Assembly (NCBI GenBank): GCA_025210965.1
Contig: JAOAQY010000046.1
Span: forward strand, 1-55,572
Reading direction: 5' to 3'
From: Tissierellales bacterium
GTDB taxonomy: Bacteria; Bacillota; Clostridia; Tissierellales; JAOAQY01
Length of the DNA stretch: 55,572 nt
The translations under genes and the position numbers were made by a program. The notes beneath the pieces were generated by a model. That model had not been told where the DNA came from, searched no databases, and saw only the letters and a list, made by a program, of their open reading frames with translations. Of the stretch, positions 1 to 55,572 are shown piece after piece (position 1 is the stretch's first letter; every line of letters begins with the position of its first letter).

Positions 1-805
1 GTCTTTGTACTTTGACTGTTTGTTTATGGATATTTTGCCTAGTAGCTCCTCCTTTTTCTAGTTTTTTTGTTTTTTTAAGACATTCATATTTCCTTGAAAG
101 TCTTACTTGTTCACGTTTTAACTTCTTTTCTAGTTTTTTTACTCTTGAAGTCTTGTTGATGTTCTTTTTTACAACTTCATTACTGAAAATAGCAAAATCT
201 TTTATTCCTAAATCTACTCCAATTGGCTCTGTCTTAGGTTTGTCATCCTCAGTTTTTTCTACTTCGCAAACAATTGATACATAATATCTCCCTGCTCGCT
301 CTATAACAGTTCCATTAATAACTTTTGCATTGGTTGGAATATATCCAAACTCTTTAAGTCTCACCCATTTAAGGGTAGGTATATTGACTCTATGACGCTC
401 TATCTTCCAGTCAGTTTTGTTATTCTTTGGAAAATATAAACCGACTTTAGACTTGCCCTTTTTCTTAAATCTAGGGAAGCCTGCTTCACATTTAAAGAAT
501 TTCTTATATGATAACTCTGCATTACATATAGCTTTCTTTCTAGCCTTGCTACCACAATCATTAATCCACTTGTATTCATGCAATACTTTGATTTCATTGT
601 TGATATATTTATCAAAGTTATTAGCTGATATAAAGGCGCTTTTCTTATCTATTTTCCCCTCTTTAAAGTTCTGATAAAGTGATTGATTTTTAGCAAGATA
701 AGCGTTATATAACCATCTACAAATTCCCAGTGATTGATTAATCTTTTGAATCTGCTTTTTTGTTGGTTTTAATTCGACTTTGTATGCCCTTTGCAATCTC
801 TTCAT
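1..805 (-). CDS. tnpB: TnpB (IS605/IS607-type OrfB), partial at the left edge
   Basis: The minus strand reads open from an ATG at 805 to the window edge, giving 268 residues without a stop. The N-terminus (MKRLQRAYKVELKPT, then GICRWLYNAYLAKN) and the FPRFKKKGKSK stretch near residue 109 are typical of TnpB. The first RuvC-like acid is in GVDLGIKDF (Asp198). The second and third RuvC acids and the zinc ribbon would lie beyond the edge, so integrity cannot be judged. TnpB proteins are RNA-guided nucleases tied to IS200/IS605 and IS607 elements; the guide RNA normally overlaps the 3' end, also off the edge. The start sits behind AGGTAAGGGG. The reading frame shows no decay. Confidence 0.9.
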   Translation of the reverse strand, partial: MKRLQRAYKVELKPTKKQIQKINQSLGICRWLYNAYLAKNQSLYQNFKEGKIDKKSAFISANNFDKYINNEIKVLHEYKWINDCGSKARKKAICNAELSYKKFFKCEAGFPRFKKKGKSKVGLYFPKNNKTDWKIERHRVNIPTLKWVRLKEFGYIPTNAKVINGTVIERAGRYYVSIVCEVEKTEDDKPKTEPIGVDLGIKDFAIFSNEVVKKNINKTSRVKKLEKKLKREQVRLSRKYECLKKTKKLEKGGATRQNIHKQTVKVQR

Positions 806-809
806 CCCC

Positions 810-884
810 TTACCTAAGCACCTTAAATGAAATGTTAAGTATCGCTGCAAAATCTTTAGTTTTATAATTTGTAATATGTTTCAT
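810..884 (-). pseudogene. Truncated IS607-like TnpA N-terminus (24 codons)
   Basis: A 24-codon frame starts at an ATG with a good ribosome site (AAAGGAG) and reads MKHITNYKTKDFAAILNISF, then KVLR and a stop, 4 bases before the tnpB start. The YKTKDFAAILNIS part resembles the N-terminal MerR-like helix-turn-helix of IS607-family serine recombinases, which usually continue with a Trp and a long catalytic domain. Here the recombinase is missing and tnpB follows at once. Either an internal deletion left a tnpA stub, or the short frame is kept as a leader that couples translation to tnpB. The family call rests on about 15 residues. Confidence 0.5.
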
Positions 885-1021
885 GTATCCATCAACTCCT
901 TTGAGTATATTTGAACACTTTCAACCACATTTATCAACATTTTTAATAACTAAAGCATTTCTCCTTCAAAATCTAAATTAATATATCTACTTTATTCTAT
1001 TATTTATCTCAAAACATTTCA

Positions 1022-1071
1022 ACTTTTTTACTATGATATAATACATCTATAATCGTATTATTTAAAGGAGG
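1022..1071 (+). promoter_or_regulatory. Probable promoter and ribosome site of the aldose epimerase gene
   Basis: A TATAAT-like hexamer lies within gatataatac near 1036, behind a weak -35 in the T-rich stretch. The ribosome site AAAGGAGG lies 9 bases before the ATG at 1081. The -35 is a guess. Confidence 0.45.
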
Positions 1072-1080
1072 ATTATAATC

Positions 1081-1962
1081 ATGATGTCTACATTATCAAA
1101 TAATTTATTAAAAATACAGATTTCAACACATGGAGCAGAGTTAAACAGCATACTGGGTTTAAATGACAATTTAGAATATCTTTGGAACGCTGATGAAAAT
1201 TATTGGAAAAGGCATGCTCCAATACTATTTCCCATCGTTGGAAAATTAAATAACAACACTTATAGAGTTAATCAGAAAAACTATACTCTTACACAACATG
1301 GTTTTGCTAGAGACTCTGAATTCAAAATCTATAGCAAAGAAAACAACTCAATAACATATATTTTATCTAGCTCTATTAATAGTTTAAAAGTATATCCCTA
1401 TGAATTCGATTTGTATGTTAGTTACACTTTAATTAAAAACAAAATAGAAATAAAGTATAGTGTAAAAAATAAAGATAGTAAAAAAATATATTTTTCACTA
1501 GGAGCTCATCCTGGCTTTAATTGTCCATTATTAACTGACGAATCAATAAACGACTATTACTTTGAATTTGAAAAAATTGAAACAGCTTATCAGCAAATTT
1601 TAGATTCAAAATTAGGTCTATTTACGGGAAATTCTATTCCTTTTTTCAAAAACAATAATATTCTAGATATATCAAATGATTTATTTAAAAATGATGCTCT
1701 AGTATTCAAAAATTTAGATTCCAAATATATAGCATTGAAAAGCAGAAAAAGTACAAAATCAATAGTTCTTGATTTTGATGGTTTTCCATGTGTTGGTCTT
1801 TGGTCTAAGCCTGAAGGTGCACCATTTGTGTGCATAGAACCTTGGTTTGGCCATGCAGACTACGTTGACTTTGAAGACGATTTCAGCAAGAAAGCTGGCA
1901 TTTTAGAACTTCCTATCGGCGAAACTTTTGATTGTAACTATTCAATAACTATAAATCAATAA
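1081..1962 (+). CDS. LacX-like aldose 1-epimerase family protein
   Basis: This 293-residue protein belongs to the galactose mutarotase-like fold, in the LacX subgroup. These enzymes interconvert alpha and beta anomers of sugars in the cytoplasm, although the substrate of LacX-type members is mostly unproven. Visible signatures are the N-terminal STHGAELNSI strand, HAPILFPIVGKL, the first catalytic-type His in QHGFARDSEF (about residue 78), the second in GAHPGFNCPL (about 142), and a late acidic region EPWFGHADY. It stands alone, with its own promoter and a strong terminator behind it, and no sugar operon is nearby. The ATG at 1081 is followed by a second ATG, so the start could be 3 bases later. 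Confidence 0.85.
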   Translation: MMSTLSNNLLKIQISTHGAELNSILGLNDNLEYLWNADENYWKRHAPILFPIVGKLNNNTYRVNQKNYTLTQHGFARDSEFKIYSKENNSITYILSSSINSLKVYPYEFDLYVSYTLIKNKIEIKYSVKNKDSKKIYFSLGAHPGFNCPLLTDESINDYYFEFEKIETAYQQILDSKLGLFTGNSIPFFKNNNILDISNDLFKNDALVFKNLDSKYIALKSRKSTKSIVLDFDGFPCVGLWSKPEGAPFVCIEPWFGHADYVDFEDDFSKKAGILELPIGETFDCNYSITINQ

Positions 1963-2005
1963 ACTATCTTAGCTCAATTATATTTTATCAATTTATAATA
2001 AATAA

Positions 2006-2056
2006 AAAGCTGTAATAAAATAGATTTACCAATCTACTTTATTACAGCTCTTTTTA
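2006..2056. terminator. Bidirectional terminator between the epimerase and the feo genes
   Basis: Arms 2008-2026 and 2031-2049 pair over 19 bp with one mismatch. A T-run follows on the plus strand and A-rich sequence flanks the other side, so it can serve both converging transcripts. Confidence 0.85.
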
Positions 2057-2058
2057 AA

Positions 2059-2199
2059 TTATTTACAATTGCAATTTCCATTCGATTGACTATACGGACA
2101 ACCAATGCATTTTGCACCTTTTTTCTTTTCTATGATGATTTTTACAGTTGCTAGGGCCACTATCGCTAATATAACTACTCCAACAATTACGTTTCCCAT
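2059..2199 (-). CDS. FeoB-associated Cys-rich membrane protein
   Basis: This 46-residue protein starts with MGNVIVGVVILAIVALATVK, a single membrane helix, followed by a basic IIIEKKKGAK stretch and a Cys-rich tail CIGCPYSQSNGNCNCK. Four cysteines in the last 16 residues could bind metal. It begins 11 bases after feoB, with GGAG upstream of the ATG. Small proteins of this design commonly follow feoB in Bacillota and are annotated as FeoB-associated; they may play a part like FeoC, but the function is not proven. Confidence 0.85.
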   Translation of the reverse strand: MGNVIVGVVILAIVALATVKIIIEKKKGAKCIGCPYSQSNGNCNCK

Positions 2200-2210
2200 A
2201 CTATCATCTC

Positions 2211-4223
2211 CTATGCACTCTTAATTTTTCTAGTACCATTTTTAGCTGCTGCTTTTTTATCGCCTTGTTTTACCAAATGCACCACAAATCCTATCATCAA
2301 TGTTACAGCTACAAGACCCGGTACAAAACCTGTTCCTACACCCCCTGTAGTGATCAATGAACCAATTTGATAAATAAAGAATGCTACTGTATATCCCATT
2401 CCAAATTGGAATGCAATACCACTCCAAAGCCATTTCTTATTTTCCATTTCAGCATTCATAGCACCAATAGCTGCAAAGCAAGGTGGAGTAAATAAGTTAA
2501 ATGTCAAATATGCTAATGCTACAACTGAACTAATACCCATAATTTGAGCTACATTTTCGCTACCTGAAACCAATGCAAGTTCATCTGTATCTATAAAATT
2601 TGTTATTGAGTAAACTACTGCAAGAGTTCCTACAACATTCTCTTTCGCAATAAAACCAGTGATTGCTGCGGCTGCCAATTGCCATACTCCAAATCCTAAT
2701 GGAATCAACAATACTGCAAATGGTGATGCGATACTTGCTAAAATACTTGTATTTTCAGCTCCCTCTGCAACTACTTCAAAAGACCAGTTAAATGTTTGCA
2801 TAATTTGAACTGCTGCATTACAAAGAAGTATTATAGTACTTGCTTTTATAATAAATGCTTTTGCTCTAGAAAGCATCGAAATAGTAGCCTTCTTGATGCT
2901 TGGTATTTTATACTCAGGTAATTCCATTATGAAAAATGATCTAGCACCTTTTTCTCCAGTAATTCTAACTATAAGCAATGCTCCTGCTATAATTATCGCT
3001 ATACCCATGAAATACATTGTAGTTCCAACCCATGCTGCATCATCGAAGAATACTCCTGCAAAAAGTGCAATTACAGGTAATTTCGCTCCACACGGCATAA
3101 ATGGTGTAAGCATAGCGGTTGTTCTTCTCTGTCTCTCGTTCTTAATAGTTCTAGTAGCCATAACTCCAGGAATTGCACAACCAATACCTATAATCATAGG
3201 TATAATAGACTTTCCAGATAAACCAACTTTTTTGAAAAATCTATCCATTACAACAGCCACACGAGCCATGTATCCGCAATCCTCTAATAAAGCTAAAAGG
3301 AAGAACAACACCATTATTAGAGGTAAAAATCCTACAACTGCACCAACGCCACCAATTATACCATCTAATAATATAGCTCTAAGAATCGGTGAAACACCGT
3401 CTCCCATTGCACCCTCTACTGCACCATATAAAGCATCTATCCATCCACCTAATACTTCTGCTATATAAGGTCCTACATGTGTCTGTGATATAGAAAATAC
3501 CGCCCACATTATAAGCGCAAAAATCGGCAATCCTAACCACTTATGTGCCACTATTCTATCTACAGCATCCTGCTTAGTCTGCTTATTCACATCTAGTTTT
3601 TTATTTTCAACTTTAGATACAATATCTTTTACAAATTCAAATCTTTTTCTGTCAAACACCTCAACAGATTTTTTATCGTTTTTATTAAGTCCTTTAGCTT
3701 CAAATGGAGCTCTCTGAACTTGTCCACGAACTCCAGCAACAGCAGCTATTAGTTTTTCCAAACCATTATTTGTACTTTTAGCTGCTGAAGTCTCAACAAC
3801 TGGACAACCTAATTTTTTCGAAAGTGCATTTGTATCTATCTCAGTTTGTTTTTTCTGATTGATATCAATCTTGTTCAGCGCTACAACCACTGGTATATTT
3901 AACTCTAGCAATTGTGTTGTAAAAAATAAACTTCTACTCAAATTTGTAGCATCTACAATATTGATTATTACATCAGGATTTTCATTATTAACAAACTCAC
4001 TTGTAATACTTTCTTCCGATGTAAATGGAGACATCGAATATGCTCCAGGAAGGTCTACTGCTGTAATTTCACGACCAGTTTTATTAAGGCTTTTCTTGAT
4101 ATCCCCTTCCTTTTTATCAATAGTTACTCCTGCCCAGTTACCCACACGCTCAATTTTTCCCGTAATAGCGTTAAACAAGGTTGTCTTACCACTATTCGGA
4201 TTACCCGTAAGTGCTACTTTCAT
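2211..4223 (-). CDS. feoB: Ferrous iron transport protein B
   Basis: This 670-residue protein imports Fe(II) across the inner membrane. The N-terminal G domain has G1 GNPNSGKTT (residues 7-15), the switch VGNWAGVT, G3 DLPGAYS and G4 NKID. A helical linker follows (residues about 165-230), then a long membrane domain with the two gate repeats, seen as GCAIPGVMATRTI and MPCGAKLPV, each with the conserved Cys. The length is normal for clostridial FeoB. The ATG follows GGAGGAG. A terminator separates it from the upstream dtxR-feoA pair, and Fur-like and inverted-repeat boxes lie in the gap, so it probably has its own iron-controlled promoter. Confidence 0.97.
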   Translation of the reverse strand: MKVALTGNPNSGKTTLFNAITGKIERVGNWAGVTIDKKEGDIKKSLNKTGREITAVDLPGAYSMSPFTSEESITSEFVNNENPDVIINIVDATNLSRSLFFTTQLLELNIPVVVALNKIDINQKKQTEIDTNALSKKLGCPVVETSAAKSTNNGLEKLIAAVAGVRGQVQRAPFEAKGLNKNDKKSVEVFDRKRFEFVKDIVSKVENKKLDVNKQTKQDAVDRIVAHKWLGLPIFALIMWAVFSISQTHVGPYIAEVLGGWIDALYGAVEGAMGDGVSPILRAILLDGIIGGVGAVVGFLPLIMVLFFLLALLEDCGYMARVAVVMDRFFKKVGLSGKSIIPMIIGIGCAIPGVMATRTIKNERQRRTTAMLTPFMPCGAKLPVIALFAGVFFDDAAWVGTTMYFMGIAIIIAGALLIVRITGEKGARSFFIMELPEYKIPSIKKATISMLSRAKAFIIKASTIILLCNAAVQIMQTFNWSFEVVAEGAENTSILASIASPFAVLLIPLGFGVWQLAAAAITGFIAKENVVGTLAVVYSITNFIDTDELALVSGSENVAQIMGISSVVALAYLTFNLFTPPCFAAIGAMNAEMENKKWLWSGIAFQFGMGYTVAFFIYQIGSLITTGGVGTGFVPGLVAVTLMIGFVVHLVKQGDKKAAAKNGTRKIKSA

Positions 4224-4332
4224 AAATAATCTCCTCCACTTTATATAAATTATTAGCCGAGGTTAACTTTTTTGATAAAAAAATAAAATGATAATAGCAA
4301 TACATTCTTAAGTTAACCACTCTAATTAAAAT

Positions 4333-4347
4333 CTATAATAATTATCA
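4333..4347. promoter_or_regulatory. Fur-like box upstream of feoB
   Basis: CTATAAT-A-ATTATCA matches the 7-1-7 Fur consensus (TGATAAT-N-ATTATCA) at all but the first two bases. It sits about 110 bases before feoB. The perfect copy at 10260-10274 supports Fur-type regulation in this genome. No binding data. Confidence 0.45.
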
Positions 4348-4354
4348 ATACCCA

Positions 4355-4372
4355 TGTTAGCCACAGCTAACA
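4355..4372. promoter_or_regulatory. Inverted repeat upstream of feoB, possible DtxR/MntR-type operator
   Basis: TGTTAGC-CACA-GCTAACA is a perfect 7-bp inverted repeat with a 4-base centre. The half-site GTTAGC resembles boxes bound by DtxR/MntR-family repressors, and a DtxR-like gene lies just upstream. A weaker related sequence (TTAGCCGAGGTTAAC, near 4252) sits close to the feoB start. Confidence 0.45.
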
Positions 4373-4382
4373 TTTTCAGCAT

Positions 4383-4430
4383 AAAAAAACGCAAGATTTG
4401 CCAAATGAATTTGGCAAATTTGCTAATATA
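4383..4430 (-). terminator. Terminator between feoA and feoB
   Basis: On the minus strand GATTTGCCAAAT and its complement form a stem with a very short loop, followed by GCG and seven T. It lies directly behind feoA, so feoB is probably not simply co-transcribed with it. Confidence 0.75.
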
Positions 4431-4433
4431 AAA

Positions 4434-4718
4434 TTATATAATTATAGCTCTTGCTAATTCTGTATCTATACTATACCTAGCATCTTTCACTGTGACCACG
4501 TAATTATCTGCTAATATAGATATCAATGTAATCTCTTCACCTTCATAGCAACCAAGCGTAAATAAGAAATCTTTTAATTCCTCATCGCCAGTTTCAATAG
4601 ACCTAATAGTATATTGTCTATCAACATCTGCTTGAGTCAAATCATTGGCACCCACATGCTGTGATTCAGTCTGATAATTACCACCTACTACCATTTTTTG
4701 TTCTAAAATATTTTCCAT
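4434..4718 (-). CDS. feoA: FeoA-family protein
   Basis: This 94-residue protein has the SH3-like FeoA fold from about residue 32: YTIRSIETGDEELKDFLFTLGCYEGEEITLISI, then a strand pair with VVTVKDARYSIDTELARAIII. FeoA proteins assist FeoB on the cytoplasmic side. The first 30 residues (rich in Gln and Gly) precede the usual FeoA start and are not typical. It begins 2 bases after the stop of the DtxR-like gene, behind GGAGG, so the two are translated as a pair. Confidence 0.88.
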   Translation of the reverse strand: MENILEQKMVVGGNYQTESQHVGANDLTQADVDRQYTIRSIETGDEELKDFLFTLGCYEGEEITLISILADNYVVTVKDARYSIDTELARAIII

Positions 4719-4720
4719 GT

Positions 4721-5125
4721 TTACGCCTCCAACTCATTTTCGATACCTACATCAATATTTTGCTTCACAAGATATTCCTCTATAGCTTCTATCATTTCAT
4801 CTGAGATAACATGCTCTATCTTACAAGCATTTTTCTCAGCTTCAACCTTCTTTAGCTTTAGAGAATCCTCCAAAAATAATGTTATTAGTCGATGATTTTT
4901 GTATATACGTTTTGAAACACTGCGCCCCTCACTCGTAAGTGTTATTGTTCCATAATGTTCCTTAACTATCAATCCCTTTTCTTTTAGGTATTTCATAGCT
5001 TTAGACACACTCGGTTTTGTAACACCAAGCCTTTTAGCTATTTCTGCCCCGTGGGCATGTCCATGTTCTTTCTCGAGTATATATATCGTTTCTAAATACA
5101 TTTCAACTGATTCATTATTTACCAT
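4721..5125 (-). CDS. DtxR/MntR-family metal-dependent repressor
   Basis: I place the start at the ATG at 5125, which has GGAG 8 bases upstream; an in-frame TTG at 5164 would add 13 residues but has no ribosome site. The protein (134 residues) opens with SVEMYLETIYILEKE, then a winged helix (AEIAKRLGVTKPSVSKAMKYLKEKGLI), and a dimerisation half with KRIYKNHRLITLFLED and the metal-site region CKIEHVISDEMIEAIEEY. There is no C-terminal SH3 domain, as in the short MntR-type members. Linkage to feoA points to iron, but manganese cannot be excluded. A perfect inverted repeat covers its own promoter, which suggests autoregulation. Confidence 0.9.
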   Translation of the reverse strand: MVNNESVEMYLETIYILEKEHGHAHGAEIAKRLGVTKPSVSKAMKYLKEKGLIVKEHYGTITLTSEGRSVSKRIYKNHRLITLFLEDSLKLKKVEAEKNACKIEHVISDEMIEAIEEYLVKQNIDVGIENELEA

Positions 5126-5177
5126 CAAACCACTCCATAGCATCAATTTGAGTAAATCTTTCAAACTGACAATTTCA

Positions 5178-5211
5178 TTTTATACCAATTGATAAGTTTT
5201 GTCAATTGGTA
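5178..5211 (-). promoter_or_regulatory. Promoter with overlapping operator of the dtxR-feoA operon
   Basis: On the minus strand TTGACA is followed after 15-17 bases by a TATAAA/TAAAAT box. The same bases form a perfect inverted repeat, TACCAATTGA, 9 bases, TCAATTGGTA (5183-5211), which spans the -35 and reaches the -10. Occupation would block RNA polymerase. Confidence 0.65.
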
Positions 5212-5249
5212 ATTAGTATTTATTTCAATTAGTAATAATACTCATTATA

Positions 5250-6098
5250 CTATTTTTTCAAAAACTCATTTAGTTCTTCAAGTTTCATTCTCATTTGTTC
5301 ATATCCTATTTCGTAACATCTTTCTAGTTTTTCTATATTACGCTCAGCTCTTTTAACCTTCAATGCTTCATTTGGCCTTATGACAAGTGCTTTACCTTCT
5401 AGCTCTAATCGCTCGATATATTCAAGTGTTTCATTATAAAATACATGTCTGCTCTCGATAGCTTTTACCAACTTAGGATAATCTCTATACAATTTTCTAG
5501 CCATAAACATTCCTTTTGTCAACTTTTTTCTATAGCCACTTGGCTGAGTCAGTATAATTACTAATTTTTCATTTCCATCACTTAATGCTTTTTTCACTGG
5601 AATAGAATCACTTATTCCACCATCTAAGAGCTCCTTGCCTTTGTACTTTACAACATTAGAAATAAGTGGCAAACTGCTCGATGCTCTCAAAAGTTTATTT
5701 TCCTTATCTATCTCCTTATTATCGTAGTAAACTGCTTGTCCACTACTGCAATCAGTCGTAACTACAACAAATTTTTGGCTGGATTCCATATATGTTTTGT
5801 AATCAAATGGAACCAGTTCATTTGGTATTTCATTGAATATAAAATCCATGCCAAATAAAGTTTCTTTCTTGAAAAGCCTTCTATAGCTTATATACCTTTT
5901 ATCATGTAAGTAGTCCAATGTAGCCCGCTTTGTTCTTCCTATTTGCCTCGATATATAAGAAGCTCCATTACAAGCTCCCATTGAAACTCCTATAACATAC
6001 GGTATGTATATATCATTTTCCATAAGGCTATCGAGTACACCTGCTGTATAAATCCCTCTAAGTCCTCCACCTTCTATAACCAACCCTATTTTACTCAT
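5250..6098 (-). CDS. Patatin-like phospholipase family protein
   Basis: This 282-residue protein carries the patatin signatures: the oxyanion loop EGGGLRGIY (residues 9-17), the nucleophile elbow GVSMG with the catalytic Ser near residue 40, and the dyad Asp in LLDGGISDSIP near residue 160. The length and the lack of a signal peptide or membrane helix fit the cytoplasmic RssA/YjjU-like group of acyl hydrolases. The likely activity is lipid ester hydrolysis; the substrate is unknown. The charged C-terminal helix region (ALKVKRAERNIEKLERCYE) may mediate assembly. It is transcribed toward the dtxR promoter and seems to be a single gene. Confidence 0.9.
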   Translation of the reverse strand: MSKIGLVIEGGGLRGIYTAGVLDSLMENDIYIPYVIGVSMGACNGASYISRQIGRTKRATLDYLHDKRYISYRRLFKKETLFGMDFIFNEIPNELVPFDYKTYMESSQKFVVVTTDCSSGQAVYYDNKEIDKENKLLRASSSLPLISNVVKYKGKELLDGGISDSIPVKKALSDGNEKLVIILTQPSGYRKKLTKGMFMARKLYRDYPKLVKAIESRHVFYNETLEYIERLELEGKALVIRPNEALKVKRAERNIEKLERCYEIGYEQMRMKLEELNEFLKK

Positions 6099-6173
6099 AA
6101 CTAATCATCGTCCTCTCTTTTACGATATTATTAGAATATCATATTTTTTTTAGAGACTGCAATTATTTTATCT

Positions 6174-6210
6174 ACAAAAAAGGAACCTATAGCATCTAGC
6201 CTAGGTTCCC
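6174..6210 (-). terminator. Terminator of the hydrogenase operon
   Basis: GGAACCTA and TAGGTTCC pair (6182-6189 with 6202-6209), and a run of T follows on the minus strand. It lies 12 bases behind the hydrogenase stop. Confidence 0.85.
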
Positions 6211-6221
6211 TAAAATTTCTT

Positions 6222-7952
6222 CTATTTGTTCTTCATTTCCCAACCAAAATGATCAGTATGAAGTAAATTATGTGCTTTGTGTGAAAGTGGTTTTTCAAAA
6301 TACTCTTCATACATTTTAGCTATATTTGGATTTTCATGAGAGAATCTAAGCTCTGCATTCTTATCCAAGCTATAAAGTATTTCGCCTCTTTCTCCAGCTA
6401 ATTCACAGCCTTCATGTATTGGCTGACCGCCACCACCAGCACAGCCACCAGGACAAGCCATTATTTCAACAAAGTCATACTCAACTTCGCCTCTATCAAT
6501 AGCGTCCATAAGTTTTCTAGTATTTCCTAGTCCACTTGCTATAGCTATTCTTACTTCTGTATCTTCTATTTTAAAGCTAGCTTCTTTCCAGCCTTCTAAT
6601 CCTCTTACCTTAGCAAACGCATCAGCATCAGGATTTTGACCAGTTACCAAGAAGTAAGCACTTCTTAGAGCTGCTTCCATAACTCCACCTGTCGCTCCAA
6701 ATATAACGCCTGCACCTGTTGATACCCCAAGTGGTGAATCAAAGTTTTGCTCTTCTAATGCTTCTAAGTCTAAATGCTGAGTTCTTACCATTCTTACAAA
6801 CTCTCGTGTAGTAATAGATATATCAACATCTCTATCCGCACCTGTATCGTTTATATTTGGAACCGCACACTCTTCTTTCTTAGCAAGACATGGCATAACT
6901 GACAAGCAGAATATCTTGTCTGGAGATACTCCTAATTTTTCAGCAAAGTAACTTTTAGTAACCGCACCAAACATCTGCTGTGGTGATTTTGCACTTGAAA
7001 GCTGACCTACCATATGTGGATATTGAGTTTTTATAAATCTAACCCATCCTGGACAGCAAGATGTAAACATAGGAAGTTTCTTTTCTCTAAGTTCTGGAAG
7101 TCTTTGTAAAAACTCACTTCCCTCTTCCATTATTGTAAGATCTGCTGAAAAGTTTGTGTCAAATACATAATCAAATCCTATTTTCTTCATAGCTGCAACC
7201 ATTTTTTCTGGAGTTGCTTGCTCTTTTGTAAGTCCTAGAGTCTCTCCCCACGCAGTACGAACTGCTGGTGCAACTTGAAGTACTGTAATAGTATCTGGAT
7301 CTGCTAACGCTTCATAAACTACATCAGTATCGTCTCTTTCTCTAAGTGCTCCTACTGGGCAATGAGTTATACATTGACCACATGCAGCACATTCAGTATT
7401 CTCTATCTTTCTATTGTATGAAACGTCAACTGTAGTTCTAGAACCAGTTCCCGCTACATCCCAGATATTAAGAGTTTGAACTTTATCACAAATTTGAACA
7501 CATCTCATACATTTTATACATTTAGATGCATCTCTTATAAGTGAAAAGTTTTTATTCCATTTATTTCTCTCTGGTTTCTTAACATATGGCATATCTAATA
7601 TTCCTAAATCATTCGCCAATGTTTGTAGTGTACAATTACCACTTCTTACACAAGTCGTACAATCACAACTATGCTGAGATAAAATAAGTTGTACATTAGT
7701 CTTTCTACCTTCTAATACTTTTGGGCTATTTGTATAAACTACCATTCCCTCTTCAACTGGAGTATTACATGAAGTAGCTAATTTTTCAGTACCTTCAATC
7801 TCAACTAAACAAACTCTACATGCTCCAATCTCATTTATTCCTTCTAAGTAGCAAAGTGTTGGTATATTTACTCCGACTTTCTTTGCCGCTGCTTTTATAC
7901 TCATTCCAGCAGGAACTTCAACCGTGATATTATCTATAGTTAATTTTACCAT
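6222..7952 (-). CDS. [FeFe] hydrogenase catalytic subunit (HndD/HydA type)
   Basis: This 576-residue enzyme reversibly reduces protons to H2 in the cytoplasm. In order it has a [2Fe-2S] domain (Cys34, 45, 48, 62), a His-Cys cluster motif (HSCDCTTC at 94-101 with Cys107), two [4Fe-4S] ferredoxin motifs (CIKCMRCVQIC at 145-155, CAACGQCITHC at 188-198), and the H-cluster domain with TSCCPGW (298), MPCLAKKEE (353) and ACPGGCAGG (499). The C-terminus has the small-subunit-like GCELAGERGEILYSLD region. Every cluster ligand I expect is present. Its ATG overlaps the end of the partner gene by 7 bases, so the two are co-translated. The partner suggests electron exchange with NAD(P)H rather than only ferredoxin. 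Confidence 0.95.
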   Translation of the reverse strand: MVKLTIDNITVEVPAGMSIKAAAKKVGVNIPTLCYLEGINEIGACRVCLVEIEGTEKLATSCNTPVEEGMVVYTNSPKVLEGRKTNVQLILSQHSCDCTTCVRSGNCTLQTLANDLGILDMPYVKKPERNKWNKNFSLIRDASKCIKCMRCVQICDKVQTLNIWDVAGTGSRTTVDVSYNRKIENTECAACGQCITHCPVGALRERDDTDVVYEALADPDTITVLQVAPAVRTAWGETLGLTKEQATPEKMVAAMKKIGFDYVFDTNFSADLTIMEEGSEFLQRLPELREKKLPMFTSCCPGWVRFIKTQYPHMVGQLSSAKSPQQMFGAVTKSYFAEKLGVSPDKIFCLSVMPCLAKKEECAVPNINDTGADRDVDISITTREFVRMVRTQHLDLEALEEQNFDSPLGVSTGAGVIFGATGGVMEAALRSAYFLVTGQNPDADAFAKVRGLEGWKEASFKIEDTEVRIAIASGLGNTRKLMDAIDRGEVEYDFVEIMACPGGCAGGGGQPIHEGCELAGERGEILYSLDKNAELRFSHENPNIAKMYEEYFEKPLSHKAHNLLHTDHFGWEMKNK

Positions 7953-9781
7953 TTGTCACATCTACCTCCCTTAAACACGCCATATCCAAAATGATCACAG
8001 CGTAGGCATCTGTTAGACTCTTGAAGAGCTTCCTCTTCTGTCATACAATGCTCCATTAAATCAAAATCATTCTTTCTCTCCTCTGCTGGACGCTCTTTCA
8101 TATTAACTCGTCCACAAGGTTTGCTGTCTTTTAATTTTACAGGAGGTATTTCAACATCTACTGTAATTTCATGGTGATATCCTAAATACTCGTCTATATT
8201 TGCTGCAACAACTTTACCCGCTGCTATAGCTCTTATAAGTGTAGCTGGACCTGTTACACAGTCTCCACCAGCAAATACTCCATCTACTCCTTCAAAATCA
8301 CTTGTACTAGCCGCAGCTATTACTCCTCTATTTGTAGGAATTCCATGAGCTTCAAATTGCTCAGTTGCAATTTTTTGACCAATAGCTACTACAACGATGT
8401 CACATGGAATCATCTCTTCTTCCATATTTGCTTTCATCGGACGTGGACGACCTGAACCGTCTACCTCTCCAACTACTTGTTGCTGTACCCAAAGACCTTT
8501 TACATTGCCTTCAGCATCTTTTTCTATTCTTATAGGTGCTACAAGTGGTGTGATTTCACATCCTTCTGCAATAGCCCCTTCAACTTCTTCTCCAAGCGCT
8601 GTCATATCTGTAACTCGACGTCTATAAACACAAGTAACGCTCTCTGCACCAAGACGCTTAGAACTTCTTGTACAGTCCATAGCAACGTTTCCGCCACCAA
8701 TAACTACTACTTTTTTGTCTTTAAATTCAGGCATATTTCCAAGACCTATAGAACGAAGCATCTCAACTGCAGATATAACGCCTCTAGCATCTTCTCCATC
8801 TATACCTAATTTCTTATCAACTTGTGCACCAATTGCAACATGTACACAGTCAAAGTCTTCTCTTAATTTTTTAAGATCGATGTCTTTACCAATCTCAACA
8901 CCTGTATGAACTTCAATACCTGTTGATAGCATAGCATCTATATCTTCTTGTAGCCTTTCTCTAGGTAAACGATAACTTGGAATACCATATCTAAGCATTC
9001 CACCTAATTCTGGTTGCTTTTCATAAATAGTAACCGCATGTCCCATAAGTGATAAATAGTATGCTGCACATAGTCCTCCTGGACCACCACCTATAATAGC
9101 AACTTTTTTACCTGTTGATTCGTTACATTCTGGTACTGGTACTACTCCAGCGTGATCTACTGCATATCTCTTTATTCCTCTAATATTTACTGCATCATCT
9201 ACCATATTTCTACGGCATCTAGCTTCACAAGGATGTTCACAAACCATAGCACAAGCTACTGGGAATGGATTATCCTTTCTAATTAAACGAACTGCATCTG
9301 CATTTCGTCCTTCTGCAACAAGAGCTACATATCCTGGAATATCTACTCCAGCTGGACAAAGTGCAACACATGGAACCGGTTGACTCAAACTACATAAGCA
9401 ACGCTGATTCTGAATGTGCTCTATGTAATCATCTCTAAATCCAATTACTCCTCTTAATACCATATTAGCAGCTTCATAACCAATTGCACAATCTGCTGAG
9501 TTTTTAATAACTCTTGCAGTTTTTTCAATTAAATCCAAAGTCTCTAAATCTGCTCTTCCTTCTAATACATCGTCAATTAACTCTGATAATTGACCTAGCC
9601 CAACTCTACATGGCACGCATTTACCACAAGTTTGTGCGTGACACAATTTCAAAAACGCTGCTGACATGTCTACAGGACACAACCCTGGTGGACTTGCCAC
9701 AATTCTTCGTTCTACATCATGATAAAGCCCCTCAACTACCATTTGAGCTTCATTTGGTGTAATGATGTTCAATCTGCTCAT
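7946..9781 (-). CDS. NuoF C-terminal/GltD-like FAD oxidoreductase, hydrogenase partner
   Basis: This 611-residue flavoprotein joins two modules. Residues about 1-115 match the iron-sulfur end of NuoF/HydB, with CGKCVPC at 52-58 and a fourth Cys at 98. The rest is like the small subunit of glutamate synthase: Cys-rich N-terminal cluster motifs (CLCSLSQPVPCVALCPAG; CEHPCEARCRR), an FAD-binding IIGGGPGGLCAAYYL and an NAD(P)H-binding VVIGGGNVAMDCTRSSKRLG. A late CLRC motif follows. No glutamate synthase large subunit is nearby, so it probably passes electrons between NAD(P)H and the hydrogenase. Among classified [FeFe] hydrogenases, the group linked to glutamate-synthase-like proteins (A2) is the closest match I know. 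The ATG follows GGGGGAAG. Confidence 0.9.
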   Translation of the reverse strand: MSRLNIITPNEAQMVVEGLYHDVERRIVASPPGLCPVDMSAAFLKLCHAQTCGKCVPCRVGLGQLSELIDDVLEGRADLETLDLIEKTARVIKNSADCAIGYEAANMVLRGVIGFRDDYIEHIQNQRCLCSLSQPVPCVALCPAGVDIPGYVALVAEGRNADAVRLIRKDNPFPVACAMVCEHPCEARCRRNMVDDAVNIRGIKRYAVDHAGVVPVPECNESTGKKVAIIGGGPGGLCAAYYLSLMGHAVTIYEKQPELGGMLRYGIPSYRLPRERLQEDIDAMLSTGIEVHTGVEIGKDIDLKKLREDFDCVHVAIGAQVDKKLGIDGEDARGVISAVEMLRSIGLGNMPEFKDKKVVVIGGGNVAMDCTRSSKRLGAESVTCVYRRRVTDMTALGEEVEGAIAEGCEITPLVAPIRIEKDAEGNVKGLWVQQQVVGEVDGSGRPRPMKANMEEEMIPCDIVVVAIGQKIATEQFEAHGIPTNRGVIAAASTSDFEGVDGVFAGGDCVTGPATLIRAIAAGKVVAANIDEYLGYHHEITVDVEIPPVKLKDSKPCGRVNMKERPAEERKNDFDLMEHCMTEEEALQESNRCLRCDHFGYGVFKGGRCDKW

Positions 9782-9856
9782 GAATACTTCCCCCTTTTAC
9801 TAAATGATATAATTTCGAAAATCTAATTTAATGATTCGAAAAAATATACATGATTG

Positions 9857-9886
9857 ATTATACTCCCGGTTTGCATTTTGTGTCAA
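9857..9886 (-). promoter_or_regulatory. Promoter of the hydrogenase operon
   Basis: Consensus TTGACA (9881-9886) and TATAAT (9857-9862) are separated by 18 bases on the minus strand. Transcription would begin about 70 bases before the flavoprotein ATG. Confidence 0.8.
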
Positions 9887-10220
9887 CCGTTTTCCTATTT
9901 TAATATGAGGAATTGAATGCTTTTTTTCAAATAAATAAGTCTGTTGCTTTTTTAACAATCTTTCGTTTTTCAACCATTTCACTTCCGATTGTTTATTTTA
10001 ATCACAGTTCTATTTTTAGCATATTTCCTTTTTTTCGCCTTCAACATGAATAATGTAGGAATTGCTTCCAAAAACAAACGTTTGTGAAAAAAATATTTTT
10101 AAATTTTAATTTATTGTTAATAAATTGAAATCATTTTTTATACATCATTAATTTTAGCGGTAATTCCCAAAAGAATCCTGTATACATATATTTCAAAAAT
10201 TTAATCTTTTTATTCTTAAA
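9887..10220. other. Intergenic stretch between the hydrogenase promoter and the dgc promoter
   Basis: No convincing gene is seen. The only structure is a perfect 12-base palindrome, ACAAACGTTTGT, at 10074-10085. It may be an operator but has no recognised owner. The rest is AT-rich. Confidence 0.5.
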
Positions 10221-10274
10221 TTGCTTTATTTCGTCAAAAATGATATAATCGTTTTCGATTGATAATCATTATCA
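10221..10274 (+). promoter_or_regulatory. Promoter and perfect Fur-type box of the diguanylate cyclase gene
   Basis: TTGCTT and TATAAT (10244-10249) are 17 bases apart. Just downstream, 10260-10274 reads TGATAAT-C-ATTATCA, a perfect match to the 7-1-7 Fur box, and the palindrome extends to 17 bases. The box covers the expected start of transcription, a classic repressor position. A PerR-type owner is possible because its box is similar. Confidence 0.75.
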
Positions 10275-10294
10275 AATTTTTGGAGGATTCTACT

Positions 10295-11377
10295 ATGCGA
10301 AATATGAACCAAAACGCCTCTGCATTAATTGAAGAACTATATATATCTATGCAGGTTGTTATTCTATTATTACTTTTGAACGCAGCATTCCCCATTTTTT
10401 CTAAAAGTAATGACTTCCACTTAAAATATTTTAGTGCGCTATATTTAGTTTATGTTTTAATTAATCTATTTAATTTTGCAAAAAAAACTTCACAACGCAT
10501 TTCAGACAATATCAAACCATCTATTTCAACTGGATTTATAGATGGTGTATTTGTCTGCATTTTCATATACATATATCAAAATGCTCCGCTAGATTTATCA
10601 AATTTGCTTTTTGTGTATGTTTTGGTTCAAAGCATAAGATTTTCTCTTCCTAAAAATCTAATATTTACACTAATTGCTTCAATTATAGAAGTCTTTATTT
10701 CTTTCAATCAATTGTCTTCTGATTTGATATTCATAGATTTATTCGGTAATATACTTGTAATTATACTAATAAGCTTTATCGTTGGATTTGCTTTGAATCA
10801 AATAACGCATTTACAAAATCAAAAAAACTATTACTACAATCAACTTACTAAAAAAAATAACGAATTAAAACATTTAGCCAACACTGACTTTTTAACTAAA
10901 TTAAACAATCATCAGTCATTCTATTATCATTTTGATTTATTAAAAGAAAATGCCTACAAATCTAAGTCTGCTCTTGGGTTAGCTATAATAGACATAGATG
11001 ATTTTAAAAAAATTAATGATTCATTTGGCCATTTAGCTGGAGATGCTATTTTGAGAGAGCTTGCCTCTCTTCTTTCAAAAAATATCAGAAATTACGATTT
11101 TATAGCACGCTATGGCGGTGAAGAATTTGCCATTCTATTCCCCTATGCTGATTTATATGACTGCATATCCGTTTGTGAACGAATAAGAAAAATCGTCGAA
11201 TACCATAATTTTGGTATCGACGATTATTCTATTAAAATTACAATTAGCACCGGTATCCAAATACTCTCACCTGAAAAACATGATGACAATTGCTATGATT
11301 TTATAAAAGAGGTTGATGCTCTCTTATACCAAGCTAAAAAACTTGGAAAAAACAAAGTAATTCACTCCATAATGTAA
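10295..11377 (+). CDS. Membrane diguanylate cyclase (GGDEF)
   Basis: I start at the ATG at 10295, which has GGAGG 8 bases upstream; an in-frame TTG at 10259 lies inside the operator. The first 180 residues form about six hydrophobic segments with short loops. A short coiled linker (NQKNYYYNQLTKKNNELKHLANTDFLTKLNN) leads to a GGDEF domain with IIDIDDFKKINDSFGHLAGD and the active-site ARYGGEEF. The product-inhibition I-site RxxD (RNYD) lies five residues before it. It should make cyclic di-GMP from two GTP. A Fur-type box at the promoter ties this signal to iron. It ends 4 bases from the converging metH gene. Confidence 0.92.
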   Translation: MRNMNQNASALIEELYISMQVVILLLLLNAAFPIFSKSNDFHLKYFSALYLVYVLINLFNFAKKTSQRISDNIKPSISTGFIDGVFVCIFIYIYQNAPLDLSNLLFVYVLVQSIRFSLPKNLIFTLIASIIEVFISFNQLSSDLIFIDLFGNILVIILISFIVGFALNQITHLQNQKNYYYNQLTKKNNELKHLANTDFLTKLNNHQSFYYHFDLLKENAYKSKSALGLAIIDIDDFKKINDSFGHLAGDAILRELASLLSKNIRNYDFIARYGGEEFAILFPYADLYDCISVCERIRKIVEYHNFGIDDYSIKITISTGIQILSPEKHDDNCYDFIKEVDALLYQAKKLGKNKVIHSIM

Positions 11378-11381
11378 TTCA

Positions 11382-13799
11382 TCAAATATCGAAAAAAATC
11401 TTTTCTGCTATCTCTACTGCCTCTTTGGCATCTTTTGCATAATAATCTGCATCTATCATATCTGCGTACTCTTGGTTTAATACAGCTCCACCTACAAATA
11501 TTTTGCATTTTATATTTTCTGATTTAAGAGCTTTAATAGTTTCTTCCATGCTCTTTACCGTTGTGGTCATAAGTGCGCTTAGACCCACTAATTTAACATT
11601 TTTTTCTTTAGCCTCTTCAACAATTTTTTCTTTTGAAACATCCTTTCCTAAATCTATTATTTCAAATCCGTAGTTTTCTAACACTGTCTTTACTATATTT
11701 TTACCTATATCGTGGATATCACCTTTAACTGTTGCAAGTATTATAGTCCCTCTATTTATCCTATTTTCATCATTTAAAATCAATCTACTTTGTATGACAT
11801 CAAAAGAACACTTTACAGTTTCTGCCGATTGTATAAGTTGTGGTAAAAATATCTCTCCCTTTTCATACTTTTCTCCTACTATATTAAGTGCTGGTATGAG
11901 AATTTCGTTTACTACTTCAATTTCAGTTTTCTTTTTAAGTATATTTTTGGTGATTTCAGCTGATTCTTCCTTTAATCCCTTTATTATAACTTGAATAAGC
12001 TCATCATTTGAATTATCCATCTCGTTATCTAATTCTCTTTTAACATTCTCTTTCTTTATTATTCTCGTCTCTCTGATTTGATTTTCAAAATTACTTACAT
12101 ATTTTTTTGAATTGTAATCTTCATTTGAAAGAACTTTAAAAGCTGATATAGTATCCATTATGTCCACATCATTTGGATTTACTATAGGAAAATCAAGACC
12201 TGAATAAAGTGCCATTGATAAAAAAGTTCTATTTAAAAGATTTCTATTTGGTAAACCAAATGAAACATTTGAAACTCCTAAAACTGTTTTCACATTAAGC
12301 CTAGCCTTAACTAGTTCTATCGCTTTTAATGTCTCTATTACATCCTTTTGCTGAGCTGATGCGGTAAGAGTTAGACAGTCAATTATTATGTCTTCTCTGG
12401 GTATTCCTAAACTTAAACATCTATCTACTATTTTTTCTGCAATTCTAAATCTATCTTCTGCACTAGAAGGAATACCATCTTCATCTAATGTAAGACCTAT
12501 TATAGCTGCACCATATTTCTTTACTATTGGAAGAAGTCTATCTAACACCAAATCTTTACCATTTACAGAATTTACTATTGCTTTACCATTATAAACTCTA
12601 AGTGCTCCCTCTAAAACTTTTGAATTGTTAGAGTCTATTTGCAACGGAACATCTACTACTGTCTGTAGTTCTTTAATTACTTGAACCATCATTTTTTCCT
12701 CATCTATTTCTGGAAGTCCTACATTTACATCTAGTATATCTGCGCCTGCTTCTATTTGTTCTAGTGCCTGCTTCACTATATATTCTATATTGTTATTTTT
12801 TAGTGCTTCTTTAAAAAGTTTTTTACCAGTTGGATTTATTCTCTCTCCTATCACTTTTATTCCTTCAAATTCGATGCATTTTAGTGCACTACATACTCCC
12901 TTTAGCTTATTTCGCTCTATGATATATGGCTTGGTATCTTTAAACTTAATTGAAAGGCTCTTTATAAACTCATTAGTTGTCCCACAGCAACCTCCAACGA
13001 TATTAACTCCAGATTTAACCATTTTTTCTACTGCTGATGCAAATTCATCACTAGATAAGTCATATATAGTTTCACCATTTGACATTCGTGGTAATCCTGC
13101 ATTTGGCTGTACTATAACCGGTATGCTAGCATATTTCATAACTTCTTCAATCACTGACTCAAGTTCCACTGGCCCTAGCGAACAATTTACCCCCAATGCA
13201 TCTACATTTAACCCTTCAAGGGTCATAACCATTGTCTTGACATTCACTCCTGCAAATGTTCGTTTGTTTTTTTCAAATGTCATTGTACAAAATACTGGTA
13301 AATCAGAGTTTTCTTTTGCTGCTAGTATTGCTGCTTTTGCCTCATATAAATCCGACATTGTCTCTATCAATATTATATCTGCTCCAGATTTTACTCCTTG
13401 CAAAATTTGTCTTTTAAAAATATCATAGGCTCTTTCAAAAGCAAGTGTTCCTAGTGGTTCTAGCATTTCTCCTATAGGACCTATATCTAGCACTATCTTC
13501 ACATCCTTGGTATCAGAAGCTAACTTAGCATTTTTTATAGCTGCATCAATCACATCTTCTACCTCATAGCTAGAGTTCTTTAATTTTATCTCATTTGCAC
13601 CAAATGTATTGGTCGTTATAAAATCAGCTCCAGCCTCTATGTATCTTTTGTGTATATTTACCACTTTTTCACTTGCTTCAATATTTAGTATTTCTGGCAA
13701 GCCACCTATTTCTAGGCCATCATTTTGAAGCATCGTTCCCATAGCTCCATCAAATATCCAAATTTTATCTAGTAAATTAATTTTAACTGTCACAACCAT
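11382..13799 (-). CDS. metH: Cobalamin-dependent methionine synthase without reactivation domain
   Basis: From the ATG at 13799 (AAAGGTCAGG upstream) the protein has about 805 residues. It holds the homocysteine-binding barrel (IFDGAMGTMLQ; zinc ligands in GVNCSLGP and GGCCGTT), a pterin-binding barrel (VIGERINPTGKK; ILDVNVG), a cobalamin cap, and a B12 domain with DIHDIGKNIV, whose His is the lower cobalt ligand, and VGLSALMTTT. It transfers a methyl group from methyltetrahydrofolate to homocysteine. The usual C-terminal SAM-binding reactivation domain is absent and is supplied by the next gene upstream, which overlaps by 17 bases. The operon is under a SAM-I riboswitch. Confidence 0.95.
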   Translation of the reverse strand: MVVTVKINLLDKIWIFDGAMGTMLQNDGLEIGGLPEILNIEASEKVVNIHKRYIEAGADFITTNTFGANEIKLKNSSYEVEDVIDAAIKNAKLASDTKDVKIVLDIGPIGEMLEPLGTLAFERAYDIFKRQILQGVKSGADIILIETMSDLYEAKAAILAAKENSDLPVFCTMTFEKNKRTFAGVNVKTMVMTLEGLNVDALGVNCSLGPVELESVIEEVMKYASIPVIVQPNAGLPRMSNGETIYDLSSDEFASAVEKMVKSGVNIVGGCCGTTNEFIKSLSIKFKDTKPYIIERNKLKGVCSALKCIEFEGIKVIGERINPTGKKLFKEALKNNNIEYIVKQALEQIEAGADILDVNVGLPEIDEEKMMVQVIKELQTVVDVPLQIDSNNSKVLEGALRVYNGKAIVNSVNGKDLVLDRLLPIVKKYGAAIIGLTLDEDGIPSSAEDRFRIAEKIVDRCLSLGIPREDIIIDCLTLTASAQQKDVIETLKAIELVKARLNVKTVLGVSNVSFGLPNRNLLNRTFLSMALYSGLDFPIVNPNDVDIMDTISAFKVLSNEDYNSKKYVSNFENQIRETRIIKKENVKRELDNEMDNSNDELIQVIIKGLKEESAEITKNILKKKTEIEVVNEILIPALNIVGEKYEKGEIFLPQLIQSAETVKCSFDVIQSRLILNDENRINRGTIILATVKGDIHDIGKNIVKTVLENYGFEIIDLGKDVSKEKIVEEAKEKNVKLVGLSALMTTTVKSMEETIKALKSENIKCKIFVGGAVLNQEYADMIDADYYAKDAKEAVEIAEKIFFDI

Positions 13800-14463
13800 C
13801 ACCTGACCTTTTGTAATTACAATTCTTAAATTTATCACACTCAAAGCATGTAGCTCTTTTCTTTTGATAACTTTTTCTAGTAAACCCTATAATCGCAGTA
13901 ACTGACTTTCTCGGTATAAGTATAGAACTTGAATTAACCGTTATACCTATACTTCTTTGTGATTGGATCGCATTCAAAAATTCGCTTTGAATTTCAATGC
14001 TTAAATCACCATATCCAGGGCTAAACCTTCTAGTTATACAAAATCCTTCATTTAATGCTATCTCTTCTATTTCTTTTTCAACAAAATCACAAATTTCTTC
14101 TACCATTACAGTAGCACATGCATCTAATATTAAACCTCTATGAGTATCTACTTTAGAATATTTTATAAGCCTTCTATCTAGGAATGTACCTAGCGTCACT
14201 GCCATCAAAGCGCATTTATCAGATTCTAACAAATGAGTCACTATCGAATTGCCTTCTAATGATAATTTTGTTCTTGAAATCTCTATTCTTCTTTCGCTCT
14301 TTTCTATATCAAATACTCTATAAATATACCTTAATTCAGCAATTTCTCTCAATTCATTCCTACATTCATCTATTACATTCAAAGTATATTCATCAGCGTC
14401 ATGTTTACCATAACCAAGATACCTCAAAACTTCTCGTTCTTCTATTTTAAAATACTTTTCCAT
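13783..14463 (-). CDS. Stand-alone methionine synthase reactivation-domain protein
   Basis: This protein of about 226 residues resembles the vitamin-B12-dependent methionine synthase activation domain. The diagnostic part is RRFSPGYGDLSIEIQSEFLNAI followed by ILIPRKSVTAIIGFTRK, which bind SAM and contact cobalamin in full-length MetH. The Cys-rich tail CFECDKFKNCNYKRSGDGC could bind a metal and is common in the clostridial stand-alone form. It sits between metF and a metH that lacks this domain, so it likely re-methylates oxidised cobalamin in trans. The start is uncertain: ATG at 14463 is long-spaced from GAGGTG, while a GTG at 14478 lies inside that site. Confidence 0.85.
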   Translation of the reverse strand: MEKYFKIEEREVLRYLGYGKHDADEYTLNVIDECRNELREIAELRYIYRVFDIEKSERRIEISRTKLSLEGNSIVTHLLESDKCALMAVTLGTFLDRRLIKYSKVDTHRGLILDACATVMVEEICDFVEKEIEEIALNEGFCITRRFSPGYGDLSIEIQSEFLNAIQSQRSIGITVNSSSILIPRKSVTAIIGFTRKSYQKKRATCFECDKFKNCNYKRSGDGCDS

Positions 14464-14483
14464 ATATTTTTTATACACCTCTA

Positions 14484-15371
14484 TTAAATTGCTTGTCCAC
14501 TATTTATTGAAACAATTATATTTTTTACACTTTCATTTATTTTCCTAGCAACATAAGGATTATTCATAGTATACAAATGTACGCCTTGAACCCCACTTGA
14601 AATTAAATCTATAATTTGTTCAACTGCATAAGCTATTCCAGCGTCTCTAAGCGCTATCTTGTCATTTTCATATCTATTCATTATTTTTAGAAATTTATCT
14701 GGCAACGTAGCACCACATAGTTTCGTAATTCTCTCTATTTGCTTTTTGTTTATAACTGGCATAATTCCAGCTTGTATAGGTACTTGTATTCCTTTTTCAA
14801 ATGCTCTTTCTTTAAAATTATAAAATAATTCGTTATCAAAAAACAACTGACTAATAAGATAGTCTGCACCGCAATCAACTTTTTGTTTTAAATACTTGAT
14901 ATCTTGATCTAATGATTGGCTTTCTAAATGACCTTCTGGATAACAAGCTGCGGCAATCGAAAACTCATGTTTTCTTCGTATATGTTCTATGAGTTCAAAT
15001 GCATGTTTGTACTCTCCATTCGAAACCTCTCGTATTGGCAAATCACCTCTCATCGCTAAGATATTCTCTATTCCTTCTTTTTTCAGTTCTAGCAGTGTTT
15101 TTTCAATAGTTTCTTTTGTAGATTGGATGCATGTAAGATGTGCTAATGATTCTATTTCATACTTGTTTTTTATGAGCGATGAGAGTTCACATGTTCTATT
15201 ATTAGAACTATTACCACCCGCTCCATATGTAACACTAATATAATCTGGTTTTAAATCTTTTAACTCTTCTAGCGTATCGTATATAGTTTCGATAGGTGTA
15301 GTTGGTTTTGGCGGAAATACCTCTAAAGAAAATACTACATTTTTGCGAGAAAATAATTTATCAATTTTCAT
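14484..15371 (-). CDS. metF: Methylenetetrahydrofolate reductase
   Basis: About 295 residues from the ATG at 15371, which has AAAAGGGG at proper spacing; the ATG at 15377 is too close to the site. The TIM barrel shows SLEVFPPK, DYISVTYGAGG, HLTCIQST, ILAMRGD and ADYLISQLFFDNE, all standard MetF elements. It reduces methylene-tetrahydrofolate to methyl-tetrahydrofolate, the methyl donor for metH two genes on. It lies directly behind the SAM riboswitch and its terminator. No separate MetV-like partner is seen. Confidence 0.95.
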   Translation of the reverse strand: MKIDKLFSRKNVVFSLEVFPPKPTTPIETIYDTLEELKDLKPDYISVTYGAGGNSSNNRTCELSSLIKNKYEIESLAHLTCIQSTKETIEKTLLELKKEGIENILAMRGDLPIREVSNGEYKHAFELIEHIRRKHEFSIAAACYPEGHLESQSLDQDIKYLKQKVDCGADYLISQLFFDNELFYNFKERAFEKGIQVPIQAGIMPVINKKQIERITKLCGATLPDKFLKIMNRYENDKIALRDAGIAYAVEQIIDLISSGVQGVHLYTMNNPYVARKINESVKNIIVSINSGQAI

Positions 15372-15421
15372 AATCATACCCCTTTTCTGTACTAATCGAA
15401 CGACACCTTATCATCTCCTGC

Positions 15422-15458
15422 AAAAAAATAAAAACCTAAAGGATAATCCCTTAGGTTT
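15422..15458 (-). terminator. Riboswitch-controlled terminator of the metF operon
   Basis: AAACCTAA and TTAGGTTT pair (15432-15439 with 15451-15458), and a T-rich run follows on the minus strand. It lies between the S-box aptamer and metF, so high SAM should stop transcription here. Confidence 0.9.
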
Positions 15459-15477
15459 ACATACTTAAGTTATATTT

Positions 15478-15580
15478 CCTTATCTATCAGCTAAATGCTG
15501 CAGGATTTAGCACCATGTACATGAACATACGGTTGCTGGGTTTCAAAGGGCCTGTCCCTCCACCTCTCTTGATAAGAGTC
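15478..15580 (-). ncRNA. SAM-I (S-box) riboswitch
   Basis: The minus strand has the invariant S-box core: CTTATCAAGAGAGGTGGAGG, GACAGGCCC, then GAAACCCAGCAACC, and a closing GATAAG that pairs with CTTATC. The P3/P4 arms with the loop around GTGCTAAATCCTGC are in order. A terminator hairpin follows. It controls metF, the reactivation gene and metH. Confidence 0.97.
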
Positions 15581-15600
15581 TTTTGTTTTTAATGTATACG

Positions 15601-15629
15601 ATTATATTACAAAAAAGTAAAAAAGTAAA
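15601..15629 (-). promoter_or_regulatory. Promoter of the SAM riboswitch operon
   Basis: TATAAT (15601-15606, minus strand) lies 17 bases after TTTACT, about 20 bases before the aptamer. Confidence 0.65.
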
Positions 15630-15650
15630 GAATAATAATAAGAATTTAAA

Positions 15651-15678
15651 TTGACAATGAAACTATTTATGCTATAAT
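15651..15678 (+). promoter_or_regulatory. Promoter of the aminotransferase gene
   Basis: TTGACA (15651-15656) and TATAAT (15673-15678) are 16 bases apart, about 55 bases before the ATG. Confidence 0.8.
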
Positions 15679-15734
15679 ATCAACAATACTTATTTATTCA
15701 TTTAGATGAATAATATTTCACAGGAGGTGTTCCC

Positions 15735-16889
15735 ATGAAAACCAAATTAATTGCAAAACGCTATAAAGAAGCAAAGCCTACCCTCATGGGCGCCGTTGAT
15801 CAACTAGCAAAAAAATTCAATCATACAATAGATCTAAGTTTAGGCGACCCTGATATCACAACCGACAGTTCCATAATTGATTTTGCTTCAAATGAAGCTA
15901 AAAAAGGACATACTCAGTATACTGATTTTAGGGGTGATCCTGAGCTGCTGTATTCTATTTCAAAATTTTATGAAGATGAATACAGCATAAATATAAGTAC
16001 TGATGAAATGATGATAACCGTTGGTGCTTGTTTAGGTATGTATTTAACTTTAGAAACTATAATTAATCCCGGCGAAGAAGTTCTTTTATTTGCCCCATAT
16101 TACACGCCCTATAAACAACAAGTTGAATTGGCTGGTGGAGTTCCAATTGAAATTTGTGCATATGTAAACAATAACTTTGCGTTAGATTCTGACGATTTAG
16201 AACAATATATCACCACTGATACAAAAGCTATTATAATTAACTCTCCTAATAACCCAACTGGTGCTATATTGGATTTGGATGAACTAAATATGATAGCTGA
16301 TATTGCTATAAAATACGATTTAGCTATCATATCTGATGAAATTTACGATGCCTACGATTTTAACAAATCATTTCACTCAATGGTTGAAATAGAAAAAATA
16401 AGAGACAGGCTCATAGTTATAAATAGTTTCTCAAAAAACTATGCCATGACCGGCTGGCGTATTGGCAATATAATAGCCCCACCAGAATTAATAGATATAT
16501 GTCTATTGGTAAATGAAAATGTTGCATTCACTGCACCTTCAATATCCCAACGAGCTGGTATCTACGCACTAAACAATAGAAATAAAATTCAAACGTCACT
16601 CATAAATACTTACAAAAAGCGAATTGATTACGCTATATCTAGAATTGAATCTATACCTTGGATGAAATTACACAATCATGATGGTACTTTCTATTTATTC
16701 ATAGATATAAGCAGTACCAATTTTACATCTGAACAGGTTAGTACTATGCTTTTAGAACGTGCTCAAGTTTTAACTATTCCGGGAAATGCTTTTGGAAAAT
16801 GCGGCGAAGGTTTTATCAGAATTGCCTGCACCAAAGATATTAGTCAATTAAAAATAGCTTTTGATAGAATATCTTCAATAATTATTTAA
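15735..16889 (+). CDS. Class I/II aminotransferase
   Basis: This 384-residue PLP enzyme shows the fold-type I landmarks: the phosphate-loop region TVGACLGMYLTLE, INSPNNPTGA, the cofactor Asp in ISDEIYDAYDF, and the Schiff-base Lys in NSFSKNYAMTGWRIG. The C-terminal substrate Arg is in GFIRIACT. Members of this group (PatA/AspC-like) move amino groups between amino acids and 2-oxo acids, and some are beta-lyases; the substrate is not readable here. CAGGAGGTG precedes the ATG. It seems to be a single gene and is divergent from the methionine operon, so a role near methionine metabolism is possible but unproven. Confidence 0.9.
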   Translation: MKTKLIAKRYKEAKPTLMGAVDQLAKKFNHTIDLSLGDPDITTDSSIIDFASNEAKKGHTQYTDFRGDPELLYSISKFYEDEYSINISTDEMMITVGACLGMYLTLETIINPGEEVLLFAPYYTPYKQQVELAGGVPIEICAYVNNNFALDSDDLEQYITTDTKAIIINSPNNPTGAILDLDELNMIADIAIKYDLAIISDEIYDAYDFNKSFHSMVEIEKIRDRLIVINSFSKNYAMTGWRIGNIIAPPELIDICLLVNENVAFTAPSISQRAGIYALNNRNKIQTSLINTYKKRIDYAISRIESIPWMKLHNHDGTFYLFIDISSTNFTSEQVSTMLLERAQVLTIPGNAFGKCGEGFIRIACTKDISQLKIAFDRISSIII

Positions 16890-16915
16890 GCGCAAATAGT
16901 TACAAAAATTAAATT

Positions 16916-16949
16916 TTGTAGATATGTCACAAGTGTTATACTATCTACA
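16916..16949 (+). promoter_or_regulatory. Promoter with overlapping inverted repeat of the peptidase gene
   Basis: TGTAGATA (16917-16924) and TATCTACA (16942-16949) are perfect inverted arms 17 bases apart. A weak -35 (TTGTAG) and a TATACT -10 lie within, so the repeat could be an operator or could form in the RNA. Confidence 0.4.
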
Positions 16950-17007
16950 GGAACTCATTTTATGAGTAGCAGTAACTTCCAATATCATATTTATAAGGGG
17001 ATGCGCT

Positions 17008-17889
17008 ATGAAAATTACAGAAGGTTATATGCCATATTTAAACTACAAAACTTATTATAGAATAGTTGGTGAATGCTCTGAAGGCAAGAAGCCAATTGTT
17101 TTGTTGCATGGTGGACCGGGTTCAACACATAATTATTTTGAAGTACTTGACTCTCTAGCAGAAGATGGTAGAGCAGTAATAATGTACGATCAATTAGGCT
17201 GTGGACTTTCTTCTACACCATCTAGACCTGATCTTTGGAATGCAGATACATGGATAGATGAACTTGTCGAACTAAGAAAACATTTGAATTTAGACGAAAT
17301 TCACGTACTAGGTCAATCATGGGGTGGTATGCAAGCCATTCAATATGCCTGCGATCGAAAACCAGATGGAATCAAAAGCTATATTTTATCTAGTACTCTT
17401 CCTGCAGCTTGGCTTTGGGAAAAAGAACAAAGACGTAGAGTTAGCTACTTGCCAGAACATATGCAAGATGCTATAGCTAAGGCTGAAAAGGCAAATGATT
17501 ACTCATCTGATGAATACTTAGAAGCTGAAAGTGAATTTATGCTTCGTCACTGCGCTCCAGCAATTGATGAAAATTCTCCTGAATGTATAAAAAGATCTAA
17601 AGTTGCTGGCACTGAAGCTTATATAACAGCTTGGGGTCAAAATGAATTTAGCCCTTCAGGTACATTAAAGAATTTTGATTTCATGGATGAAATTGAGAAT
17701 ATAAATGAACCTTGTCTCATAACTAGTGGGCTACTAGATTTGTGCTCACCATTAATAGCTAAAACAATGTATGATAAAATTCCAAATTCAAAATGGGAAC
17801 TTTTTGAATACAGCAGACATATGCCATTTGTTGAAGAAAATGAAAAATATATTTCTGTACTAAAAAAATGGTTAAATGAGAATGATTAG
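17008..17889 (+). CDS. Proline iminopeptidase-type alpha/beta hydrolase
   Basis: This 293-residue serine peptidase has HGGPGSTHNYFEVL, the oxyanion motif of prolyl aminopeptidases, and the nucleophile elbow GQSWGGM (Ser near residue 107). The acid is in GLLDLCSP and the His in SRHMPFVEE. It should remove N-terminal proline from short peptides in the cytoplasm; no signal peptide is seen. AAGGGG precedes the ATG. It has its own promoter with an inverted repeat and a strong terminator behind it. Confidence 0.92.
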   Translation: MKITEGYMPYLNYKTYYRIVGECSEGKKPIVLLHGGPGSTHNYFEVLDSLAEDGRAVIMYDQLGCGLSSTPSRPDLWNADTWIDELVELRKHLNLDEIHVLGQSWGGMQAIQYACDRKPDGIKSYILSSTLPAAWLWEKEQRRRVSYLPEHMQDAIAKAEKANDYSSDEYLEAESEFMLRHCAPAIDENSPECIKRSKVAGTEAYITAWGQNEFSPSGTLKNFDFMDEIENINEPCLITSGLLDLCSPLIAKTMYDKIPNSKWELFEYSRHMPFVEENEKYISVLKKWLNEND

Positions 17890-17896
17890 GTGAAAT

Positions 17897-17949
17897 TCCC
17901 CCCTTAAATATAGTTTTTGTTCTGCTATATTTAAGGGGGATTTTTTATG
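17897..17949 (+). terminator. Terminator after the peptidase gene
   Basis: CCCCCTTAAATATAG pairs with CTATATTTAAGGGGG over 15 bp with a 10-base loop, followed by six T. It sits between converging genes. Confidence 0.92.
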
Positions 17950-18502
17950 CTCTTTTTTCCTCTATTCTTTTTCCAAGTTTTAGTTTATTTACTAGTTTAT
18001 AAACTTCATCTACATTTTCTATATTTAGAAATTCTAAGCCGTATATAGGCTTCCTAGATACTACACTTCTTACGTACACTGTTTTCAATTTATAGTATTC
18101 GTTTTTGAATATTATAGTTCCAATTTTATTGGCTTTGTTTTCTTTATCTATAGCTATTAGCTCTTCAATATTATAAGATTTAATTCTATTTCCGAAAGAA
18201 GTTTTTAGTACTATAACCCTCTTATTCGTAACATAATAAATAGTTCCGGCCTTACCCTGTTTACCGCCTATAAATTTTCCAAAAATAATCAATATTCCAA
18301 TCAAAACTAACATCAACCCCATCGGAGTTGATATGCTTCCCAGCCCAAATATGATCACAATAATTCCAAAAACAAAGCTTATCGGAAATTGCATGATATC
18401 TCTATTTCCATAAAAAATCTTTTTTGATTTTCCAGACCAATGCACAGTTTCTCCATCAATCAATTTTTCTTCAATAAGTGATCCATAATCTGTTTTTCTC
18501 AT
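17945..18502 (-). CDS. PH-like domain membrane protein, copy 6 of a six-paralog array
   Basis: This 185-residue protein is the last and shortest of the array. It starts with LIEEKLIDGETVHWSGKSKK, then two membrane segments (residues about 36-85, FPISFVFGIIVIIFGLGSI and MGLMLVLIGILIIFGKFI), then YYVTNKRVIVLKT and GTIIFKNEYY, a beta-rich part that fits a bacterial PH-like domain. The C-terminal line VDEVYKLVNKL aligns with the other copies. Its ATG overlaps the stop of copy 5 (TAATG). It is among the most divergent copies and lacks the NDxxMIPFSL motif of copies 1, 2 and 4. Function unknown. Confidence 0.8.
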   Translation of the reverse strand: MRKTDYGSLIEEKLIDGETVHWSGKSKKIFYGNRDIMQFPISFVFGIIVIIFGLGSISTPMGLMLVLIGILIIFGKFIGGKQGKAGTIYYVTNKRVIVLKTSFGNRIKSYNIEELIAIDKENKANKIGTIIFKNEYYKLKTVYVRSVVSRKPIYGLEFLNIENVDEVYKLVNKLKLGKRIEEKRA

Positions 18503-19092
18503 TAATTTATTTCCTCCGATTCTTCATTAGAATACTTTAAATTTCTCACTATTTTTGCTGCCTCATTTCCATCATCTATATTAAAAAAACCTAGCCCTGG
18601 ATATGGTGATTCGCCAATATTAACTGTATACTCTAAACCACTATCAGGACGAGTTAGCTGTCCGCTTTCTCTATCGCCAAAAATCACATCATAGCCTCTT
18701 GATCTATCGTGTTTAACTTCTATAGAATCTAGCATTCCAATAAAGGCACTATTAAGCCTTCTATTTTTAAAATCTCTAATCACTATAATTCTTTTGTCTG
18801 TAACATAATAGTATGTCCTCTTTAGCATATAAGATTTAGTTACATTCTTTCCAAACGCAAAATTTAAATATGCAATCGCAAATGGAGAAAATAAAATCAA
18901 TTTAGGAGATATTCCTTCCGCAATTAATACTGGCAAAATCATGACAAATAAAACTAAAATGCCCAGTAGCCCAAATGCTGTCCTAAGCATATCGTCTACA
19001 TTAGACTTTGCTCCTTTAGGTCTTCCACTCCAGAGTACATTCTCATCATTTATCAACTCTTTTTCTATCAAAGTTTTTTCTTTGCTATACAT
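18502..19092 (-). CDS. PH-like domain membrane protein, copy 5 of a six-paralog array
   Basis: I start at the ATG at 19092, behind GGAAGGGTG; an in-frame TTG at 19113 lies before that site. About 196 residues: LIEKELINDENVLWSGRPKG, two membrane segments (GLLGILVLFVMILPVLIAE and an adjacent one), YYVTDKRIIVIRDFKNRRL, then a strand-rich region with DVIFGDRESG and YPGLGFFNIDDGNEAAKIV. It diverges from its neighbours in the membrane loops and is closest in outline to copy 6. Translation is coupled to copy 6. Function unknown. Confidence 0.8.
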   Translation of the reverse strand: MYSKEKTLIEKELINDENVLWSGRPKGAKSNVDDMLRTAFGLLGILVLFVMILPVLIAEGISPKLILFSPFAIAYLNFAFGKNVTKSYMLKRTYYYVTDKRIIVIRDFKNRRLNSAFIGMLDSIEVKHDRSRGYDVIFGDRESGQLTRPDSGLEYTVNIGESPYPGLGFFNIDDGNEAAKIVRNLKYSNEESEEIN

Positions 19093-19170
19093 TGTATTTA
19101 CACCCTTCCACAAGTATCGTAGTTATCTTTTTTCTTACTCATTTATTCTCATGAATAATAATTAGTGACC

Positions 19171-19782
19171 TTATTTATCAGTGTTCTCATAGTTTCCTCT
19201 TCTAACTTCATTAATAAGTTTTATTACTACATCTGCATCATCTAAATCACAAAATGCCATTGGCAACGTGTTATAACCCTGTCCTTTAGCAAACATATCC
19301 AACCCTGTATTCAAAAATATAGCTATCATAAGTGGACTATTTCCAAATATTATATTGCCGCTTCCAGCTATATCTATCTGTTTGTTTATTACATTTAATG
19401 AATCCAAATATTCACATTCAAATTTCTTATACTCTTTATTTATAGCCACTATAGCTCTTTTATTTGTAACATAGTAATATATGTTTTTCTTTAAGTAGCT
19501 CTTATAAAAAAATCTTCCTATCAAGATATACAAACTCATTATCACAAATGGTATTCCAAAAATCGCCATAATAAAAGGAATTAGCATAGCTGAATAAATT
19601 CCGCTAATTATTGCTATAATCTCCCAAGCAAAAATAAAAACTGACCAAAATAGACTAAGTGGTATCATTGCCCAATCATTTCTACAAAATATACTATCAT
19701 TAGGCTGACCTGACCATAGTATCTCTTCATTTTCAATCAAATCTTCATGTATGAAACTATTAATATCATAATCTGCAAACAT
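19171..19782 (-). CDS. PH-like domain membrane protein, copy 4 of a six-paralog array
   Basis: This 203-residue copy has the clearest family outline: FIHEDLIENEEILWSGQPND, FCRNDWAMIPLSLFWSVFIF with a Trp-Glu after it, a second membrane segment, RFFYKSYLKKNIYYYVTNKR, GSGNIIFGNSP, then NTGLDMF and LPMAFCDLDDADVVIKLINE. The order is a short acidic N-terminus, two helices, then a beta-rich PH-like domain in the cytoplasm. Its tail RRGNYENTDK matches the tails of copies 1 and 2. GGAG precedes the ATG. Function unknown. Confidence 0.82.
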   Translation of the reverse strand: MFADYDINSFIHEDLIENEEILWSGQPNDSIFCRNDWAMIPLSLFWSVFIFAWEIIAIISGIYSAMLIPFIMAIFGIPFVIMSLYILIGRFFYKSYLKKNIYYYVTNKRAIVAINKEYKKFECEYLDSLNVINKQIDIAGSGNIIFGNSPLMIAIFLNTGLDMFAKGQGYNTLPMAFCDLDDADVVIKLINEVRRGNYENTDK

Positions 19783-19786
19783 TATA

Positions 19787-20392
19787 TTATTTCTCCTTAT
19801 CTGATAACTCTATATTCCGCTGCATCTCGTATTTAATACTCTCTATTTGATTATTAACCTCATCAATATTTTCTATATCATAAAACGCCAAAGGAACGTT
19901 TTTATAATTTCTCTTCTTTATTAAAAATTCTAAACCAATATTTTCATACGCTTTAGCCATAATATAGCCATTTCCAAATATTACATTTCCAAAATTATGA
20001 CCTTTATTTTCTATATTTACAATTGACAAATTAGATATTTCTTCTGATTCTACCTTAAAAGATTTTAATTTTTTTAGTATTATTATTCTCTGGTTTGTAA
20101 CGCAATAATTCGTATTTCTTTTCAGATATATCTTCAATATATATCTTCCTATCAATACATATAATCCTATCAATATATACGGAACTGCAAAGAGCTGAAA
20201 TATAAATGGCGCCCCGATACTAAAAGCCATCGTTTCCCACGCTACTATTATACCAAGCCAAATTATTGTAACTGGTATAATTAAAATATCTAGCACACTA
20301 AAAATCTTTATTTTTGGTTTACCTAACCACAATATTTTTTCATTATCATATAGATAATTTTCAATAGTTTTTTCATCACTTGTCTGCTTCAT
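19787..20392 (-). CDS. PH-like domain membrane protein, copy 3 of a six-paralog array
   Basis: A 201-residue copy, 4 bases before copy 4. It opens with TIENYLYDNEKILWLGKPKI, then two membrane segments (ILIIPVTIIWLGIIVAWET; FIFQLFAVPYILIGLYVLIG), then NTNYCVTNQRIIILKKLK, NFGNVIFGNGYIM and VPLAFYDIENIDEVNNQIE. It keeps the WxGxP and VTNxR landmarks but has replaced the FCRND segment, so it sits between the conserved trio (1, 2, 4) and the divergent pair (5, 6). AAAGGAG precedes the ATG. Function unknown. Confidence 0.8.
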   Translation of the reverse strand: MKQTSDEKTIENYLYDNEKILWLGKPKIKIFSVLDILIIPVTIIWLGIIVAWETMAFSIGAPFIFQLFAVPYILIGLYVLIGRYILKIYLKRNTNYCVTNQRIIILKKLKSFKVESEEISNLSIVNIENKGHNFGNVIFGNGYIMAKAYENIGLEFLIKKRNYKNVPLAFYDIENIDEVNNQIESIKYEMQRNIELSDKEK

Positions 20393-20405
20393 AATAAACT
20401 CTCCT

Positions 20406-21011
20406 TTAATTCGTTTTTTTATCGTCTTTATTCATCTCACCGTAATTACCTTTTCTGATTTCATTTATCAAATTAGATACTTCATCTGCATTGTCTAAGT
20501 CATAAAAAGCTAGGGGCACAATCACAAACCGTCTTCCTCTATTAAATAAATCCATTCCAGTATTTATTAATACTGACATCCTAAATGGAATATTACCAAA
20601 TTCTATATCACCACTTCCATCTATGTCTATGTATCTATTTATCACTTTTAAGTAATATATATCCTTAACTTCAATCTTTTTATAGCTTAAGTTTTTAATA
20701 GTCATCACTCTCTTGTTTGTAACATAATAGTACGTATTTGTCTTCAAATATGATTTATAAAAAAATCTTCCGACAAGTGCATACAATGCAAATAACACAA
20801 ATATAGCACCTGTAATTGGCATAATCACTGGAGCTCCCGATACTATGCTAGCATACTCCCAATAAAACGAAAATACTGCCAGAAATAAACTATACGGCAC
20901 CATTTTCCAATCATTTCTACAAAAGAGTCTATCATTAGGCTGTCCTGCCCAAATTACAACCTCCCCAGCAATCAAGTCTTCTTCTACTAGATTTAGTATT
21001 TCACTTTTCAT
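20406..21011 (-). CDS. PH-like domain membrane protein, copy 2 of a six-paralog array
   Basis: I start at the ATG at 21011, behind GAAGGTGG; an in-frame TTG at 21035 precedes it. About 201 residues: LVEEDLIAGEVVIWAGQPND, FCRNDWKMVPYSLFLAVFSFYWE, a second helix, RFFYKSYLKTNTYYYVTNKR, GSGDIEFGNIPF, NTGMDLF and VPLAFYDLDNADEVSNLINE, then the tail RKGNYGEMNK. The near-identical landmarks in copies 1 and 4 suggest recent duplication. Function unknown. Confidence 0.82.
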   Translation of the reverse strand: MKSEILNLVEEDLIAGEVVIWAGQPNDRLFCRNDWKMVPYSLFLAVFSFYWEYASIVSGAPVIMPITGAIFVLFALYALVGRFFYKSYLKTNTYYYVTNKRVMTIKNLSYKKIEVKDIYYLKVINRYIDIDGSGDIEFGNIPFRMSVLINTGMDLFNRGRRFVIVPLAFYDLDNADEVSNLINEIRKGNYGEMNKDDKKTN

Positions 21012-21050
21012 TAAAACACCACCTTCTCGAATCAATTCAACATATACGAC

Positions 21051-21080
21051 AAAAAAGCCAATTGATTTTCATCAATTAGC
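21051..21080 (-). terminator. Terminator behind copy 1 of the PH-like array
   Basis: GCTAATTGAT, a short GAAA loop and ATCAATTGGC form a stem, followed by TTTTTT on the minus strand. It splits copy 1 from copies 2-6 unless there is readthrough. Confidence 0.75.
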
Positions 21081-21091
21081 TCTAATTATAC

Positions 21092-21694
21092 CTATATCAA
21101 TGTCTTGTTATTTTTATTAATTGTATCATAGCTTCCATTTCTTACTTCATTAATGATTCTTGAAACTTCATCTGCTCTAGCTAAATCGTAAAATGCAAGT
21201 GGTATTTGACCATAAGCCTTTCCCTTAGCCAAAGACTCCATTCCAGTATTTGCATACATAGAAATCAAAAATCCTACGTTTCCAAATATAACATCTCCAC
21301 TACCATCACTTTTTATATCTTTGTTTATACAAGTTAATGAATTTATGTATTCTGCCTCTATTTTTGTCCTAACTGAAACTTTTGCTACTATAACCCTCTT
21401 ATTTGTGACATAATAGTATGTTCTTTTCTGCACATATGCCTTATAAAAAAATCTTCCAATAATAGCATATAAACCAATTAGCACAAAAAGTGCTCCAACA
21501 ATCGGCATAACAATCGGCGCACCCATAGCCAGTACTGATATTTCCCAAAACATTGCAAATCCACCCCAAAGTAAGCTAAACGGAATCATTTTGAGATCGT
21601 TTTTACAAAAAATTTTGTGCTCTGGTTGCCCTGACCAAAGTATATTCTCTTCACCAATCAATTCTTCTCTTATCAAACTATTAATGTCATCCAT
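21092..21694 (-). CDS. PH-like domain membrane protein, copy 1 of a six-paralog array
   Basis: The first gene of the array, 200 residues, behind a consensus promoter and AGGAG. It reads LIREELIGEENILWSGQPEH, FCKNDLKMIPFSLLWGGFAM followed by FWE, a second helix, RFFYKAYVQKRTYYYVTNKR, GSGDVIFGNVGF, NTGMESL and IPLAFYDLARADEVSRIINE, with the tail RNGSYDTINKNNK. Proteins with this outline are usually annotated only as PH domain-containing. The two helices and soluble PH-like domain suggest a membrane-anchored scaffold. A terminator lies behind it. Function unknown. Confidence 0.82.
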   Translation of the reverse strand: MDDINSLIREELIGEENILWSGQPEHKIFCKNDLKMIPFSLLWGGFAMFWEISVLAMGAPIVMPIVGALFVLIGLYAIIGRFFYKAYVQKRTYYYVTNKRVIVAKVSVRTKIEAEYINSLTCINKDIKSDGSGDVIFGNVGFLISMYANTGMESLAKGKAYGQIPLAFYDLARADEVSRIINEVRNGSYDTINKNNKTLI

Positions 21695-21746
21695 AATACA
21701 CTCTCCTAGTATTCACATGATTTAAATTTACCACTCCTATTAACAC

Positions 21747-21774
21747 ATTATAACATAAACATCTTTTTTGTCAA
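21747..21774 (-). promoter_or_regulatory. Promoter of the PH-like array
   Basis: TTGACA (21769-21774) and TATAAT (21747-21752) are 16 bases apart on the minus strand, about 50 bases before copy 1. Confidence 0.8.
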
Positions 21775-21789
21775 AATTTTCTATCTAAC

Positions 21790-22986
21790 TTAATTGTTTA
21801 CAACACAATTTCTGCCATTAGATTTTGCCCTATACATCCTCATATCAACAAGTTTAATTAACTTATACATATCTCCAATTCCATTATATTCTGCTACTCC
21901 AATGCTAATTGTTATTTTTATGAAATCATTCCCATTCTCAACTTCCATAGATTCAACTACTTTGCGAAGCTTTTCCGCTACCATAGATGCACTTATTATA
22001 TCTGTTTCTGGCAGAATAACTATAAATTCTTCTCCACCCCATCGTCCAACAAAATCGCTACCTCTAATATTTCTTTTTATACTTGCAGAAAGTTCCTTAA
22101 GTACTTTATCTCCTGCATCATGACCAAAATTATCGTTTACACTTTTAAAATAGTCTATATCAATCATCAATATAGAAAACACTGTCTCATAGCGCAAATA
22201 TCTTTCAATATTTGAATTTATACTCTCTTCTATTTTTCTTCTATTGCAGATATCTGTAAGTTCATCGGTATATGCTTTGATTTTAAGCTTTTCTAATAAA
22301 TCTTCCCTATCTCTGTAAACAGTTCTCAAATCATAAATCAAACGTTTTTGTATAATTGTCAAAAGTGCAAACGTCTGAAACAATACCAAACTCAAAAGTC
22401 CTAAAACCCAGAAAGCATCTCTATTTCCTGCAAAATAATACGAACTAATCTTCGAAGAATAAATTGCATCAAACGCCCTAAACAAGTACCATGATGAGGC
22501 TATTAAACCCACAGCAGTCATCATTCTAGTAGTGCTCTTTATTCTATTTTCAAATTTTTTTAAAGAAATAAAGGCTATTCTAGCATATGTCAGCGATGCA
22601 AATATCGAAAAAACAATTATTCTAGCATTCACATTTATTCTAATTATAGAAAAATAACTATAAAATAATATAAAAATAATTATAGGCAAAATATAATTTC
22701 TATATTTTATAGTTAGTCCAACGAAGAGCTGCATTCCGAATAAAATACTCAATATGGCACAATACATCGATAAATTTGGTAATACTATACCAACAAAAGG
22801 CGGCAATTTGTTTACAAAACCGGCTTCAGTCATACCAACTACAAACAACAAATATGATATCAAGAACCATTTCATTCCACTATAATGCTTTTTAAACATA
22901 AAATAGTTTCCCAATACCATAATCGCACAAATATAGCTAATAACTATCAGCGTAGTAATTATAGTATTTATCTCCAAAACCTCCAA
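21790..22986 (-). CDS. Membrane diguanylate cyclase (GGDEF) with 7TM-like sensor
   Basis: This 398-residue protein has about seven membrane segments in the first 215 residues, a short linker (RTVYRDREDLLEKLKIKAYTDELTDICNRR) and a GGDEF domain with MIDIDYFKSVNDNFGHDAGD and GRWGGEEF. The I-site RGSD precedes the active site, so product inhibition should occur. The start appears to be a TTG at 22986, since AAAGGAGG lies 7 bases upstream and no nearer ATG fits. It is divergent from the next cyclase. The input signal is unknown. Confidence 0.9.
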   Translation of the reverse strand: MEVLEINTIITTLIVISYICAIMVLGNYFMFKKHYSGMKWFLISYLLFVVGMTEAGFVNKLPPFVGIVLPNLSMYCAILSILFGMQLFVGLTIKYRNYILPIIIFILFYSYFSIIRINVNARIIVFSIFASLTYARIAFISLKKFENRIKSTTRMMTAVGLIASSWYLFRAFDAIYSSKISSYYFAGNRDAFWVLGLLSLVLFQTFALLTIIQKRLIYDLRTVYRDREDLLEKLKIKAYTDELTDICNRRKIEESINSNIERYLRYETVFSILMIDIDYFKSVNDNFGHDAGDKVLKELSASIKRNIRGSDFVGRWGGEEFIVILPETDIISASMVAEKLRKVVESMEVENGNDFIKITISIGVAEYNGIGDMYKLIKLVDMRMYRAKSNGRNCVVNN

Positions 22987-23155
22987 CTATGAACCTCCTT
23001 TTAATCCCATTTTGAATTAGGGATCTTAAATATTAAATAATATATGACTCAACCTACTATATATATACACTTATTTGCATCTTTTTATCAAAAACCAATT
23101 ATTTTTTATTCATTTTGAAAATATTGTGGTATATTATTAATAAGGAGTGAATTTA

Positions 23156-24259
23156 ATGAAATTGATAAAAAAATTTCTCAATGCTGGAGTAAATAACTCC
23201 ATGAGTTTGAGCGAAATTTCTAGATTAAATATAATAAACGGATCTATTATACTAGCTAGTTTAAATATAATGCTTTACAATATATCGTATCTATTTTTTG
23301 CACCAGAAATTGCCCTAGAGATTTCTGGTATATCTACGCTATGTGCTCTTTTCATAATATCATCATGGTTTCTCGTAAAAATCGGACAACAAACCTTAGC
23401 GACCCACATACTAATGCTTTCTAGTATGTACTCTGTCTTTAGGCTTGCATATTACTATTTTGGACCTGAATTTGGTTTTCAAAAATATTTTATGACTTTC
23501 GCGTTAATTACATTTATTTATTTTCCAAGAAGTAAATGGATTATAAGTCTTTTTTATGCAATCTCTAATTTTGTGGTATATCTTTATTTAGAACATTCCA
23601 ACTATCCTTATTTATTTACTCCCGAATACAAATCCTATAGCCATCAGATAGCATCATCTTTTAATGCGATAAACCTATTAATCGGTTTTTCAACATTAAT
23701 TTTAGTAATGTATATTTTCGAATACATCATAAGCAAGGATGAGGCCGCTTTAGTTAAAGCTTTAGAATCTGCAAACCACAATGCTTCTCATGATCACCTT
23801 ACTGGTGCTATAAATCGTCGTTCTCTGTCGGATCATTTAAATAAATTATTTGCTAATCCAAATCATCATCATAATCCACACGCAATAATAATGTGGGATA
23901 TTGATGATTTCAAGAAAATAAACGATACCTACGGTCATTCGGTTGGTGATGATGTTCTCATTGGAATTTGCAATCTTTTTAACAAAACTCTTAAGCAGCA
24001 AGGCTTACTTGCACGTTGGGGTGGTGAAGAATTTGTAATATATTTAGAAAATTGTCCACGAGACCAAGCAAATAAAATAGCAGAGCATCTCAGAGTATCC
24101 GTTGAACGCCTGGATATAATTTCGGACCACACCATTACAATAAGTATTGGTGTAACACTAAAAAGAAGTGATGACTCTTTTGCTAGTCTTTTCAAACGAG
24201 TTGATGAATTGATGTATAAAGCAAAAGCAAACGGTAAAAATCAAGTAATCAGTGGATAA
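23156..24259 (+). CDS. Membrane diguanylate cyclase (GGDEF) lacking the I-site
   Basis: I use the ATG at 23156 (AAGGAG upstream) rather than the GTG at 23147. About 367 residues: roughly six membrane segments to residue 200, a linker (AALVKALESANHNASHDHLTGAINRR), then GGDEF with MWDIDDFKKINDTYGHSVGD and LARWGGEEF. At the place of the inhibitory RxxD the protein has KQQG, so product binding at the I-site is probably lost. A His-rich loop (NPNHHHNPH, about residue 239) sits in front of the first catalytic strand. It is divergent from the cyclase at 21790. Confidence 0.9.
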   Translation: MKLIKKFLNAGVNNSMSLSEISRLNIINGSIILASLNIMLYNISYLFFAPEIALEISGISTLCALFIISSWFLVKIGQQTLATHILMLSSMYSVFRLAYYYFGPEFGFQKYFMTFALITFIYFPRSKWIISLFYAISNFVVYLYLEHSNYPYLFTPEYKSYSHQIASSFNAINLLIGFSTLILVMYIFEYIISKDEAALVKALESANHNASHDHLTGAINRRSLSDHLNKLFANPNHHHNPHAIIMWDIDDFKKINDTYGHSVGDDVLIGICNLFNKTLKQQGLLARWGGEEFVIYLENCPRDQANKIAEHLRVSVERLDIISDHTITISIGVTLKRSDDSFASLFKRVDELMYKAKANGKNQVISG

Positions 24260-24288
24260 ATCAATCCAAAGTTTACTTGATTTTTTTA
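24238..24288 (+). terminator. Terminator of the I-site-less cyclase gene
   Basis: TCAAGTAA (24241-24248) pairs with TTACTTGA (24273-24280), followed by a run of T. The stem overlaps the end of the coding region. Confidence 0.7.
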
Positions 24289-24357
24289 TGTTTTATGTGT
24301 CTTTAGAGCTTAATTCTTTGGGTATTTTTATAACAAATACAAAACTTGGAGGTTGTT

Positions 24358-24894
24358 ATGAAATACATTCCTAATATACTTACCACTTTACGACTAGTTC
24401 TTGTACCTATTTTTATTTCTGTATATTTTTCAAGTTCTGCAAACAATCATTTGCTAGCTCTATTTATTTATATTATTGCAAGTTTTACTGATTTTTTAGA
24501 TGGATTTATTGCTAGAAAATATTCTGTAGTTAGTAAACTTGGCTCTGTACTTGATCCTCTAGCTGATAAACTAATGCTACTAGCTGTACTCTTCGCGTTT
24601 TATTTAGATAACAAAATTCCTCTATTCATACTGGTCTTGATGTTAGTAAAAGAATCTATATTGGTTTTATCTGCTACTATAATGTATTTGAAAAAAGAGC
24701 CTTTAGTAATTCCTTCAAATATCTTTGGAAAGACTGCAACTATTGTATTTACGCTATCAATAATATTAGTATTTATTTTGCCAGAATACAAAATAGGCTA
24801 TATTTTTATGTTTATTGCAATACTACTCAAATTTACTGCCTTTTTTAGTTATTTTAAAATTACATTATCACATATTTTGAAACATAATAATTAA
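24358..24894 (+). CDS. pgsA: CDP-diacylglycerol-glycerol-3-phosphate 3-phosphatidyltransferase family
   Basis: The start is the ATG at 24358 (GGAGG upstream); a TTG at 24346 lies inside the site. About 178 residues with several membrane helices. The CDP-alcohol phosphotransferase motif DGFIARKYSVVSKLGSVLDPLADK gives the D-G-x2-A-R...G...D...D pattern. PgsA makes phosphatidylglycerolphosphate from CDP-diacylglycerol and glycerol-3-phosphate in the membrane. The N-terminal NILTTLRLVLVPIF is typical of PgsA, but another alcohol acceptor cannot be ruled out. It is not in the usual context of DNA-repair or competence genes. Confidence 0.85.
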   Translation: MKYIPNILTTLRLVLVPIFISVYFSSSANNHLLALFIYIIASFTDFLDGFIARKYSVVSKLGSVLDPLADKLMLLAVLFAFYLDNKIPLFILVLMLVKESILVLSATIMYLKKEPLVIPSNIFGKTATIVFTLSIILVFILPEYKIGYIFMFIAILLKFTAFFSYFKITLSHILKHNN

Positions 24895-24979
24895 TTTTAG
24901 CTATCCTCTAAACTTGTCAAAAACAATTATTAGAAATATAATGTCTTCATGAGCACTAATCTAATTTAGGAGGCACAAT

Positions 24980-25774
24980 ATGAACGATTTAAAATTGATG
25001 TATTTTAGTCCAACATCAACAACAAAAAACGTAGTACAAAATATAGCTTTAGGCTTCAACGCAGATTATATTGAATATGATTTGACTCCCCCTAGCAATC
25101 GTTTGAAAGAATTTACTTTCAACAAAAATGATATTTTAATTATTGGAGTTCCTGTATATTCTGGTAGAATTCCTACTATAATCGAACCACTGCTAAGGAC
25201 TTTAGATGGAAAAGGCTCTTTAGCTATTATCGTTGCAGTTTATGGAAATAGAGATTATGATGACTGTCTGTTAGAACTCTATGATTTAATGACTAGCTGT
25301 GACTTCAAAGTCATCTCCGCAGCTAGTTTTGTAGGTGAACATTCTTACACATCTGATTTGGCTACAAATCGACCTGATCAAAAAGATTTATCAATCGCCA
25401 AATCTTTTGGTGTCAAAATCAAGAATTATGCTGATTGCTTAGACGTTAATTCTAAAATATCATTGAATATAAAAGGAAATCGCCCCTATCGAGAACTTAG
25501 TTCTGATTCTCCCATTGCACCCGTAATAAATTCAAGCTGTACAAATTGTCTAATATGTTTAAAACACTGCCCAAGTGGTGCTATTTCTTTTAATGAAAAA
25601 ATAGCTATAGATGAAAACAAATGCATCAAATGTCATAGTTGCGTAAAAAGATGTCCTAGTAATTCTATAGATTTTGATGGTATTCTAGACAAGTCTAGAA
25701 TTTGGTTAGTAGATTCATTTGGTGAAAATCGCTGTGAACCTGAAATAATTATGGACAACATAATATCTAAATAG
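24980..25774 (+). CDS. EFR1-type flavodoxin-ferredoxin fusion protein
   Basis: This 264-residue protein starts with a flavodoxin fold (YFSPTSTTKNVVQNIALG, phosphate loop; VPVYSGRIP; VYGNRDYDD) and ends with two [4Fe-4S] motifs: CTNCLICLKHCP and CIKCHSCVKRCP. Such fusions carry electrons between FMN and ferredoxin-like clusters. The partner enzyme is unknown. AGGAGG precedes the ATG. A strong hairpin follows. Confidence 0.9.
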   Translation: MNDLKLMYFSPTSTTKNVVQNIALGFNADYIEYDLTPPSNRLKEFTFNKNDILIIGVPVYSGRIPTIIEPLLRTLDGKGSLAIIVAVYGNRDYDDCLLELYDLMTSCDFKVISAASFVGEHSYTSDLATNRPDQKDLSIAKSFGVKIKNYADCLDVNSKISLNIKGNRPYRELSSDSPIAPVINSSCTNCLICLKHCPSGAISFNEKIAIDENKCIKCHSCVKRCPSNSIDFDGILDKSRIWLVDSFGENRCEPEIIMDNIISK

Positions 25775-25777
25775 CAT

Positions 25778-25818
25778 GCTCCCCCTCAAAACCTATGCAA
25801 ACGGTTTTGAGGGGGAGC
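25778..25818 (+). terminator. Strong hairpin after the EFR1-type gene
   Basis: GCTCCCCCTCAAAACC pairs with GGTTTTGAGGGGGAGC over 16 bp. A T-run is missing, but the position 4 bases behind the stop and the stem strength fit a transcript end. Confidence 0.7.
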
Positions 25819-25904
25819 CTTGGTAATTAGATATCCTATCTGATAATTTTATATCTTATTTTAATCCTCCAAAGATACATCATATTTTACTTTATGAATA
25901 GAAC

Positions 25905-26447
25905 TTATCTATCTATTTTATTATTAAGTGATCTAACATAGTTTATCAAATCTTCAGCATTATCTTTTGATGTAAAATCTACAGGTACATCAAATGCCTT
26001 TAACATACCTATTTCATCTTCAGTCGGATTATCTTTTTTCTCTAATTGTTTTTTCATAAGTTTCATAACTAATTTATGTTTGAATTTTAATTTATCAAAA
26101 TCAAATCCACCTCGCAAATAGAAAAATTTTATATTTTTTTGATTAGCTTTTTCAAAATTCTTATCTATAACTTCATCGCAAACTTCTTTTCTATATGGAG
26201 ACGCTCCGCTTGCAAATACTACTACCTTTTTGTCTTTTAGCTTATCAATATTCTTCTTTATAAGAGATATTCCGTTTATCCCTACTGCGTAAAGGCCACC
26301 ACCGAAAATAATAACATCGTACTTCAAAATCTCAGATATATTTGTACTACTGGCTTCTGCTACATCACATTTTAATTCACTCGATATAATGTCTGCATAT
26401 TTTTTTACAAAACCGCTATTTGACTTATATATCACGATTGTTTTCAT
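25905..26447 (-). CDS. Flavodoxin-domain protein (HemG-like)
   Basis: This 180-residue protein opens with IVIYKSNSGFVKKYADII, an FMN phosphate-binding loop, then IIFGGGLYAVGINGISLI and VVVFASGASPYRKEV. The C-terminal basic stretch with KFKHKLVMKLMKKQLEKKD, and the overall design, resemble flavodoxins of the HemG/protoporphyrinogen oxidase superfamily. No heme genes are nearby, so I call only the fold. AGGAGG precedes the ATG. Confidence 0.8.
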   Translation of the reverse strand: MKTIVIYKSNSGFVKKYADIISSELKCDVAEASSTNISEILKYDVIIFGGGLYAVGINGISLIKKNIDKLKDKKVVVFASGASPYRKEVCDEVIDKNFEKANQKNIKFFYLRGGFDFDKLKFKHKLVMKLMKKQLEKKDNPTEDEIGMLKAFDVPVDFTSKDNAEDLINYVRSLNNKIDR

Positions 26448-26551
26448 CAGAAAACCTCCTATTTGATTTTTTAACTTATCTCAATCACATTTGCAATTAT
26501 ATATATATCATAAATCACTTCTATTTTAATATCAAATATATCATCCCAAAT

Positions 26552-26606
26552 AAAAAAATAAGTGAACTCAAGCAAGTACAAAATACTCTACTCAAGTTCA
26601 CTTATT
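26552..26606 (-). terminator. Terminator after the 26.6-27.9 kb aminotransferase
   Basis: AAGTGAACT (26560-26568) pairs with AGTTCACTT (26595-26603), followed on the minus strand by ATTTTTTTA. Confidence 0.8.
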
Positions 26607-26628
26607 GATCAAAATATTTATTTAAAAT

Positions 26629-27945
26629 CTATCTCTGAGCTTCAAATTGTTTTAACAACTCTACGAATAATTCTGGAACCTTCGCTAGGTTTTCTGGAGA
26701 TTCAACAAATGATATACGGAACTGAGTAGAACCTGGGTTGTGCTCTCCTTCTGATACATTGTAGAAACCTTTCATAGGTGCTACCAATAATGTTGTTTCA
26801 ACGCCATCAATGCTCACTTTTCCTTCTCCTGCACAATAAAGCACAAAATCGATTGCATCAAATCCTGGTTTTACAACATTTCTTACATCTATTACTGTGT
26901 ATATAGAAGCATCTGGACTTGATACTATAAGGCCTGGCTCACGCTCTTTAAGTCCATTATAGACCATCATAATTTGCTCTCTATAGTACTCTTTTAATCC
27001 CTTGCACCAATCTGCAATTTGTTCTTTACTTTCATGTGCTAATGCACCAAATATATGCTGACCTATAACATTAGCGCAAAGATTTGCTGTATACTCTGCT
27101 ATAGAACGATTGCTAAATTCTGGGCTATCTGTTATAACTGCACCAATTCTAAGTCCACAAGCATTCCACACTTTAGATGCAGTTTCGATACTAATTCTCC
27201 TACCTTCAATTCCTGGTACATCATTATCAGATAATCCCCAAACACTTACTAATTTTTCATCATCTTGATAGTAAAGTTCTCTATATGCTTCGTCACTAAC
27301 CATCCACATATTATACTTAACGCAAAGTTTTGCAAGATCTTTAAGTGCATCATATCCAAATAATTGTCCTGTTGGATTATCATAAGGTATAACTAATAGC
27401 GCACCTGGATTATGTTCTTTAATTGCTTCTTCTATTTTATCAAGTTCTGGTAGTGTAAACTTTCCATTATCAGCAAGTGAACGCTTTACTGTTACTGTTT
27501 TTCTACCAATTCTCTCAGCAAATGAAATATAATTTGTGTATGCTGGGTCAATCATCATAAGTGGCTTTTCACCTGTACCTGCTGGTCCACAAAGACCAAC
27601 TAGTAAAAGTTCCATACCTGCCGAACCGCCATCAGTAACCTGTACATGTAGTTTACTAGTATCAAATCCTTGACATGCTAATATGTTTTTGAATGCATCT
27701 CTACACTCCTGTGTACCTGCTGTTGTAGAATATCTAATAACACCATTTGCAAATGGACTTTCTGATGAATTTAATTCAAACATCCTCTTTTGCATAGCAG
27801 GATTTGTTGGAAGTGAAACATTACCAATACCTACATTTATTACTGCCTCTGGTTTTACTGCACGTTCTTCATACTTCATCTGTGCCAAACGCACATCTGA
27901 TGGTTTTCTTGACTCGAAATGAGCCGATAAAACTGGTTTACTCAT
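26629..27945 (-). CDS. PLP-dependent class I/II aminotransferase
   Basis: I start at the ATG at 27945, behind GAGGGAGG. About 438 residues. The cofactor Asp and Tyr regions are in MMIDPAYTNYISF, VIPYDNPTGQLFG and MVSDEAYRELYY; the Schiff-base Lys is in ETASKVWNACGLRIGA; the substrate Arg in STQFRISFVE. The CGLRIGA motif and the long N-terminus set it apart from AspC. Substrate unknown. It is single, with a terminator behind it and a divergent cyclase upstream. Base composition in this gene looks slightly richer in GC than its neighbours, which fits a highly expressed gene. Confidence 0.88.
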   Translation of the reverse strand: MSKPVLSAHFESRKPSDVRLAQMKYEERAVKPEAVINVGIGNVSLPTNPAMQKRMFELNSSESPFANGVIRYSTTAGTQECRDAFKNILACQGFDTSKLHVQVTDGGSAGMELLLVGLCGPAGTGEKPLMMIDPAYTNYISFAERIGRKTVTVKRSLADNGKFTLPELDKIEEAIKEHNPGALLVIPYDNPTGQLFGYDALKDLAKLCVKYNMWMVSDEAYRELYYQDDEKLVSVWGLSDNDVPGIEGRRISIETASKVWNACGLRIGAVITDSPEFSNRSIAEYTANLCANVIGQHIFGALAHESKEQIADWCKGLKEYYREQIMMVYNGLKEREPGLIVSSPDASIYTVIDVRNVVKPGFDAIDFVLYCAGEGKVSIDGVETTLLVAPMKGFYNVSEGEHNPGSTQFRISFVESPENLAKVPELFVELLKQFEAQR

Positions 27946-28179
27946 AATAAACCTCCCTCTTTTAGTCAATATTTATAGATTGAGCACATCGCTTCTGTAT
28001 TTAGGTATACGTTTTCCCGAGTACTTCTTTTTCATTCTAACATATTTAAAGAGATAATTCATTCATTAATTTGCATTTTTATTTGTTATTAATTTAACAT
28101 ATACATTAACACTTTCTAGTTAAATTTAATACATATAGATACTCTCTTTGGGTATTTTTGTTGTGAGAGGAGGTTTTTT

Positions 28180-29175
28180 ATGAGTGAAAATGTTGAATCA
28201 AAAAAAGAATTAGAACTTTTAAAATCAAAAATTAGAGAACTTGAAGCTTTAGTAAATATTTTAGAACAAAGTCAAAAAGAAAGTGAATTGCTGGATTTCC
28301 CGTGGATTGGCAATCTCGGTAGATGGAATTGGCTTATTCAAAGCAACGAAGTTCACTTCAATCCTGCAAAAGCAACTAATTTAGGCTATTCACTAGATGA
28401 ATTACCTGAAAAAGTTGGTTTTGAATTTTTTACACAAAAACTTCACCCTGATGATTATGATGATGTTATGCAAAATATGAGAAATCACTTAGAAGGACGA
28501 AGCAACGCATATGAAGTAGAATATAGAATCAAAAGAAAAGATGGTAGTTATGCATGGTATTATGATCGTGGTAAAGTGAGTAAGTACACAGATAAAAACA
28601 CTCCCTTAATAATTTCTGGAATAGTTTTCGACGTAAGTAAAAATAAAGAACTAGAATTAGAGCTAAAAATTGCAAATGAAAAACTTAAACAAATAGCTTT
28701 TTTAGATGAATTAACTCATTTAGCTAATCGACGTCTATTGTTAGAAAAATTGGAATCAGAATATAATCGTGCTAATAGATATTCTGAAACTTTTTCAATA
28801 GTAATGGTTGATATCGATCATTTTAAAAGAATAAATGATACTTATGGACATAATACTGGAGATCTTGTTCTTCAAAATCTAGCTAATATACTTAGTTCTA
28901 GAGCTCGCGATACAGACGTCGTTTCAAGATGGGGTGGTGAAGAATTCATAATTTTATTGCCTCATACCAATATTAGAGATGCAAAAACAGTTGCAGAATC
29001 AATAAGACAAGCTGTATCACACGCTTCCCTTGGCATAAATGAACGTGTAACTATAAGCCTTGGTGTTTCTGAATACAGAAAAAGCATAAGTCCAAATAAA
29101 CTTATAGAAGAAGCTGATTGCCTTTTGTATGAAGCAAAATGCAATGGAAGAAATTGTACTTGTTGCTCTAAATAA
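28180..29175 (+). CDS. PAS-GGDEF diguanylate cyclase, soluble
   Basis: This 331-residue protein has an N-terminal coiled coil (residues about 1-40), a PAS domain (from WIGNLGRWNW to YDRGKVSKYTDKNTPLIISG, with the PAC-like VEYRIKRKDGSYAWYYDRG) and a GGDEF domain with MVDIDHFKRINDTYGHNTGD and SRWGGEEF. The I-site RDTD is present. No membrane segment is seen, so it probably senses a cytoplasmic signal through PAS. GAGAGGAGG lies 6 bases before the ATG. It is the fourth GGDEF gene in 19 kb. Confidence 0.93.
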   Translation: MSENVESKKELELLKSKIRELEALVNILEQSQKESELLDFPWIGNLGRWNWLIQSNEVHFNPAKATNLGYSLDELPEKVGFEFFTQKLHPDDYDDVMQNMRNHLEGRSNAYEVEYRIKRKDGSYAWYYDRGKVSKYTDKNTPLIISGIVFDVSKNKELELELKIANEKLKQIAFLDELTHLANRRLLLEKLESEYNRANRYSETFSIVMVDIDHFKRINDTYGHNTGDLVLQNLANILSSRARDTDVVSRWGGEEFIILLPHTNIRDAKTVAESIRQAVSHASLGINERVTISLGVSEYRKSISPNKLIEEADCLLYEAKCNGRNCTCCSK

Positions 29176-29186
29176 TTAATTTAATC

Positions 29187-29229
29187 AAAAAAGAGTTACT
29201 ACGAAAATCAATCGTTATAACTCTTTTTA
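29187..29229. terminator. Bidirectional terminator between the PAS-GGDEF and mscS genes
   Basis: AAAAAGAGTT and AACTCTTTTT form the stem base with an interrupted upper part. A and T runs on both sides serve converging transcripts. Confidence 0.8.
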
Positions 29230-29242
29230 TATTTACCATCTG

Positions 29243-30040
29243 TTATTTCTTCATGTCAACTGTAACATGTGGATATGGTATATCAATATTAGCGCTGTCT
29301 AATTTCTCTTTTATCTCTTCATTTAAATCAAAGTAGACATCCCAGTAATGTTCAGTCTTCGCCCAAACCCTAACAGTAAAGTTTATAGAACTATCTGCCA
29401 TCTCTCCCATTCTAACAAAAGTTCCCTTATCCAAAAGAATCTTTTCATTATTGTCAATTACGTCTTGAATAACTTTTTTGACTTGATTTATATCCGAGTC
29501 ATACCCAACTCCGATCTTTAAATCTACTCTTCTCTCAGAATACGCACTATAATTTACTATACTTCCTCCTGTTATAGAACTATTTGGAATCAATATCTGC
29601 TTATTATCGGGGGTCTTCAATGTAGACATAAACATTCCTATTTCAACAACTGCACCTTCATGACCTGAGGTAACAACGTAATCTCCAACCTTAAATGGTT
29701 TAAATGATACTAGCATAACCCCACTTGCAAAATTCGAAAGATTTCCTTGAAGTGCAAATCCTATAGCCAATGTCGCCGCACCAAACATAGCAACAAAAGA
29801 ACTTGTGTCTATTCCAAATATTCTAAGTATAGCTATTATAAGTATAAACATAAGCACAAAGTTAACAACCGATACAGCAAATCCTCTCAGCATTGGATCT
29901 AATTTGCTCTTTTCAAGCATTTTTCTAAAAGTATTCATCACAAGTTGAATAATAAGTTTACCCACTACAAATACTACTAAGGCTTGAACTAGTATGACTA
30001 TCAGCCCGACTATACCAACCCCTGCAAAAACTCCACTCAC
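29243..30040 (-). CDS. Small mechanosensitive channel, MscS family
   Basis: About 265 residues. I favour the GTG at 30040, because GAGG sits 8 bases upstream; a GTG at 30049 lies inside that site. Three membrane helices occupy residues up to about 110; the third has GAATLAIGFALQGNLSNFASGVML, the Gly/Ala-rich pore helix. Then come the beta domain (FKPFKVGDYVVTSGHEGAVVEIG, ILIPNSSITGG) and the alpha/beta end with NIDIPYPHVTV. The channel releases solutes on osmotic downshock. Confidence 0.93.
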   Translation of the reverse strand: MSGVFAGVGIVGLIVILVQALVVFVVGKLIIQLVMNTFRKMLEKSKLDPMLRGFAVSVVNFVLMFILIIAILRIFGIDTSSFVAMFGAATLAIGFALQGNLSNFASGVMLVSFKPFKVGDYVVTSGHEGAVVEIGMFMSTLKTPDNKQILIPNSSITGGSIVNYSAYSERRVDLKIGVGYDSDINQVKKVIQDVIDNNEKILLDKGTFVRMGEMADSSINFTVRVWAKTEHYWDVYFDLNEEIKEKLDSANIDIPYPHVTVDMKK

Positions 30041-30181
30041 TACAATCACCTCATATAATTTTTTAAGCCTTATACTTATTACAATTTTGATTTAATAGTA
30101 ATCCTCTAAAGCCCTTTGATTATTATACCCACTTTATAGCTTAAGGTAAAGAAAAAAATTATTTTATATTAATCCTAATTT

Positions 30182-31570
30182 TTAGGAACCTATTATTACG
30201 ATCGTATAGTCTACTATTTTTGAAGCTTTTTTTGCCAAATTTACTATTACAGCCGGTTGCCCATAATCATTATTTTCTAATTCGTAGCTTACGACGTGAA
30301 GGCCTTCACTAGCAACTGCTGCCATACAACTAGCAGTATCTATTGGATCTGTAAATGAAATACAACTAGTTGCAGTAGATGAAGTGCTATCTATAATTTG
30401 AGCGGCTCTTCCTGTAATATATCCTTTTTTGACCAATATATCTGTTGAAACATCCACTCCTTTATTTACAAGTTTCACTCCAAGAGGAGCACATGCAGCA
30501 GATGATACTCCTCCTGTTGGACCTGCTGCTGCCAATCCTTTCGCACACATTCCTACAGAGCCCGCCCAATCAACTATTTCCATTCCAGCTACCACTTTCT
30601 CTGCTAATGCACTATCTACCATTATATTTCTTATATCATCTCTAGCAATTATCTTATCTTTTTCTGTCAATATATTTGCTCTTGACGTTCCATTAACTAT
30701 CTCTTGATACTTTTGTACTTTTTCTTTTCTATTCTCATCTAAAGCATTATATGCCTCATTTTTGCTGATATCTTGATGTATCATTTCATATTTTGAAAAT
30801 CTTTCTGCAATTACATATGGTCTCTGAGCATCTCCATATGCAAATAAAAATGATTTAGCGCTTCTATAATTAATATATGGGTTTGTGCTATATACAAAAT
30901 ATCCTTCTTTATTCGTCTTTGGTCCAATCACACTCATTCGTTTTAATGGATCTTCTACTCCTATTTGAACATTCTGTACTGCCAATCCATTTTGAGTTAA
31001 TCTTCCTACAAATATTGTCTCAAAATATCTTAAATCAGTAGATATTATTTTTATATCATATCCACTACTTTTTTCAGTACTTGGTGCCTTCCCTTGCTCT
31101 ATTTCACTCTTTGCTTCAGTACTTGTTGTTATCTTAATTTTAACTCCTGCACCATCTCCTCCAGTGTAATGATAGTACGTAATTTTATTTGAGCCGTACT
31201 TTATGATTCCTGTAATATCTTGCCATGAATTTCTACCAGTACTCTCAACTACCTGCTTATTTAATATATAATCTTGTATTAGAGCTGCTTTGTTCGAATC
31301 TAATCCAGTCATTTTCCACAAATATTTCCCATTTAATTTTAAATATCCATTCCATCCAGCATATTTATTGATTTGAGTTTGACCCTTTCCATAAATTCCG
31401 ACTTCAACCTTAACTGCATTATTAGGTATATCAACAACCCAAGACTTAGGAGCTTCAGAATAATGAACATTTCCCAAATCAATTATACTAGTTTCTGCAA
31501 AACTTAAACTTGGGATTCCCAACAACGTCAAAAATATAATTACTAAAACTATCTTCAATCTCTTCATCAT
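30182..31570 (-). CDS. Secreted protein of unknown function
   Basis: This 462-residue protein has a signal peptide (MMKRLKIVLVIIFLTLLGIP, then SLSFAE). Residues about 27-145 look like a beta-sandwich with many Tyr and Trp (NKYAGWNGYLKLNGKYLW, HYTGGDGAGVKIKI). Residues about 175-235 resemble a carboxypeptidase-regulatory or Ig-like repeat (GLAVQNVQIGVEDP, NKEGYFVYS). The C-terminal 120 residues contain helices with Gly/Ala and four Cys (MCAKGLAAAGPTG; CAPLGV; CISFTDPIDTASCMAAV). It has no sorting motif. It follows the GDYXXLXY gene by 21 bases behind GGAGG, so it is probably in that operon. Function unknown. Confidence 0.75.
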   Translation of the reverse strand: MMKRLKIVLVIIFLTLLGIPSLSFAETSIIDLGNVHYSEAPKSWVVDIPNNAVKVEVGIYGKGQTQINKYAGWNGYLKLNGKYLWKMTGLDSNKAALIQDYILNKQVVESTGRNSWQDITGIIKYGSNKITYYHYTGGDGAGVKIKITTSTEAKSEIEQGKAPSTEKSSGYDIKIISTDLRYFETIFVGRLTQNGLAVQNVQIGVEDPLKRMSVIGPKTNKEGYFVYSTNPYINYRSAKSFLFAYGDAQRPYVIAERFSKYEMIHQDISKNEAYNALDENRKEKVQKYQEIVNGTSRANILTEKDKIIARDDIRNIMVDSALAEKVVAGMEIVDWAGSVGMCAKGLAAAGPTGGVSSAACAPLGVKLVNKGVDVSTDILVKKGYITGRAAQIIDSTSSTATSCISFTDPIDTASCMAAVASEGLHVVSYELENNDYGQPAVIVNLAKKASKIVDYTIVIIGS

Positions 31571-31591
31571 TTCAACCTCCTTTGAAATAAA

Positions 31592-32110
31592 CTATATAAG
31601 CTCTATACATTCTACTACTCCACGGCCATTTTTTACCTTTAAAATCACTTTCATTTCCTTCTTATCTATAAATTGTTCCAAAAATTTCGTTTTTCCTCTT
31701 TTCATATAGTATTTACTAATATTATAATTAGCTTTTATACCTGTTTTCGAACTAGGCTCGTAATTTCTATAAAGTACGCATTTAAGATATATACCTCCTT
31801 TAGGCCTTTCTTTCGTAATATAATCTAAATCATATATATCTCCATTCTTTTTTAATACAGCATATCTATTAATTTTTCGATTAATTTTTTTCGTATCCTC
31901 ATCTATAATATCAGCTATATCTATTTCCTCTATTTCATATGGCAATTCAACATAACTCCCACTGAAACCTTTTTGTTTTATGTCTAAAGACGCTTTCAAT
32001 ACAATTTCATGGCCAAACCAAGTTGTAGAATACGCGTTAATAATAAGTACACTTAAAATTGTAAGTGGAAGAATAATTCCAAAATATCTCTTATCTATAT
32101 TTTTAAACAT
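31592..32110 (-). CDS. GDYXXLXY-domain protein
   Basis: This 172-residue protein has one N-terminal membrane helix (GIILPLTILSVLIINAYST) and the variant signature GSYVELPYEI at about residue 50, which fits GDYxxLxY with Asp changed to Ser. Such proteins usually sit next to or are fused with DUF2157 membrane proteins, as here. The rest is strand-rich (YAVLKKNGDIYDLDYI; GGIYLKCVLY). Stop and start of the pair abut, so they are translated together. Function unknown. Confidence 0.8.
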   Translation of the reverse strand: MFKNIDKRYFGIILPLTILSVLIINAYSTTWFGHEIVLKASLDIKQKGFSGSYVELPYEIEEIDIADIIDEDTKKINRKINRYAVLKKNGDIYDLDYITKERPKGGIYLKCVLYRNYEPSSKTGIKANYNISKYYMKRGKTKFLEQFIDKKEMKVILKVKNGRGVVECIELI

Positions 32111-33223
32111 CTAGCTTTCACCTCTTCTTTTAGATACTCTTTCTAAATAAATACCAAATATCAATAATACAACACCACCTATTATAAAAAATATCGATTT
32201 AGGTAAAAAATCATAGAATCGATCAGTATAATATCTAAAAATAAGAAATAACACAAACACTAAACTCAGATTATGACCTTTCTTGATAAGCCACAAAAAA
32301 TAAATCCCTATCAAAATTCCAACAAATATTGATATTATAGTTCCATCATTTATATATTCTAAATCTCTCCAAATGCTTTCATATGTCAGCATAATCCCTG
32401 TAATTCCAGTTATTACAATTCCAATTGCAGAACTAATTCTATTAGAAATATCTGACATAATGGGTTTATATGTAAGCATTAGTCCATAAACAAATAGTAG
32501 CGCTACACCATATAAATCCTTTAATCCAAACCATTCAATGCCATAAATCAATATAAATACTATATATAAATCAATTAAAACTACTGATATTTTGGATTTA
32601 AACTTTTGTTCATTCATTTTCATGAACAAAAACAATATAATCAATATAGCCATAAGATTTAATACAAAATGTCCAAACTTCCATGAATTAGCCCATTCTA
32701 TGCTTTCAATAACATATACTATACCTATAAATTGAGAAAATAAATGTATTAACAAATCATCAAATATATACACCATTGGAATAATACCTATTGTCCATAG
32801 CAAAAAATAACTATATCGTTCACCACCAAAATTGAAAGTTTGATCTACTAAAAATAATCCACTACCATATATTAGTATAGACAAATAAATTAAAGCTTTA
32901 CTCGCTATACGATACCTTTCTCTAATTCTATTTCCTATAATATAGAAAGTAAGCATAGAAGAAATTATTATGACTAAGCGTTCTATCTCTCTTATATATA
33001 TCCAGTTACTAGCTATGTATAGAAACATCCCCAATCCTACTAGAATCGCTCCTATGGACGTTATTACCTTTATAAAGCTTATCACCTTAACCTCAAAATA
33101 ATCACTCATATCATTAGCTTGATCATTAGCTTGATCTTTAGTTATAATTTCTTTCTTCACAAAATAATCCATATGTTTCTTGAATATTTTTCTATAGTAA
33201 AAACTCACAATTAATTTACCCAT
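32111..33223 (-). CDS. DUF2157 multi-pass membrane protein
   Basis: The 370-residue protein begins with a soluble segment that holds the DUF2157-like KKHMDYFVKKEIITKDQAND, followed by at least ten membrane helices. The DNA at 33112-33135 carries a short tandem repeat that encodes DQANDQAND. It leads an operon with the GDYXXLXY gene and the secreted protein. Role unknown; the pairing is widespread. AGGGGTG precedes the ATG. Confidence 0.85.
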   Translation of the reverse strand: MGKLIVSFYYRKIFKKHMDYFVKKEIITKDQANDQANDMSDYFEVKVISFIKVITSIGAILVGLGMFLYIASNWIYIREIERLVIIISSMLTFYIIGNRIRERYRIASKALIYLSILIYGSGLFLVDQTFNFGGERYSYFLLWTIGIIPMVYIFDDLLIHLFSQFIGIVYVIESIEWANSWKFGHFVLNLMAILIILFLFMKMNEQKFKSKISVVLIDLYIVFILIYGIEWFGLKDLYGVALLFVYGLMLTYKPIMSDISNRISSAIGIVITGITGIMLTYESIWRDLEYINDGTIISIFVGILIGIYFLWLIKKGHNLSLVFVLFLIFRYYTDRFYDFLPKSIFFIIGGVVLLIFGIYLERVSKRRGES

Positions 33224-33279
33224 CTTTTCACCCCTATTCGTTTTATTCTTACCCTTTTATTCAAAACTATATGCATATA

Positions 33280-33320
33280 CAAAAAAGCACATTGCTATAT
33301 TTCATTTGCAATGTGCTCTA
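33280..33320 (-). terminator. Terminator of the acetyltransferase gene
   Basis: AGCACATTGC (33286-33295) pairs with GCAATGTGCT (33308-33317), followed by TTTTTT on the minus strand. Confidence 0.88.
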
Positions 33321-33331
33321 AAAGTTAATCT

Positions 33332-33775
33332 CTAAACTTTGTATTCAAATATTAATTCACCATTCTCATCTTTTTCATTTATATATCTAAATCCTATACC
33401 TTCATACAATTTTCTTGCTATATAATTTTTTTCTATTATACTTAAATATAACGTATCTACTTTATATTCACTTGAAACTACATCTATCAATTTTAACATT
33501 GCTACCTTCCCAATTCCCTGCATTTGATGTTTCTTATCTATCATAATTCTATCAATCCATGTATATTTATTATTATCAAACGATCCATACATTGCAAATC
33601 CAACAACACATTCATTTACATATATGGCTAGTGGATGCCATTCCTTAGTTTCTTCTGCTTCTTTTAAACAATCCGCTACACTTTCTATAAAATCCAACTG
33701 ATTTTCATTTAAAGATATTCTCATAACATCACTTCTATTATCATCATTTATATCTCTAAAATGCACGGTTTTCAT
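33332..33775 (-). CDS. GNAT-family N-acetyltransferase
   Basis: About 147 residues from the ATG at 33775; an upstream TTG-type start at 33841 has no good site. The acetyl-CoA loop is seen as IDKKHQMQGIGKVAMLKLI, after the strand YTWIDRIMI. The C-terminal NYIARKLYEGIGFRYINEKDENG is typical of the family and resembles spermidine/diamine acetyltransferases such as BltD/PaiA. The substrate cannot be read. Confidence 0.88.
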   Translation of the reverse strand: MKTVHFRDINDDNRSDVMRISLNENQLDFIESVADCLKEAEETKEWHPLAIYVNECVVGFAMYGSFDNNKYTWIDRIMIDKKHQMQGIGKVAMLKLIDVVSSEYKVDTLYLSIIEKNYIARKLYEGIGFRYINEKDENGELIFEYKV

Positions 33776-33906
33776 TTTCTCACCATCTTTTATTATATTT
33801 TTGTTTAATGTTACTTTATATTTTTTATTAATATTTGTCAAGATTTGAATATTTTATTCAAAACTGATAAAATGATATTATATTTTATAAAGGAGTGAAG
33901 TGACAA

Positions 33907-34314
33907 ATGTCTTCAACAGCATGGATTATAACAGGTAGTGTATTAGTAGCAACAGCAATTGGTGGTGTTGTTCTTTATCGTCATAGAAAGAAAAGTCTAG
34001 ATACATTTTTCAATCAGGTATATATGCAATCTAAACAAATCCCTAAAAAGAAAAAAAATGGATTTCTATTATTGATGTTTAAAGAATCAGTATTATCATC
34101 TAAGAAAAAAGGTAAAGCAAAAGGAGATATGACTTCTTTTACTAACAAACTTCAAAATCCAAAATACTTAAATGTTCAATTGGTTCAAATGTCTTCAATA
34201 CTTAGAGATCGTTCTAAAGTAAAAGACAAAAAAATGAAAAGAGCATTAGCTCTTTACGACAGCTACTTCCAATGGGAAAAGAAGCAACAAGCAGCTGCTG
34301 AAAAAGAAAAATAA
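33907..34314 (+). CDS. Small single-pass membrane protein, unknown
   Basis: This 135-residue protein has one N-terminal helix (WIITGSVLVATAIGGVVLY) followed by a highly basic cytoplasmic region (HRKKS, KKKKNG, SSKKKGKAKGD) and a helical Lys/Gln/Ala-rich tail. I recognise no family. AAAGGAG precedes the ATG, codon use is like its neighbours, and a terminator follows, so I believe it is a real gene. Confidence 0.7.
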   Translation: MSSTAWIITGSVLVATAIGGVVLYRHRKKSLDTFFNQVYMQSKQIPKKKKNGFLLLMFKESVLSSKKKGKAKGDMTSFTNKLQNPKYLNVQLVQMSSILRDRSKVKDKKMKRALALYDSYFQWEKKQQAAAEKEK

Positions 34315-34321
34315 AAAATTT

Positions 34322-34377
34322 AAAAATGGCTTACTCTAGTTCATTATTTACTTAGAGTAGACCATTTTTTATTTTTT
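34322..34377 (+). terminator. Terminator after the small membrane protein gene
   Basis: AAAATGG...TACTCTA pairs with TAGAGTA...CCATTTTTT around a 13-base loop. T-runs on both sides make it usable for the converging rtcB gene. Confidence 0.8.
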
Positions 34378-34385
34378 AAAATTAT

Positions 34386-35510
34386 TTATTTTACATTACT
34401 GGCTTTAAAATTGTATACTGGCTTTATGACATCTATCACTTCAACGCTTTCATCTATATTATTCAATATTTCTTCCATGCTTTTATATGCCATGGGACAT
34501 TCATCTAATGTTCCTGTATTTATTGAAGTCGTATATACGCCTTTCATTTCTTTTTTATACTCGGATAAAGTAAATGTATTCTTGGTTTCAGATCTACTCA
34601 TTATTCTACCCGCTCCGTGCGGCGCAGAATAATTCCAATCAGCATTTCCTTTTCCTCTACATATTAAACTACCATCTCTCATATTTATGGGGATCAATAA
34701 TTTCTCCTCTAACTTAGCAGAAACTGCTCCCTTTCTTAAAATCATACTCTCAATATCTATATAATTGTGTATTGTAGTAAATTCATCAGCTATTTTAAAT
34801 TTCATATTTTTTACTATCTCGCTAATCATAGCCCTTCTATTATAGTAAGCATACTCTTGTACTATTTTCATATCATGAATATAATCATCCATATGTTCGC
34901 CTTCTAGATACGCTAAATTTTTAGGAATATTTTCCATTGATTGACTTTCACTAGCATAATTACATGCTAAATTTTGATAATAGCATGCAACCTCATGTCC
35001 TAAATTTCTGCTACCAGAATGGATAGTCAAATAATACCTTTTACTACTATCTCTGCCTAATTCTATGAAATGATTTCCTCCACCTAAACTCCCTAAACTA
35101 AGCCTTGCTCTTTTCAAATTAATCGTTCCGTTCTTTAAGCATCTTAATTTATCAATATTTATGTTCTCGACATATTTATGTTCGTTCTCTCTAATATTGA
35201 ATCCTGCCGGTATTTTTTGATATATCAGCTTATCTAATTTTTGTAGCTCTACATTCCTATTCTTTAACTCTATAGTTTCCATTCCACAGCCTATATCAAC
35301 TCCTACTAAATTTGGAACTACCTTATCACCTATAGTCATTGTAGTCCCAATAGTTGAACCCATTCCAGCGTGTACATCTGGCATTATTCTAATCTTACTT
35401 TCCTCAATAAATTTTTGATCACAAAGTAATTTGATTTGGTCAACTGCATTTTCATCAATATTATCAGTATATACAATTGCTTTATTATATTTTCCTTCTA
35501 TTGTTTTCAT
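34386..35510 (-). CDS. rtcB: RtcB-family RNA ligase
   Basis: This 374-residue protein has the RtcB core: PDVHAGMGSTIG (His/Cys Mn site region), GVDIGCGME (Cys ligand), SLGSLGGGNHFIELG, HSGSRNLGHEVA and SAPHGAGRIMSRSE, whose His accepts GMP. RtcB joins 2',3'-cyclic phosphate and 5'-OH RNA ends. It is the short form without an intein, and there is no archease, RtcA or RNA-targeting gene beside it, so it may serve general RNA repair. AGGAG precedes the ATG. Confidence 0.92.
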   Translation of the reverse strand: MKTIEGKYNKAIVYTDNIDENAVDQIKLLCDQKFIEESKIRIMPDVHAGMGSTIGTTMTIGDKVVPNLVGVDIGCGMETIELKNRNVELQKLDKLIYQKIPAGFNIRENEHKYVENINIDKLRCLKNGTINLKRARLSLGSLGGGNHFIELGRDSSKRYYLTIHSGSRNLGHEVACYYQNLACNYASESQSMENIPKNLAYLEGEHMDDYIHDMKIVQEYAYYNRRAMISEIVKNMKFKIADEFTTIHNYIDIESMILRKGAVSAKLEEKLLIPINMRDGSLICRGKGNADWNYSAPHGAGRIMSRSETKNTFTLSEYKKEMKGVYTTSINTGTLDECPMAYKSMEEILNNIDESVEVIDVIKPVYNFKASNVK

Positions 35511-35577
35511 TTATATCTCCTATTTGTCTATTAAACTACCCCTATTATAAAAATCTCAGGGTTTTACGACTTTAAAT

Positions 35578-35622
35578 TATAAAAAAATCCGCCACAAATT
35601 AATTCGCAGGCAGATTTTCCAC
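35578..35622 (-). terminator. Terminator of the flavin reductase gene
   Basis: ATCTGCC and GGCGGAT (with a G-T pair) close a 14-base loop, followed by TTTTTT on the minus strand. Confidence 0.72.
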
Positions 35623-35645
35623 TTTATTCTCTAATGTATTTAAAT

Positions 35646-36146
35646 TTATTTAAAATACGCGCTTACAATTTCCCCATAATACATAGTGTGAAAATCATTG
35701 TCAGAATAGCTAGCGCTTCTTATTCCACTATCAATATTTCCTGGTTCCATAGCTTGTTTGTACACTATCTTACACTCAATATGCAAATCACATTCAGCAA
35801 TTATAGGTGTATCAACTATCTCTGATTTTTCCAGACTAAGCCCAGCTTCGCTAATCTTATCCATATCTCTTCCCGATTTCGTGCCGCAGAAAATCAATTC
35901 TTTTTTCAAATCAACATTCACCGGAACACTCACTGTAAATGTATCACTTTTCTCTATTATAGAATATGTGTGTCTAGAATATCTGACAGGAACCATCATT
36001 ATAGGTTTACCCCAAACATAACCAACACTTCCCCATCCGATAGTCATAGTATTTACCTCATCACCATTTTTAGCTGTCAAAAATGCACCTTTGACCAATT
36101 GATTCAACAAATCCTGCGACAATTCTTGAAATGTAACTTTTTTCAT
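35646..36146 (-). CDS. Flavin reductase-like FMN-binding protein
   Basis: About 166 residues from the ATG at 36146, which has GGAG upstream. The split barrel shows GAFLTAKNGDEVNTMTIGWGSVG, PIMMVPVRYSRHTYSII, FTVSVPV and the late CDLHIECKIVYKQ, like the DIM6/NTAB group. These proteins bind FMN and reduce flavins with NAD(P)H or accept electrons from rubredoxin-type partners. No obvious partner is adjacent. Confidence 0.85.
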   Translation of the reverse strand: MKKVTFQELSQDLLNQLVKGAFLTAKNGDEVNTMTIGWGSVGYVWGKPIMMVPVRYSRHTYSIIEKSDTFTVSVPVNVDLKKELIFCGTKSGRDMDKISEAGLSLEKSEIVDTPIIAECDLHIECKIVYKQAMEPGNIDSGIRSASYSDNDFHTMYYGEIVSAYFK

Positions 36147-36348
36147 AGTAATCAGCTCCTTCCGATATTTAAACAACTCCTGCAAATCATACTATAACAC
36201 AAAATGTGAAATTTATAACTACCAACTTCTTTTTTAATCATATATATCATATTAATCCCTTGTATATTTTTCTCGCGCTAATTTCAATACTTCCAATTAC
36301 CTCAATTTTAACTAACTTCAGCTTATATTGCAAATAATTTTGCAATAT

Positions 36349-36390
36349 AAAAAGCCAGTGTGATTTACAATAAAATCACACTGGCTTTCA
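36349..36390 (-). terminator. Terminator at the end of the choline microcompartment operon
   Basis: AAAGCCAGTGTGATTT (36351-36366) pairs perfectly with 36373-36388, followed by TTTTTATA on the minus strand. A second palindrome, TTATATTGCAAA with its complement (36322-36349), follows and may act as a backup. Confidence 0.92.
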
Positions 36391-36401
36391 TATATATCAA
36401 A

Positions 36402-36692
36402 TTATTTAGCTTCGTCTTTAACAGATGGAAGTACTACTTCTACCTCTGAGTGTGGACGTGGGATTACGTGTACTGAAACTAATTCTCCAACACGCTGTGC
36501 AGCTGCAGCACCTGCATCTGTAGCAGCCTTAACTGCTCCAACATCACCTCTAACCATAACTGTTACAAGGCCACCACCAATATACTCTTTACCTACTAAA
36601 TAAACATTAGCAGCTTTAACCATAGCATCTGCCGCCTCTATTGAACCTATTAAACCTTTAGTTTCTATCATTCCCAATGCATCAAATTTCAT
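36402..36692 (-). CDS. BMC-H shell protein
   Basis: This 96-residue protein is a standard single BMC domain of the hexamer class: [48 protein letters not shown] and [15 protein letters not shown]-like [11 protein letters not shown]. Six copies tile the shell facet, and the pore loop residues are near GGG. It is the last gene of the cut locus, behind AGGAGG, and near a PduL and an aldehyde dehydrogenase. Confidence 0.95.
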
Positions 36693-36822
36693 TTTGAATT
36701 CCTCCTAATTAATTTTATTTTATATTTTAAATATATTAGACATTTTATCTAAATGTATTGCTTAACTTTATACTACTAAATACAGTCTTCTACTTAAATG
36801 CTACTTAACTACTACTTAACTA

Positions 36823-37473
36823 CTACTTAACAATTTTTATTCTCGACTTAGGATTTAGCCCCATTGCATTGGCTTCTTCTATATCGAGATGACATTCAAG
36901 TGTTGACGTATCATTAGCTCTAATGGCAACATTATCATATGTGCCGCCCCTTAAACCATCAACCTTTATAGACACTATATCTCCATCATTTACATCTAAG
37001 CGCTTCGCATCTTGTATGTTCATGTGAATATGTCTTTGTGCTACTATAAGACCTTCATCTAGCTGAACAGCTCCTTTTAAACCAATAAGTGTAATCGACG
37101 CTGTATTTTTCAAATCACCAGACAATCTTGTATGCATTTTAGCTCCTAATTTTCTGCAATCACCAGCTAATACTTCAACCTGTGTCTTGCTTCTAACTGG
37201 ACCTAGTACTCTAACTTTTTCAATAGCACCTTTAGGCCCGCATATTGTAACTAGCTCTTTACAAGCAAATTGACCTTTCTGAGATAAATCTTTTAATTTA
37301 GTAAGCTTATAACCCTCTCCAAAAAGACTCTCTAAATCAGACTGTGAAAGATGTATATGTCTATTTGATATTCCAACTGGAATTGCTGACTTATCTTCTA
37401 CTTCTTCTGACTTAGCTTGATTATTCTTGGCAAATTCTAACAAAAGCTTAAATAGCTCTTCATAGTTTTCCAT
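36823..37473 (-). CDS. pduL: PduL-type phosphate acyltransferase
   Basis: This 216-residue enzyme converts acetyl-CoA and phosphate to acetyl phosphate. The zinc-site motifs are SNRHIHLS (near residue 33) and AQRHIHMN (near 144), with the repeat KVRVLGPVRSKTQVEV. The first 18 residues, MENYEELFKLLLEFAKNN, form an amphipathic helix typical of an encapsulation peptide, so it probably works inside the shell. Its ATG overlaps the stop of the upstream aldehyde dehydrogenase (TAATG). Length fits the family. Confidence 0.95.
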   Translation of the reverse strand: MENYEELFKLLLEFAKNNQAKSEEVEDKSAIPVGISNRHIHLSQSDLESLFGEGYKLTKLKDLSQKGQFACKELVTICGPKGAIEKVRVLGPVRSKTQVEVLAGDCRKLGAKMHTRLSGDLKNTASITLIGLKGAVQLDEGLIVAQRHIHMNIQDAKRLDVNDGDIVSIKVDGLRGGTYDNVAIRANDTSTLECHLDIEEANAMGLNPKSRIKIVK

Positions 37474-39071
37474 TAGCTTATCCCTTTCATGGCATTAACT
37501 ATTTGACCTACTAAATCTAAAAGTTCTTCATTCTTTGCACTTTCATCTTTGCACTCTGAGTTAATACAGCACTGTGCATCATCCTTTGATTCTGCTAAAA
37601 CTTTCTTAGCAGCAGTAGCAATTTCAGAAGGACTCATATTCATGAAGTTATTCTTACTTGCATTGCAATTTTCAAAAGTTTTAATTTTATTAAATGTTGG
37701 ATCATTTGACGCCAAACTAGCACAGTCTTTTAATCCATAAGCTACTCTTTTAAGATTTATAAGATGTTTTGGTGTAACATTCTCTGATACTGAACTTCCA
37801 CCCCAAGTACCACAACCTAATGTAAATGATGGGTTTAATCCAGTACTTGCACCTGTTCCACCTTGTGCTCCGCCAGTATTTACTAAAATACGTGAAGCTG
37901 GTTTCTTTGCAAATTTCTCAACTATTTCTCTACATTCAGTATGGATACTCATAGTATGACCTATTCCATTTTGTAATAATTCAATACTAAGTTCACAAGC
38001 TTCTTCCCAGTCATTTACTGTATAGAATGCAAGTACAGTAGTAAGTTTTTCATAAGATAATGGGTTTCCCTTGCCTACTCCTGATTGTTCTCCTATAAGA
38101 ACCTTTGTCTCTGATGGAATAGTAAAACCTGCAGCATTTGCAATAACTTGAGCACTTCTACCTACAAATTTAGCATTCATTGCATTTCCATTTTTAAATA
38201 ATAATTTGCAAACACTTTCTGTTTGCTCAGCTGTCATGAAATATCCACCTTGTTTTTTAAGTTCTGCCACGACAGCATCTTTATTACAATTCTCACAAAT
38301 GATAGATTGTTCTGATGCACAGATAGTACCATTATCAAATGTCTTACTTGCAATAATATTTCTAACTGCTTTTTCTACATCAGCAGTTTTTTCTATATAA
38401 GCAGGCGAATTTCCAGCACCTACTCCAAGTGCAGGTTTTCCAGCACTATAAGCCGCTTTTACCATTCCAGGGCCACCAGTAGCTATTATTATCGATACTT
38501 CTTCGCATTTCATTAACTCATTTGTAGCCGCAAGTGATAACGTTGTTAATCCTGATATAATGTTTTCAGGTGCACCCGCTTCAACAGCTGCATCATGCAT
38601 CAATTGAATAGCTTTCGTTGTACACTTAGCTGCTGCAGGATGTGGAGAAAATACTATGGCATTTCGTGATTTTATAGAAATCATGGCTTTAAATATCGCT
38701 GTCGACGTAGGATTTGTTGATGGTACTATTCCCATAACCAATCCTACTGGTTCTGCAATTTCTATAATTCCATTTGTCTTATCTTCACAAATAGTTCCAA
38801 TAGTTTTCATATCTTTTATCGAATCATAAAGGATACCTGCTGCCATGTGATTTTTATACGTTTTATCTGCAACTTTACCAAATCCAGTTTCTTCTACCGC
38901 CATTTCCGCTAAACATACTGAATTTTCTTCTGCTACTCTAACCATATTTTGCAAAATTCTATCAATCTGCTCTTCACTATAATCCGCAATTTTATTTGCT
39001 GCTACCTTTCCAAGTCTAGCAATATTTCTAGCTTCTTGGATTGAACGCAAATCCTTATCAAAGTTTTCCAT
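37473..39071 (-). CDS. CoA-acylating acetaldehyde dehydrogenase, microcompartment type
   Basis: From the ATG at 39071 (AAAGGAAG upstream; a first ATG at 39089 is less well placed) it has 532 residues. It oxidises acetaldehyde with NAD and CoA to acetyl-CoA. The catalytic Cys is Cys251 in FDNGTICASEQS, with GIVPSTNPTS (115-124) and GVGAGNSPAYI (217). The C-terminus extends past the enzyme fold (DDAQCCINSECKD) and ends in NEELLDLVGQIVNAMKGIS, an amphipathic helix that looks like an encapsulation peptide. In the choline pathway this is the CutF-type step. It is the catalytic twin of the protein at 47007. Confidence 0.93.
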   Translation of the reverse strand: MENFDKDLRSIQEARNIARLGKVAANKIADYSEEQIDRILQNMVRVAEENSVCLAEMAVEETGFGKVADKTYKNHMAAGILYDSIKDMKTIGTICEDKTNGIIEIAEPVGLVMGIVPSTNPTSTAIFKAMISIKSRNAIVFSPHPAAAKCTTKAIQLMHDAAVEAGAPENIISGLTTLSLAATNELMKCEEVSIIIATGGPGMVKAAYSAGKPALGVGAGNSPAYIEKTADVEKAVRNIIASKTFDNGTICASEQSIICENCNKDAVVAELKKQGGYFMTAEQTESVCKLLFKNGNAMNAKFVGRSAQVIANAAGFTIPSETKVLIGEQSGVGKGNPLSYEKLTTVLAFYTVNDWEEACELSIELLQNGIGHTMSIHTECREIVEKFAKKPASRILVNTGGAQGGTGASTGLNPSFTLGCGTWGGSSVSENVTPKHLINLKRVAYGLKDCASLASNDPTFNKIKTFENCNASKNNFMNMSPSEIATAAKKVLAESKDDAQCCINSECKDESAKNEELLDLVGQIVNAMKGIS

Positions 39072-39103
39072 ATATATACTTCCTTTCATAACCTAAAGAA
39101 CAA

Positions 39104-39766
39104 TTATTTTTTCTCATAATAAACTCTAAATTTTGAAATCAGAGTTTTCTTACCAGCCTTAGATATTGTCCTACCCTTTATAACAAAATCTTTATACTCA
39201 CGAGCTAAATTTCTAAGTTTAACAACCTTTATTTTAGAAAGTGTATCAATAGCTTCTTCTAGACCTTTTGATTCAACTAAATTGTCTAAATCTTCTTTTT
39301 TGATATTTTCTAAATCTAAACTTAATTCGACTAGATCATTTTCTTTTTCAATATCTTGCTCGATTTCTGATTCACTTTTATCTTCTACCACTTGTAGAGC
39401 TTCTACTTCCAGCTCATTTAACTCTTTCTCCGATTCTATCTCAACAATCTTTTGTTCTTCGGGTAAATCTTCTATATTATTTGGCGTAATACTATCTTTC
39501 CCAACAAAATCATCTAATTCTTCATGTGGACGAGCTATAACATGACTTGAAATCAAGAGTGATCTATCTAATTTGTTTACAGCTGCTACACCTACATCAA
39601 CAGCAGCTTTTACTGCACTTACATCACCTGTAATTATTATGCTTACAAGCCCTCCACCTACATAGGTTTTCTCTAGTATACTTACGTCTGCTGATTTTAC
39701 CATCATATCTGCAGCTTCAATCGCTGCGAGTAATCCTTTTGTTTCAATTAAACCAATTGATTGCAT
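39104..39766 (-). CDS. BMC-H shell protein fused to an acidic linker and basic C-terminal domain
   Basis: Residues 1-90 are a normal BMC domain (IGLIETKGLLAAIEAADMMV, GGGLVSIIITGDVSAVKAAVD, SSHVIARPHEELD). Residues about 95-160 are a very acidic linker. The last 60 residues (GLEEAIDTLSKIKVVKLRNL, AREYKDFVIKGRTISKAGKK) are basic and helical; the KVVKLRNLAREY run resembles SAP/Rho-N-like nucleic-acid-binding helices, but this is a by-eye call. EutK and PduK also carry C-terminal extensions, of other types. AGGAGG precedes the ATG. The extension probably points to the lumen or cytosol and may bind cargo or nucleic acid. Confidence 0.88.
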   Translation of the reverse strand: MQSIGLIETKGLLAAIEAADMMVKSADVSILEKTYVGGGLVSIIITGDVSAVKAAVDVGVAAVNKLDRSLLISSHVIARPHEELDDFVGKDSITPNNIEDLPEEQKIVEIESEKELNELEVEALQVVEDKSESEIEQDIEKENDLVELSLDLENIKKEDLDNLVESKGLEEAIDTLSKIKVVKLRNLAREYKDFVIKGRTISKAGKKTLISKFRVYYEKK

Positions 39767-39785
39767 AAATACATCCTCCTAGTCT

Positions 39786-40445
39786 TTATAAAAGATCAGG
39801 CCAATTTGCTGGATACGTTGCATAAAATACCCTCGCTTTATCTGGTGATCCCCAAATAACTTTTGATCCAGATGGTACAAATAAAACATCTCCCGGATGA
39901 GCTACATATTTATGTCCATTTATTTCAACTGTTAGAGTTCCTTCTATAACATAGTCAATTTCTTCATATGTCAATTCCCATTCAAAACTTGAATCTTCGA
40001 TGTGCAAAAATCCAGCACTCATCTTTGATTCTTCCTTACTTACTAATTCTTGAAAATAAACTTTATTGTCTGGATTGCCTGTATCGAAATACTCCATATG
40101 AACGCTACTTCCTCTTACAACTTTCAGTCCGCTTTTATCCGTTTCGGCTGTAAAAGGTAATTTAGATTTCTCAAGACACCCAATCATTTCTTGCAATAAC
40201 CCTTTATTCATTATAGTTTTAAATAGTTCTAGCATAGATTCTAAATCTAAATTTGACACGTCTGTTTTGTTAATAGGTTCTGATTTAATTATTGGATCAA
40301 CTTTTTCGGTAGTCATAACTATTCCGCTAGCATTTGCAAGTTCTCTAGCTGATGGCGTAATTATTTCTGTTCCATCTAAATAAATAACTTTTTGCTCTTT
40401 TAATATTGACCCTTCAATATCCTTTGCACTAATCAATCTTTTCAT
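39786..40445 (-). CDS. EutQ-like cupin, possible acetate kinase
   Basis: About 219 residues from the ATG at 40445, behind AAAGGATG. The N-terminal 110 residues are variable (ITPSARELANASG); the C-terminal half is the EutQ cupin (HMEYFDTGNP, KMSAGFLHIEDSSFEWELTY, IDYVIEGTLTVEINGHKYVAHPGD, VLFVPSGSKVIWG). EutQ of Salmonella has acetate kinase activity, which fits a step from acetyl phosphate to acetate with ATP gain. Microcompartment loci without ackA often have EutQ. Whether this protein is a kinase is an inference. Confidence 0.85.
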   Translation of the reverse strand: MKRLISAKDIEGSILKEQKVIYLDGTEIITPSARELANASGIVMTTEKVDPIIKSEPINKTDVSNLDLESMLELFKTIMNKGLLQEMIGCLEKSKLPFTAETDKSGLKVVRGSSVHMEYFDTGNPDNKVYFQELVSKEESKMSAGFLHIEDSSFEWELTYEEIDYVIEGTLTVEINGHKYVAHPGDVLFVPSGSKVIWGSPDKARVFYATYPANWPDLL

Positions 40446-40469
40446 TTTCTCACATCCTTTCAATATGTA

Positions 40470-40733
40470 CTATCCAATGCTACAATCATCATCTATTATC
40501 CCAATAACTGCTGCATCTACTGGTGCTTCATCATTTCCTATCATTCGTCTAGCTGCAGAACCTGTACTTACTATAACTCTATCTCCAATTCCAGCGCTTA
40601 TTATATCTACAACTACGAATCTACGACCCTTCTCCGCACCCTCTAATTCCTCTGCAAGCATAAATTTAAGTCCGCTTAGTCTATCATCTTTTCTAGTTGC
40701 CCAGATATTGTCTATCAACTTCGCTACGATCAT
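40470..40733 (-). CDS. eutN: EutN/CcmL-type pentameric vertex protein
   Basis: This 87-residue protein has the OB-like fold of BMC-P: MIVAKLIDNIWATRK, LKFMLAEEL, FVVVDIISAGIGDRVIVSTGSAARR, AVIGIIDDD. Five subunits cap a vertex of the shell. Its ATG overlaps the preceding stop (ATGA), so it is translated with the 100-residue protein before it. It is the only BMC-P gene in the window. Confidence 0.95.
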   Translation of the reverse strand: MIVAKLIDNIWATRKDDRLSGLKFMLAEELEGAEKGRRFVVVDIISAGIGDRVIVSTGSAARRMIGNDEAPVDAAVIGIIDDDCSIG

Positions 40734-41032
40734 TTCGATTTTACCTCTTTCATCTTTAATTTAATTTCATCAATTGCAGATTCAACAGAAGCTGTATCTC
40801 CAAATATTCCTAGCAAAACCATATGTTGAGGACAAGTTCCTCTTATGTCTTCAACGCTTACACCAACTGATTTCTCTGCGATATCCGATGCATAAATCAT
40901 ATCTATAAGTTTTCCTTGAACCAATCCTATAGCATCAATATCATCTAACTCTATATCATTAGTCTTTCCCATACGCCTTTTTAATATTTCCTTAGCTCCA
41001 TGAGATGGAGATTTTATGATTCTATAATCCAC
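40730..41032 (-). CDS. Divergent BMC-domain-like small protein
   Basis: This 100-residue protein starts with a GTG behind AGGAGG. The core IDAIGLVQGKLIDMIYASDI, KSVGVSVEDI and MVLLGIFGDTASVESAIDEI has the rhythm of a BMC domain (compare GDVGAVKAA), but the N-terminus MDYRIIKSPSHGAKEILKRR is unusual and the shell-edge Lys is missing. It could be a shell protein, an EutS-like permuted type, or an assembly factor. It lies between eutJ-like and eutN. Family call from the core only. Confidence 0.65.
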   Translation of the reverse strand: MDYRIIKSPSHGAKEILKRRMGKTNDIELDDIDAIGLVQGKLIDMIYASDIAEKSVGVSVEDIRGTCPQHMVLLGIFGDTASVESAIDEIKLKMKEVKSK

Positions 41033-41044
41033 AAAGCATTCCTC

Positions 41045-41893
41045 CTAATCATCGATGATATCTTGTGTACAGCTAAGAGCTATTCCTAGAGGTGTTGCAA
41101 ACATAGGATTTTTAGGTTTGTGTGTGTATATTCCAGTTTGCTTAGCAATAATCTCCTCTATGCCTGTAAGACAACAAGTTCCTCCGACAAGAGATATCTC
41201 ATTTACATCATGTCCCTTTATGTGATTATTTATAATACTAGATACTTTTTCTACAACAGGTCTTAATATGGGAAGTATCTCTCTATGATTTTCATTGTTT
41301 CGCTTGAATTTATCAGCTTCTTTAAATTCCATGCCATAAGCACCTGATATAACAAGTGAAAAATGAGTTCCTCCTGTAGGTTCATCCACTACTGATATGA
41401 CTTTCCCATTCTTTAAAATTGATATACCTGTGGTTCCTCCTCCAATATCAACAACTGCTCCATTGTCTATCTTCAATAATTCGTTGGCTGCTGTTGGCTC
41501 GTCTAAAAGCTTCGTAAGTTCAAATCCCGCTGACTGAACTACATTTTTTATAGCTCCTGAATCTAATGCATCAGTTCCTGGGGGGATGGCTGCTGCTGCA
41601 TACAACAATTCAGTTCCTAATTTTTCTTCAATTTTTTCTTTTAGCTCTCTGACAATTTGTACTGCACCTATATAATCAACCACCATGCCATCACGAACTA
41701 CATCTGCATATCTATAAGCACCTGCAACTGGTTCATAATTTTCGTCTAATACGGCTAAAACAACACATGCAGTGCCTAAATCCACACCAGTATAATAAAC
41801 TGATGAATCACTCTTTATAGGCTTATCTATAACTACTTCAAATCGTTTTATCATATCATCGCAATATTCAAATGTTAAACTATTATCTGACAT
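41045..41893 (-). CDS. eutJ: EutJ-like Hsp70-fold protein
   Basis: This 282-residue protein has the actin/Hsp70 ATPase fold without the Hsp70 substrate domain: YYTGVDLGTACVVLAVLDEN (phosphate 1), VVDIGGGTTGISILKNGK (phosphate 2), and ISLVGGTCCLTGIEEIIAKQT (adenosine). EutJ proteins accompany microcompartments and may help folding or reactivate enzymes; the role is not settled. Its ATG lies 19 bases inside the upstream EutT-like gene, behind AGGAGG. Confidence 0.9.
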   Translation of the reverse strand: MSDNSLTFEYCDDMIKRFEVVIDKPIKSDSSVYYTGVDLGTACVVLAVLDENYEPVAGAYRYADVVRDGMVVDYIGAVQIVRELKEKIEEKLGTELLYAAAAIPPGTDALDSGAIKNVVQSAGFELTKLLDEPTAANELLKIDNGAVVDIGGGTTGISILKNGKVISVVDEPTGGTHFSLVISGAYGMEFKEADKFKRNNENHREILPILRPVVEKVSSIINNHIKGHDVNEISLVGGTCCLTGIEEIIAKQTGIYTHKPKNPMFATPLGIALSCTQDIIDD

Positions 41894-42546
41894 TCTCTTC
41901 CTCCTACTGCCAATTTTATTAATTTCGATAAAGATTCAATAACATGATTTAATCTGCTTATAACTATGTTTTTTAAATCTTCTTCTTGGTAATCATAGGC
42001 TTCTATTATGTCAAATTTCATTTCTACCAAACTACAGTGAAGTATATTCATCTTCAAAATAGCATCGCTATTTTCTAATTGCATATGAAAATCCGTTATC
42101 TCAAAATCATCCAGCTCATTATAAATCTCATCTTCTGAAAAATTTAGAGCACTGATATTAACATATTTAGCGTCAGTTTCCACTATATATTTTAAATCCT
42201 TTATACGATGTCCTAGTTTGGAAATATTTTGAGCTAATGCAACATCTGCATTTACTATTTCACTACTTAAAAGCAAGCATTTTGCCTCTGTAGATTTCAA
42301 TTTCAAGCAAATCTTTTTCTTTAAATTACTAACACCTAAAGCCCCTTCACTTTCAACTGCTTCCTCTAAAATCTCATTTGTATGGTTTTCCGTTTCTTTA
42401 TCTACAAGCTTGATCTTTTTATCTGCTAGATATTGGATAGCTCCAGGTGTAAGACGCTGCCCTTCTTCTATGACATAGTTACTAAAGGTTTCTTTTCTAT
42501 ATAAATCTCTCAAATACTCTTCTGTAATAAATTTCATGATTGACAT
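41875..42546 (-). CDS. EutT-like protein without the metal-binding Cys cluster
   Basis: The N-terminus (FITEEYLRDLYRKETFSNYV, EGQRLTPGAIQYLADKKIKL) matches the opening of EutT corrinoid adenosyltransferases. The middle and end (LSKLGHRIKDLKYIVET; SRLNHVIESLSKLIKLA) keep the helical outline. Bacterial EutT has a His/Cys metal motif ending in CCxxC near residue 80; in this 223-residue protein that place has no such cluster. It may be a non-catalytic relative kept with the shell. The start is ATG at 42546 or 42537. The pathway around it needs no cobalamin. Confidence 0.75.
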   Translation of the reverse strand: MSIMKFITEEYLRDLYRKETFSNYVIEEGQRLTPGAIQYLADKKIKLVDKETENHTNEILEEAVESEGALGVSNLKKKICLKLKSTEAKCLLLSSEIVNADVALAQNISKLGHRIKDLKYIVETDAKYVNISALNFSEDEIYNELDDFEITDFHMQLENSDAILKMNILHCSLVEMKFDIIEAYDYQEEDLKNIVISRLNHVIESLSKLIKLAVGGRECQIIV

Positions 42547-42993
42547 TTACACCTCGACTTTTCTAAATAAGTAATTATGAAGCTCTTCAAATCCTTCTTC
42601 TAATGGGAAACTAATATGAAAATACGGTTCTTCTACGCCTATATTTTTAAGCTGTTTCTTACACTTTTCTTTATTTTGTGGTGTTAGATCGCATTTAGTT
42701 ATAACACCAACAACTGGACACTTAAATGATTTTGCAAACCCTGGAGAATACACCTCTTCACAATTAGATTGATCAATCAGTACTAGTACATACGATGCAT
42801 CTTGTGCTATTGCTATTACATGTTTATACATCCATGGAATTTCAATATATGAACTAGGCACATCTATTGTATTTTCACCATAAATTAAATCTGGAATTCT
42901 CCTAAGTGGTCCATCATAATTATTTAATTTATTGACTATGGTAGTTTTACCTGATCTAGAAGGTCCAATAACCATTATTCGTTTTTTCTTCAT
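42547..42993 (-). CDS. eutP: EutP/PduV-like small GTPase
   Basis: This 148-residue protein has a P-loop GPSRSGKTTIVNKLNNYD (residues 9-26), a switch-like IYGENTIDVPSSYIE, a VLVLIDQSN strand and a G4-type TKCD. EutP and PduV associate with microcompartments, and Salmonella EutP was reported as an acetate kinase. It overlaps the EutS-like gene by 4 bases (ATGA) and abuts the EutT-like gene. Confidence 0.9.
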   Translation of the reverse strand: MKKKRIMVIGPSRSGKTTIVNKLNNYDGPLRRIPDLIYGENTIDVPSSYIEIPWMYKHVIAIAQDASYVLVLIDQSNCEEVYSPGFAKSFKCPVVGVITKCDLTPQNKEKCKKQLKNIGVEEPYFHISFPLEEGFEELHNYLFRKVEV

Positions 42994-43343
42994 GTTCTTG
43001 TAATAGGAGCTGGTGTAAATCCAAGTAAATTTTCCAAAGTATCATTGACTGCTCTAAGTGCTGTCTCAACACTTTGTACATCTCCACTTATAAGAACTGA
43101 TCCAGTAAATCTATCCAAAAAACCAATTTCAACATCACATGTCTTAGTCGCTATATCTGCTGCAATTATAGCCGTTTCAAATGGTGACAATGTGAGTATT
43201 CCTATGGCACCAGTTTCCTCTACACCCAATCTTTCATATATATCTTTCATAGGTGCAGCTATGACGTGAGCTATCGTTATTTGCTTTCCCGGCACTGACT
43301 CCTGTACTATTCTTCCTATATTGTTGACAGAAAAATTTTCCAT
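42990..43343 (-). CDS. eutS: EutS/PduU-type shell protein
   Basis: This 117-residue protein matches the circularly permuted BMC-H type: QESVPGKQITIAHVIAAP, GAIGILTLSPFETAIIAADIATK, EIGFLDRFTGSVLISGDVQSVETAL. The N-terminal strand likely forms the small beta-barrel that plugs the pore. It follows the cutD gene and precedes eutP. Confidence 0.94.
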   Translation of the reverse strand: MENFSVNNIGRIVQESVPGKQITIAHVIAAPMKDIYERLGVEETGAIGILTLSPFETAIIAADIATKTCDVEIGFLDRFTGSVLISGDVQSVETALRAVNDTLENLLGFTPAPITRT

Positions 43344-43380
43344 ACTCCTTACCTTCCATCTCTTTATTTGACCCTATTAA

Positions 43381-44334
43381 TTAGTGTCTTATTACCTTTG
43401 CAAATAAATCATATTTTTTTATCCACGATTCAATTCTATCCAAATCTTCTTTTGCAAGACTTGGATCTCCTTCTATTTGATACTCCATTCCAAGCTGTTT
43501 ATACTTATTTACTCCCATCTTGTGGTATGGCAATAAATCAATACCTTTGAAATTTTTATACTCTTTATATTGAGACAAAAATTGCATAGTATTCTCGATC
43601 TCTTCCTGAGAATCATTTATATCTTTTAGCAATGGCATTCGAATCTTAACATTGTGTTTTTTGTTAAGCAGTTCTTCAAGATTTTCTAGTATTCTCTCAT
43701 TGCGAACTCCAGTAAGTTCGTAGTGTTTATCTGAATCAAAATGCTTTATATCAAAGAGAAATAAATCAACAAATTCTGCAGCCTTTACTATTGTTTCTTT
43801 CTTTGTGTACCCACATGTTTCTATAGCAGTATTGATTCCTTCTTGCTTACAAGCCATGAGCAAGCTTATTGCAGCCTCAGGTTGCATCAATACTTCTCCT
43901 CCACTTAGGGTAACTCCTCCACCTGACATCTCATAGAACGTTCTGTCCTCTTCTATAATTTCTAGAAGTTCTGATATTGTCTTTTGTTCTCCAACTATAG
44001 ATATAGCCGAGTTTACACAAGCCTCTTTACACTTTCCGCATCCTATACAATCTACACTGTGATCTACCTCATGTTTCAAAGTTTCGTTTGAAATTATATG
44101 TTTAGATACAGGACATGCTAATGCACAAGCTCCGCAGTTTTCACATAGATTAGTCTTAACCATAACTCTAGGCTTTTTCATTAATCCTTCTGGATTTGCA
44201 CACCATTTACATCTGAGAGGACATCCTTGAAAAAACACTATAGTTCGAATTCCGTCACCATCATACATATTGTATTTCTGTATATTAAATATTGTTGCTT
44301 TTCGTTCAAGTATACCTAAGTTCTTATCACTCAT
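43381..44334 (-). CDS. cutD: CutC-activating enzyme (radical SAM)
   Basis: About 317 residues from the ATG at 44334 (GGGAG upstream). It uses SAM and a [4Fe-4S] cluster to place a glycyl radical on CutC. The radical SAM motif is GCPLRCKWC (CX3CX2C), followed by a ferredoxin-like insert with CENCGACALACP and CIGCGKCKEAC, then SGGGVTLSGGEVLMQ and DLLPYHKMG. This layout is that of glycyl-radical activases with two extra clusters. It lies 80 bases behind cutC, with a hairpin in the gap. Confidence 0.95.
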   Translation of the reverse strand: MSDKNLGILERKATIFNIQKYNMYDGDGIRTIVFFQGCPLRCKWCANPEGLMKKPRVMVKTNLCENCGACALACPVSKHIISNETLKHEVDHSVDCIGCGKCKEACVNSAISIVGEQKTISELLEIIEEDRTFYEMSGGGVTLSGGEVLMQPEAAISLLMACKQEGINTAIETCGYTKKETIVKAAEFVDLFLFDIKHFDSDKHYELTGVRNERILENLEELLNKKHNVKIRMPLLKDINDSQEEIENTMQFLSQYKEYKNFKGIDLLPYHKMGVNKYKQLGMEYQIEGDPSLAKEDLDRIESWIKKYDLFAKVIRH

Positions 44335-44373
44335 ATCACTATTCTCCCGTTTGTTACCTTCATAATTATGACT

Positions 44374-44398
44374 CCTCTGACCCATTTGGGTCAGAAAA
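44374..44398 (-). other. Intergenic hairpin between cutC and cutD
   Basis: TCTGACCC (44376-44383) and GGGTCAGA (44388-44395) form a perfect stem with a 4-base loop. No T-run follows in the cutD direction, so it may stop decay or processing rather than transcription. A weak terminator that lowers cutD output relative to cutC is also possible. Confidence 0.55.
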
Positions 44399-44417
44399 GA
44401 GTCTATTAATATCAGTT

Positions 44418-46958
44418 TTAGAAATGATCTAACATAGTTCTACTGATGATTTCATCCTGAACATCCTTACACAACTCAACAAAGAATGCACTATAACCAG
44501 CAACTCTAACAATCAAATCTCTATATTGTTCTGGATGCTTTTGAGCTTCTATAAGAGTTTCATTGTCTAAATAGTTAAACTGAATTTCTCCAAGTTGAAG
44601 TGCACAAGCACTACGTAATAATGTTACAATTCCTTGCTCTCCCTCTGGAGTATCTAACAATCCTGAAATCAACTTAAAGTTGTGAACCATTCCTATATTC
44701 ATATCTTCACAAGACATCTTTGAAACAGATTTTATAATAGCTGTTGGTCCTTTATAATCCGCACCTTGTGATGGACTAATTCCGTCTGATAATGGCATCC
44801 AAGCTTTACGTCCATTAGCAGTAGCTCCTGTCAATTGACCAAAAGGAGTATTGTTTGAAATAGACAATGTTCCGTGGCTAAGAACTGAGTACAATGTCTT
44901 GTACTGACGATGTTCTTGCTCTGTAAAGTTGATTAGGTCTGCTGCTATCAAATCTGCATAGTCATCATCATTGCCGTACTTTGGAGCATCTAAACAATCT
45001 TTTCTAAGCTTTTCATAACCAACAAAATCTGCTTTAAGAGCTTCATTCATTTCTTTTAATGTATATTTCTTATCTTCAAATACTAATTTTTTGATAGCTG
45101 CCATAGAGTCAGTATAAGTAGCTAATCCACTCCAGATTACACCAGGTCCGAAGTTGTACATAGCTCCACCAGCTTCTACTCCTCTAGCATTTTCCATACA
45201 ACCCTCATACATCATTGACATAAGTGGTTTTGGAGCTAATTCTTTGTGTACTCTCTGAGAAATAACTGTGGCAACACTTGTCCACTTAGTAATATATTTT
45301 ATTTGATCTTTTACTGCCGCTTCAAATTGCTCATATGTTTTAAACTGATCTAAATCTCCAGCATCTGGACAAACTGGTTTGCCATACCAAAGTGGTACAC
45401 CGTGATTCATTGCAAGTTCTATACATATTGGCCACTGAGTATATCCTGTTGAAGTCCACTGATATAATCTACCTGCTTTTTGTGGTTCAACACAGCCCAT
45501 CAAACAATAGTCTCTAGCATCTTCAATAGATACTCCTTTTGACAACATCATCTTTATGTGAACATCATCAAAGTGACAAGCTGGGAATCCCATTCCTGAT
45601 TTGATAACTTCTACGATTTTCTTAAGGTATTCCTTTGGAGATGATTTGTGAATTCTACAAGCTAATGATGGCTGATAAATTTTCACATGACGAACCGCAT
45701 CCATAAGCAAGTAAGTTAATTCATTAGTAGCATCTCTACCTTCTCTAGTAACTCCACCCACACACATATTTACAAATGGTTGGTATCCTGCAAAGAATTT
45801 TGATGCATCTTCACTAGTAAGCCACATCATTTCCGACATCTTTACAAGCATACAACTAGCTAATTCAAATGCTTCATACTCACTCATTCTACCTGACTCA
45901 AGGTCAGCTTTATATAGAGGATACATGTACTGGTCAACTCTACCGATAGACATTCCCGTTTGATTCTCTTCAACAACTAAAAGAGACTCTATAGTCCATA
46001 CAGATTGTATCGCTTCCCAGAAATTACTTGGCTTATGTGCTGGTACTCTAGCATTTACTTCTGAAATTTTCAAAAGCTCAGCTTTTCTTTTAGGGTTTAT
46101 TTCCTTTGCTGCCAATTCAGCTGCATAATCAGACATACGCTTTGCATATATCATAACCCCTTCTGCTGTATCTATTAATGATTTATAGAAATAAATTTTC
46201 TCTATATCATCTGGATTTTCGTAGCTAAGGTTCGCTAAATGCTCATTAGCTTCACTTATAATATCTAGCATACCTTTTTTCATAAGAATTACATCGTAAC
46301 CTGGATTTGAATCTCCACCACCATTTACTGCATGGTATGAACAATCAGATACAAATGACTCTCCCGATAATTCCCAAACACCAGCTTCTCTATATTGATC
46401 TTCGCAATATTCATCAACTGATTTACCTTTCCAATATGGAAAGATCTCATCTCTTAAAACTTTTTTGTCTTCTTCTGAAATATAGAATGGATCTTGAGGA
46501 CGAGTTGCTATAGTTTCAAGCTCATCTGACAACCATCTCCAAGCTATATCTGGTGAAAATGATCCAGCACGAGGCTTACCATTTGGAGCACCTACTATTA
46601 ATTCGTGATCTTGAATTACTAGTGGAGCATTTTCACAACAATATTTAAAACATTTCCCGCGCAATAATGCCTTTGGCATTCCAGGATTTTCTTTAGACAT
46701 TTTTGTAATAGCTTTAGCTCTGTGAATAGTTATAGATGGTACATGCTTTAAATAATTTTCTTTTATCTTAACTAAACGATCTGTAAGACCAGTTGGTACC
46801 TTTCCATCATTCTCACAATCAACACATTCTGTATGAGTTTCTTCTTTTGTTATTTCTTTTGAAACACTTTGAAACATCTTCATCAAACTAGCTCTTTCTG
46901 CTTCAGACATATTCTCAGTAGCTTCCATAAATTTAGCTGAAAATTCACTAATATCCAC
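44418..46958 (-). CDS. cutC: Choline trimethylamine-lyase (glycyl radical enzyme)
   Basis: This 846-residue enzyme splits choline to trimethylamine and acetaldehyde in the shell. The radical Gly is Gly821 in RVAGYSAFF, the thiyl Cys is Cys489 and the base is Glu491 in GCVEPQ. Thr502 in YQWTSTG, Asp216 in NGGGDS and Phe395 in GYQPF match the choline-contacting residues known for the Desulfovibrio alaskensis enzyme at the same numbers, which excludes glycerol or diol dehydratases. The N-terminus has a short helical extension. The start is a GTG at 46958 behind GAGG. It should be co-expressed with cutD. Confidence 0.97.
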
Positions 46959-47006
46959 GTTATTACCTCACATTCTTTCTTAATATTTCACATTTATGTG
47001 ATAGTT

Positions 47007-48473
47007 CTATTTTTCCAATATTTTTTTCAATATATCTTCTAGTAACTTGTAATTATCTTTCTCCGCTGATTTATCGGCAATCTCCGATGTAAATGCTTCT
47101 TTACCAAACATATCCGCAACGCCTCTGATTTCGTATCCAACTTTTCTGATATAAATCAAATTCATCGGTGATACATTATCTGATGTCATTCCTTTTCCTG
47201 CTGATCCACTCCCAAGAGTCATTGAAGGAAATAAGTTGGTTGTTCCACCCATACTTCCAAATGTCCCTGGCGTATTTACAAGAATTCTTCCAACTGGTTT
47301 TTTTATTGCAAATTGTCGAATTACATCCTCATCTTTAGAATGAATTATAAGTGTATGTCCATATTTTTCTGTAAGCAATAACTCTATACATTTTTCACAA
47401 GCATGCATCCAGTCATCTTCTATATAAAATGCTAGTACTGGTGATAATTTTTCCTTTGAATAAAAATTATCTTTAGATACGTATTTTTGTTTAGAAATCA
47501 ATATTTTCGTATTATCTTTTACAGAAAATCCAGCTCTCTTTGACAAAAATTGAGGTGTTTTTCCAATCATATCTAAATCCAAACTACCATCTTTATTCGT
47601 TAGGACTTTAGCTAATTTCTCCGCTTCATCTTCACTCATAAAATATGCGCCCTTATTTAAAAACTCGATTTCAACTTCTTTTGCAATACTGCTATCTACG
47701 ACAACTGCTTGCTCTGCAGCAGATACAACTCCATTATCAAAACTTTTACTGCAAACTATATCATCAACTGCCTTGACTACATCTGCAGTACGTTCTATAA
47801 ATGCGGGTCCATTTCCATTTCCACCATAAATCACAGGCTTTCCTGATTTATATGAATCTTTTAACATCTCTGAAACTCCAGTATTCATGATAAGAGCTGT
47901 GTTTTTATGATTCATAAGTTCTATTGAACCACTTTTACTTATCGTATGAAGATATGCAAGGGCACCTTCTGGTAATCCAACTCCCTCAGCTGCTCTTATT
48001 AGTATTTCAAGCGCTCTTTTCACTACATTTTGCGATCTCTTATGAGGTGAAAATACAATTGCATTTCCTGATTTTATCGCTATAAGTGATTTATATATAG
48101 TAGTAGATACTGGATTAGTCGGTGCACAAAATGCAACAATTACTCCCATCGGAACACCTATACTAAGTGTTTTACCTATATCATCTTCATCTATAACCCC
48201 AACACATTTCATTGATTTCAATCTATCATTGAGATACTTGCAAACAAATTTATTTTTTATATACTTATCTTCAACTTTCCCATACTCTGTTTCCTCAGCC
48301 GATAGCTCAGATAATTCTTTCAAATGCTTTTGTATTTCTTCAATCATTCTTGCAACAATTTCATCAAGTTTTTCTTGAGGAAATGTAGATAATTTCTGCT
48401 GTGCTTCATGAGCATTTTCAATTAGAATTCTTGCTTCTTGCATAGAGAGTAAATCATTATCTATAATTTTCAT
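47007..48473 (-). CDS. Aldehyde dehydrogenase homologue with Cys251 replaced by Ser
   Basis: This 488-residue protein aligns without gaps to the acylating enzyme at 37473 up to residue 251: GVIVAFCAPTNPVS (110-123), GGNGNGPAFI (217) and FDNGVVSAAEQA (245-256). In place of the catalytic Cys is Ser251 (TCT at 47721-47723; a one-base change from TGT). The end DNYKLLEDILKKILEK is an amphipathic helix that looks like an encapsulation peptide. NAD-site residues remain. It is likely inactive as a thiol enzyme and may be a scaffold, a partner subunit or a hydrolase-like variant. It lies just before cutC. Confidence 0.92.
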   Translation of the reverse strand: MKIIDNDLLSMQEARILIENAHEAQQKLSTFPQEKLDEIVARMIEEIQKHLKELSELSAEETEYGKVEDKYIKNKFVCKYLNDRLKSMKCVGVIDEDDIGKTLSIGVPMGVIVAFCAPTNPVSTTIYKSLIAIKSGNAIVFSPHKRSQNVVKRALEILIRAAEGVGLPEGALAYLHTISKSGSIELMNHKNTALIMNTGVSEMLKDSYKSGKPVIYGGNGNGPAFIERTADVVKAVDDIVCSKSFDNGVVSAAEQAVVVDSSIAKEVEIEFLNKGAYFMSEDEAEKLAKVLTNKDGSLDLDMIGKTPQFLSKRAGFSVKDNTKILISKQKYVSKDNFYSKEKLSPVLAFYIEDDWMHACEKCIELLLTEKYGHTLIIHSKDEDVIRQFAIKKPVGRILVNTPGTFGSMGGTTNLFPSMTLGSGSAGKGMTSDNVSPMNLIYIRKVGYEIRGVADMFGKEAFTSEIADKSAEKDNYKLLEDILKKILEK

Positions 48474-48498
48474 TTCACTCTCTCCTTTTCATAAAAGT

Positions 48499-48816
48499 TT
48501 AACCTTCTTGAGTTGGTATTAAGTTTTCTATAGCATAACGCTTTATGATTTTTTCTAAGTCTTCATGTGGTCTTGGAATGACAACTGAACTGTATAAATT
48601 GCCACCTTCCATTCCATTAACTGCTGCAACCCCAGCTTCTACCGCTGTTTTACAAGCTCCAACATCCCCACGTACTAACACAGAAATATAACCAGATGCA
48701 ACATTTTCATATCCCACTAGTTCTACATTTGATGCTTTACACATAGCATCTGCAGCTTCTAATGCAAATACTAAACCAAATGTTTCTATTAATCCTATAG
48801 CTTCATATCTAGCCAT
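48499..48816 (-). CDS. BMC-H shell protein
   Basis: This 105-residue hexamer-class protein reads AIGLIETFGLVFALEAADAM, ASGYISVLVRGDVGACKTAV and SSVVIPRPHEDLEKI. It differs from the other BMC-H proteins at the pore (ASG in place of GGG), so it may let different solutes pass. The C-terminal tail of about 15 residues (KRYAIENLIPTQEG) is extra. Pairs with the gene at 48845. Confidence 0.94.
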   Translation of the reverse strand: MARYEAIGLIETFGLVFALEAADAMCKASNVELVGYENVASGYISVLVRGDVGACKTAVEAGVAAVNGMEGGNLYSSVVIPRPHEDLEKIIKRYAIENLIPTQEG

Positions 48817-48844
48817 ATGTATATCATTCCCCTCTCTTTTCTAT

Positions 48845-49141
48845 CTACAAATCAATATCGTGAACTGAAACTATATCTCCAACTTCACTAATAGGTCGTG
48901 GCATAACATTGCTAGCTGTCAATGTTCCTATCGCAGCCGCTGCTGCTGCTCCAGCTTCAACTGCTGACTTTACTGCTCCAACATCACCTTTCACCATAAT
49001 AGTTACAAGTGTCGACCCTATATTTTCATATGAAATCAATTCTACATTGGCTGCTTTTAACATTTTATCCGCTGCCTCTAATGCTGGAACCAAACCAACA
49101 GTTTCTATAAGACCTAATGCCTCATTTCCGTAATATCTCAC
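48845..49141 (-). CDS. BMC-H shell protein
   Basis: About 98 residues from a GTG at 49141 behind AGGAGG; an in-frame TTG at 49159 lies before the site. ALGLIETVGLVPALEAADKM, GSTLVTIMVKGDVGAVKSAVE and ASNVMPRPISEVGDI make a normal BMC-H. The pore is formed around IGSTL rather than GGG. It is the first shell gene of the operon. Confidence 0.94.
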   Translation of the reverse strand: MRYYGNEALGLIETVGLVPALEAADKMLKAANVELISYENIGSTLVTIMVKGDVGAVKSAVEAGAAAAAAIGTLTASNVMPRPISEVGDIVSVHDIDL

Positions 49142-49171
49142 AAGAAATCCTCCTCCCAAATTCTGATATTC

Positions 49172-49203
49172 AAGATTCCCCTCACTTCTAAGAGGGGAAT
49201 CCC
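49172..49203 (-). other. Strong intergenic hairpin
   Basis: GATTCCCCTC (49174-49183) and GAGGGGAATC (49192-49201) pair over 10 bp with an 8-base loop, between the 88-residue gene and the first shell gene. No T-run follows. It may mark an mRNA processing or stabilising point that sets shell output. Confidence 0.6.
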
Positions 49204-49208
49204 ATGTT

Positions 49209-49475
49209 TTAGTCTCTAATATATTTATTTATTATCTCTGCTCCTTCTGCATGAGCATGATAGTAAACTACTAATTCGTCATTCTTATTTAATTCGAATC
49301 CAGTTTCTTCAAGAAGACCATTTGCCTCCGCAGTCATTAACGCATTCATTACGTCTTTTTTATTAAGTGCTTTGAACGAACTGTATTCTTTGTTTAGTGC
49401 TATAATGACATCTTCTGCACTTGCCTCATCAACTTTTGTAAAATGTTTTAATATTGCATAATTAAGTGGTTTCAT
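49209..49475 (-). CDS. Small protein of the cut locus, possible winged-helix
   Basis: This 88-residue protein begins with MKPLNYAILKHFTKVDEASA, then EDVIIALNKEYSSFKALNKK and a tail LVVYYHAHAEGAEIINKYIRD. The spacing of helices (AILKHF, EDVIIAL, KDVMNALMTAEANGLLEE) and a following beta wing (FELNKNDELVVYY) look like a winged helix, but basic residues for DNA binding are few. It starts 5 bases after the transporter stop, so it is in the operon. Function unknown. Confidence 0.75.
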   Translation of the reverse strand: MKPLNYAILKHFTKVDEASAEDVIIALNKEYSSFKALNKKDVMNALMTAEANGLLEETGFELNKNDELVVYYHAHAEGAEIINKYIRD

Positions 49476-49480
49476 ATATT

Positions 49481-50605
49481 CTATGCCTCCTCTGAATTTC
49501 TTTTTAAAAGATCAAATGGATTCATTGATATAGTTAAAATACCAAACATCATTATCACTGCTCCAACCCAAACAACTGGTGGTAATGACCAACCTTCTTG
49601 TCCACCATATACGCCTAATAACAATAAGCAGAATAATGGTCCAAAGAATGAGTACGTACCATTACAAGCTGTTCCAAGACCAGCTCCACACATACTGTTT
49701 CCAGCATACCAAGTCATAAATGTCATAACTGAAAGCAATCCACTTAATGCAAACCAGATCATAGCTGGACCTGATGTAAATGCTTGAGTAGCTAAATCTA
49801 TTGATATATCAATTCCACCTGCAAAAATTCCAAATATAGGTACCAATATAAATAAGTTAGCTATACCTGATGTTACCTGACGAATACAAATACCAATTTC
49901 TGGATCTACCATAACAGAACCATATCCAGCAACACATCCTTCAAATCCCCAACCAAGAGCTGCTAATATTGCAATTCCTATACCAAGGAACATAGTTGGT
50001 GAAGTTTCTCCGCCAGTAAAACCTGTACTTCCTATAAGGAAACTTGCACTAACACATATAAATATTCCAACTGCCATTCTTTTATTGATTTCTTGATTGT
50101 AAAGTATCTTTCCAAGAATAGCTGCTATTGCAGGGCAAAGTGCCGATATTGGAACTACTATAGATCCCGCCATTTGAAGCGCTATTACATATGCTGTTCC
50201 CGCAACTGGCCCACCTATAAGTGCCGCAACCATTATAATTCTTCCTGGTTTACTATTTAAGCATCTTACAAAATCGCCAAATTTTCCTTTTTTAAGTGCA
50301 TATAACAATGCCCACACAGCACTACATGTATCATTTATAGCATTGCCAAGTGCCGCTAATACGTATGCAATTACAAAAGCTGATAATCCAGCTGTATTAG
50401 CACCATACCAATCTCCCCAAACACCTTTTGTCATCCCCATAGTCAAACATGCAGTCCAGATTCCATATGTCACACCTGAAAATAATGCAAGAGATATTCC
50501 TTTCTTCATAAAGCCGCTTGATAATTTCTTTTTGGCAGCTATAGCTTGTGAACTTGGTTTATGTCTATTCCTCCCTAGCTTCACAGCATTTGAATTTTCA
50601 CTCAT
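49481..50605 (-). CDS. DMT/EamA-type membrane transporter
   Basis: This 374-residue protein has a charged N-terminus and about ten membrane helices in two halves, with LFSGVTYGIWTACLTMGM and GGPVAGTAYVIALQMAGSIV typical of the drug/metabolite transporter fold. It is the first gene after the MerR-type promoter, and the locus lacks any other transporter, so import of choline or export of trimethylamine or acetate is plausible. AAGGGG precedes the ATG. Confidence 0.82.
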   Translation of the reverse strand: MSENSNAVKLGRNRHKPSSQAIAAKKKLSSGFMKKGISLALFSGVTYGIWTACLTMGMTKGVWGDWYGANTAGLSAFVIAYVLAALGNAINDTCSAVWALLYALKKGKFGDFVRCLNSKPGRIIMVAALIGGPVAGTAYVIALQMAGSIVVPISALCPAIAAILGKILYNQEINKRMAVGIFICVSASFLIGSTGFTGGETSPTMFLGIGIAILAALGWGFEGCVAGYGSVMVDPEIGICIRQVTSGIANLFILVPIFGIFAGGIDISIDLATQAFTSGPAMIWFALSGLLSVMTFMTWYAGNSMCGAGLGTACNGTYSFFGPLFCLLLLGVYGGQEGWSLPPVVWVGAVIMMFGILTISMNPFDLLKRNSEEA

Positions 50606-50758
50606 AAAATAAAACCCCTTCCCTCTTTTTTATTTTTATAATTTAATAAATAATGCCTAGATTGATAATTATTAAGTTTTGTGATTGTAAGTTGATTTAT
50701 ATTCATACTTGAGTGAAAACTAATCGATTCCATCTCAATATTTGCCTTTGTAAACAAG
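50606..50758 (-). other. Leader of the cut operon
   Basis: About 150 bases lie between the expected start of transcription and the transporter ATG. I see no clear riboswitch and no convincing small gene. A Fur-like half-site (TGATAAT at 50663) has a poor second half. Confidence 0.45.
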
Positions 50759-50790
50759 ATTATATCGTTTGCCCTATAGAGGAAGGTCAA
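50759..50790 (-). promoter_or_regulatory. MerR-type promoter of the cut operon (20-bp spacer)
   Basis: On the minus strand TTGACC (50785-50790) and TATAAT (50759-50764) are 20 bases apart. The spacer holds an imperfect dyad, TTCCTCTATAGGGCAA, centred on CTATAG. A long spacer with a central dyad is the signature of promoters that MerR-family activators untwist, and a MerR gene is next upstream. Confidence 0.72.
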
Positions 50791-50842
50791 CACAATTTCC
50801 AAAATGAATTCTTAAAATTTCCCTAAATTATTTTTTTGCAAA

Positions 50843-50926
50843 CAAAAAAGCATATTTGAATCAACTCAAAACACCTTCATAAATAATTTAAATGAATATG
50901 TTATCGTTTGATTCAAATATGCTCAT
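50843..50926 (-). terminator. Long-loop hairpin with T-run upstream of the cut promoter
   Basis: AGCATATTTGAATCAA (50851-50866) pairs with its complement at 50909-50924 over 16 bp, with a loop of about 42 bases, followed by TTTTTTG on the minus strand. It is a second terminator between the MerR gene and the cut operon, or the end of a short RNA. Confidence 0.6.
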
Positions 50927-50999
50927 CTTATTTTCTATCTCTTATTATTTCCCCGAATATTCCAAAAACATTTTTTTTCTAAAATTTTAAATAAATTCT

Positions 51000-51031
51000 A
51001 TAAAAACCCTCCCCCTAGGGGAAGGGTTTCC
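51000..51031. terminator. Terminator of the MerR gene
   Basis: AAACCCT-CCCCTAGGGG-AGGGTTT forms a near-perfect stem around a CTAG centre, followed by TTTTTA on the minus strand. Confidence 0.85.
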
Positions 51032-51036
51032 AAATA

Positions 51037-51867
51037 TCAGTTTTTTCGTTTTACTCCGATTAAAATCTCAGTAACAAATTTATCTGAACTTTTAGTCGTC
51101 CAATAATCAGTCACATACCTCTCATATGATTCATTAGAACAAACATAACCTCTTTCTTCTGTCCATTCTACTATTTTCTTATAAGTATCTCCTATCGTGT
51201 CATGCGTTCCAATATGATAGCACGATGCAACCATACATCCCTTTAATTCAACACATTTGCTCTCTTCACACTTCAAAATAGCTTGCTGCATAATGCGTAC
51301 TTTCTCACACTTTCCATCTATTTTATCTCTAAATGATGAAAAATTAAGAATTACTGGCCCTGTTATAGCATTGTTGATAGACTCAACGTAATTATTGAAT
51401 TCTAAATTAATTATAGACTCCATATAATCATAATTAAAATCCTGCTCTAAATATATCAACTTGCAATCGTTTATATACTTTATAGCTACATCACAAACAT
51501 TATTTTCAATAACCATTTGCGCTTCAACTATAAGATCATACCAATCTTTAAGCGATCGTCTTTTTAAATTTATCTCTCTATCAAGCTCAGTCAATTCATC
51601 TATTTTTCTTCTAAAACTCTTATCTAAAAAGTCATAATTAGCACCTTCTAGAAACTCTTTCATTTCATCTAATTTAAATCCACTTTGTTTATAGTATTTT
51701 ATTATTGGTACTGACAATAAGTTCTTTTTGCTATAATACCTATAACCACTACCACCTGCTACTTTTTCTGGTGACAATATTCCTACCTTGTCATAATATC
51801 TGAGTGCCTTTTTTGTCACTTTACATATTTCTCCTACTTTCCCGATCGAATACAGCTCATCTCCCAT
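51037..51867 (-). CDS. MerR-family regulator with large effector domain
   Basis: This 276-residue protein has a MerR winged helix (YSIGKVGEICKVTKKALRYY, DKVGILSPEKV, YRYYSKKNLLSVPIIKYYKQ), a long coiled linker (residues about 80-120) and a C-terminal domain with VILNFSSF, CMVASCYHIGTHDTIGDTYK and CSNESYERYVTDYWTTKS, which suits a GyrI-like ligand pocket. Two Cys pairs near residues 204-217 could be incidental. It lies between the alcohol dehydrogenase and the cut operon, next to a promoter with a 20-bp spacer, so it probably activates the locus in response to choline or a product. Confidence 0.88.
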   Translation of the reverse strand: MGDELYSIGKVGEICKVTKKALRYYDKVGILSPEKVAGGSGYRYYSKKNLLSVPIIKYYKQSGFKLDEMKEFLEGANYDFLDKSFRRKIDELTELDREINLKRRSLKDWYDLIVEAQMVIENNVCDVAIKYINDCKLIYLEQDFNYDYMESIINLEFNNYVESINNAITGPVILNFSSFRDKIDGKCEKVRIMQQAILKCEESKCVELKGCMVASCYHIGTHDTIGDTYKKIVEWTEERGYVCSNESYERYVTDYWTTKSSDKFVTEILIGVKRKN

Positions 51868-51906
51868 ATCAACAAAACCCCTTTTGTTTATATTTTACAA
51901 ACCCAA

Positions 51907-51935
51907 AAAATCACTCATTGCTGAGTGATTCAAAA
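51907..51935 (-). terminator. Terminator of the alcohol dehydrogenase gene
   Basis: AATCACTCA and TGAGTGATT close a short loop, followed by TTTTTGGG on the minus strand. Confidence 0.82.
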
Positions 51936-51940
51936 CATAG

Positions 51941-53083
51941 TTAGCCTAAAATTTTGTTCATTATTTCAAGCAAATCCGTTCTTTTAGCTATTCTTGGATT
52001 CACTTCTGTACATATATCTTTAAGTGCTGCATCTATCATTTCTTCTTTAGCTGCATTAGCCATATCTTCATCAATACCATGTTCTTTAAACGTTTTTGGA
52101 ATCATCAATTTGCATTGAAGTTCTTTTATAGCTTTTATTAAATTGCTAACACCAATATGGACATTAGGTGCATGTAAATTTAATAATTTAGCTATTCTCT
52201 GATATTTCTTTGCTTGTACTTCACATTTCGAATTGAAACTACTCATATCTAGGTTAGCATTAAATTCAATTACATGTGGAAGTATAATAGCATTGCTTCT
52301 TCCATGAGCAACATGCAATTTCCCACCAATTGCATGAGCCAAGCTATGCGTTATTCCAAGCCCCGCTGCATTAAATGCCATCCCAGCTAAACAAGATGCA
52401 TTGTGCAATCTCTCTCTTGCTAAATCATCATCGCCATTTTCATATGCTTTAGGCAAAAATCTAAACGCCATAGTAACGGCTTTTTCTGCAAGCGCATCAG
52501 AAAAATCAGTTGCATTAGTTGATACATATGCCTCTAGTGCATGAGTTATTACATCCATCCCAGTATCTGCTGTTATAGATTTTGGAACGCTTTTCACCAA
52601 CTCTGGATCTAAAATAGCAACACTTGGCAAAAGCTCTTTATTCGCAAGTGCATATTTAAGATTCTCTTCTTTATTTGTTATAACCGCATACTCAGTTACT
52701 TCTGATCCGGTTCCACTCGTAGTAGGAATCGCATAAAAATCATCAATAATTAATTCTTCACCTAATGTTTGCTTTGCATACTCTCTAATTGCCTTTGCTC
52801 CATCTATAGAAGAACCTCCACCTAAAGCAATCATAACCTCTGCCTTGCATTCTTTTAGTACTTGAATACCAGCTGCTACAACTTCAACAGATGGATCTGG
52901 TACTATATCACTAAAAACAGTAACATGACAATTTTCCAATTTTTCTTTGATTTTATCAGCTATCCCTGATGTTTCCATAAATTTATCGCAAACAATAAGA
53001 ACGCTTTTCTCCTTGATAGATTTTAATCTATCTAAAGAACCTTTTCCAAAAAAGATACTAGTATTGATACTAAATTCATTCAT
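51941..53083 (-). CDS. Iron-containing alcohol dehydrogenase (EutG/CutO-like)
   Basis: About 380 residues from the ATG at 53083 (GGAGAG upstream). NAD-binding GGGSSIDGAKA, the family motif GTGSEVTEYAVITNKEE, and the metal site GLGITHSLAHAIGGKLHVAHG with His residues are all present. It reduces acetaldehyde to ethanol and re-oxidises NADH, which balances the acylating dehydrogenase in the shell. It is placed before the MerR gene with its own terminator. No N-terminal encapsulation helix is evident. Confidence 0.92.
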   Translation of the reverse strand: MNEFSINTSIFFGKGSLDRLKSIKEKSVLIVCDKFMETSGIADKIKEKLENCHVTVFSDIVPDPSVEVVAAGIQVLKECKAEVMIALGGGSSIDGAKAIREYAKQTLGEELIIDDFYAIPTTSGTGSEVTEYAVITNKEENLKYALANKELLPSVAILDPELVKSVPKSITADTGMDVITHALEAYVSTNATDFSDALAEKAVTMAFRFLPKAYENGDDDLARERLHNASCLAGMAFNAAGLGITHSLAHAIGGKLHVAHGRSNAIILPHVIEFNANLDMSSFNSKCEVQAKKYQRIAKLLNLHAPNVHIGVSNLIKAIKELQCKLMIPKTFKEHGIDEDMANAAKEEMIDAALKDICTEVNPRIAKRTDLLEIMNKILG

Positions 53084-53172
53084 CACAATCTCTCCAATCA
53101 TAAAATTTAAAGAGATGCAAATCAACTAGTTTCAATAAATACAAATATAAAACAATCTACAATCACAAAAAT

Positions 53173-53203
53173 ATACATAAATTAAAACAAAAATTCATGT
53201 CAA
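53173..53203 (-). promoter_or_regulatory. Candidate promoter of the alcohol dehydrogenase gene
   Basis: TTGACA (53198-53203) is followed after about 18 bases by a TATGTA/TATATT box on the minus strand. Weak -10. Confidence 0.4.
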
Positions 53204-53272
53204 TCTCAACTAGGTGCATTATACCAACATTATATAAATAATACAATAATATTTTCAAATACTTAGCCGAAT

Positions 53273-55189
53273 TTATACATATTTATCGCTTTGATTAGGA
53301 AATACTATTTCAAATTTTGTATATTCATTTACTGAACTTTGGCAACTGATTGTTCCATTAAGTCTTCTATTAACTAGGTTGTAAACTATATTAAGTCCCA
53401 ATCCCGATCCACCTTTATTTCTCTTCGTTGTAAAAAACGGATCATAAATCTTTTTGAGTTCCGTTTTAGATATACCCACGCCATCATCAATATAAATTAT
53501 ACTTATACTTGGACCTTTTATATGCTTATAATCCTGCCAATTTCTTTTTATATCTATTTGTATCGTTCCTTCATCTCTACCATCAAATCCATGTTTCAAT
53601 GAATTCATTACCAAATTAAGTATTATTTGATAAAGAGCTCCTGTATAACAATTTATATTTATCTCTTCCTTTGAATTAATAGTTATTTTAATATTTTTTT
53701 GTTTGAGTTCACTATTTAAACTACTGATTATATTTTTAATATATCTACCTAATTCTATATCCCTCTCCTCATCGACTGTTTGATCAACTGCAACTTGCTT
53801 AAAGTTTCGTATTAGCTCAGAAGCTCTCTCCATTGTTGATTCCATAAGCTCAGAACTATGATTTATCTTAGCTAGAGTTTCCTTCAGCGATTTTTGTGAT
53901 AGTGTGCGCTCCTCAAGCTTTTTATTTAACTTATTTGTTTCTTTAGTTATCAAAGACGAAAGTGAAACCCCAATTCCAAGAGGAGTATTTACCTCATGTG
54001 CTACTCCAGCGACCAGTCGTCCCAATGAAGCCATCTTTTCAGACTCCATAAGCTGAGTTTGAGTTACAACTATTCTACTTGTTTGAACATATATTTGACG
54101 TCTCAATATATAAACATATATCATTAGCAACACTAATACTCCCAAGCTTACATTTATAACTATTTCATGGCGTTTATAAAATGATATTGGTTCATTAATT
54201 ATGATGCTTTCATTAGGCAATAAATCTGTATTGTAATTAAATTTTTTAATAACATTATAATCAAAATAATACCTGTTAAAGCTTTCATCAATTATGAATC
54301 TATCTCCACTTATAGATCCATTTTCTACATATTCATTAACCATTCTAGCAACTCTCTGCCCCTGTGTATAACCTTCAACAAATTTACCTCCAACACTTCC
54401 CTCACCAAACCCAAATGAAAATATTCCAAAAACAGGAACACTTGAACTCTCAATTAATCTTCGCGCTGTATAGTCGAGTGGATATGTAGATCCATCTTTA
54501 TCAATCACAAAATATGACTGTATTACTATACTATTTTTCAAATCCAATCGCTTTACAAATTCTACTATTTCTTCAAATGACCGTTCTTCCACCACTTTGA
54601 AATTTATGGTATCTTTCAAATATTCCATATCAGAATAAGCATCTTTCTTAGTTGCTCTCCCAGTTATAGAATCATCAACCACTAAATATACATTTTTCAA
54701 ATTACTATTTAATTTCATAGCAATCTCAACTGTTTGCGATATAGAGTGCTTTTCAACTACACCATAAAAATTATCTGCCCCCGATAAATCATGAGTTGCT
54801 AAAGTATTTACTCCGCAAAAAAACACCGGAGTTTTATCAAATAGTTCATCCCTATATTTCAATAAAAATTTAAGTGCATTATCATCTGCTGCAATTATTA
54901 TTTCAAATTCATCCTTATCATACTTAACCTTATAAAGCTTAACTAACTCTTCCATATAAGCATCAGTACTTATATTTTTGGTATCCATGTGCTCTATTCG
55001 AAAATGATATTCAGCTTTACCCTCATCTAGCATCTCTTTTACACCTTGTTTGGTATCATTGCTCCACTCATATCCATCATGATAAGAATTTAACAATAAG
55101 ACATCCACCAAATCATTTTCAGCTTGAACATTTTTACATAAACTAATAAGCAGAATAATACAAATCATAGTAATACAAATTTTTTTCAT
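53273..55189 (-). CDS. Orphan sensor histidine kinase with periplasmic-binding-type domain
   Basis: About 638 residues from the ATG at 55189 (GGAGG 7 bases upstream). A signal-anchor (KKICITMICIILLISLC) precedes an ABC substrate-binding-type domain (residues about 28-325: VDVLLLNSYHDGYEWSNDTK, IIAADDNALKFLLKYRDELF, VFFCGVNT). A helix (IVINVSLGVLVLLMIYVYIL) leads to a HisKA domain with the His in AGVAHEVNTPLG, then ATPase motifs N (LNLVMNSLKHG), G1 (IYIDDGVGIS) and G2 (GGSGLGLNIV). No receiver gene is beside it. It could sense a small solute; choline or trimethylamine is only a guess from its position. Confidence 0.92.
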   Translation of the reverse strand: MKKICITMICIILLISLCKNVQAENDLVDVLLLNSYHDGYEWSNDTKQGVKEMLDEGKAEYHFRIEHMDTKNISTDAYMEELVKLYKVKYDKDEFEIIIAADDNALKFLLKYRDELFDKTPVFFCGVNTLATHDLSGADNFYGVVEKHSISQTVEIAMKLNSNLKNVYLVVDDSITGRATKKDAYSDMEYLKDTINFKVVEERSFEEIVEFVKRLDLKNSIVIQSYFVIDKDGSTYPLDYTARRLIESSSVPVFGIFSFGFGEGSVGGKFVEGYTQGQRVARMVNEYVENGSISGDRFIIDESFNRYYFDYNVIKKFNYNTDLLPNESIIINEPISFYKRHEIVINVSLGVLVLLMIYVYILRRQIYVQTSRIVVTQTQLMESEKMASLGRLVAGVAHEVNTPLGIGVSLSSLITKETNKLNKKLEERTLSQKSLKETLAKINHSSELMESTMERASELIRNFKQVAVDQTVDEERDIELGRYIKNIISSLNSELKQKNIKITINSKEEININCYTGALYQIILNLVMNSLKHGFDGRDEGTIQIDIKRNWQDYKHIKGPSISIIYIDDGVGISKTELKKIYDPFFTTKRNKGGSGLGLNIVYNLVNRRLNGTISCQSSVNEYTKFEIVFPNQSDKYV

Positions 55190-55308
55190 ATACATACCTC
55201 CAGCTATAGTTTATGTATACCCATTTCACATAACATACTCCCACTACTAAAAAGTTGAACATTTATAATTTTCAAAGTCATATATTTTACAAATACGATT
55301 ATTTTATA

Positions 55309-55572
55309 CTAAATGTTCAATTTTCTAATTCCTTGAATTGCTCCAACACTTAGCAATAATATTGAAAATGGTAATGCCCATCTAGCAATTACCAAAAAAG
55401 CCGTTGCAACCCCTCCAAAAACGCTTACCCATAAAATTACAAATGTTGGTGCACAACATGCAAAACCAGATAGAAACGCTGGCAACATTGCTATTACCCT
55501 ACTTTTTTTAGAACCGATATCACATATTTTAGGCTTTTTAATACTTATAATCAAAAGACTTATGTTAATAAA
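55309..55572 (-). CDS. Partial membrane protein with CCAP motif, N-terminus off the edge
   Basis: The frame is open at the right edge, and no stop lies between it and 55309; 87 residues are visible. Two or three membrane helices are seen: ISLLIISIK at the start, LPAFLSGFACCAPTFVILWVS and GGVATAFLVIARWALPFSIL. The CCAP motif in a helix recalls small membrane proteins that handle metals or thiols, but I cannot name the family. The true start may be beyond the window. Confidence 0.65.
   Translation of the reverse strand, partial: FINISLLIISIKKPKICDIGSKKSRVIAMLPAFLSGFACCAPTFVILWVSVFGGVATAFLVIARWALPFSILLLSVGAIQGIRKLNI

Follow-up and report, generated by a model that had tools for sequence, protein, structure and literature searches.

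A conserved aldehyde dehydrogenase homologue without its catalytic cysteine beside cutC, a possible core adaptor of GRM1 choline microcompartments

Why should a choline-utilization locus keep, directly upstream of cutC, a full-length aldehyde dehydrogenase (AldDH) homologue in which the catalytic cysteine is missing? The question is raised by a 488-residue protein, here called A1, encoded in a contig of 55,572 nucleotides from a Tissierellales bacterium (JAOAQY010000046.1), the whole of which is referred to as the window. The features of the window that concern us are as follows.

36823-37473, minus strand: phosphate propanoyltransferase (PTAC), a compartment core enzyme (PF06130)
37473-39089, minus strand: active twin, an acylating acetaldehyde dehydrogenase with the catalytic Cys in FDNGTICASEQ (TIGR02518, 796.1 bits against a cut-off of 620.1)
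43381-44385, minus strand: cutD, radical-SAM activating enzyme of CutC (PF04055 and Fer4 domains, plus position)
44418-46958, minus strand: cutC, choline trimethylamine-lyase (TIGR04394, 1634.6 bits against a cut-off of 1050)
47007-48473, minus strand: A1, Cys-less aldehyde dehydrogenase homologue, the second AldDH of GRM1 loci; 488 aa with an ATG start (open reading frame, TIGR02518, PF00171, orthologues in 40 other loci)
47010-47054, minus strand: C-terminal amphipathic helix of A1, residues 474-488 (NYKLLEDILKKILEK), a putative encapsulation peptide (helical moment test and low-confidence helix prediction)
47721-47723 (read 47723-47721), minus strand: Ser251 codon TCT, at the catalytic Cys position
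48499-48816, minus strand: BMC shell protein, immediately upstream of A1 (PF00936)
48845-49159, minus strand: BMC shell protein (PF00936)

The cutC gene lies 48 bp downstream of A1 and is followed by the gene for the radical-SAM activase; the identity of this neighbor as CutC is firm. Genes for BMC shell proteins, recognized by their PF00936 matches, are found on the flanks of the A1/cutC pair. With CutC, its activase, shell proteins and two AldDHs, the locus is of the GRM1 type with two AldDHs. About 1.3 kb past the PTAC gene, which lies at one end of the choline locus, is a gene for an RtcB-type RNA ligase family protein of 374 aa (34386-35510, minus strand; PF01139).

A Cys-less AldDH in such a locus is already known in kind. 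Axen et al. (2014, PMC4207490) reported that whenever a GRM1 locus encodes two aldehyde dehydrogenases, one of them has the Cys replaced by Ser or Pro, and proposed a scaffold or regulator role for this second, presumably defunct enzyme. Sutter et al. (2021, PMC8217296) listed such a “putatively inactive second copy” for both the GRM1A and the GRM1B type. A1 does not differ from these proteins in any essential respect: it is found in the same type of locus (CutC, shell genes, two AldDHs), has the same replacement of Cys by Ser, and falls into a single clade with the other copies. It is thus a rediscovery in a further genome, and the novelty implied by a first-pass annotation of the window does not hold. 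What can be added is the occurrence of Ala as a third replacement, an origin in a single clade, an oxyanion Asn that most copies have lost, an altered nucleotide-binding loop, an orthologue-wide invariant patch off the catalytic loop, and the contrast with GRM2. In the open-access literature that we searched, no experiment testing the role of an A1-type protein was found.

The loss of the cysteine itself, claimed in the first-pass annotation, was borne out. Residues 245-255 of A1 read FDNGVVSAAEQ, with S251 in place of the Cys that was present at this column in 53/53 active homologues (twins, EutE-like proteins and AdhE). A1 shares its fold and overall sequence with the EutE-type acetylating acetaldehyde dehydrogenases (TIGR02518; 3k9d, 5j78), but differs from them both in lacking the catalytic Cys and in scoring 544.6 bits for TIGR02518, below the curated cut-off of this active family. 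The two proteins of the window had been described as lining up residue for residue; the alignment is indeed colinear, but they are far from near-identical, at ≈39% identity. Other active-site positions were mapped by motif and a near-constant offset, using Cphy1178 as a guide (C269, oxyanion N138, H387, E357 and loop 215-223; PMC4762007). Asn120, His144, Glu341 and His373 are all present in this copy, and to that extent the NAD-site motifs remain, as had been stated. The nucleotide-binding loop, however, is altered: TGGPGMVK has become TGVSEMLK and GVGAGN has become YGGNGN. This change was overlooked in the first-pass annotation, as was that of the oxyanion Asn in most orthologues (see below). 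The bulkier replacements G200V, G216Y and T122V suggest, from the sequence, that the cofactor cleft may be partly filled. By the lost Cys and the altered site, A1 would be a pseudoenzyme, predicted from its sequence to be inactive as a dehydrogenase.

The orthologue set comprised 40 Cys-less proteins, including that of the window, drawn from genome contigs and CutC-positive genomes of two phyla, to which one protein from Enterococcus raffinosus was added for a total of 41; the sampling is biased toward Clostridium. In the 40 proteins, the catalytic column holds Ser in 32, Pro in five, Ala in three and Cys in none, and the E. raffinosus protein adds a sixth Pro. In answer to whether Ser251 is conserved, the residue is thus Ser in 32/41 and otherwise Pro or Ala, but never Cys. 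A sequencing error at the codon is excluded as the cause of the Cys loss, since orthologues in many independent genomes also lack it. In the tree, a branch with an SH-aLRT value of 100 separates all of the Cys-less proteins from the others, consistent with a single loss without reversion, although the long branches L104 and L093 are placed less certainly.

Could A1 then catalyze some other reaction, with the His, Glu and Lys residues that remain, with Ser251, or with a Cys at a new position (C116 in the window copy)? K70 is mostly conserved among the 40 orthologues, His373 is kept in 36 and Glu341 in 37. Furthermore, ≈38/40 share V122, Y216 and G217, pocket residues that are specific to the clade, as if the pocket had been re-used; Y216-G217 in the Cys-less clade takes the place of a G216-V217 that is invariant in active enzymes. 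Against this, Ser, Pro and Ala interchange at position 251, which makes chemistry at this residue unlikely and disfavors Ser251 as a nucleophile. C116 is present in only 22/40, and no Cys occurs within four residues downstream or three residues upstream of position 251. The oxyanion Asn120 is replaced by Ser in 26/40, while the window copy still has Asn, and the nucleotide loop follows the pattern TGGPGMVK to TGV(P/S)(E/K)(M/L)L. Some diverged members lack His373, which is Gln in four, or the nucleotide loop, and in E. raffinosus and L104 the active site is eroded further while the gene is retained. We therefore consider a different chemistry improbable.

The loss of catalytic residues might also point to a functionless, decaying duplicate. 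A1 does evolve faster than its neighbors, with a mean pairwise protein difference of 0.41, compared to 0.33 for the twin and 0.24 for CutC, and a few branches, L104 and L093, are very long. However, the reading frame is intact in 41/41 orthologues, which are spread over Clostridia, Enterococcus and Desulfobacterota. In estimable pairs, dN/dS was 0.04-0.15, mostly slightly above the values for the twin and CutC; several pairs could not be estimated, probably due to saturation. A1 is under purifying selection. A gene at the same position in Clostridium ljungdahlii, CLJU_RS19625, which was matched to A1 by synteny, is induced by choline (log2 7.2; PMC12016505) and is thus expressed together with the choline pathway. 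Decay is scarcely credible in the face of these data. The first-pass annotation had named free variation of the residue, together with decay of the gene, as one outcome that would speak against it. Only the first half was seen, as variation among Ser, Pro and Ala, and this combination of a variable residue 251 and an undecayed gene fits a structural pseudoenzyme better than the Ser251-based chemistry that had also been proposed.

The link to cutC, from which a partner role had been argued, proved to be strong. In 40/40 mapped orthologues, the gene is upstream of cutC on the same strand, and in 36 it is directly adjacent (within 200 bp). Wherever the retrieved locus span covered the second AldDH, that protein carries the Cys. 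At four CutC loci above the cut-off, no Cys-less copy was present in the retrieved span: L091, L092, L110 and a divergent second locus of G441. A whole-genome search of the L091, L092 and L110 genomes gave no clear orthologue, with the Cys column of one match in G499 left out of consideration. Two of the genomes in which no dead copy was found are related Bacillota and a third belongs to the Desulfobacterota; A1 is therefore not essential to every choline locus. In the related L091 and L092 (genomes G499 and G537), a BMC shell gene is located directly upstream of cutC, at the site where the dead AldDH would be expected, and these natural absences are possible comparison cases. In three Desulfobacterota loci (L107, L108 and L109), the active twin is drawn from an EutE-like subfamily other than that of the Bacillota twins, while CutC and the dead copy are orthologous, which suggests that the active enzyme was replaced.

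What has been conserved in A1 is the fold. The AlphaFold2 model of A1 matched the acylating ALDH 3k9d with a Foldseek E-value of 3e-41, although the model is weak from residue 416 onward (pLDDT < 50), a region that covers the C-terminal oligomerization strands. Together with the low dN/dS and the presence of Cys in 0/41 orthologues, this agrees with the earlier proposal that selection kept the fold and not thiol catalysis. When A1 proteins were compared to the twins of the same loci, with regions defined by position, conservation fell most in the catalytic loop (0.75 vs. 0.95) and was barely lower in the C-terminal region (0.84 vs. 0.87). Residues that are near-invariant in the 41 orthologues and not in active enzymes include I16, E19, E352, K361, C362, R443 and R450. 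All of them are far from the catalytic loop in the primary sequence, and they may form a docking surface. A conspicuous segment of the A1 clade is ExDWxxACEKC, in which E360 is Asp in E. raffinosus. Cys359 and Cys362, a CxxC-like pair on a helix, are invariant in all orthologues, while Cys362 is found in only about one third of active homologues.

The C-terminal amphipathic helix had likewise been noted from the sequence, and the description was upheld: the best 14-residue window has a helical moment of 0.66 (shuffle p = 0.007), AlphaFold2 places a helix at residues 474-487 with low confidence, and an amphipathic tail helix with p ≤ 0.05 was found in 30/40 orthologues. As in BMC cargo tails, the terminal amphipathic helix of A1 is joined via a linker, and by its resemblance to the encapsulation peptides of other BMC cargo the A1 tail is a putative member of that class. 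CutF of GRM2 bears such a tail, yet without CutC it did not co-migrate with shells (PMC6971018).

From the lost Cys in a single, selected clade, the position next to cutC, the active twin in the same locus and the retained fold and tail, we infer oligomerization, binding to CutC or the twin, and an adaptor role. On balance, A1 is probably an old, conserved pseudoenzyme whose task in type I (GRM1) choline microcompartments is to act as an adaptor or cross-linker of the core. The A1 lineage would have arisen once, lost its catalytic Cys early, and been retained for the structural work done by its ALDH fold and its C-terminal tail helix. It would assemble into oligomers of the ALDH type, either by itself or together with the active twin, and, as a multivalent adaptor, connect CutC with the aldehyde-processing core, while the tail helix may provide a link to other cargo or to the shell. 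Several points speak against this: some CutC loci lack a copy in the retrieved span, the conservation of His373 and Glu341 is not obviously needed for a purely structural role, and the tail helix could simply be inherited.

In the main rival reading, A1 has no partnership with CutC but joins the active twin in mixed tetramers, as a regulatory or stabilizing subunit that tunes the oxidation of acetaldehyde. Members of this ALDH family form tetramers (PMC4762007), and the active twin occurs in the loci. In addition, the A1 distance matrix tracks the twin matrix (Spearman 0.80, partial 0.67) more closely than the CutC matrix (0.60, partial 0.15), but phylogeny is uncontrolled in this comparison and three loci have a twin of another subfamily, and the co-variation was not relied upon as a partner test. 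In L107-L109, A1 is still orthologous in spite of the different twin, so there is no tie to one twin lineage, and the A1 gene adjoins cutC, not the twin. Such mixed tetramers as the sole role of A1 seem to us possible but unlikely, and their formation is compatible with an adaptor role.

An adaptor role for A1 finds a parallel in GRM2, whose AldDH CutF cross-links the core by binding a non-catalytic domain that CutC carries as an N-terminal extension (Kalnins et al. 2020, PMC6971018; PMC6325248). Klebsiella pneumoniae GRM2 has one AldDH, with the Cys present, and no dead copy. In both systems, a non-catalytic homologue of a core enzyme, in GRM2 part of a glycyl radical enzyme, would take part in core assembly with an AldDH, a parallel that we draw by analogy. 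The systems differ, however, in where the inactive part resides: in GRM2 it is built into CutC as a domain and the AldDH is the active partner, whereas in GRM1 it is a stand-alone AldDH. By this comparison, the dead AldDH may play a CutF-like adaptor role beside the short CutC of GRM1. More speculatively, and in our view rather doubtfully, the two cores might be assembled in mirror fashion, with the dead AldDH of GRM1 binding CutC through E352/K361/C362, I16/E19 and R443/R450, and the dead glycyl-radical domain fused to CutC in GRM2 binding the active AldDH.

In gut bacteria with GRM1 loci, trimethylamine is made via CutC. If A1 is needed for core assembly, it would constitute a non-catalytic control point of the trimethylamine pathway, and would also be a useful adaptor for engineered compartments.
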